NCBI GenBank assembly: GCA_013140455.1
Contig: JABFSU010000072.1
Location: 1-34,434, forward strand
DNA from: Nitrospira sp.
Lineage (GTDB): Bacteria; Nitrospirota; Nitrospiria; Nitrospirales; Nitrospiraceae
Direction of reading: 5' to 3'
Length of the DNA stretch: 34,434 nt
This document shows, in pieces, positions 1 through 34,434 of the stretch. The notes beneath the pieces were generated by a model. It searched no databases. It was not told the origin of the DNA and saw only the letters and a program-made list of their open reading frames with translations. The stretch's first letter is position 1, and the number at the start of each line of letters is the position of its first letter. A program made the translations under genes and the position numbers.

Positions 1-127
1 AATAGGGGCTGACCGCTTCGGTGTGATCCAGGACGCCGTTGACCCAGACTTGCATCGACACGGTCCCCGTGGCATTCGAGGTCGCCTGGACGGACCAGGG
101 CTGCCCCGACGTCGGCGAGCCGACCAC
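1..127. repeat. Direct DNA repeat, copy A (Ig-like module)
   Basis: Bases 1-127 are identical to 316-442, an offset of 315 bp or exactly 105 codons. The copy is cut by the window start, so the identical tract may be longer. The first difference is A at 128 against G at 443. Such identity inside a coding sequence suggests recent duplication or gene conversion. Confidence 0.95.
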
Positions 128-805
128 AGTCAGCATCGCTGTTGCCGCGGACGGTGCTACCGGCGGAGGTGTCGGGCCGGACACGGCGGAGGCTGTCACG
201 ACAACGGCCTGGCGCGCAACTTCGAGCCCATTACTCAGCGCCCGAAACTCCATCGTATAGGTCCCGTAAGGCTTCAGGACGGTGGTGCAGGCTGTGCCGT
301 TGTCGCCGAAGGCACAATAGGGGCTGACCGCTTCGGTGTGATCCAGGACGCCGTTGACCCAGACTTGCATCGACACGGTCCCCGTGGCATTCGAGGTCGC
401 CTGGACGGACCAGGGCTGCCCCGACGTCGGCGAGCCGACCACGGTCAGACCGACCGTGGCTGAAGCCGGTGGCGGTGGCGTGCCGGCCGGGATATAGGTG
501 GCAACCGTGCTCTCGGCCGATTCGTTATTAGCAAAGTCGTACGCTGTGATCAGATAGTACTGAATGACGGCGGGTGTTCCGACATTTAAGCTGGTTACTT
601 TTCCCAGTGTGGCAAGTCGTGTTGCCGTGCCAGAGGTTTTCGCGCAGGGCTGTAGACTGCATTGGTAGATATAGTACCCGGCTAGATCAGGCTCGGTATT
701 GGCATTCCATGTCAGTGTGATCCCCCATGATGGATTGCTCCAGAGCATCAGTATAACGGCCACGGCGGTTGCCCCATAGATCCGGAGAGTCTCTTTAGAT
801 GTCAT
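1..805 (-). CDS. Secreted fibronectin-III/Ig-like repeat protein (C-terminus outside window)
   Basis: The minus frame is open from the left edge to an ATG at 805. The protein starts with a charged segment and a hydrophobic stretch (about residues 9-24, ending in PSWG), so it is probably exported. Next comes an Fn3-like module (WNANTEPDLAGYYIY near residue 30, a typical Fn3 opening) to about residue 105. A proline-rich linker (PAGTPPPPAS) leads to tandem Ig-like repeats of 105 residues, each opening with VVGSPTSGQPWSV and containing VSMQVWVNGVLDHTEAV. The second repeat runs out of the window. A further in-frame ATG lies nine codons upstream at 832 and could be the true start; neither start has a strong ribosome binding site, though an AGG lies seven bases before 805. 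Likely role: surface or extracellular binding or structure. No catalytic domain is visible in this part. Confidence 0.8.
   Translation of the reverse strand, partial: MTSKETLRIYGATAVAVILMLWSNPSWGITLTWNANTEPDLAGYYIYQCSLQPCAKTSGTATRLATLGKVTSLNVGTPAVIQYYLITAYDFANNESAESTVATYIPAGTPPPPASATVGLTVVGSPTSGQPWSVQATSNATGTVSMQVWVNGVLDHTEAVSPYCAFGDNGTACTTVLKPYGTYTMEFRALSNGLEVARQAVVVTASAVSGPTPPPVAPSAATAMLTVVGSPTSGQPWSVQATSNATGTVSMQVWVNGVLDHTEAVSPY
316..442. repeat. Direct DNA repeat, copy B (Ig-like module)
   Basis: This is the second copy of the 127-bp identical tract at 1-127. It codes for the N-terminal part of the first Ig-like repeat of the minus-strand surface protein. Confidence 0.95.
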
Positions 806-1474
806 GGTGCGGCCTGGTCCTATTCGTTTCATTACTCATGAACGGTCGTACCGTCTTTGGAGATGCCGTCATCTCACATGCACGGTACCGTTTCGGGATA
901 ACTGGATGATTTGGTGATCCAAGCAGAGACTGGCGTCACGCAATCGGGTTCCAGTTATAGCAAGGCATGTGCCGTGTCTGTGCGTTAACGATTCAGGAGC
1001 AAACCCCTATATATTTACGTATGTCGCGTGGATTCGGTGTATCAAATGACGTGGAGGCTGTAGGGCAGGCCGTCGTGTTTCTTAGCTGACGGTAAACATT
1101 CCAAGAGGTTAGCTGCTGAAGGCGATAGACTGCATGTTTTACACGGTGTGGGGAGTGCGCATGCTCCAGCTGGATTTAAAGATCACAATGGCCTTCGCTT
1201 CTTGCGGAGCCAACGATTTGTATGTGCAGGTATCACCGCTCTTGATCATGGGTATTGTGAGTCGGTCAGCCGCTCGCGTCTCGAGTAGAGAGGTTTTGAG
1301 CTTCTTGGAAGAGCGCTATGGAGATACGGTGTGATCTCGCAATTTGTTTTTGCGACAGGCATCTAGATGCCACAGTGTTCAGGAGCATCGCGTACCAGGG
1401 TTGGTCCCGACAAACCGGACAGTCCACCGATCTCCCGGTCAGTAGGGTGAGGAGATGTACGGCAGGTCGGTTTT
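806..1474. other. Non-coding stretch between surface protein gene and M48 operon end
   Basis: I see no convincing gene in these roughly 670 bases. Short open frames exist (for example 1134-1334, plus) but have no ribosome binding site, domain or signal sequence. The part next to the surface protein gene has several inverted repeats, listed separately. A 14-bp perfect palindrome, GGCATCTAGATGCC, lies at 1358-1371, and TCGCAA...TTGCGA forms a small hairpin just before it. The base composition is visibly more AT-rich than in the flanking genes. Confidence 0.6.
842..891. promoter_or_regulatory. Cluster of inverted repeats upstream of the surface-protein gene
   Basis: Two related inverted repeats are visible: ACGGT-CGT-ACCGT at 842-854 and ACGGTACCGT at 882-891. 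GATG-CCGT-CATC at 862-873 lies between them. They sit just upstream of the possible starts at 832 and 805, where an operator would be expected. That they bind a regulator is inference. Confidence 0.35.
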
Positions 1475-2356
1475 CTATAGCGCCCCGTTCGATGAACGGG
1501 TAAAGCGATCGGCGAGGAGGATGCCCGTGGTTTTCAGCTTCTGCTCACTGATGGTGGAGCGGACGGTCGAGAGCCGGTTGGAAAAATCAGGATGTGTTTT
1601 GAAGAAGGCCCGGTCGTCGCCTTTGAGGGTCCGTAGCCGGTCCAGGAATGTCTCGTAGGCGGTCGGATCGTAACCCACGCGCGACGCGAAGATGACTCCT
1701 ACGCGGTCGGACTCCAGTTCCTTGCCCTGGTCCAGTCCCTCGTCCAACAGTTTTTTGACCGCTCCGTCGATCACGTTCTTGAACGCGTCGGGATTCTTAT
1801 TGGCGTAGGCCAGACCGGCTTCCGCCACGCCGGCGATCTGCTTGGAGCGTTGAATGACGTCGAGGATATGTTTCTGGGTGACGTGACCGATCTCATGGCC
1901 CAATACCGCCGCGAGCTCGGCTTCGTTCTTGATCGTTTTCAACAACCCGCGGGTGACGAAGATGTAGCCGGCCGGCGCGGCGAAGGCGTTGATCGAGTCG
2001 TGGTTGAGGATTGCAAAGCGATACTCGATGTCGGCGCGATCACAGGTCAAGGCCACGCTACGGCCGACCAGGTTCACATATCGGGTCAAGTCCGGCTGAT
2101 CGTAGACCCCGCCATAGCGGGCCACCACCTGTAAGGCGATCGCTTGTCCGATGGTTTGTTCTTCTTCGTATCCGATGGGTAGCAGCCCGCCGATGAGCGT
2201 TCCGCCGCCATGGATCGTCTTCGCCAGCCGTTCGTTTCCCGAGCTTCGAGCGGCGCCTTCGGCAGCCTTCTGGATTTCCGCACAGCCGGTCAGCCCGGCG
2301 GTCGCGAGCAGCACCAGGCCGACGACGAAAAGTCCGCGTGATGACCTATTCAGCAT
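1475..2356 (-). CDS. M48-family metalloprotease lipoprotein (BepA/LoiP-like)
   Basis: The protein has 293 residues. Residues 1-25 form a lipoprotein signal with a lipobox-like LTGC ending at Cys25, so it is probably tethered in the envelope. The zinc-protease motif HEIGH is at 154-158, inside LAAVLGHEIGHVTQKH. The third ligand region ELESDRVG follows, with Glu213 as the expected zinc ligand and Asp217 in the usual ExExD position. NAFAAPAGYIFVTRGLL at about 123-139 is typical of M48 enzymes. Known relatives degrade or help assemble misfolded outer-membrane proteins. It is the last gene of a four-gene minus-strand operon, and its start overlaps the end of the SH3b gene by 11 bp, which suggests translational coupling. 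There is no clear U-tract terminator after the stop. Family assignment is firm; the substrate is unknown. Confidence 0.93.
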   Translation of the reverse strand: MLNRSSRGLFVVGLVLLATAGLTGCAEIQKAAEGAARSSGNERLAKTIHGGGTLIGGLLPIGYEEEQTIGQAIALQVVARYGGVYDQPDLTRYVNLVGRSVALTCDRADIEYRFAILNHDSINAFAAPAGYIFVTRGLLKTIKNEAELAAVLGHEIGHVTQKHILDVIQRSKQIAGVAEAGLAYANKNPDAFKNVIDGAVKKLLDEGLDQGKELESDRVGVIFASRVGYDPTAYETFLDRLRTLKGDDRAFFKTHPDFSNRLSTVRSTISEQKLKTTGILLADRFTRSSNGAL

Positions 2357-2849
2357 ATTCGCCGAGCCTCCCGGCTTTGAGGAATGTCTGGATATCTTCG
2401 TCAGGAATCTTGTTGGCGGTCATCCGATCTACGGCATCGCGATGCTGCTGGGTAATTCCGACCCGATTGGCATAACTTTCCGACGCTTTATCAAGCCCGC
2501 GGGCGCCGGCCGAGGCGGTGACACCCGAGGCCTCGGTTCGTCTGAATCCCTTCCCCAGGGCAGCCAGCTCGTTGTCCCCTCCCGCCGGTTTCGACTCGGA
2601 CACATTGCCGGAGTAGATCCAGCCTGTGACACCCTTGGCGGTCTTGACCTGCACCCAGCGGTCATCTCGCTTCACCACCTCCAAGGTTTCTCCTATTTTC
2701 AGGCTAGCCACGACGGGGTCCAGCGAGGTTTTTCCCGAACGTAATTGCGCGCTCTTGGCTGAGACATAGAGGGTCTCGCCGAAGGCGGCATCAGTCATGG
2801 CAGTTACCATGAAGACCAGGATGGCAAGGAAGGCATGACGGTGATTCAC
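2346..2849 (-). CDS. Exported SH3b-domain protein
   Basis: The protein has 167 residues and starts with GTG at 2849; GAGG lies five bases before it. Residues 1-24 look like a signal peptide ending near AAFG|ET. A bacterial SH3 (SH3b) domain covers about 27-85, with the usual YVSAKSAQLRSG start, a GETLEVV strand, RWVQVKT and the closing GWIYSGNVSE. The C-terminal part (86-167) is charged and probably helical, with no recognised domain. SH3b domains in the periplasm often bind cell-wall peptides. The gene lies 11 bp after the adenylate cyclase gene and overlaps the M48 protease gene by 11 bp, so the four genes are very likely co-transcribed. A role in bringing a neighbour to the cell wall is inference. 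Confidence 0.88.
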   Translation of the reverse strand: MNHRHAFLAILVFMVTAMTDAAFGETLYVSAKSAQLRSGKTSLDPVVASLKIGETLEVVKRDDRWVQVKTAKGVTGWIYSGNVSESKPAGGDNELAALGKGFRRTEASGVTASAGARGLDKASESYANRVGITQQHRDAVDRMTANKIPDEDIQTFLKAGRLGEYAE

Positions 2850-2860
2850 GGGAGCCTCGC

Positions 2861-5032
2861 TTACTTCGATGTGAGTTCATACACGCCATCCCACTCTTCG
2901 GGAGGCGGAGCTATAAGGTACTCTTCGGCTCTTTCCAAGTAAACCCGTGCCGGGCCGTCCTTCGGGTCGAGCGCCAGCGCGGCCTCAAATTGCGCGGCCG
3001 CTGTTTTGAAATCGCGTTGCTTGTAGGCCTCGAGCCCGATTCGATAGGTCTCGATGACACGGCGTCGTTCATCAGGCAGGCCTCCCTTGCGGGCGAGCAA
3101 TTCGAAGACCACTACGGGCTCCTGTTTGCCTTTGACCCGCATGCGGTCGACCTCCCGCGCTTCGATGTCTCCGGCGGCGAGTTCGTAGGTGCGGGGACCC
3201 AACAGGATCAGCGTATCGTAAAACTTATTCGCGCCCTCCAGGCGAGAGGCCAGATTCACGGCATCGCCCATCACCGTATATTCCATCCTCGCCTGCGATC
3301 CCATATTGCCGACCACGAGCCAGCCGGAATTGATCCCGATGCGCGCGCTGATCTCCGGCTGTCCCTCGGTTTTCCACCGTTCGCGCAGCGTGGCAAGCTC
3401 AGCCTGTGAGTCTAACGCGGCAAAGCAGGCAAGGCTGGCGTGATTGGGCTCTCCGCGCGGCGCCCCGAAGATCGCCATGATGCCGTCCCCCAGGTACTTA
3501 TTCACGTTGCCCCGGTGGCGGAGAATGATCTCTGTCATGGCCGAGAGATACTGGTTCAGGAGTTCGACGAGCCTTTCCGGATCCATCTGTTCCGAGATGG
3601 ACGTAAATCCGGCGATGTCAGAAAAGATCACCGACAGTTCTTTTTTCTCGCCTCCGAGCCGGATCGCTTCCGGATTCCGCATGATCTCATCGACCACCTC
3701 GGCCGCCATGTATTTGTCGAAGACTGTCCGCAGTTGCCGGCGCTGTCGCCCTTCCGTGAGGTACTCGACGGTCGCGGCGGTGGCAAATGAGACCGCCAGC
3801 GCGCCTTCGGGAATGGCGAGATCGAGCCAGAGCCCGTGCGATGTAAAGGCGTGGACGGCGAGTCCGTAGTAGGCAGCGGCCAGGCCGGCGATGGCGGCCG
3901 CCTTGACCCACTGGGACTGCATCAACATGAAGGCCCATGCGGTGGCGAGCGTCAGGACGAGTGTGGCGGCTGCGAAGAGGCCCCACGACGCCGGCTGGAG
4001 ATGGCGCTGTCGCAGCATGTTATCGAGTGCCGACATATGGATGAGGACGCCGGGTGCAAAGGGAGAAAGTGGTGTGACTCGCAGATCGTACGTCCCGGCG
4101 GCGGTGGTGGCCACGAATACGATTTTGTCTTTGAACAGCGCCGGGTCCAGCAGGGGAGGCTGGCCTCCCTGCATGTCGGTATAGGAGCGGAGGACGGCTC
4201 CGATGGGATAGACGGGGTAGACGCGATTCTCCAGCGATCCGTGCCAGTCGATGACCATGTCCTGCTCGGCGGTCAAGGGAATCGTCACCGGTCCAAGCCG
4301 AAGTTCCCGATGATGCAGCGATGCGCGGTCCGCTTGCAGAAGGTCGCGCGCGACGGTCGTGCTGATGTGCAGGAACGTCTGATCTTTCGCGTGCGCCAGT
4401 GGGGGGAGGCGGCGGGTGGTTCCGTCGATGTCCGGGGTCAGATTGATATATCCGAGACCGTGAGCGGCCTGCGCGAACAGCGGCAGGGGCAATTTGGCGC
4501 CGGTATAGGTCGAGACTGTTCCGGTCGGCGGAGGAGTCTGATCGTCGAGTGCGATCGTCGCTTTCTTCACGATGTCAGGCGGGTATTCTTGCGTGCTGGA
4601 AGCGGACGAGTTGCCGTCGGGCATCCGCTCGTCCTGCATCAGAAACGGCAGATAGACGTTCCCGGCCGCTCGCATCTCTTCGGCGAACACGGCATCAAAC
4701 TCCTCCCCCGACCGATCCGGTTCGAGAAACAGGAGATCGAAGACCACGGCTTTAGCGCCGGCCTCTTTCAGGTAGTGGACGACATACCCGTGCCGGTCGC
4801 GGGACCAGGGCCACTGGCCGTAGGATTCCAGGCTGGCCTCATCCACGGCAACCAGTACGATGTCGTTCCCGGCCTTGGTGGAATCTGCGTACCGATGGAA
4901 CCGATGGTCGAGTGTCTTGAGTTCTGTGACGGTGAGCCATCCCGACCAGTGCAGGGCCAAGGCGAGGAGCCATACCGCTCCCCCGACCAGCGTTCCAGAG
5001 ATTACCTTGTTGTATCGCGTGGCAGCTTGCAT
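2861..5032 (-). CDS. CHASE2-domain class III adenylate cyclase with TPR tail
   Basis: The protein has 723 residues. An N-terminal membrane helix (about 9-32) is followed by an extracytoplasmic CHASE2 sensor domain (about 35-335). Three membrane helices follow (about 345-430), then a class III cyclase domain (about 463-647) and a C-terminal TPR-like pair (about 660-710, AYKQRDFKTAAAQFEAALAL). Metal-binding Asp472 (FSDIAGF) and Asp516 (KYLGDG) are present. Lys512 and Thr586 sit at the base-selecting positions; the K/T pair is found in known bacterial adenylate cyclases, which favours ATP over GTP. Asn593 and Arg597 (NLASR) stabilise the transition state. All catalytic positions are intact, so a homodimer should make cAMP in response to an envelope signal. 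GGAG lies about seven bases before the ATG. It sits 39 bp after the cyclic-nucleotide-binding channel gene, so its product probably has a local target. The CHASE2 ligand cannot be read from sequence. Confidence 0.93.
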   Translation of the reverse strand: MQAATRYNKVISGTLVGGAVWLLALALHWSGWLTVTELKTLDHRFHRYADSTKAGNDIVLVAVDEASLESYGQWPWSRDRHGYVVHYLKEAGAKAVVFDLLFLEPDRSGEEFDAVFAEEMRAAGNVYLPFLMQDERMPDGNSSASSTQEYPPDIVKKATIALDDQTPPPTGTVSTYTGAKLPLPLFAQAAHGLGYINLTPDIDGTTRRLPPLAHAKDQTFLHISTTVARDLLQADRASLHHRELRLGPVTIPLTAEQDMVIDWHGSLENRVYPVYPIGAVLRSYTDMQGGQPPLLDPALFKDKIVFVATTAAGTYDLRVTPLSPFAPGVLIHMSALDNMLRQRHLQPASWGLFAAATLVLTLATAWAFMLMQSQWVKAAAIAGLAAAYYGLAVHAFTSHGLWLDLAIPEGALAVSFATAATVEYLTEGRQRRQLRTVFDKYMAAEVVDEIMRNPEAIRLGGEKKELSVIFSDIAGFTSISEQMDPERLVELLNQYLSAMTEIILRHRGNVNKYLGDGIMAIFGAPRGEPNHASLACFAALDSQAELATLRERWKTEGQPEISARIGINSGWLVVGNMGSQARMEYTVMGDAVNLASRLEGANKFYDTLILLGPRTYELAAGDIEAREVDRMRVKGKQEPVVVFELLARKGGLPDERRRVIETYRIGLEAYKQRDFKTAAAQFEAALALDPKDGPARVYLERAEEYLIAPPPEEWDGVYELTSK

Positions 5033-5071
5033 CTCACGGCTCCACCGTCGATGACAGGAAGCGGTCGGGGA

Positions 5072-6556
5072 TTAGTTCCCGGACCGGCGGAAGAATTGGA
5101 GGATCTTCGCGGTGAGCGACTGTCCATCCTCTGCGACGGACCTCAGTTTTGACGCGCGATCGGCGGTTTCGCGCGTGGCCGCCAGCGCCGATTGCCGGGT
5201 CGTGAGGATTGTGCCGAATTGTTCGGCCAGGCCGGGGGTACGGGAGATGATCCGGCTCATGGCGTGCTTGCCGATGACCGTGACGGTCAGTTGGGATTTC
5301 GCTTGGACCGTGGCGGAGCGTGGGGCTCCGGTGAGCAGGGACATTTCGCCGAAGAACTGCCCTTGCTTGAGCGCGGCGACCGGCGTGCTCTGGTCACCCG
5401 TTTTGATCACGACGTCGGCGTCGCCCGCCATGACTACGAAGAGCTCCTCTCCCGGTTCGCCTTCCCGCACGACCTGCTCGCCGGGCAGGTAGACGCGTTT
5501 CTGCGCGTGCTCGGCCAGCGAGTGCAGCGCCTCTGCGTCGAGTATCGCTAAGAAATCGATGGCACGAAACTGCTCCTCAATGCTGGCCAGTTCGATGGCC
5601 CGCAACGCCGTCAGGTCAGGGGCCTGAGTCATGTGTACGACACGTTGAGGATAGGGGATCTCAATGCCATTGCGCTGGAAGGCATACCAGACATAGGCCA
5701 TCACCTCGCCCTCAAGGCGTTCACGGCCTCCGTAATCATGGAAAAAGAATTTGAGCTTGTAAGAGATACCCGATTCCTTAAACTCCTCAACGAAGCTGAT
5801 CGGCGCTGGAACGGCGACGACGCCGGGAACCGCCAAAGCAGATTGCATGAGGATTTCTTTCACCTGCATCGGGGGATGAGCATAGTTCGCTTCAACGTGG
5901 ATGGCTCGGGCGCACAGGCTTTCCGGCCGGCTATGGTTGGTGATGGCGGATTGAGAGACGGCATCATTGGGAAGCATGATGTAATCGTAGGCGCGCGTTC
6001 TGATCGTGATGTAATCAAAGGCGATGTCGGTGACGACACCCTCTTTGTCCATCAACGTGACCCAGTCGCCGACGTGGATCATGCGGCCGAGTTGGATGCC
6101 CGAGGCCAGGCGCGCGATGACGTCTTTGAGCGCGAACCCCACCACAGCGGTGGCGATGGTCGGGAGCGCGATCAAGGTCAGCGGATCCATTTCGAGAACC
6201 GCCCGAAGCAGGACGAGGCCCGCCAGGGTGACCCCGACGAGCAGGAAGATCAGGCGGAGCATCCGGGGGATGTATTTCCCCCGCTTCTCGACGAGGTAGT
6301 CTTCGATGAACAGCAGGTCCAGAGTTTTCAGGATGACGAAGCAGGTCGCCAGGTATGCAATGAAGGCCAGCCAGGGCTGCGCCCACTGGGGCACATGTGA
6401 GATCAACCCTTGTGTGGTGAGTTCCAGCAGGAGCACGAGCAGGATCGTGGAGAGGCATCCCGCGTAGAATTCAACTCCGGCAGGTTTTTTACGGACGGCG
6501 CCGAGGTATGCAAGTAGTCCGATGGTGATCAGACCGAGAATCGAAGCTACGCCCAT
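5072..6556 (-). CDS. MscS-superfamily channel with C-terminal cyclic-nucleotide-binding domain (bCNG-like)
   Basis: The protein has 494 residues. Several membrane helices (about 1-145) end in a pore-lining segment with TAVVGFALKDVIARLASG, the MscS helix signature. The MscS beta domain follows (HVGDWVTLMDKEGVVTDI, about 160-180) and then the alpha/beta part. A cyclic-nucleotide-binding domain covers about 325-440. Its phosphate-binding cassette GEMSLLTGAPRSATV has the key Glu404 and Arg413. This order matches the bacterial cyclic-nucleotide-gated branch of the MscS family, where the nucleotide opens or modulates the channel and mechanical gating is weak. Being first in an operon with an adenylate cyclase, it is a likely target of cAMP. 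No strong ribosome binding site precedes the ATG at 6556. Domain assignment is firm; gating by cAMP is inference. Confidence 0.93.
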   Translation of the reverse strand: MGVASILGLITIGLLAYLGAVRKKPAGVEFYAGCLSTILLVLLLELTTQGLISHVPQWAQPWLAFIAYLATCFVILKTLDLLFIEDYLVEKRGKYIPRMLRLIFLLVGVTLAGLVLLRAVLEMDPLTLIALPTIATAVVGFALKDVIARLASGIQLGRMIHVGDWVTLMDKEGVVTDIAFDYITIRTRAYDYIMLPNDAVSQSAITNHSRPESLCARAIHVEANYAHPPMQVKEILMQSALAVPGVVAVPAPISFVEEFKESGISYKLKFFFHDYGGRERLEGEVMAYVWYAFQRNGIEIPYPQRVVHMTQAPDLTALRAIELASIEEQFRAIDFLAILDAEALHSLAEHAQKRVYLPGEQVVREGEPGEELFVVMAGDADVVIKTGDQSTPVAALKQGQFFGEMSLLTGAPRSATVQAKSQLTVTVIGKHAMSRIISRTPGLAEQFGTILTTRQSALAATRETADRASKLRSVAEDGQSLTAKILQFFRRSGN

Positions 6557-6763
6557 AGTCGTCTGCCAGCTTCCATAGGAGGTGATCGCCGGGTTCTAAG
6601 GCCGCGCCGCCGCCACAGATACGGGCGCGCCAGGCAGAAGATAGACCGGATGATCCTGGGATGCAAGATGACACAGGCGGCACGGTCTGTACAGGCGCCG
6701 GGGGACAATGGAGCGGGGTGTCCTGCTATATGCCAGCGGGACGGCCGTACGGTCGTGTGACCG

Positions 6764-8359
6764 TCAGCGCGTGACCGTCAGTTGGACGGGCACACCGCTG
6801 CTGCTGCCGCCGGAAGCGGCTGTCACAGTCACCGTCGATGTCCCGGCTGGTGTGCCGGTGGCTGGCACGCCGCTACCAGAATTAGCGGGCGGTGTGGACG
6901 AATCGCTGCTGCTGCAACTGGCCAGTGCGATCATGAGGACCAGGAACCATCCCGTCCATAGGCCGTGGTCGTCAACTCGCCGCCGGTACCACAGCATGCC
7001 GGTCATGAGCAGTGCGAAGGGAGTCAGCGCGTAGGCGAACATTGTCGGAGGAGATGCGCCGGGAGACAGGAGCGCAACCGGCCCACCGTCGGTGTTAATT
7101 GTGAGCGTGGTGTTCACTGGGCCGCCGTTGGGTGTCACGCTCGGCGGATTGAAAGTGCAGGTCGCCCCCTGAGGCAGGCCGGAGCAGGCAAAGGTGACAG
7201 GCTGAGCAAAACCTGCATTCGGCGTCACGGTGATCGTGGTCTGTGCACTTTTCCCGGCGGAGACGGTCAACGTATTGTTGGGGGCAGAGGATCCGAGCGT
7301 GAAGGGAGCCGGCCTACCAGTCAAGCATGGTCCCCCGATATCGGCGTCACAGAACTGGGCAATGAAAGCGACGGTTTCGTTCTGCCCCGTTTGAGCGGTA
7401 GTCGCTCTGCCTTGAATCCACTGACCGTCGGGAGACATGCCGGTGACGGACACCAGCGTTATCCCGGTCATATCGATACCGCTACCACTGAGAACCTGGC
7501 CTAGCTCCTGAGTCCCGGTTGCTTGAGTCCAGCGGAAGGCCTTTCCTTGATTCCAGCCCGCCACAATATCTTGGTAGTCCAGAAAATCAGGATGGGAAAT
7601 CCCGACCACGATTTTGCCATTGTCGCTAACGGCGGTGGCCGCCGCTGTTTTATCTGTTCCCAGGGGAGCGATCAGCTGTGCCACCGGATTCTGTGTGGTC
7701 CAACGAAAGGCGCTTGAGGCGGTAGAAGTGCCGATTTTCCCCACGACGACTGTACCATCTGCGGAAACGGCGGTTGCCAGTGAGGGTACGGTATTAGAAA
7801 CGAGTTCCGTGAACGTGCTGCCAGCCCAGCGGAATGCTCGTGGAAAGGTGCCGCCAAAGGTCGAATCGCCTACGATTACATTGCCATTACTGCTGACGCC
7901 TAGAGCACGGGATGGACCACTGGCACCAGCCAAAAGGTTCAAGTCCTCCATCGTGCCTCCTGCTGAGGTCCAACGGAATGCATGCTGACCACCACCGGCG
8001 ATTTCCGAATATCCCACCACGACGGAGCAGTCTTGATTGGTATCGGTCCCAAAAGAATGCCCGCTGCCGAGCGTGCCGAGATCGCGCGGCCCAGTGGCCG
8101 CCGTCCAGCGGAGGGCATGGAACGGCGTGAAGAAGCCAGCATCCTGATAGCCGACGACGCAGGATCCGTCGCGGCTTAGGTTTGTGCCACTCCCACTCGC
8201 GGTTGGAAGATTGGACGGTTGCAGCGAAACACGATTGGTGGGAGTTGGCCTACTGCCACGTAAATCAAAACGCTGCAGAGCTGCTTCAAGCAACTGAGTT
8301 TGTTGAATACTTATCTCCGACCCGTCGGCAGTGTTTAGTTCATCGTTTTGAATGATCAA
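6764..8359 (-). CDS. HAF-repeat surface protein with Ig-like domain (N-terminus cut by in-frame TGA)
   Basis: The intact frame codes for up to 531 residues from a TTG at 8359. Residues about 60-340 hold six or so HAF-type extracellular repeats, each with an AFRWT-like strand and a VVG step (SRDGSCVVGY, HALRWTAATG, ADGTVVVGK). An Ig-like domain follows (about 350-430, TLTVSAGKSAQTTITVTPNAGF). Two hydrophobic segments come next, the second ending in ALASCSSSD, and then a Ser/Thr/Gly-rich tail ending in VPVQLTVTR. The frame continues upstream of the TTG, without a stop, to a TGA at 8426-8428. Beyond that TGA the same frame continues to an ATG at 8485 with a good ribosome binding site and a signal peptide. 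The TTG has no ribosome binding site and leaves no signal peptide, so the ATG at 8485 is probably the ancestral start and the present gene is probably a nonsense mutant. A sequencing error is the main alternative. Confidence 0.75.
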   Translation of the reverse strand: MIIQNDELNTADGSEISIQQTQLLEAALQRFDLRGSRPTPTNRVSLQPSNLPTASGSGTNLSRDGSCVVGYQDAGFFTPFHALRWTAATGPRDLGTLGSGHSFGTDTNQDCSVVVGYSEIAGGGQHAFRWTSAGGTMEDLNLLAGASGPSRALGVSSNGNVIVGDSTFGGTFPRAFRWAGSTFTELVSNTVPSLATAVSADGTVVVGKIGTSTASSAFRWTTQNPVAQLIAPLGTDKTAAATAVSDNGKIVVGISHPDFLDYQDIVAGWNQGKAFRWTQATGTQELGQVLSGSGIDMTGITLVSVTGMSPDGQWIQGRATTAQTGQNETVAFIAQFCDADIGGPCLTGRPAPFTLGSSAPNNTLTVSAGKSAQTTITVTPNAGFAQPVTFACSGLPQGATCTFNPPSVTPNGGPVNTTLTINTDGGPVALLSPGASPPTMFAYALTPFALLMTGMLWYRRRVDDHGLWTGWFLVLMIALASCSSSDSSTPPANSGSGVPATGTPAGTSTVTVTAASGGSSSGVPVQLTVTR

Positions 8360-8425
8360 TCTGCCAAAGAAGCTTGTAGTTGGGTCGCTGAGATAGGGAT
8401 CATAGCGAGCTGCCGCTTTCTCAAT

Positions 8426-8485
8426 TCAATAGAACGACAGACCGGTTATCGCGACCAGCGAAGCCAGAACTCGTACACAATTCAT
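8426..8485 (-). pseudogene. Orphaned start and signal peptide of the HAF-repeat gene
   Basis: An ATG at 8485 is preceded by GAGGTGAGAATC, a strong ribosome binding site. It codes for MNCVRVLASLVAITGLSFY and then TGA at 8426-8428. The codons after the TGA (IEKAAARYDPYLSDPT...) stay in the same frame as the long downstream protein: 8485 to 8359 is exactly 42 codons. This is the expected 5' end of the surface protein, broken by one base change (for example from TGG). Confidence 0.75.
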
Positions 8486-8700
8486 GATTCTCACCTCGTT
8501 GCTGCTCACGCGAGTGCACGAGAGGAGCCAGTCGCGCTGGCCAGGACCAGGAGCAATCCCGCTCTAGCAACTGCAGCGCGACCTAGGCATGTCCTTTGTG
8601 CGAGAGGAACTAGCCTATGATTGATTGGATTTCACGTTGTCCATCCACTAACGGCTCAGAGGTCCGCTACTATAGTAAAGATTTTAAAGAGCAACCACAC

Positions 8701-8718
8701 CCCCCTCCAAAGAGGGGG
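8701..8718. repeat. GC-rich hairpin
   Basis: CCCCCTC at 8701-8707 pairs perfectly with GAGGGGG at 8712-8718 around a CAAA loop. No U-run follows on either strand, so it is not a standard terminator. Confidence 0.6.
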
Positions 8719-8719
8719 C

Positions 8720-8747
8720 AAGGTGTTCATGGAAAGGTATTCATGAA
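8720..8747. repeat. Tandem 14-bp repeat, operator-like
   Basis: AAGGTGTTCATGGA (8720-8733) is followed directly by AAGGTATTCATGAA (8734-8747), with two mismatches. Both copies contain the TTCATG core. It lies about 125 bp before the Sel1 gene and directly after the hairpin at 8701-8718. Use as a regulator site is inference. Confidence 0.5.
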
Positions 8748-8808
8748 ATGATAATTGGAACGGCAGGTGATAACTTTTGAGGGGTATTCGGCTCGTTGGG
8801 GAGGCGTG

Positions 8809-8837
8809 TTGACAGGTTTTGACTGACGCAGTAGCCT
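8809..8837 (+). promoter_or_regulatory. Possible sigma70 promoter of the Sel1-repeat gene
   Basis: A perfect TTGACA at 8809-8814 is followed after 17 bases by TAGCCT (8832-8837), a weak -10 match. The gene start lies 35 bp further on. Confidence 0.3.
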
Positions 8838-8871
8838 GGCTCCTGCTCTGCCCGCCGCCTAGGAGGTCCCA

Positions 8872-10110
8872 ATGCCATCCTTGCGTACAATCTCAAAACA
8901 AAAGCTAAAACCGGGGGTGATCCTTGCGCTGCTGTGCGCCGGTGCCGCACTCGTGATGCCTCATTCGGCGACGGCAGCCGGTTGCGACGCCGTCGTCGGC
9001 AAATGGGCCTGGTTTGTCGGCGGCGAGGTGACCATCAACGCCGACGGGACGTTCATGCAGAAGTCCGGCAACTCGGGCACGTGGGAATGCCTGGATCCAG
9101 CAAAGGGCGCGGTTGGGCTCAAATGGAAGCAGGGCGGATACCTCAACCGACTCGCCCTTGCAGACGGAGGGACGAAGCTGGTCAGCACCGACCCCTCGCA
9201 ATCCTTCGTCAAAGCGACCAGGATCAATCCGGAAACCGTACTCACTGACTTGTTGGCCCCTCTTCAGGCCACAAACAGCGACTCATCGTCGTCTCGCAGG
9301 CCCACGGGACAGCCCGGGGGGACAGTGCCGATTAAACCTTCCACACCTTTTACAAAACCAAAGGCCCCAATTTCATATGAATCTCCCCAAGGCTTTGTCA
9401 ATTCCGATCCGAAGGTCGAGGCGCGATTCAAGCAGGGCTACGATCTGTTCACCAATAAAAACTATGCCGCAGCCTTTCCAATCCTGATGGATGTGGGACA
9501 GGCCGGACATCCCCGGGCCCAAGCGATGTTGGGACGGACCTATCAGGAAGGCTTGGGTCAAGCGAAGGATTACAAGCAGGCCGCGGAGTGGTACGGCAAG
9601 GCGGCGGCGCAGGGCCATCGCGCTGCGCTATTTTCGCTGGGAAATCTGTATTTCGAAGGCGACGGCGTGACGAAGGATCAAGTCAAAGCCATCCAACTGT
9701 ATCGGCAGAGTGCAGACAAAGGCTACGACCAGGCTGAGTTCATCTTGGGACTCTCCTATGAATTCGGTTGGGGTGGACTTCCCAGAGATCGTCGGACGGC
9801 GATTAAGTGGCTGGATCGAGCCGGCCGCCACAAGAACGGCGGAGCCGGTTTTATTGCGACCTGGTTGGAGAAACCCGACACGCCGCATTTCAAGGATGAG
9901 GTTCAATTGGGAAAGTATATCGGCGCCATCATCGACAAAAGGGCTGCTGCGGCTTTCGGCAATGGTAGTGGTGGTGGTGCCAAAGAAGACCCCTGCGGCT
10001 ATGCAGGGCCTGTGGCGGCTGCCTGCAAGCACGGGGATTCAGGAGCAATGGACCGTTACAGGGAGCATCAAGAAACCCAGGAGGATAAGCGGAAATATGG
10101 TGTCCAGTGA
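8872..10110 (+). CDS. Exported Sel1-repeat protein with N-terminal small beta domain
   Basis: The protein has 412 residues. A near-ideal ribosome binding site (AGGAGGT, four bases before the ATG) fixes the start. A long signal peptide (about 1-36, ending SATAA) is followed by a small beta-rich domain (about 37-118, VVGKWAWFVGGEVTINADG) that resembles lipocalin-like or 'new phenotype' style sensor domains. A Ser/Pro-rich linker covers about 119-165. Sel1-type helical repeats (about 180-325) show the usual A..LG..Y..G.G...D..KA..WY.KAA.QG pattern, for example AEWYGKAAAQGHRAALFSLG. The C-terminal tail is glycine-rich and has two Cys (DPCGYAG and AAACKHG). Sel1 repeats bind partner proteins, so a periplasmic scaffold is likely. 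The C-terminal domain of the TPR protein at 11192-14368 has a similar VVG-K/R-W opening. Confidence 0.88.
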   Translation: MPSLRTISKQKLKPGVILALLCAGAALVMPHSATAAGCDAVVGKWAWFVGGEVTINADGTFMQKSGNSGTWECLDPAKGAVGLKWKQGGYLNRLALADGGTKLVSTDPSQSFVKATRINPETVLTDLLAPLQATNSDSSSSRRPTGQPGGTVPIKPSTPFTKPKAPISYESPQGFVNSDPKVEARFKQGYDLFTNKNYAAAFPILMDVGQAGHPRAQAMLGRTYQEGLGQAKDYKQAAEWYGKAAAQGHRAALFSLGNLYFEGDGVTKDQVKAIQLYRQSADKGYDQAEFILGLSYEFGWGGLPRDRRTAIKWLDRAGRHKNGGAGFIATWLEKPDTPHFKDEVQLGKYIGAIIDKRAAAAFGNGSGGGAKEDPCGYAGPVAAACKHGDSGAMDRYREHQETQEDKRKYGVQ

Positions 10111-10191
10111 TCGTCTCCTCTGTGCCATCAACGCAATCGGCGTTGTGCGCAGATGGCCTCCCTCGTGGAGGGGCGCCCTGTTCCACGAAAT

Positions 10192-11214
10192 TTACTGTGC
10201 AGGCGACGGGGGGCCGGCGACGTCATGGTCCCAGAACGGCGGGAGCGGATAGCTGCGGTAGCCGTACCCGAATTCCTCGAATCGCCTGGTGATGCGTTTC
10301 GTATTCTTCGAATCGGACGGTTCGCGAGCCTCCATCAATCGCCGATAAGGAATGCGGGGATCCTGTTTGGGTAAGACCTTCCGATCCGTCGCACAATGCA
10401 TCAGCCACCCAATGAGATAATCGCGCATGAGTTCGCGATCTTCCCACGCACCATAGACGGCTTCATCGAGATCGAGCGCCTGGTCGGCGGCGATTCCTGC
10501 AATATCGAACGGTTGTTGGCCTGACTTTCCTCGTTGTGGTTGCGGCGCCCCACCAGTGTAACGGGCCCAATCTGGACCCCGGTAGTTCGGGACCGATGTG
10601 GCGAAGCAATCATCCACCGTCTTTTCTAACACCGTCGGTTGTGACTTGCCTCGTGGAGCAGCCGGTTTCTCCGGTACCCGTTTAATGCCTTTGCCTCCGC
10701 CATTGTCCGGAGCGGGAGACGGCTGAGGCGTCGGTTGAGTCTGGACGTCGTCGGGGGCTGTTCCGGCGCCGGTGGAGACGAACTGGTCTGATTGAGGACC
10801 GGTCTGACGAATGGCCTGGTTCACGCAGTCCTTGAAGGCGCGCAGCTTCTCTCCCCGGAGACGAATCTGTTCATTCGCCTGCCTGACCAGCTCGGTTTGT
10901 CGCCGGCTGTTCCCCGGGCGTTTCGCTTCTTCATAGAGGGCCAACGCTTTATCTTGAAATGCCTTGGCCTCGTCAAGGATCGAGAGGCAGTGACTGGACT
11001 TCTGCTTCACTTCCGCCGAATGGTTGTCGTACCAGCGGTGCGCGCCGCCGACGGCAAAGCGATCGTACTCGCCGGATGAGCTGAAGACATCCGATCCTTG
11101 CGGTTGCGCAAGACCGGACGACGAAACCAGTACGGCCCCTGCAAGTGCGAGAGAGGCGATCCAACAGGCGGGGAGTCGAGCGCTCACGATGCTACCGCTG
11201 CCGCCTGGTGACAT
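10192..11214 (-). CDS. Exported protein of unknown function
   Basis: I do not recognise this family. ATG at 11214 gives 340 residues with a signal peptide ending near SSSGLAQ, and overlaps the end of the TPR gene by 23 bp. GTG at 11187 gives a tidier signal peptide (SARLPACWIASLALAGAVLV) and starts five bases after the TPR stop. Neither has a strong ribosome binding site. After the signal, about 100 residues are helical and charged (AKAFQDKALALYEEAKR, RQANEQIRLRGEKLRAF). A Pro/Gly-rich linker follows (TQPTPQPSPAPDNGGGKG), then a more conserved-looking C-terminal part with DDCFATSVPNYRGPDW and WLMHCATDRK, containing two Cys. It follows the giant TPR gene in the same direction, so the two probably form an operon and the product may be a partner of that scaffold. 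Confidence 0.75.
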   Translation of the reverse strand: MSPGGSGSIVSARLPACWIASLALAGAVLVSSSGLAQPQGSDVFSSSGEYDRFAVGGAHRWYDNHSAEVKQKSSHCLSILDEAKAFQDKALALYEEAKRPGNSRRQTELVRQANEQIRLRGEKLRAFKDCVNQAIRQTGPQSDQFVSTGAGTAPDDVQTQPTPQPSPAPDNGGGKGIKRVPEKPAAPRGKSQPTVLEKTVDDCFATSVPNYRGPDWARYTGGAPQPQRGKSGQQPFDIAGIAADQALDLDEAVYGAWEDRELMRDYLIGWLMHCATDRKVLPKQDPRIPYRRLMEAREPSDSKNTKRITRRFEEFGYGYRSYPLPPFWDHDVAGPPSPAQ

Positions 11215-14200
11215 ACTTCGTGCTGTCCATTTCAGTGATCTCCATCGCATCCGGACCCGTGAATTCATACCACATCGTGCCGATCTGTCCCGATATCTCG
11301 TCGTAGAGCATCATTTCGCCACGGGATGGTTCCGATCTGCCCCGAACCGGATCGCGTCCTATTTGAACGTCCATTTTGCCTTGTGAGGTCGAGCCGTCAG
11401 TCGACACGAGCGTATAGTCGGCGTCGGATTCGATCGTTAATGTTTTCTTCGGGAGAAACTGATTGTCGGGTTTCATGTCCCATCTGCCGACGACTTCCGG
11501 GACAACCCGCGCCCGGGGCGCCATGTGCCGTACGGCCATCTGAGAACGTTGCTGATCCTGTCGCGTCTGCTGATCGATGTAGGGTCGTTTTTCTTCGCTC
11601 ATGCCGGAGTAAGGATCGCGCGGCTGACGTGAACTCAATCTCCCCATGGCCATGTTCAATTCATTCAGATCTTTGCGCAGGTGATCCGGCAGATTGCGGC
11701 CGGCTTCGTACAACACCTGTTGCGCTCCCTGGAGATCGCCCTTCGTCATCAATTCTTTCGCCAGGTAGAACTGCGCTTCAGATGCCGGCCCGCCGGCGAT
11801 GTGGCTGAAATTGGTATCGCCTCGGGCATTACCGATCTGCGGCATGCCGGCCATTCTCAACGGCCCGTACATGGCTGCGACCCTGAAGTGCTCGATCGAT
11901 TCGTCGTGTCTGCCCATTGCCGAGAGCAGTTTGCCGGTCTGCAGATGTGCGCCAGCCACGAGGGTGGCCGCATTCTTCGGCGCCATGACGACGGCGCCCT
12001 TTTCCGGTTGCTGGTCGGGCCACATGGCGGTGAACATCTGGCGGGACTCGAAGCCGCGCTGCATCCGTTGCTCATAGCCGAGCACGGCGTGATAGTGGGC
12101 CAGTGCGTCAGCCTGTTTCCCGGCCCGCTCCGCGAGCGCCGCCAGATGAAAGCGCGCCTGGATCGCCAAGCCAAAGTCCAGCGCGTCACGGCCCAACGGC
12201 TTGTCGGGCTTCGCGGCCGGTTCGTCCAATTGCAGGCGCGCTTCTTCCAGCGCCAGGGCCGTTCGATAGGCCGCCGCCGCTTCGTCGATCTTGTCGTCTC
12301 CTTCGAGAACCACGCCGAGATAGGCGGGGATGCGAGCGTCTTCCGGATCGACTTGACTCGCTCTCGTGAGATAGCCCTTGGCCCCTTGCCAGGCGGTTTT
12401 CTCCGTGCGATTCCATGCGAGCCGCAACAGCGGCGCGGCGGTCGTCTGGATCAGATTGGCGGCGATCAATCGCTGCTCCTCCGCCTTTTCCTGTTGCCCT
12501 GATTGCGCATAGAACTGCACCAACCGGTCCTGGGCTTCCAACGATATGGGGTCGAGCTTAACGGCCTGCTCAAGGGCTGCCTGCGCTTCAGCAGTCTTGC
12601 CTTCCCACAAGGCGAGGTCGGCGAGAATCAGGAAGCCATCCACCGTGCCTTTGATGACCGTCGCGGCTTTTTCTAACGCGGCCCTGGCCCGGTGCCGCAG
12701 TTCGGCCGCGAGTGCCTCCAACTGCGCGGCTCGTTGCAAGTCGGCTTGCGAGGGCGGGTAGCAGGTCGTCGCCGTCACCCGATAGACGCCGTCGCTTCGC
12801 GTTTCATCGTGCGATGAACTTGAACATCGCTCCTGGCGCAGGCCTGCCGCCTCCGCAGACATCTGGTTCGCGCGCATCGCGCGAAACTTCGCATAGAGGC
12901 GCAGGGCATCGGGATTATTGCCGGCGAGTTCCAGCGCCTGATCCGCCAATTTGTCGGCCTGGTTGTATTGCTTCAGTCCAGTCAACGCCACGGCCTTCTG
13001 CATGATGGCGCCGACGTGCTTGGCATTGAGTGTCAGGGCGCGATCCGCCAGTTCGATCGCCCGTTTCAGTTCCTTCTCACGCGATTCCTGGAACCGGTAC
13101 AATTGGAGTTCCCTGCGCGGCTCGACTTTTTCTCCGCGATTCTCGGCTTCTTCAACGATGTAGGTCGCCAGATCGACCAGCTTGTCCGGATTCTTGGGAT
13201 TGTCCCGGACCGCATCTTCAAGGACCCGCAGGCGGTCCTGATAGATTTCGTCGTAGCGAAGCCGCTGCGCTCCCGCCACCCGGTGCAGTTTTGAAGCGAT
13301 GCCGGTCAATTGCTCCATCGGCTTTCCGGCTTGCGCCGCCTCCCGCAACTCGGTCAGCAGTTTCTGGGCCGAGCCCGTCGCCGTGTGCTTGCCGAGCTCA
13401 TCCTCAATAGCCGAGCGGGCTGACCGTGTCGCGAACCAGCCAGCTTTCTTATAGACCGCCAGGTCCGCGCTCATGCGTGGTTCGTCGCCCAGCCGCGCTG
13501 CGGCTGTCGCTCGTCCCAGGTAGGCATCAGAGAAGTCGGTCTTGAGGGTCGTGGCGATGGTAAAGGCTTTGCGGGCGCTGGCCGGTCGTCCCGCGTCGAG
13601 CCAGGTCTTTCCTGCCTGGTATTGCGCATCAGGATCGCCCGGATTCGCGGCAAGTGCGCGTTCCACGTGGGCCAGGGTTCCGCCGCCGGAGACCTTGCCG
13701 CCGGAGGTCTGTTTGGCCCGTGAGACGTTCAGTGCGGTCAACTCCGGACGCCGGTAATTCCGCTCGGCAAACATCTGCCCGGCTTTCAGCATCGCCTGTC
13801 GCATCTGAGGGCTTTTCGTGCCGTTGGGATTGCCCGAGCCGCCGGAATCAGCCGGGAGACGATGCTTCTGATATTCCATCGCAAGTTGATAGACGATGAA
13901 GGAACCGTATTCGGAGGAATAGTCGTGTCCTCCCTGGGCGACATGCCCCGGAATGCTCACGACCGCCGGACGGTCCGACTGAAGGCCTCTCGGCCCGCCT
14001 CCCAGCGCATGGTCGGGGACAAGGATGATCCCGCTCATGGCTTCGGTCGCCCACACCCACAACTGTGCTTCGCGGCTCCGCGATCCTAGTCGTTGCGCCC
14101 GTTCGAGGTCCTTCTGTGCGCGCGGAAAATCTTCCGCGAGCGTCTTTGCCACTCCGCGGGCCAGCACGATGTCCGGGTCGTCACCCGATTGATCCAGTGC

Positions 14201-14368
14201 GCGAGAAAAGGCTGAGGCGGCATCCGGCCAGCGGCCCTCATTCAGGGCATCCAACCCTTCCATATAAGGGAGTGCGGCTTTCGGCGAGAGTGCGAGCGAA
14301 AGAGCGGGCCAGAGGAGGCATGCAGTCGCCAAAAAACTTGCGAGTGGGGCGCGTCTATACGAGGCCAT
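11192..14368 (-). CDS. Giant exported TPR protein with C-terminal small beta domain
   Basis: The protein has 1058 residues. AAGGAGGT, five bases before the ATG, fixes the start. A signal peptide covers about 1-26 (ending LALS). TPR units begin at once (LDALNEGRWPDAASAFSRAL) and recur through most of the chain: near 235-300 (NPGDPDAQYQAGKTWLDAG), 435-500, 600-680 (GKTAEAQAALEQAVKLDP) and 720-860. The last 100 residues form a separate beta-rich domain opening VVGRWDMKPDNQFLPKKTLT. This recalls the N-terminal domain of the Sel1 protein across the intergenic region. TPR arrays of this size act as docking platforms, for example in envelope assembly or polysaccharide export. No enzyme motif is visible. 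It is the first gene of a probable two-gene minus-strand operon. Confidence 0.88.
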   Translation of the reverse strand: MASYRRAPLASFLATACLLWPALSLALSPKAALPYMEGLDALNEGRWPDAASAFSRALDQSGDDPDIVLARGVAKTLAEDFPRAQKDLERAQRLGSRSREAQLWVWATEAMSGIILVPDHALGGGPRGLQSDRPAVVSIPGHVAQGGHDYSSEYGSFIVYQLAMEYQKHRLPADSGGSGNPNGTKSPQMRQAMLKAGQMFAERNYRRPELTALNVSRAKQTSGGKVSGGGTLAHVERALAANPGDPDAQYQAGKTWLDAGRPASARKAFTIATTLKTDFSDAYLGRATAAARLGDEPRMSADLAVYKKAGWFATRSARSAIEDELGKHTATGSAQKLLTELREAAQAGKPMEQLTGIASKLHRVAGAQRLRYDEIYQDRLRVLEDAVRDNPKNPDKLVDLATYIVEEAENRGEKVEPRRELQLYRFQESREKELKRAIELADRALTLNAKHVGAIMQKAVALTGLKQYNQADKLADQALELAGNNPDALRLYAKFRAMRANQMSAEAAGLRQERCSSSSHDETRSDGVYRVTATTCYPPSQADLQRAAQLEALAAELRHRARAALEKAATVIKGTVDGFLILADLALWEGKTAEAQAALEQAVKLDPISLEAQDRLVQFYAQSGQQEKAEEQRLIAANLIQTTAAPLLRLAWNRTEKTAWQGAKGYLTRASQVDPEDARIPAYLGVVLEGDDKIDEAAAAYRTALALEEARLQLDEPAAKPDKPLGRDALDFGLAIQARFHLAALAERAGKQADALAHYHAVLGYEQRMQRGFESRQMFTAMWPDQQPEKGAVVMAPKNAATLVAGAHLQTGKLLSAMGRHDESIEHFRVAAMYGPLRMAGMPQIGNARGDTNFSHIAGGPASEAQFYLAKELMTKGDLQGAQQVLYEAGRNLPDHLRKDLNELNMAMGRLSSRQPRDPYSGMSEEKRPYIDQQTRQDQQRSQMAVRHMAPRARVVPEVVGRWDMKPDNQFLPKKTLTIESDADYTLVSTDGSTSQGKMDVQIGRDPVRGRSEPSRGEMMLYDEISGQIGTMWYEFTGPDAMEITEMDSTKYVTRRQR

Positions 14369-14512
14369 AAGAACCTCCTTATTACCCAGGGTGGGCGATC
14401 CGATGGTTCACCGCTCGCAAGATGCAAAGCTTACAAGTTGTGTTCGTTCGCAATCAAGAGCGGTCAATGGACCGGGCTTGTGTGAATGCAATTTCGTTTG
14501 TATGATCTCCAT

Positions 14513-14932
14513 ATGAATCTTCGTTTCTGCATCGCATCGTTGTTGTTCACGTTGCTGGCGGTTCCTGTTGGAGCCCATGCAACGGAGGACCTCCCAGTAG
14601 CCGACTCTCCCGCCTTGCAGTCGCTGAATGAGCAGTTTTCCCGGGGAGGCGTTGAGTCTGAGGTTCCGCTCTACGCGCCGGCCTCGCTGCCGTCGTACTC
14701 TTCATCATCGTCGATCTTTCGGGATATTCCGTCGATCAGCGGTCGCTACTCAGTGGGCGGACGAACCATCATGCCGTATATCGGGGCGGGATTCGGCGGC
14801 GGGTATACGTCGGAGTTGAATCGTTCGTTGACCGGTCCTCCTCCCGTGCAATCTGACATCGGGCTACGCAGTCAGTTCGGGCAGGGATTTTCGCCGAATG
14901 AGTTTCAGATGGGCTTCCGCATTCCCTTCTAA
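14513..14932 (+). CDS. Small exported protein ending like a beta-barrel strand
   Basis: The protein has 139 residues from the ATG at 14513. A longer in-frame start at 14486 exists, but the later one gives a clean signal peptide (MNLRFCIASLLFTLLAVPVG, cleavage near AHA|TE). Neither has a strong ribosome binding site. The mature protein is Ser/Pro-rich at first (YAPASLPSYSSSSSIF). It then has Gly- and aromatic-rich strands (MPYIGAGFGGGY) and ends MGFRIPF, with a terminal Phe as in outer-membrane strands. It is too short for a full barrel alone. I do not recognise the family. It is transcribed away from the giant TPR gene. Confidence 0.6.
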   Translation: MNLRFCIASLLFTLLAVPVGAHATEDLPVADSPALQSLNEQFSRGGVESEVPLYAPASLPSYSSSSSIFRDIPSISGRYSVGGRTIMPYIGAGFGGGYTSELNRSLTGPPPVQSDIGLRSQFGQGFSPNEFQMGFRIPF

Positions 14933-15092
14933 CAGATTCACGCACCGCCCTCACGGAGTTGAGCCTCGGTTCCATCCCCTCTGTTGAGCTTCAACGGGTC
15001 GATAGGCTATCGTCCTCAAAACCTCCGGGCGGTTTCTTACGGCTAAAACGGAGCTTGATAGTCTTTCGGATCAGGCGTGAGGAGAAGCGACG

Positions 15093-15452
15093 ATGACATC
15101 AGGATGGCGGATCGGGATCTCAACTGTGGTCTGTGTAAGCGGGCTGCTCTATGGGGGGATCGCTCAGGGACAGCCGGAAGCTATAACCCTGCGCGGCGAT
15201 GTGGCACGCGGTAAGACGCTGTTCGTGAGGAATTGCGCCGGTTGTCACGGGCCCGAGGGCGGAGGGGACGGGTATCGGCTTTTAGGCCAGGATCCGGCGA
15301 ATCTCACCGCGCCGTCGACCAGGAAGAAATCGGATGCCGAGTTGCTCAAGACAATTCATAACGGTAAACCGAACATGCCGGCCTGGAAGGGAAATCTTTC
15401 GGAGAGTCAGAGTCGGGACGTACTGGCTTATGTGCGGGCGTTGGCCAAATAG
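15093..15452 (+). CDS. Small periplasmic cytochrome c (class I, mono-haem)
   Basis: The protein has 119 residues. A GAGGAGAAG ribosome binding site precedes the ATG. Residues 1-26 are a signal peptide ending near AQG. The haem motif CAGCH is at 48-52 (FVRNCAGCHGPEGGGDGYR), and the distal Met ligand is Met95 in NGKPNMPAW. The final helix ENxxDVLAYVRAL is typical of class I cytochromes, where it packs against the N-terminal helix. It probably shuttles electrons in the periplasm between membrane complexes. No oxidase or dehydrogenase gene is adjacent, so its partner cannot be named. The converging SDR gene ends 36 bp away. Confidence 0.93.
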   Translation: MTSGWRIGISTVVCVSGLLYGGIAQGQPEAITLRGDVARGKTLFVRNCAGCHGPEGGGDGYRLLGQDPANLTAPSTRKKSDAELLKTIHNGKPNMPAWKGNLSESQSRDVLAYVRALAK

Positions 15453-15488
15453 CGGTTCGGCGATCACAGTCGATTTGTCCGTGCGAAT

Positions 15489-16097
15489 TCATGTGACCGC
15501 GAAGGCGCGGGGATCGAGCGCCTGTCCCGTGGCGGTGCCTTCGACGCCGGCGAGATAGGCTTGGGCGACGGTGGCGGCGGGCAGGCCGATCGATGGGTCC
15601 ATCTTCCTCGCGATCAAGGTCTCGGTCACCCAGGGCGGGCTGACGACATTGATGCGTATCCCGCGCGGAAGTTCCAGGGCGGCGGCGCGGGCGAAGCCTT
15701 CGAGCCCCGCATTGACCATGCTGATCGATGCACTGCCCTTCATGGGTTCCCGGCTCAGGACGCCGCTGGTGAGGGTGAAGGAGCCGTTGTCGCGCATCTG
15801 CTTCCGGCCGAAGCGCACGAGGTTGACCTGCCCCATGAGTTTGTTGGTCAGCCCGAGTTGAAAATCCGCATCCTTCAGATCGTCCAGGATTCCGAACGCG
15901 GCCCGGCCTGCGGCACACACGAGCGCATCGAATCTTCCAACAGTTTGAAACAACTGAGCGATGGACTCTATCGATGCGAGGTCCACGCGAATCGCGCCAT
16001 TCTTATTCCCCACGGCCACGACCTCATGACGTGTGGACAATGCTGCGACGACTGCGGACCCGATCGTTCCCGTTGCCCCGACGACGATGATGCGCAT
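15489..16097 (-). CDS. Atypical short-chain dehydrogenase (PRK07578-like)
   Basis: The protein has 202 residues. The start at 16097 is chosen because AGGAGGAAAACGC precedes it directly and the NAD(P) motif GATGTIG then lies at residues 8-14, as usual. Other fold features are VCAAGRA (the NAG equivalent), SFTLTSG with the conserved Ser, and ELPRGIRINVVSPPWV. The normal YxxxK active site is missing: the matching stretch reads SASISMVNAGLEGF, with Ile for Tyr and Asn for Lys. From memory the same is true of the PRK07578-type relatives, so this is a family property and not damage. It may bind a nucleotide without classical SDR catalysis. It converges on the cytochrome c gene. Confidence 0.85.
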   Translation of the reverse strand: MRIIVVGATGTIGSAVVAALSTRHEVVAVGNKNGAIRVDLASIESIAQLFQTVGRFDALVCAAGRAAFGILDDLKDADFQLGLTNKLMGQVNLVRFGRKQMRDNGSFTLTSGVLSREPMKGSASISMVNAGLEGFARAAALELPRGIRINVVSPPWVTETLIARKMDPSIGLPAATVAQAYLAGVEGTATGQALDPRAFAVT

Positions 16098-16327
16098 GCG
16101 TTTTCCTCCTGGATATGAATCTCTGTGGCTGTCTTCGTGATGACCCCCTGACGAGATTAGGCGGCCGCCCTGTCCGGACGCAAGAGGGGACGCCGTCGAA
16201 AGTTCGGACTCGCAAAACATCATCCGGCATTACATCATCCGTTCGGGAGGAGCAGGCCCAATGGACTCCAGGTTGCCCGACCATTTATTCTGGGGGAAGT
16301 TGGTCCAGTCGCTGATGTGCGAGGGCC

Positions 16328-17305
16328 ATGCAGGAGTCCGGGAAACGAGAAACCGTCATGATGCATCATCCTTCCGACCGTCTCAGGGCACTCGCGGTGT
16401 TGGCTATGGCGGTTCTTTCGCTGGCCGGCTGCAGTCAGTTCGAGCCGCGCGACAAGCGGTTTTACTACCGTGCGTTCTGGAATTTTGCCCTGCGCGAAGA
16501 TCTGGCTGAGCTCGACAGCGAGTTCAATGGAGTCGATTTCGGCCATTCCAACCTCTACGAAAATTTATTGCTGACCGGCGGGAAGGATGTGCCGGCCATC
16601 GAAGACCGGGCGAGAAAGGAAACGCTCGCGTTCATTGCCACCAAGCCCCAGCTCAATCCCAACGAAGAAGCGATCGCCCCCACGTATATGAAGCTGGCCT
16701 GGCGCGCGCAGAACACCTTCGACGAAGCGCATGCCCTGCATCGTGCCACCTATGACATTGTCGTCTCCGACGAGCCCGACAAAGATCGCGCGCTGCGGAA
16801 CGTGCTGGCCTATTACCGGGAGAGTGCCTATGCCATTACGGCGAAGCGGCTGGACCATCACCGGCTGGATCAGTTGCCCTATTCCAAGACGTTCCGCAAA
16901 CGGTTTCCCCTCTTCAACGCGACCATCTGGTCGTACCATTACCTGCAAGTGGCCGTGTACGATCCCTTGCAGGCCGCGCACGATTTAGCGGCGAAGACAC
17001 AAGCGGTGCGGCCGATCCTTGCGACCTATCATCGCTATCTCGAGCAGCCGCCGGTGGAGTGGACCTTCATGCCGCTGACGGCGGAGCTGAGCCCTGCGTT
17101 CGCCGCGCGCTATCCGGAGATCGCCAACACCTTCGATAATCTCCACATGCTTCACGACAACATCAGCGATATCCTCGCGAGCGAATTGCTGCTGACCTGG
17201 GACGCGAAGCGGGCGGAGATCTATCGTCTCGTGGACACGTACTATCTGGCAAGCGCGGATGCGACCAATCCGATGATCGTCGGAGACCGGGAGCGGCACC
17301 ATTGA
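16328..17305 (+). CDS. Lipoprotein of unknown function, coupled to beta-barrel gene
   Basis: From the ATG at 16328 (GAGG close upstream) the protein has 325 residues. An ATG at 16358 would give a more normal lipoprotein signal, MMHHPSDRLRALAVLAMAVL followed by the lipobox LAGC, so the true start is uncertain. The mature part is mostly helical, rich in aromatic and charged residues (DKRFYYRAFWNFALREDL, FPLFNATIWSYHYLQVAVY). No known domain is recognised. The stop overlaps the next gene's TTG start (TTGA), which means tight translational coupling with the outer-membrane-type protein that follows. The pair probably works as one unit in the outer membrane. Confidence 0.8.
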   Translation: MQESGKRETVMMHHPSDRLRALAVLAMAVLSLAGCSQFEPRDKRFYYRAFWNFALREDLAELDSEFNGVDFGHSNLYENLLLTGGKDVPAIEDRARKETLAFIATKPQLNPNEEAIAPTYMKLAWRAQNTFDEAHALHRATYDIVVSDEPDKDRALRNVLAYYRESAYAITAKRLDHHRLDQLPYSKTFRKRFPLFNATIWSYHYLQVAVYDPLQAAHDLAAKTQAVRPILATYHRYLEQPPVEWTFMPLTAELSPAFAARYPEIANTFDNLHMLHDNISDILASELLLTWDAKRAEIYRLVDTYYLASADATNPMIVGDRERHH

Positions 17306-18087
17306 CGCGGCCGGCGTGGCATACAGTGAGCGCGATGCTCCTTCTTCTGTGTGGGCTGTTGCCCCAGCCTTCCCTGGCTTTGGATCACGATAACCTTGAT
17401 CCGAACCGGCCGATCGGGATGGAAGACGCCTACGCGATTCCCAAAGGCGAAATCGGGATGGAGGGCGGCGTGCGTTTCAACGACCGGCGGGAAGGCCGCA
17501 CCCGCGTGACCTTCCAGCCGCAGATCATCTACGGCGCGTTCGACAATACGCAGATCGAAATTCAGGGCGATCTCATGTCCGACCCCCATACTCTCGTCGG
17601 TGCGGCAAAGTCGGGCGACCTGCATCTGGGGGTGCTCTACAACTTCAATACAGAAACGATCAGCCTGCCAGCGTTTGCGGCCCGCGTCGAGGTGGATCTG
17701 CCCACCGGGGTGAACTCGAAAGGCGTGGATACTCAGATGACCGGCATCCTGACCCGTTCGTTCGGCCGGCTGCGTGCGCACCTCAACGCGGGCTACACCA
17801 TTCTCGGATCACCGCAGGGGCAGGAGCGGCCGGGCACCTATCGGGCTGTCGCCGCAGTGAGTTATCCCCTGGGCTATCCGACGAGCTTCAGCGACACGTT
17901 GATCGCCAGTCTGTACACGCGGGAATCGGATCTCCGCGGCCAGCGGAATCACACCGGAATTGAGATCGGTCTGCGTCATCAACTCACCTCGCGCATGGTG
18001 TTGGACGGCGGGCTCGGTACCGAATTCGTCGGGCCGGCGGATCGCGCAGCCCTGTTGGGCACGATCGGGCTGTCGGTCGGATTCTGA
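17302..18087 (+). CDS. Outer-membrane beta-barrel protein (MetA-pathway/transporter-like)
   Basis: The protein has 261 residues from a TTG at 17302, with GGGAG about eight bases upstream. An internal ATG at 17335 is the alternative. A signal peptide ends near SLALD (about residue 27). The mature chain alternates polar and hydrophobic residues in strands (EIGMEGGVRFNDRREGRTRV, TQIEIQGDLM, LAFAARVEVDLPTG-like segments) and ends IGLSVGF, with the terminal Phe expected of BAM substrates. The PTGVNSKG turn and overall pattern resemble the phenol-degradation MetA-type barrels, a loosely named group of small-molecule channels. It is coupled to the upstream lipoprotein and lies 75 bp before an MFS exporter. 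Substrate unknown. Confidence 0.8.
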   Translation: MTRPAWHTVSAMLLLLCGLLPQPSLALDHDNLDPNRPIGMEDAYAIPKGEIGMEGGVRFNDRREGRTRVTFQPQIIYGAFDNTQIEIQGDLMSDPHTLVGAAKSGDLHLGVLYNFNTETISLPAFAARVEVDLPTGVNSKGVDTQMTGILTRSFGRLRAHLNAGYTILGSPQGQERPGTYRAVAAVSYPLGYPTSFSDTLIASLYTRESDLRGQRNHTGIEIGLRHQLTSRMVLDGGLGTEFVGPADRAALLGTIGLSVGF

Positions 18088-18162
18088 CCGGTTCTCCGGG
18101 AGCACGCGGCGGGCGGGTTTCATCCTTACTACTCACCCAGCGGCCTGCTAGAATGCTCCGCC

Positions 18163-19392
18163 ATGACCGACCAAGCCGCAACCATTCAGCCGCGCCGGGC
18201 CGCGGCCCTGTTTATCCTTTTCACGGTGCTCCTCGACATGCTGTCCTTCGGTATCGTGATTCCGGTATTGCCGAAGCTCGTCGAAGAGTTTCTGTCGGGT
18301 GACACGGCGCGCGCGGCGGAGATCTTCGGCTACATGGGCACGGCCTGGGCGCTGATGCAGTTTGTCTGTTCGCCCATTCAGGGCGCCCTGTCCGACCGGT
18401 TCGGCCGGCGGCCGGTCGTCCTGCTGTCGAATGCCGGATTGGGACTCGACTACGTCCTCATGGCGCTGGCGCCGAATCTGGCCTGGCTGTTTGCGGGGCG
18501 GGTGATCGCCGGAATGGCGTCGTCGAGCTTCAGCACGGCCGGCGCCTATATTTCCGATGTAACGCCGCCGGAGCAGCGAGCTGCGGCGTTCGGCAAGATC
18601 GGCATGGTCTTCGGTCTCGGATTTATTCTCGGCCCGGCGCTGGGAGGATGGCTCGGCGCGATCGATCCGCGGTTGCCGTTCTGGGGCGCCGCGACTCTCA
18701 GTCTGTTGAATGCCTGCTACGGTTTCTTTGTGCTGCCTGAGTCGTTGCCGCCCGAGAAGCGGGCGGCCTTTGCCTGGAAGCGGGCGAATCCGGTCGGCTC
18801 GTTGGTGTTGCTGCGGTCGCATCATGAATTGTTCGGGCTCGCGGCTCTGGCCTTTCTCGGCTACCTTGCCCATGCGGTGCTGCCGAGCATTGCCGTGTTG
18901 TACATGGGTTATCGCTACGGATGGGACACGGCGAGCGTCGGGCTGATGCTCGCCGGTGTGGGTGTGGCGGCGATGATCGTGCAGGGCCTGCTGATCCGGC
19001 CGCTCACCGCACGATTCGGCGAACGGACGACGTTGCTGGCGGGGTTACTCTGCGGTGCCGCCGGATTTGCCGTCTACGGAGTCGCGCCGCAGGGCTGGAT
19101 GTTCTGCCTGGGCATTCCGATCATGGCTTTCTGGGGGCTTGCCGGCCCGGCGACCCAGGCCTTGATGACGCGCCGCGTGAGCGGATCGGAGCAAGGCCGG
19201 TTGCAAGGGGCGATGGCGAGCATTAACGGCGTCACTGGCCTGATCGGGCCGACGCTCTTCACGCAGATCTTTGCCCACTTCATCGGCGTGCAAGCCGGCT
19301 GGCAGCTTCCCGGTGCGCCGTTTCTCCTTGCGGCCTGTCTGCTCCTGACCGGGGCAGGCCTCGCCTGGCGAGTGACCCGATCGCGCGAGTAA
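18163..19392 (+). CDS. MFS transporter, TCR/Tet (TetA-like) family
   Basis: The protein has 409 residues and 12 predicted membrane helices. The first helix has the family signature MLSFGIVIPVLPKLVEE. MFS motif A is GALSDRFGRRPVVLLSN at about 76-92. VIAGMASSSFSTAGAYISDV marks helix 4-5, as in TetA proteins. MTRRVSGSEQGRLQGAMAS in the second half is also typical of this group. The family are proton-driven exporters. The similarity does not prove tetracycline export, since many environmental members have other substrates. It follows the barrel gene by 75 bp in the same direction and may be co-transcribed with it. Confidence 0.9.
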   Translation: MTDQAATIQPRRAAALFILFTVLLDMLSFGIVIPVLPKLVEEFLSGDTARAAEIFGYMGTAWALMQFVCSPIQGALSDRFGRRPVVLLSNAGLGLDYVLMALAPNLAWLFAGRVIAGMASSSFSTAGAYISDVTPPEQRAAAFGKIGMVFGLGFILGPALGGWLGAIDPRLPFWGAATLSLLNACYGFFVLPESLPPEKRAAFAWKRANPVGSLVLLRSHHELFGLAALAFLGYLAHAVLPSIAVLYMGYRYGWDTASVGLMLAGVGVAAMIVQGLLIRPLTARFGERTTLLAGLLCGAAGFAVYGVAPQGWMFCLGIPIMAFWGLAGPATQALMTRRVSGSEQGRLQGAMASINGVTGLIGPTLFTQIFAHFIGVQAGWQLPGAPFLLAACLLLTGAGLAWRVTRSRE

Positions 19393-19517
19393 GCGCTTCC
19401 TTATCAGGCGGCAACCTCTGTTCAACTTGCTTGCCACGCGTTACGCTGTTCCGACTTTTCCCGTCACCCCGTATGTCCCGCACCGGAATCTTTCTTTTTC
19501 CTACAGGAGAAGGCTGC

Positions 19518-19547
19518 TTGCCTCGTTTATTCAGCTAGGCGTAATAT
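19518..19547 (+). promoter_or_regulatory. Possible promoter of the CBS-domain gene
   Basis: TTGCCT at 19518-19523 and TAATAT at 19542-19547 are 18 bases apart. Each matches four of six consensus positions. They lie about 40 bp before the gene start, in a locally AT-rich stretch. Confidence 0.35.
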
Positions 19548-19583
19548 TCAACATCCCACCGTGTTTATCTATAAGGAGGTGTT

Positions 19584-20351
19584 ATGGCCGTCCTTACCAA
19601 TTCCAAAAAACCGCGAGTGTCCTTTGACCGCAGCATCGAACGGATGCGGGGACAGCTGGCCGACCTCGCCCCGTTTCTGGGCAAGGGGAAACCCACGCGC
19701 AGCCTGGACGAGTTCGACTTTGAAGCGGAGAAGTTGATCGGCGACCTGCTGGGGCAGACCTCCGATCTGTTGCATGCGTATGAATATGCCGAGCTGGGCG
19801 AAGCGGCCGGCCTGGTGAATATGACGGATGAGGCGCCGGAAGGCACCGGCATGGACAGTCAGCGGCAGAGTCTCTTGCAACGCAGCCGGGTGTTGGAGAG
19901 TTGCATCTCCGAATTGGAAGCGCGCCGGTCTGCCGAACCGAAGAAGAGCAAGATAGGGCGGACCCTCATCGGCCCGCAGGTAGCTGAACACATGTCTTCG
20001 GACATACGGAGCCTGTCCCAGGACGCCACTCTGCAGGAGGCGGGGCAGCTCATGCAGAAATGGAAAACGGGCTCGTTGCTTCTGACGGACAAGCAATCCT
20101 ATGTCGGATTCATCACAGACTCCATGCTCGCGCGCGAGGTGGTGGCCAACGGCCTGAATCCCGCCGCCACTGCCGTCAAAACCTGCATGCGAAAGCCTGT
20201 CGTGGCGATCGCCGGCGACCGTCCGATTATCGAGGCGGTGCGCCTGATGAAAGAGCAGGCCACCCGGCACCTGGCCGTGACGCAAGACGGCCAGATCATC
20301 GGCGTGATTTCGGTATCCAATATTTTACGCTATTACTCAGGCGTCGTCTGA
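19584..20351 (+). CDS. CBS-domain pair protein with helical N-terminal region
   Basis: The protein has 255 residues. AAGGAGGTGTT directly before the ATG fixes the start. Residues 1-130 are charged and probably helical (SIERMRGQLADLAPFLGKGK, ESCISELEARRSAEPKK), with no known domain. Two CBS motifs follow: about 133-190 (VAEHMSSDIRSLSQDATLQE ... VGFITDSMLAREV) and 195-252 (VKTCMRKPVVAIAGDRPIIE ... IIGVISVSNILRYY). CBS pairs bind adenosine nucleotides such as AMP, ATP or c-di-AMP and switch an attached domain. Here no catalytic domain is attached, so it may regulate a partner. The next gene (zinc ribbon) starts 42 bp later and is probably in the same operon. Confidence 0.9.
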   Translation: MAVLTNSKKPRVSFDRSIERMRGQLADLAPFLGKGKPTRSLDEFDFEAEKLIGDLLGQTSDLLHAYEYAELGEAAGLVNMTDEAPEGTGMDSQRQSLLQRSRVLESCISELEARRSAEPKKSKIGRTLIGPQVAEHMSSDIRSLSQDATLQEAGQLMQKWKTGSLLLTDKQSYVGFITDSMLAREVVANGLNPAATAVKTCMRKPVVAIAGDRPIIEAVRLMKEQATRHLAVTQDGQIIGVISVSNILRYYSGVV

Positions 20352-20393
20352 ACCTGTGGTGTGACCGCACTCGTTCAAGCCAGGGAGGTAAAC

Positions 20394-20753
20394 ATGGGAC
20401 CGACCAAAGCGATCGTCAAAGAGCACGCGCTCTATGAGGCGGTGAGCGGGAAAATCATCAAGGACGGCTTTGCGAACCGCGCCGACATTGAAGACTATGT
20501 GAACCATCACTATCTTATCCTGCCGGTCCTCGACGATGCGGGGCAGCCATGGCTGCTGGACGGGAAACCCGTCTATTGCCTTCGCGGCAGCCAATACGAG
20601 ACGCTCGGCGATCAGAAAGTCCAGCTTGCCCGCTGTCCGGACTGCGGTGGCATGGGGATCAGAACAGACGAATTCACGGTCGAGTCGGATTGCATCCGCT
20701 GCACGGCTTGCGGGCATGAGTTCGATGCGCGACTGGAAATGATGGAAACGTAA
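20394..20753 (+). CDS. Small zinc-ribbon protein of unknown function
   Basis: The protein has 119 residues. GGGAGGTAAAC precedes the ATG at 20394; an in-frame ATG at 20361 has no such site. The N-terminal 80 residues show no known domain (EHALYEAVSGKIIKDGFANR). The C-terminal 40 residues hold a zinc ribbon, with Cys81/Cys84 (CPDCGG) and Cys103/Cys106 (CTACGHEF) as likely ligands; Cys100 makes an extra CxxC. Such ribbons bind nucleic acid or proteins. It follows the CBS gene closely in the same direction, so the two may work together, with CBS as nucleotide sensor. Confidence 0.82.
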   Translation: MGPTKAIVKEHALYEAVSGKIIKDGFANRADIEDYVNHHYLILPVLDDAGQPWLLDGKPVYCLRGSQYETLGDQKVQLARCPDCGGMGIRTDEFTVESDCIRCTACGHEFDARLEMMET

Positions 20754-20832
20754 CGGCGGCGTTCCTCTTCGCGGCCACGATTTTGTGGCGGGTGACCGGT
20801 TATCATCTTTCAGGATTTACGGGGTCACCGGA

Positions 20833-21555
20833 ATGGGACGTTTAACGGGTAAAGTAGTAATTGTTACAGGGAGCAGCAGCGGCATCGGTAAGGCCATTGC
20901 CCTCCGCTATGGCGCAGAAGAAGCAAGGGTTGTCGTGACCGCGCGGCGGCTCCCGCTCTGCGAGCAGACGGTGGAACAGATCAAAGCCAAAGGCGGAGAG
21001 GCCTGGGCGATTCAGACCGACGTGGCCGATGAACAACAGGTCGAGCGGCTGATCGCGGAGACGGTGAAGCGCTACGGGAGACTGGATGTGCTGGTGAATA
21101 ACGCCGGCATTGTTGCAGGTGGCCGGCGTCTGGCCGAGACGAGCACGAAGGATTTCGACGCGGTCATGAACGTGAATCTGCGCGGGACCTTCTTCTGTTG
21201 CCGGGCGGGATTCACACAGATGAAGCAACAGGGCGGGGGCACCATCATCAATATGTCGAGCGTGGCCGGTGTGCAGGCCTGGGCCGGCACCGGGACCTAC
21301 AGCGCCTCGAAGCACGGGATCATGGCCTTGACCAAATCGCTGGCCGATGAAGGACGCGCATACAACATCAAGGTAACCGCCATCTGTCCGGGCGGCGTAG
21401 CCGACGAGCTTGTGGATGCGTCGCCGGAGGAGATTCTGCGCAGCGAAAAGATCGATCCGTTCGACATCGCCGAAGCGGCGGTCTATCTGGCGACGCTGGG
21501 CAAGTACACCGTCGTGCATCAGATTGTGATCGATCGGCTCGGGGCTGATTGGTAG
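20833..21555 (+). CDS. Classical short-chain dehydrogenase/reductase
   Basis: The protein has 240 residues. ATG at 20833 is preferred because the protein then starts MGRLTGKVVIVTGSSSGIGK, placing the cofactor motif TGSSSGIG at 12-19; the earlier ATG at 20785 adds an unlikely tail. NNAG is at 89-92. The catalytic set is complete: Asn in NVNLRGTF, Ser142 or Ser143 (NMSSVAG), Tyr156 and Lys160 (TYSASK). It is a FabG-like reductase by size and motifs. The Arg pair in TARRLP after beta-2 suggests NADPH. The substrate is unknown. No clear ribosome binding site precedes the start. Confidence 0.9.
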   Translation: MGRLTGKVVIVTGSSSGIGKAIALRYGAEEARVVVTARRLPLCEQTVEQIKAKGGEAWAIQTDVADEQQVERLIAETVKRYGRLDVLVNNAGIVAGGRRLAETSTKDFDAVMNVNLRGTFFCCRAGFTQMKQQGGGTIINMSSVAGVQAWAGTGTYSASKHGIMALTKSLADEGRAYNIKVTAICPGGVADELVDASPEEILRSEKIDPFDIAEAAVYLATLGKYTVVHQIVIDRLGADW

Positions 21556-21571
21556 GGAATGAATGAGGTTG

Positions 21572-21591
21572 TCGCGAAGAGGCGATTTTTT
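21572..21591 (+). terminator. Weak intrinsic terminator after the SDR gene
   Basis: TCGC and GCGA form a short 4-bp stem around GAAGAG, followed by six T at 21586-21591. The T-run is good but the stem is weak. It lies between two converging genes. Confidence 0.4.
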
Positions 21592-21596
21592 CGAGG

Positions 21597-22499
21597 TCAG
21601 TGCGGTTTGGCAGGTCGCAACTCTTTGCTGCCGGCCGCAAGATGGGCGAACTGCTGCTTCAAGCCGTTGATCCGCGCGAGGTAGATACCCACGTCATGGT
21701 CGCCGCAGCGCTGGTGGGGGAGTAACCGGAACCCCCGCCTGGTGTAACCCTGGCCCGCTCCCGCTCCACAAAGGTGAATGATGGCGGCGAGGTCCTGCTT
21801 TTTCTGGAGCGTTGCCGGGGCTGTCCGCCGGTGGCCCATCGCGTCGGCGACGTTACGGTCGAGGAGCGCGGCGGTCAACTCGATCGCATGGCTCGGCAGG
21901 ACACGCGTGTAGAGGCGGTTGAACCAGCAGGATTGTAGATTGTTCCAGGGGCCGTCTTCGACCACCTCGTGATCGTGGATGCAATAGCGCTTCGCCAGTT
22001 GAAACGTGCCGTCGGTCAGCTGGTACATGCCCACCGCGCTTGAGGCCGGTTGATACCACTCCAGGGGATTCCAGGAAGCACGCCATCGCCAGTAGGTTCG
22101 CGCCACGGGGTTACCCGCGCCTTCGCTCTGGGCCAATGCGGCGAGTAATTCAGGTGTGATGACGGCCGTCGAATGTTCATGGAAGAGCGCGCCGTACTCC
22201 TGCCAGGTTTTCGCCGGACTTTTGTCGAATGCGTTATCCAGGGGGAACAGGACCTCGGTCGGCTTGTTGAGCGCGTGGTACGTCCAATTCACGGCCAGCC
22301 AGAGTACAAGGAGCAGCGCGGCGCTGACCACGATACGCACTGCCGGCGTAGTTTTTCCCAGTACCCGTAGGAACGTTCGACATTCCTGCCAGCGGGACCG
22401 CACGAAGCGGCGCGGCGCGGCGAATCGGAAGCGCCGGCGTGATCGCCCCGGTCTGCGGCGAGGGGTTCTGGCATTGCGGCGATGGGATCGGGGAGGCAT
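21597..22499 (-). CDS. Membrane-anchored lytic-transglycosylase-like (SLT fold) protein
   Basis: From the ATG at 22499 the protein has 300 residues; an upstream ATG at 22544 adds 15. The first 50 residues are extremely Arg-rich (RRNARTPRRRPGRSRRRF). One membrane helix follows (about 54-73, VVSAALLLVLWLAVNW), so the rest is periplasmic. LLAALAQSEGAGNPVA places a candidate catalytic Glu126 as in SLT-type lysozyme-like enzymes. ASSAVGMYQLTDGTFQLAKR matches the GxMQxxxxT motif region. A later segment with several Cys (YCIHDHEVV, SCWFNRLY, HLCGAGAGQGY) is unusual. The likely role is peptidoglycan cleavage. It converges on the SDR gene. Confidence 0.8.
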   Translation of the reverse strand: MPPRSHRRNARTPRRRPGRSRRRFRFAAPRRFVRSRWQECRTFLRVLGKTTPAVRIVVSAALLLVLWLAVNWTYHALNKPTEVLFPLDNAFDKSPAKTWQEYGALFHEHSTAVITPELLAALAQSEGAGNPVARTYWRWRASWNPLEWYQPASSAVGMYQLTDGTFQLAKRYCIHDHEVVEDGPWNNLQSCWFNRLYTRVLPSHAIELTAALLDRNVADAMGHRRTAPATLQKKQDLAAIIHLCGAGAGQGYTRRGFRLLPHQRCGDHDVGIYLARINGLKQQFAHLAAGSKELRPAKPH

Positions 22500-22565
22500 G
22501 CCTGTACTATAACTGAAAACGACGGTCGGAATTGAGGGTCGCATCAGGCGGCGAAGATGGTGTGA

Positions 22566-22604
22566 GCCAAAACTGAAACGGGCTGATCCTTCCGGACCAG
22601 CCCG
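22566..22604 (-). terminator. Intrinsic terminator of the small periplasmic protein gene
   Basis: On the minus strand an 11-bp stem with one mismatch (22579-22604, outer arms CGGGCTG and CAGCCCG) closes a 4-base loop. It is followed by TTTCAGTTTT. It starts 38 bp after the stop of the gene at 22642-23007, exactly where a rho-independent terminator is expected. Confidence 0.85.
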
Positions 22605-22641
22605 CGTTAGGTTCGACGAATAGGTGAAATGTGGCGGGGCG

Positions 22642-23007
22642 CTACTGAATGGAATTGGCGAAGCCGCCCTGCGTCAGCTCAGCGCGAATCTTATCGCCCA
22701 CTCTTTTTTCCCCGCTGATCTTCTTGGTGTCTTTGCCGACAAAGACGCGGACTTCGTTGGAGTTGGCTCCTCCCCCGATCGCATTGTAGGCGGGACCTTC
22801 GACCACGTAGATGCTGCCTTCAATTTTGCTGACCTTCCCGTCGATGGTCGTAAAAGCCGGACCTGGTTTAGTGTCCAATTCCTGGGCCTTCGGGCTGGAT
22901 GAGGGAACGTACTCGGTTTCCGCCCATACCAGGCTGGTGCTCAAGACGCCGGTGATTCCTACTGCCAGAGCCAGTGCTGCCGTAGATTTCAGGCCAATCA
23001 TCTTCAT
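22642..23007 (-). CDS. Small periplasmic protein of unknown function
   Basis: The protein has 121 residues. TAAGGAGGAAATC directly before the ATG fixes the start. Residues 1-29 are a signal peptide ending LVWA|ET. The mature part has an OB-like or beta-rich pattern (TIDGKVSKIEGSIYVVEGPA, EVRVFVGKDTKKI) that resembles small exported proteins tuning a bound cofactor or metal, but no specific family is recognised. It has its own terminator and so is probably a single-gene unit with good expression. Confidence 0.82.
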   Translation of the reverse strand: MKMIGLKSTAALALAVGITGVLSTSLVWAETEYVPSSSPKAQELDTKPGPAFTTIDGKVSKIEGSIYVVEGPAYNAIGGGANSNEVRVFVGKDTKKISGEKRVGDKIRAELTQGGFANSIQ

Positions 23008-23375
23008 CTGATTTCCTCCTTAGGTGTCTGCCGAGGGCACGTGAGAGACCCATCTGTTTCTCGGTCGTTCCCGGCCTGCGAAGAGTTTTCCAGCAAGCAT
23101 TATGCCGAGGCTTAAGGCAACAGGTTTCAGATGATTTGAGGGGATTTAACGACAGCCGGGCGCTTGATCGGCTAGGTATCTCCACGCAGACTGACAAAAC
23201 ATTGTCTCTCCGTGCAATTGTGGGCGGATTATTCTTGGCACAGGCCAAGATTCGCTGTTCTGCCCGATCATTTTCATCCCCTCCTCCGTTCGGAATGGGA
23301 TGCCTTCTTTTGATAGACTCCCGGCCGCAGGTTTGTTACGACTGTTCTGAGTGTTGTGTCTGGAAGGGGTTGTTC

Positions 23376-25022
23376 GTGTCCATGATTCACGGTTTGTCGT
23401 TCTCCCATCTTCGCGGTGATCTCGCCGGCGGGGTCGTTGCTGCCGTTGTCGCGCTGCCCCTGGCGCTCGCCTTTGGCGTGGCGTCGGGCGCCGGAGCGAT
23501 TGCTGGCCTGTACGGAGCGATCTTCGTCGGATTATTTGCCGCGTTGTTCGGCGGTACTCCTGCGCAGGTGTCGGGTCCCACCGGCCCGATGACGGTCATC
23601 ATGGCCGGGCTTATCGCACAGTTCGGTCAGGAGCCGGCATTGGCTTTTACGGCCGTCATCCTGGGGGGCGGGTTGCAGATTCTGCTCGGGTTGAGCGGTG
23701 TCGGACGCTATATCACTTTGATGCCCTACCCCGTGATTTCCGGCTTCATGAGCGGGATCGGCGCGATCATTATTATTCTCCAAGCCGCTCCGCTGGTCGG
23801 CCACGCAGCCCAGTCCGGAAGCGTCCTTGCAACAATGGCCATGCTGCCGTCGTTCTTTATGAATCCCGTGCTCGATGCGCTGGTGCTCGGGGTGGTGTCG
23901 TTGACGATTGTCTACGCGACCCCGGAGCGTGTGGGGAAAATCATTCCGCCCCCGTTGCTCGCGTTGGTCGCCGGTACGGTGCTGGGCGTGTTCGCGCTTC
24001 CCGGCGCGCCGGTGATCGGCGCGATTCCGACGACTCTTCCCATGCCGGTGCTTCCCACGTTGCATCTTGATGCTGTGAAGATCGTCATCGGGCAGGCGAT
24101 CGTACTGGCCGTGCTGGGCAGCATCGACAGCCTTCTTACGTCGCTGGTCTGCGATAACATGACGCGCACGCATCATGACTCCAATCGTGAGTTGATCGGG
24201 CAGGGGGTCGGCAATGCCGTGGCTGGCCTGTTCGGTGGACTGCCTGGCGCGGGTGCCACGATGCGCTCGGTCATCAATATCCGGACAGGCGGGAGAACGC
24301 CTATTTCCGGTGCACTCCATGCTTTGATCTTGTTGGCGGTGCTCTTGGGCTTGGGGCCGTTGGCGGAGCGGATTCCGCTTGCCGTGCTGGCTGGGATTCT
24401 CGTGAAGGTGGGTGTCGATATTATCGATTGGCGCCTGCTCAAGCATGTCATGCAGGCGCCGCGTGCAGATGTCACGATCATGGCCGTCGTCTGTGCGATG
24501 ACCGTGTTGGCAGACCTCATTATGGCGGTGGCCGTAGGTCTCGTGCTGGCGAGTGTGTTGTTCGTCAAGAGAATGGCCGATCTCGAATTAATGAACCTGC
24601 GGATCATTACCGCGCAAACCCCCGAATCTCCACTCACGAGTGAGGAGGCGTCGGTGCTGGGCCGTCACGAGGGCCGGATCATTCTGATTCATATCGACGG
24701 TCCGATGAGCTTTGGTTCGGCCAAGGACATGGTCCGTCGCTTAGAAGGGGTTTCCCGGTGGAGTAGTTTTGCGGTCGTTGTACTGGACTTGTCGGCGGTG
24801 CCGACGATCGATGGGACCGCCGCATTGGCGGTCGAGGATATGATTCGCATGGCTGCGTCCCATCACCAGCATCTTGTTCTCGTGGGCATGCAGCCCACTG
24901 TAACGGAGGTGTTGGAGGGGTTGGGTGTTTTGCGGCTGGTCCCGTCCGGGTACCGTCATGTCTCCCGGCTCGATGCGCTTCATCATGCGGCCCGGCTCGT
25001 CACGTCATCGGGGTCGCCATAA
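23376..25022 (+). CDS. SulP-family anion transporter, BicA-like (probable bicarbonate or sulfate)
   Basis: From a GTG at 23376 (GGAAGGGG six bases upstream) the protein has 548 residues; ATG at 23382 is equally possible. The open frame reaches back to 23136, but that part shows no conserved sequence. The first helix region, ALPLALAFGVASGAGAIAGL, is followed by FGGTPAQVSGPTGPMTVIMA, the SulP signature. It is close to my memory of cyanobacterial BicA bicarbonate transporters. About 11-14 membrane segments extend to residue 415, then a cytoplasmic STAS domain (about 430-545) with VVVLDLSAVPTIDGTAALAV, where the usual Ser is replaced by Thr. Bicarbonate import would suit an autotroph; sulfate is the main alternative. 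Confidence 0.9.
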   Translation: MSMIHGLSFSHLRGDLAGGVVAAVVALPLALAFGVASGAGAIAGLYGAIFVGLFAALFGGTPAQVSGPTGPMTVIMAGLIAQFGQEPALAFTAVILGGGLQILLGLSGVGRYITLMPYPVISGFMSGIGAIIIILQAAPLVGHAAQSGSVLATMAMLPSFFMNPVLDALVLGVVSLTIVYATPERVGKIIPPPLLALVAGTVLGVFALPGAPVIGAIPTTLPMPVLPTLHLDAVKIVIGQAIVLAVLGSIDSLLTSLVCDNMTRTHHDSNRELIGQGVGNAVAGLFGGLPGAGATMRSVINIRTGGRTPISGALHALILLAVLLGLGPLAERIPLAVLAGILVKVGVDIIDWRLLKHVMQAPRADVTIMAVVCAMTVLADLIMAVAVGLVLASVLFVKRMADLELMNLRIITAQTPESPLTSEEASVLGRHEGRIILIHIDGPMSFGSAKDMVRRLEGVSRWSSFAVVVLDLSAVPTIDGTAALAVEDMIRMAASHHQHLVLVGMQPTVTEVLEGLGVLRLVPSGYRHVSRLDALHHAARLVTSSGSP

Positions 25023-25040
25023 GTCGGTATCTCTCCGATA

Positions 25041-25068
25041 ACCTGGATGCGGCGCGCCGCATCCAGGT
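25041..25068. repeat. 28-bp perfect palindrome between converging genes
   Basis: Both strands read the same from ACCTGGATGCGGCG at 25041 to its complement ending at 25068, with no loop. It lies 18 bp after the SulP stop and about 72 bp from the converging gene's stop. No T-run follows on either strand. It may act as a bidirectional terminator or mRNA-end structure. Confidence 0.8.
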
Positions 25069-25140
25069 CAAGCGTCTCTCTTCCGTCAGCTGAGAGGTCT
25101 CTCACCAGAATTGGGTTGCGGTGATATTCCCTGACCTCAG

Positions 25141-26145
25141 CTATTCTGAGCAGGCCTTCATTCGTCCGTAGGTCAGATTGGGAACATCATTCATGCGCAA
25201 CTCTCGCTGCGCTACGTCAGCGGGTAGCACGCGCGTTCGAGCGATGGGTGCTTCCAAACAGGGGAGCGCGGTAGCCTCAAATTGCTCGCGCCTCAGTTCG
25301 TTCCCGGTTCTGCTTCGATAGACGAGTTCGTCGGTCTCTAGATCGTATTCAGGGATCTCCTGGTTTTCCCATCGTTGCTCGAAGTAATGCGTGTAGAGCG
25401 TGTAGAGCCCGTGGGTCTTTCGATTGTGTTGCAGGACATATTCCGGCATGGTTTCGATGTCCAGGTCAGCGTGGTAGTGCTGCAGCCACAAATAGTCGCC
25501 CAGAACAACCATTTTGACGAGGGGCGGATCGGCGTACAGTTTGAGCTTCACGGCTTTGCCCATGGCTTTGAGCCGTTTGAGCAGCGCGATGCTTTGCCGG
25601 ACTTCTTCCCGGAATCCGTCCAGCGTACATTCAGGATGGCCGATAGCCTGGATGCGAGAGCTGGTTTCCTGGCTGTATGGATTAACCAATAGGATTTGTG
25701 CGCCCAGACACTTGTCGAGCACTGATGAGAGGTCACCCACCTGGTCGACCAGTGTGCTGTATCCGCTTGAACCGATGACCTTGATGGTGCGGCCTGTCCC
25801 CTGGTCTTCTTTGAGTCGCCTAATGCGCCGTTCAGCCCCTCGTGCACGGCGCGGAAAGAATGAGACGAGACCGGCTCCGGTCGCGTACGCCGCCAGGGCT
25901 CGGTCTCGAAAGCTGCGATGGAGAAAGTTCATCCCTGCGATCAGGAGCACGGCGACCGTCATTTCTACGGCGATCAGCGAGAGCTTATTGTGCTCGACCT
26001 GAGACCAGAACGAGAGAAACTGTTTGGCTCCCGCTGGCAGCAGAAGGGCGATGCCGCCGCTCAACGCAACAATGGTGATGTGGTAAGCGCTCCCCGCGGC
26101 ATTGCGGAGGAGGGCTCGGAACGTGGACGAGAATTCATGAAACAA
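25141..26145 (-). CDS. Membrane protein with possible PLD-like cytoplasmic domain
   Basis: The frame is open to 26265, but the best start is a TTG at 26145 with AAGAGGT five bases upstream, giving 334 residues. Two membrane helices are predicted (about 20-40 and 55-75), followed by an Arg-rich stretch. The soluble domain (about 110-300) has IKVIGSSGYSTLV, AQILLVNPYSQETSSRIQAI, VKLKLYADPPLVKMVVLGDY, a YHADLDIETMPEYVLQH stretch and TLYTHYFEQRW. This order resembles phospholipase-D-like nucleotide or phosphate-binding domains lacking a clear HKD motif (DUF5919-like). That match is from memory and needs a profile search. The function is unknown. Confidence 0.65.
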   Translation of the reverse strand: MFHEFSSTFRALLRNAAGSAYHITIVALSGGIALLLPAGAKQFLSFWSQVEHNKLSLIAVEMTVAVLLIAGMNFLHRSFRDRALAAYATGAGLVSFFPRRARGAERRIRRLKEDQGTGRTIKVIGSSGYSTLVDQVGDLSSVLDKCLGAQILLVNPYSQETSSRIQAIGHPECTLDGFREEVRQSIALLKRLKAMGKAVKLKLYADPPLVKMVVLGDYLWLQHYHADLDIETMPEYVLQHNRKTHGLYTLYTHYFEQRWENQEIPEYDLETDELVYRSRTGNELRREQFEATALPCLEAPIARTRVLPADVAQRELRMNDVPNLTYGRMKACSE

Positions 26146-26469
26146 AATGCACCTCTTGAAAATGTGACAACAAACCACGCGACGGTGTCGGACTGGTCTT
26201 GCGAGCGATGGGTGTAAGGCCAACGGGGACTGCTCAGCAGATGCAGGACGGTCTTGTGCGGGCAAACAAAAATCGCGTCAGACTCCGTTACTTCAGGGGA
26301 TACTGCGGCCCCTAAACTCGTGAGGTCTTACGCGATCAAGTGTCACCCTAACAGGATGTTGGTGGTAACACAAGGTGTATCGTGATGTTGGTCGGGATCT
26401 TGTGCCTGTGGTCGGCGGCGTCGAATGAATGCTGCTGCAGTCACCTAGCCATCGCCGGAAGGTGACGCC
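26146..26469. other. Intergenic stretch between the PLD-like gene and the lysine operon end
   Basis: I see no gene in these 324 bases. GTCACCT/AGGTGAC forms a 7-bp stem with a 13-base loop at 26440-26466, just after the operon's last stop, but no T-run follows. AGGGG/CCCCT pairs at 26295-26313. The promoter of the PLD-like gene should lie here; I cannot point to a convincing one. Confidence 0.5.
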
Positions 26470-27093
26470 TCACTTGCGGGACGTCTCACGCGGTGCAGTC
26501 GATTTCATGAGGCTGTCGGCTTGTGGTGGCAGAAAGCCTTGGTACCCCTGGTGTCGTTCGGCCAGTTCCAACACCGAGAAGGGATGCCCTTCGACCATTT
26601 CCGGCGAGGAGAAAATCTGCCGGAGAGAGCCCCCTCGCGCACCGACGATGGTCCCGGCGAATACGATACCTTTATGCTTGAGTTGTTGAACGGCTCTCTC
26701 GATATCCTCCACACGGACAGCGATATGGTGAAAGACCTGATCGCCGAAGTTTTGAACCCATCCGGGAATAATGCTGGTTCGTCCGCGCTCACCCGCATAG
26801 GCCTGATCCACAAAGAGCGCAGGGTAGCCGGCTTTCCGATAGACTTTGGCGTACCAGTCCTCGTATTCCAGCGTTTCGTCGAAGGCATAACCGAGGGCGA
26901 CGAATGGCTCGGCCCGGCGATCGATATCGAGCGTCCGCAAGGTTACGTGATCGATCACGGGAGTGAGGCCGACTCCCGCTTCGTCGAGCATGGCTTGCAG
27001 CGTCTTTCCGGCCTGATTGTGCAAAACGAATTCCCCCACCATGCGCGCCATGAGTCCATCGAGTTCCCGATTCTGATCCATGATGGTCTCCAT
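26470..27093 (-). CDS. VOC-fold metalloenzyme; candidate 2-oxoadipate-type dioxygenase (DUF1338-like)
   Basis: The protein has 207 residues from the ATG at 27093 (GGAG five bases upstream); ATG at 27081 is also possible. It has the vicinal-oxygen-chelate pattern. His49 (VIDHVTLRTL), His122 or His123 (FHHIAVRVED) and Glu176 (FSVLELAERHQG) are the likely metal ligands. YEDWYAKVYRKAGYPALFVD is a conserved-looking central segment. It lies 28 bp after the ALDH7 gene and so belongs to that operon. The DH-x-x-x-R spacing (His49, Arg53) recalls the iron-dependent 2-oxoadipate enzymes HglS/DUF1338, which act just after aminoadipate in lysine breakdown. That link is inference, and a general glyoxalase-like role remains possible. 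Confidence 0.8.
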   Translation of the reverse strand: METIMDQNRELDGLMARMVGEFVLHNQAGKTLQAMLDEAGVGLTPVIDHVTLRTLDIDRRAEPFVALGYAFDETLEYEDWYAKVYRKAGYPALFVDQAYAGERGRTSIIPGWVQNFGDQVFHHIAVRVEDIERAVQQLKHKGIVFAGTIVGARGGSLRQIFSSPEMVEGHPFSVLELAERHQGYQGFLPPQADSLMKSTAPRETSRK

Positions 27094-27121
27094 CCTCTCT
27101 CCTGCTGCAGTTGCCAGGTTT

Positions 27122-28644
<1,523 letters not shown>

Positions 28645-28648
<4 letters not shown>

Positions 28649-29733
28649 CGGAAGCATGCTCCAAAGTCGTTGGCGAGGAAGTTCTTCAGCGAGATAGATT
28701 CCTGTGTGACGAAACCATGATAGTGGGATGGGTCGCGTAAGACGAGGTCCAGCACCGTGCAGAGGCTGGAAGCGGTCGTCACTTGAATAGCCGACCAAAG
28801 CCTACCCTTGATACATTGAGGGTAGACCTTCTTGACGTAGTTCTCTTCAAAGAATCCCCCCTCTTTGGTTCCGGTGACCGAGGCATAGATCAGGACGACA
28901 TCCTGGAGGGTTTGCGGAACGGCGTGTTCGAGTACTCGCTTGAGCGTGTCCCGGTCTTCGTTCAGTTTCAGGTCTTTCATCAGGAGGTGGATCTTTTCGC
29001 AATGCCCCGGATAGCGCAGTGTCTTGTAATTCATGGTCTGCACCTGCCCGGCATAGGTGTCTGCCAGCGTGCCCAATCCTCCGGATGTATTGAAGGCCTC
29101 GTAGAGTAGACCATCCAGCTCAATGGTCTCGTAACCCTCCAATGGCTGGAGGGGGATTTTCTCGCCCGCTTCGATGCCGTAGCACAGGTTGCCGTATTCA
29201 TTGATCAGGCCATCGGTGGACCAGGTCAGCGAGTATTTCAGCGCATTGCTGGGATGGACCGGCAGCGCGCCGACGCGCATCTTCACGGTATCCAGCTTCT
29301 GGAAATGCGTCATGAGGTCGTGCGTCACAATGCTGATGAACCCGGGTGCCAGGCCGCACTGCGGCATGAAGGCTTGGGAGGCGCCGGCGCTCAATACGCG
29401 AATCTGGCTGGTCACCTCGATGTCTTCGGTCAGATCGAAGTAATGGACGCCGTGGGTCAGGGCCAGCCCCGCCACGGTGGGGTTACAGAAATAGGGGAGA
29501 CTGGAGACGATCGCATCGACGGGATGCGTCGATAGGTAAGTGCTGACCATGTCCGGGTGGCGGACGTCGAGGAGGCAGGGAGTCACTCGTTCAAGTCCGA
29601 GGCCTTCGACGAGGCGGTTCGCTCCGTCCAGATTCATATCGCCGAGATGCACCTCGTAACGGCCGTGCTGAGAGAGCATGCTCGCAACGAGCGAGCCGAT
29701 CTTTCCTGCACCGAGGATCAGTACTCGATACAT
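28645..29733 (-). CDS. Saccharopine dehydrogenase-family protein (SDH or lysine 6-dehydrogenase)
   Basis: The protein has 362 residues; GAGGTACATT before the ATG fixes the start. The N-terminal Rossmann fold opens MYRVLILGAGKIGSLVASML (GAGKIG at 8-13). Family landmarks are VSSLPYFCNPTVA, GVHYFDLTED, the Cys-Gly-Leu-Ala-Pro-Gly segment at about 150, and LKYSLTWSTDGLINEY. It lacks a lysine-ketoglutarate-reductase half, so it is monofunctional. It could split saccharopine to aminoadipate semialdehyde plus glutamate, or oxidise lysine directly to the same semialdehyde as the related lysine 6-dehydrogenase does. Both products feed the coupled ALDH7 gene. It is the first gene of the three-gene operon. 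Confidence 0.88.
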
Positions 29734-29868
29734 AATGTACCTCGTCTCTTTTCAGTATACTCCTCTCCGAGACATTCACCAGCAGCTCAATCTTGACAGG
29801 TGAAGGGTGGCCCTAGTACCTGTTCTCGTTTTTTGAGGCACTCATGACTATTGCTCAAGGAACTATTC

Positions 29869-31245
29869 ATGGAATCATTCTCGGTCGAGCCCACGTCGCG
29901 GTCTGCTGTCTTCCCCCATGCTGGAGAGGAAACGCCCACTTGGCTGAGTGTTGACCTCCGTTTTGTGATTGCCGCCGTTGTGGTGTTTGGAGCCGTCGCG
30001 GCGACCACTATTCGATTCAGTCACGAGGTGTTTGATCCGCTGGCCGATGCGCTGAAGATTCAGGGGTGGACTGCGGTTATCGCGCGTCCCAGTCTCCTCT
30101 GGTTTACGATGGGCATGGTACTCATCGTGATTCGGACGTTGCTCTGGGTGCGGTATCGTCCGGTTGCCGCGGTGTCCCCTGACGAGGCGCCCCGGATGTC
30201 GATTATTATTCCCGCGTACAACGAAGGGGCGATGGTGCAGAAGGCTGTGGACGCCTGCGCGCGCGCCGAGTATCCGCGTGATCGCCTGGAGATCATCGTG
30301 ATCGATGACGGCAGCACGGACGATACCTGGATACATGTGGATGCGGCGCAACGGGAGCGCCGTGATCTTGTGCAGGCCGTGCGGCTTCCCGCGAACGCCG
30401 GAAAACGAGCCGCACTCGCCGCCGGGTTTGCCAGGGCGACAGGGGAGATTCTCGTAACGGTAGATTCCGACAGTCTGGTTGAACGAGGCGCGCTGCTGGC
30501 GATCGCCGGTCCCTTCCGGAACGAACGTGTCGGTGTGGTGGCGGGCAAAGTCTGTGTCCTCAATCGATTCCAGTCGATGCTGCCGCGCATGTTGCATGTT
30601 CGGTTTGTTCTTTCGTTCGATTTTCTGCGTAGCGTGCAATCGACCTACGGCACGGTCTATTGCTGCCCCGGGGCTTTGTCAGCCTATCGTGCGTCGGTTG
30701 TGCAGGCACTGGTTCCGGCCTGGTTGCATCAGCGGTTTCTCGGCGAGGTCTGTACGATCGGGGAAGATCGGGCGCTGACGAACGATGTGCTGGCCGCCGG
30801 CTATCAGGCGGTATATCAGCGTACCGCCGTGGTGCAGACGCTGGCGCCGGAGACCTATCGAAAACTGTGCCGGATGTTCCTGCGTTGGGACCGCAGCTAT
30901 ATTCGGGAGGAAATGCGGCTGTGGAAGATTATGTGGACGCTGCCGTTCCCGGCAATGGCGTTGACGTTGATCGAGACAACGATTACGAATCTCCGGTATC
31001 CGGTCGCCTATAGTTCACTGGGACTGATGCTTTATCTGAGTGTGCAGGATCCGTTAACCGTCGTCCGCTTGTTGATCTCGATCGGCATCGTGTCCATTTT
31101 TTATTCGCTCTATTTCCTCCACAGCGAACGCTCCCGCGAGTTTTTCTATGGCATTCTCTATGCCTATTTCCATTTTGTGAGCCTGTTGTGGATTTTCCCC
31201 TATGCGCTGATCACCGTACGCAACCGCTCTTGGATGACGCGATAA
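29869..31245 (+). CDS. Processive family 2 glycosyltransferase (hyaluronan-synthase/NodC-like)
   Basis: The protein has 458 residues. ATG at 29869 with AAGGA seven bases before it is preferred over a TTG at 29851. Two membrane helices (about 32-50 and 76-93) precede the GT-A domain, which starts at about 108 with MSIIIPAYNEG. The catalytic set is Asp146/Asp147 (VIDDGSTDD), Asp199/Asp201 (VDSD), the GED motif with Asp300, and RW at 339-340 in FLRWDRSYIREE. The last motif is normally QxxRW; here Met336 replaces Gln. Three or four C-terminal helices complete the membrane channel. Relatives polymerise N-acetylglucosamine or hyaluronan and export the chain. It diverges from the lysine operon; no polysaccharide cluster is adjacent. 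Confidence 0.9.
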   Translation: MESFSVEPTSRSAVFPHAGEETPTWLSVDLRFVIAAVVVFGAVAATTIRFSHEVFDPLADALKIQGWTAVIARPSLLWFTMGMVLIVIRTLLWVRYRPVAAVSPDEAPRMSIIIPAYNEGAMVQKAVDACARAEYPRDRLEIIVIDDGSTDDTWIHVDAAQRERRDLVQAVRLPANAGKRAALAAGFARATGEILVTVDSDSLVERGALLAIAGPFRNERVGVVAGKVCVLNRFQSMLPRMLHVRFVLSFDFLRSVQSTYGTVYCCPGALSAYRASVVQALVPAWLHQRFLGEVCTIGEDRALTNDVLAAGYQAVYQRTAVVQTLAPETYRKLCRMFLRWDRSYIREEMRLWKIMWTLPFPAMALTLIETTITNLRYPVAYSSLGLMLYLSVQDPLTVVRLLISIGIVSIFYSLYFLHSERSREFFYGILYAYFHFVSLLWIFPYALITVRNRSWMTR

Positions 31246-31310
31246 GGCAGGTGAACATTACGCGCAGGGCGAAGTGAGGGATCCCTGCCCACGGGCTCGT
31301 CCGGCGAGCG

Positions 31311-31793
31311 TCAGTTCAAGTCTTGCCGATAGCGGATGGCGATGGCTGAGAGCACATGATCGATTCGGGGCTGGTCGGTGGCACCCTGCGTCAGAATATA
31401 GGGATTGGAAGAATAGGGTGTATACCACCCGTATCCATACAGGCCGAAGGCGGCACCGGATGGGCCAATCAAACCCGGCTCAAAGTAAGGACTACCCACT
31501 CGAGTGACCATTTCTATCGGGATTTCTCCGATGAGGGCATCGGCTCCCAGTGCATGGGCTTTATCTAGCAGGGTATGGCGTAGAGACTCGAGGCTCAAGT
31601 TCGCGCTGCTGACAACGAGGCGGGCCACTTCGAAGTAGGGGCCGATCGGTTCCTGATTGAGCCATTCGATCTGACTCATGGCTCGTCGAGGAACAAAGGT
31701 CTCTTCGGTCAAATGTTCCACACGAATGCTCGCGCATCCCATCACCGCCAAGCTCAGCGAGAAAATCATCCCGTGCCGGCAGAGTCGGGCCAT
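31311..31793 (-). CDS. Small lipoprotein of unknown function
   Basis: From the ATG at 31793 the protein has 160 residues. It starts with a lipoprotein signal, MARLCRHGMIFSLSLAVMGC, with Cys20 as the lipid-bearing residue; the frame is open to 31907, but that extension would bury the signal. The mature chain has a conserved-looking alpha/beta core (PYFEVARLVVSSANLSLESL, KAHALGADALIGEIPIE), similar in style to small envelope-stress lipoproteins of the DUF4156/YbjQ type. The C-terminal half is aromatic- and glycine-rich. There is no strong ribosome binding site, and it lies alone between other units. Confidence 0.7.
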   Translation of the reverse strand: MARLCRHGMIFSLSLAVMGCASIRVEHLTEETFVPRRAMSQIEWLNQEPIGPYFEVARLVVSSANLSLESLRHTLLDKAHALGADALIGEIPIEMVTRVGSPYFEPGLIGPSGAAFGLYGYGWYTPYSSNPYILTQGATDQPRIDHVLSAIAIRYRQDLN

Positions 31794-32041
31794 GGTCGAT
31801 TCAAGAGAAGACGGGCGAGGTTTTGTGAAAGTGGATGCGTGCATACCGTTACAATACAAGAGAGTACCCACCGGTCCTATTCCCCAGGTGAGGGATGGAG
31901 GGAGCATTCACACGGTTTGTGACTCGATGTAGGCGTTTGAGGATAGCCGTTCCTGAAGACAGGCTTCCGTCCGTCTGATCGATAGGGCGATGAATGCACG
32001 GCCTCTTAAGTTGTTCATTTCCATCATCAAGGGGGGATCGG

Positions 32042-32047
32042 TATACT
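32042..32047 (+). promoter_or_regulatory. Possible -10 box of the LSm-like gene
   Basis: TATACT matches the sigma70 -10 consensus at five of six positions and lies about 49 bp before the gene start. The -35 region (TTCCAT, 17 bases upstream) is poor. Confidence 0.35.
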
Positions 32048-32095
32048 AGCCGTCACGGCGGTCGTGAAACTGGCCTTTACGAAACAGGGGGGAGA

Positions 32096-32425
32096 ATGGG
32101 ACATCAAAAAGGTTGGGTCAATGTCGGCAGGATGGCGCTGTTGCTTTGTGTGCTCGGTGGTGTTGGGGAAACCGTGTCGCCTGCTTTTGCCGACGAACCG
32201 GGTGTCGATCTGAATAGTCCGGAGGCGATCCGCCACACGCTCGAGCAGCAGACGGGCAAGCGCGTGAAGCTGAAACTTCAATCCGGACAGGAGTTGGAAG
32301 GCAAGATCTCCAAAGTCGGATCCAATGTCGTTGTCGTCAGCGAACTGAGCGGGATGGAGTTTTTCGACGCGACCGTGCGGGTCGATCAAGTCGCCGCAGT
32401 CATCGTCCGGGTGCGCACAAAGTAG
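32096..32425 (+). CDS. Exported LSm-like small protein
   Basis: The protein has 109 residues. GGGGGGAGA directly before the ATG at 32096 fixes the start; the frame upstream to 31994 lacks a start site. Residues 1-32 are a signal peptide ending AFA|DE. A short helix (SPEAIRHTLEQQ) leads into a small barrel at about 55-107, KRVKLKLQSGQELEGKISKV and then FFDATVRVDQVAAVIVRV. This is the Sm1/Sm2 pattern of LSm and Hfq folds. Cytoplasmic LSm rings bind RNA, so an exported one probably uses the fold for protein assembly instead. I do not know a named family for it. Confidence 0.8.
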   Translation: MGHQKGWVNVGRMALLLCVLGGVGETVSPAFADEPGVDLNSPEAIRHTLEQQTGKRVKLKLQSGQELEGKISKVGSNVVVVSELSGMEFFDATVRVDQVAAVIVRVRTK

Positions 32426-32486
32426 TCGCCCCGTTCAGCAGCATGCCGGACGGTCCGTCGGTGCTCGAATGTTTTATAATGCATGA

Positions 32487-33464
32487 TCAGTCTTCCGACT
32501 TAGCCTGCCGAGCCCGACCATGCGGCGTAGTCAGATCCTGATCGGGGCCCACCGGGACGATGCGGGTCGGGTTGATGTCATCGTGCGTCACATAGTAGTG
32601 GCGCTTGATGTGATCGAAATTGACGGTCTCGGCGATGCCGTCTGTCTGGTAGAGATCTTTGAGATAGCCGAAGAGATTCGGATAGTCGATGATGCGACGG
32701 ATATTGCATTTGAAGTGGCCGTGATAGACGGCATCGAACCGGACCAGGGTGACGAACAGCCGCCAGTCGGATTCGACGAATTCCGAGCCAAAGAGGTAGC
32801 GCTGATGCGCAAGACGGGCGTCAAGGACGTCCAGTGCGTCGAAGAGACGTCGAACCGCTCGTTCGTAGCTTAGTTGTGACGTGGCAAATCCCGCGCGGTA
32901 GACCCCGTCGTTCACGTTTTCATAGAGAAAAGTATTGAGCTCGTCGATCTCCTTGCGAAGACCTTCCGGATATAGATCAATCGGGCTCTCGGTGAAGCGA
33001 TTGAACTCACTATTGAAGATACGCATGAGATCGTCGTCCGAGTTGGTAACGATGCGGGCGGTCACCCGGTCCCACAGGGCCGGCACGGTCATGCGTCCGA
33101 TGTAGTGCGGATCGGTGGCCTTGTAGGCCTCACTCAGAAAATGGAATCCATTGACGGGGTCGAGCGAATGTCCCGGGCCTTCGCGAAAGGCCCAGCCCCT
33201 CTCGTCACGAATCGGGTCGACGGCGGTCAGCCCGATAATTCCCTCCAGCCGTTTGAGCTTCCTCACGATAATCGTGCGGTGCGCCCAGGGGCAGGCCCAG
33301 GACACATAGAGGTGATAGCGGCCCGCTTCGGCCGGATACCCGGAACTTCCGGTTGATGTCACATAGTGGCGAAAGGCATCCGCCTGACGGGTGAACTCGC
33401 CTTCGCCGGATTGCTCGTCGGGAAACTGCGCCTGGATTGTCACGCCACACCCGTTCCTGGCCAT
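32487..33464 (-). CDS. yqjG: Glutathionyl-hydroquinone reductase (YqjG/PcpF type, xi-class GST)
   Basis: The protein has 325 residues, matching E. coli YqjG (about 328). The thioredoxin-fold half has the catalytic Cys58 in LYVSWACPWAHRTIIVRKLK, as in YqjG. RMTVPALWD, NDGVYRAGFATSQ, RYLFGSEFVESDWRLFVTLV and AETVNFDHIKRHYY follow in the same order and spacing as the family. The protein ends with PHGRARQAKSED. The enzyme removes glutathione from glutathionyl-hydroquinones and helps recycle quinones under oxidative stress. No substrate genes are adjacent. The start ATG at 33464 has only a weak ribosome binding site. Confidence 0.92.
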   Translation of the reverse strand: MARNGCGVTIQAQFPDEQSGEGEFTRQADAFRHYVTSTGSSGYPAEAGRYHLYVSWACPWAHRTIIVRKLKRLEGIIGLTAVDPIRDERGWAFREGPGHSLDPVNGFHFLSEAYKATDPHYIGRMTVPALWDRVTARIVTNSDDDLMRIFNSEFNRFTESPIDLYPEGLRKEIDELNTFLYENVNDGVYRAGFATSQLSYERAVRRLFDALDVLDARLAHQRYLFGSEFVESDWRLFVTLVRFDAVYHGHFKCNIRRIIDYPNLFGYLKDLYQTDGIAETVNFDHIKRHYYVTHDDINPTRIVPVGPDQDLTTPHGRARQAKSED

Positions 33465-33580
33465 CCGGAAGTTTGCTATTCACATTATCGCATAGCTGTG
33501 CCGTCCCGGGGCAGGTTTCTCAGGTTTCTATTGAGCGGCCTTCCGGTCCGAGGGGCGGTTGCAGCGAAGGACGACGTTCA

Positions 33581-33608
33581 GTAGAGTGAAAGGATAGAAA
33601 GACTCTAC
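33581..33608. repeat. Inverted repeat before the DUF2238 gene
   Basis: GTAGAGT (33581-33587) and ACTCTAC (33602-33608) are perfect inverted copies separated by 14 bases, about 50 bp before the gene start. The layout suits a dimeric regulator; there is no other support. Confidence 0.4.
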
Positions 33609-33656
33609 CGAATCATCCGGCGAGACTCCGGTGTGATGACGGAATGAACGGATTGC

Positions 33657-34301
33657 ATGGAGATGAATGTGAATCGCAAGATGCTCGTGCCGGCAGGGCT
33701 GTTAGTCTGGTACGTTGCGGTGTCAGTGTGGATGGCGCAAGCGCCGACCGATCCCCAATTCTGGTTGATCGCCAGCATTCTGCCGGCACTGTTCGTGGTT
33801 GTGCTCATCGCGACCTATCGTCACCTTCCCTTGTCGCCGGCCTCCTACGGCCTGATCACCGCTTTTCTGACGCTGCACACCATCGGTGTTCACTATACCT
33901 ACGCCGAAGTTCCTGTTGGCGTATGGATCGATCAAGTCCTGCATCTCGGGCGCAATCATTTCGACCGGATCGTGCATTTCAGTTTCGGGTTTCTGCTTGC
34001 CTATCCTATGGAGGAATTGTTTCGCCTGAGTGCGAGTGTGCAGGGGTGGGTGGTGTACTATCTCCCGGTCATGACCGTTCTGGGGTTGAGCGGACTCTGG
34101 GAGATCATCGAATCGTGGGTGGCAAGCGCCGTGCATCCCGAGTTGGGCGTGACCTACTTGGGTTCGCAGGGGGACATCTGGGACGCCCAGAAGGACATGG
34201 CCGCCGCACTATACGGAGCTCTGCTCTGCGTGTCGATCCTGATGGTGGTTCGGGCACTGCGAGGGGCCCGGTCCGAGCTGCAAACCGAGATAGCTGAATA
34301 A
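33657..34301 (+). CDS. DUF2238 (YjdF-type) inner-membrane protein
   Basis: The protein has 214 residues and five to six membrane helices. Family landmarks are LTLHTIGVHYTYAEVPVG in the middle, the RNHFDRIVHFSFGFLLAYP segment with conserved charged residues in a helix, and the C-terminal GSQGDIWDAQKDMAAALYGA. These match the DUF2238/YjdF family, a group of inner-membrane proteins of unknown function. The conserved His and Asp residues in helices suggest metal or proton handling, but that is inference. The start could also be the ATG six bases later. It is followed after nine bases by another gene whose start looks similar. Confidence 0.85.
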   Translation: MEMNVNRKMLVPAGLLVWYVAVSVWMAQAPTDPQFWLIASILPALFVVVLIATYRHLPLSPASYGLITAFLTLHTIGVHYTYAEVPVGVWIDQVLHLGRNHFDRIVHFSFGFLLAYPMEELFRLSASVQGWVVYYLPVMTVLGLSGLWEIIESWVASAVHPELGVTYLGSQGDIWDAQKDMAAALYGALLCVSILMVVRALRGARSELQTEIAE

Positions 34302-34310
34302 CTCTCAGAT

Positions 34311-34434
34311 ATGAACGCCGGGGTGACAGAACAGCACGGCGCGGAATCAGGAAACCGCCATCGCCTCCTGGGGTTGGTGCTCGCCTATAGTGTGTTTTGG
34401 ATATGGTTGGCGATTGATCCGCTGAATCGAAGAG
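34311..34434 (+). CDS. N-terminal fragment of a membrane protein, probably a second DUF2238 copy
   Basis: ATG at 34311 opens a frame to the window end with 41 codons. After a polar start (MNAGVTEQHGAESG) comes a membrane helix with LVLAYSVFWIWLAIDPLNRR. This resembles the opening of DUF2238/YjdF proteins, where a helix ends in a W..I.P..R pattern; the gene before it has a looser form (VSVWMAQAPTDPQ). The ribosome binding site is weak. The cut gene is probably co-transcribed with the one before. Confidence 0.6.
   Translation, partial: MNAGVTEQHGAESGNRHRLLGLVLAYSVFWIWLAIDPLNRR

Follow-up and report, generated by a model that had tools for sequence, protein, structure and literature searches.

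A conserved CHASE2 cyclase, SH3b and M48 gene trio, adjoined in one branch of Nitrospira-type bacteria by a gene for a bCNG-type channel

Channels of the bCNG type belong to the MscS superfamily and were reportedly described by Caldwell et al. in 2010 and by Malcolm et al. in 2012. They combine an MscS pore and beta domain with a C-terminal cyclic-nucleotide-binding domain (CNBD) carrying a Glu/Arg cassette; this channel type is itself already described, and the channel encoded at the locus analyzed here has the same build. What sets the locus apart from the described bCNG channels is that the channel gene shares an operon-like unit with the gene for a receptor cyclase, which in some carriers is the only class III cyclase of the genome. 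CHASE2 receptors joined to a class III cyclase are likewise known from Sinorhizobium meliloti, in which CyaD1, CyaD2 and CyaK receive their signal through the outer-membrane protein NsrA and have the transcription factor Clr as their output (PMC13001267). At the locus studied here, in contrast, it is a channel that is linked to the cyclase as its candidate receptor, and an SH3b and an M48 protein take the place of NsrA as envelope partners (PMC13001267). In the mtxA cluster of magnetotactic bacteria, a CHASE2 cyclase gene follows a gene of unknown role, and the accessible part of that report mentions no channel or M48 partner, unlike the locus studied here (PMC4439547). In the literature consulted, neither a bCNG channel tied to a specific cyclase nor the whole combination was found. 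The domains are known and the arrangement is new: a conserved three-part sensor, joined in one branch by a channel.

The window (i.e. the whole stretch of DNA analyzed) is a single contig of 34,434 bases from a 3.79-Mb draft assembly of a Nitrospira-type member of the Nitrospiraceae. The four genes and their parts, with positions in the window, are as follows:

5072..6556, minus strand: MscS-superfamily channel with a C-terminal CNBD (bCNG type) and about five predicted transmembrane helices, 494 aa
5240..5497, minus strand: CNBD of the channel (Pfam cNMP_binding, residues 354-439)
5309..5353, minus strand: phosphate-binding cassette of the CNBD, FGEMSLLTGAPRSAT, with Glu404 and Arg413 conserved in 39/39 aligned channels
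5033..5071, minus strand: channel-cyclase spacer of 39 bp (39-40 bp in other genomes with the same arrangement)
2861..5032, minus strand: CHASE2 receptor-type class III nucleotidyl cyclase with a short C-terminal tail, 723 aa
3941..4972, minus strand: CHASE2 periplasmic sensor region of the cyclase
3113..3646, minus strand: class III catalytic domain with D472 and D516 (metal), K512/T586 (adenine selection), N593 and R597
2346..2849, minus strand: exported SH3b protein with a conserved C-terminal helical region, 167 aa
1475..2356, minus strand: M48 zinc metalloprotease lipoprotein, BepA-like sequence, 293 aa
1883..1897, minus strand: HEIGH zinc-binding motif of the M48 protease (HEIGH at residue 154)

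The positions of the four genes, the gaps of 39 bp (channel-cyclase) and 11 bp (cyclase-SH3b) and the 11-bp overlap of the SH3b and M48 genes are exactly those of the initial annotation, and no terminator-like site was found at any of the junctions. Pairwise dN/dS values (approximately 0.04-0.33 across the four genes) indicate purifying selection on each of the ORFs, which are therefore real genes. Elsewhere in the window (positions 1-460), a long direct repeat of about 290 bp was spotted by eye inside the first ORF.

The cyclase had been annotated as a CHASE2 enzyme with all catalytic residues, and this was confirmed: Pfam searches recognized CHASE2 (PF05226; E-value 7.5e-53, 180.1 bits) and Guanylate_cyc (PF00211; 3.6e-25, 89.1 bits), while the metal-binding Asp pair (D472 and D516), the Lys/Thr pair (K512 and T586) and the transition-state Asn/Arg pair (N593 and R597) are all present, with the motifs holding in 36/36 aligned cyclases. 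In class III cyclases such a Lys/Thr pair predicts ATP as the substrate, and it is from this pair only that cAMP is predicted as the product. The suggestion that a TPR tail of the cyclase could hold the complex together has a weak basis, as the tail gave a single TPR_2 match of 19.8 bits, under the cut-off of 27.

In the channel, the MscS beta and C-terminal domains and the C-terminal CNBD all scored above their cut-offs within one chain (PF00924, PF21082 and PF00027; cNMP_binding 1.4e-18, MS_channel_2nd 5e-11), and in a structure comparison the predicted model matched MscS structures and cyclic-nucleotide-binding domains alike. Together with the presence of E404 and R413, this agrees with the annotated MscS channel bearing an intact cyclic-nucleotide cassette. 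The cassette is followed by the residues RSA, a feature that resembles cAMP-binding domains, and the channel is predicted from its sequence to be gated by a cyclic nucleotide. Close relatives of this channel occur in Nitrospira MAGs.

The exported SH3b protein and the M48 lipoprotein protease were likewise recovered, with matches to SH3_3 (8e-10) and Peptidase_M48 (6.3e-28), a lipobox (LTGC, residues 22-25) and the HEIGH motif of the protease. The M48 protein was not assigned to BepA, since it reaches 111.4 bits against the NCBIfam equivalog, for which the cut-off is 570, and Pfam gave no TPR match within its 293 aa. Foldseek matches of the SH3b model were confined to the SH3 part, with none for the C-terminal helices. 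SH3b-M48 pairs were also seen in other surroundings: immediately after CHAT-domain proteins, a second partner (loci L082, 8548-17999; L084, 2-7999; L083, 2-2651), which in L082 and L084 are giant CHAT-TPR proteins, and in a Nitrospina MAG (L106, 2211-3550), in a locus with no cyclase match.

Apart from the cyclase of the window, the survey took in 31 close orthologs with 57-93% identity, drawn from eight genera of two families, and in 31/31 the SH3b and M48 genes directly follow the cyclase gene, an order retained even at 57-60% identity, across genera and families. As both genes accompany all of these orthologs, the conserved core consists of the sensor trio. Around more distant cyclases (29-36% identity), neither SH3b nor M48 was matched. 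In one genome, G225, the SH3b-M48 pair after the cyclase was detected by tblastn. Upstream of the cyclase, G178 and most genomes of the genus g12 carry a trypsin-FGE fusion gene; in locus L182 (6518-8907) a Tll0287-like protein and then a trypsin-FGE-sulfatase fusion precede the cyclase.

The expectation that relatives would keep the gene order thus held throughout for cyclase, SH3b and M48, but not for the channel, which outside one branch lies elsewhere and so does not belong to the core. Only nine genomes have it ahead of the cyclase, from three genera of that branch (G000, G312, G032, G029, G309, G321 and G022 of the window genus, and G393 and G375 of two other genera), with a spacing of 39-40 bp and in at least two different flanking contexts; in G393 the flanks are unlike those of the window genus and the block is intact. 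An apparent truncation of the channel in G032 proved to be an assembly gap (a run of N) and no real deletion. In the other carriers of the family that were inspected (G178 and 19 g12 genomes), the channel gene lies directly downstream of a RelA/SpoT homolog, as it also does in two genomes of a sister family, G035 and G047. In G049 and G051 it is beside neither cyclase nor RelA/SpoT. The view of the four genes as one ancestral unit is not supported, given that outside one branch the channel is mostly found behind RelA/SpoT. In locus L187 (9114-14566), a bCNG-type channel comes just after RelA/SpoT, and RecJ adjoins the RelA/SpoT gene. The channel tree places the two groups of the family as sisters, moderately supported (91/76), and the sister family falls outside. 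This could simply mean that one branch saw the channel move into the cyclase operon; given that identity between the two channel types is only about 41%, as against about 60% for the cyclases of the same groups, the channel may instead have been acquired separately.

Co-occurrence was assessed in 120 near-complete (at least 90% complete) genomes of the family, of which 33 carry both channel and cyclase, one the channel only, one the cyclase only and 85 neither (34 genomes with the channel and 34 with the cyclase). Each of the two is present in 7/18 genera, and these are the same genera; Fisher values treat genomes and genera as independent, which they are not, and are used for description only. 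Because genomes within one genus are non-independent, separate co-gains or co-losses may have been few. Where the channel follows RelA/SpoT, it is not linked to the cyclase, and therefore linkage cannot explain their co-occurrence there. The channel-cyclase pairing put forward at the outset has gained in weight, as the genes are neighbours in nine genomes of three genera and co-occur even where unlinked, so that the genomic data support the proposed coupling of cyclase and channel. The carriers G022 (one contig) and G149 each encode exactly one class III cyclase, the window genome two; no class I cyclase was found in the seven genomes tested. In the genomes tested, carriers have at least three further CNBD proteins, which are candidate cAMP receivers.

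There are two discordant genomes: G225, with cyclase-SH3b-M48 and no channel match, and G025, with the channel only. In the latter, a deletion fuses a frameshifted stub of the cyclase to the AsmA region, and the remainder of the cyclase has gone together with SH3b and M48, leaving an intact channel and no class III cyclase. On the G025 branch, dN/dS was mostly 0.20-0.26 for the stub, 0.21-0.23 for the channel and, close to the channel value, 0.16-0.22 for the AsmA control. The loss of the cyclase looks recent, for which reason G025 is only weak evidence against coupling and was dismissed as proof of a cAMP-independent channel.

A single contig scan, reaching close relatives only, found no four-gene unit outside Nitrospira-type genomes. 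A related channel was inspected at eleven plasmid loci of proteobacteria, and a class III cyclase is adjacent in one (1/11), from Sinorhizobium sp. B11; on this plasmid (L200, 2953-6089) a channel of the same type is divergent from the cyclase. In Azospirillum, a related channel adjoins genes for the osmoprotectant NAGGN, which agrees with such channels having an osmotic role. Gammaproteobacterial loci contain CHASE2 cyclases paired with a different CNBD protein, a flavin oxidoreductase bearing two CNBDs, and this supports the general notion that a CHASE2 cyclase and its cyclic-nucleotide receptor can travel together. One cluster (L110, 2494-12803; also L115, L120 and L123; domains scanned in L110) consists of a CHASE2 cyclase followed by a TPR/SlipAM protein, a FecR protein, an NAD(P) oxidoreductase that carries 4Fe-4S and two CNBDs, and an FHA multihaem cytochrome. 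It looks like a cyclic-nucleotide-controlled electron-transfer cluster.

On balance, we lean towards a periplasmic sensing complex of CHASE2, SH3b and M48 that would control cAMP, with cAMP in turn gating the channel. The CHASE2 ectodomain, the periplasmic SH3b protein and the M48 lipoprotein, lying in one compartment, would sense the state of the envelope or periplasm, presumably the source of the signal, and would control the class III cyclase and through it cAMP, whose binding to the CNBD of the MscS-type channel would alter gating and let ions or osmolytes pass. The SH3b and M48 proteins are placed, conditionally, on the input side because of the shared compartment, their constant adjacency and the precedent of NsrA (PMC13001267).

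It is also conceivable, though rather unlikely, that the real unit is the cyclase-SH3b-M48 trio and that cAMP acts mainly on Crp-family regulators, the CNBD of the neighbouring mechanosensitive channel being a modest modulator or unrelated. This would fit the adjacency of the trio in 31/31 orthologs while the channel lies elsewhere in most carriers, the other CNBD proteins in every genome tested, and the retention of the channel by G025, which has no class III cyclase. However, G025 itself carries other CNBD proteins, so these need not be cAMP receptors, and this view fits poorly with the near-perfect co-occurrence of channel and cyclase where they are unlinked, with one branch having the channel beside the cyclase and with the invariant ligand residues of its CNBD. 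We regard it as improbable that unrelated envelope genes came together on one strand by chance: short gaps are common between same-strand bacterial genes and the channel is not retained there outside one branch, but the order of the trio is held at 57-60% identity across genera and families, and the 39-40 bp spacing in nine genomes and the co-occurrence also speak against mere neighbourhood.

Most improbable of all is a Pycsar-like anti-phage system, in which infection would raise a cyclic nucleotide and a membrane channel would act as the toxic effector. Pycsar likewise pairs a cyclase with a cyclic-nucleotide receptor (PMC11224242), its cyclase/CNBD-effector logic is identical, and PADLOC matched the cyclase domain to PycC profiles (best E-value 1e-26) and the channel CNBD to effector CNBDs (2.4e-13). 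These hits, however, are limited to the shared cyclase and CNBD domains, and the locus was not assigned to Pycsar (PycC with a PycTM or PycTIR effector). As far as the consulted part of the source describes them, Pycsar systems are without a CHASE2 receptor or periplasmic partners, and their effector types differ from the channel found here (PMC11224242); the CHASE2 membrane receptor, the constant periplasmic partners and a pair unlinked in most carriers are unlike a defence cassette.

A direct sensor-to-channel pathway, with the trio always together and the channel added in one branch, is plausible. A more specific form of it can be offered as possible rather than probable, namely a dedicated receptor-cyclase-to-channel pathway in which, in one branch, a cAMP-gated channel was added to the operon of the CHASE2 cyclase that serves it, the conserved periplasmic SH3b-M48 pair sets cyclase activity and an envelope signal leads directly to ion flux. 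That SH3b and M48 are constant partners suggests that this CHASE2 cyclase has a conserved input device, and the channel behind RelA/SpoT hints at a possible link with the stringent response. A natural test pair is offered by genomes in which a single class III cyclase stands against a single channel of this type. If the direct pathway is real, these bacteria would convert an envelope signal to ion flux without transcription.
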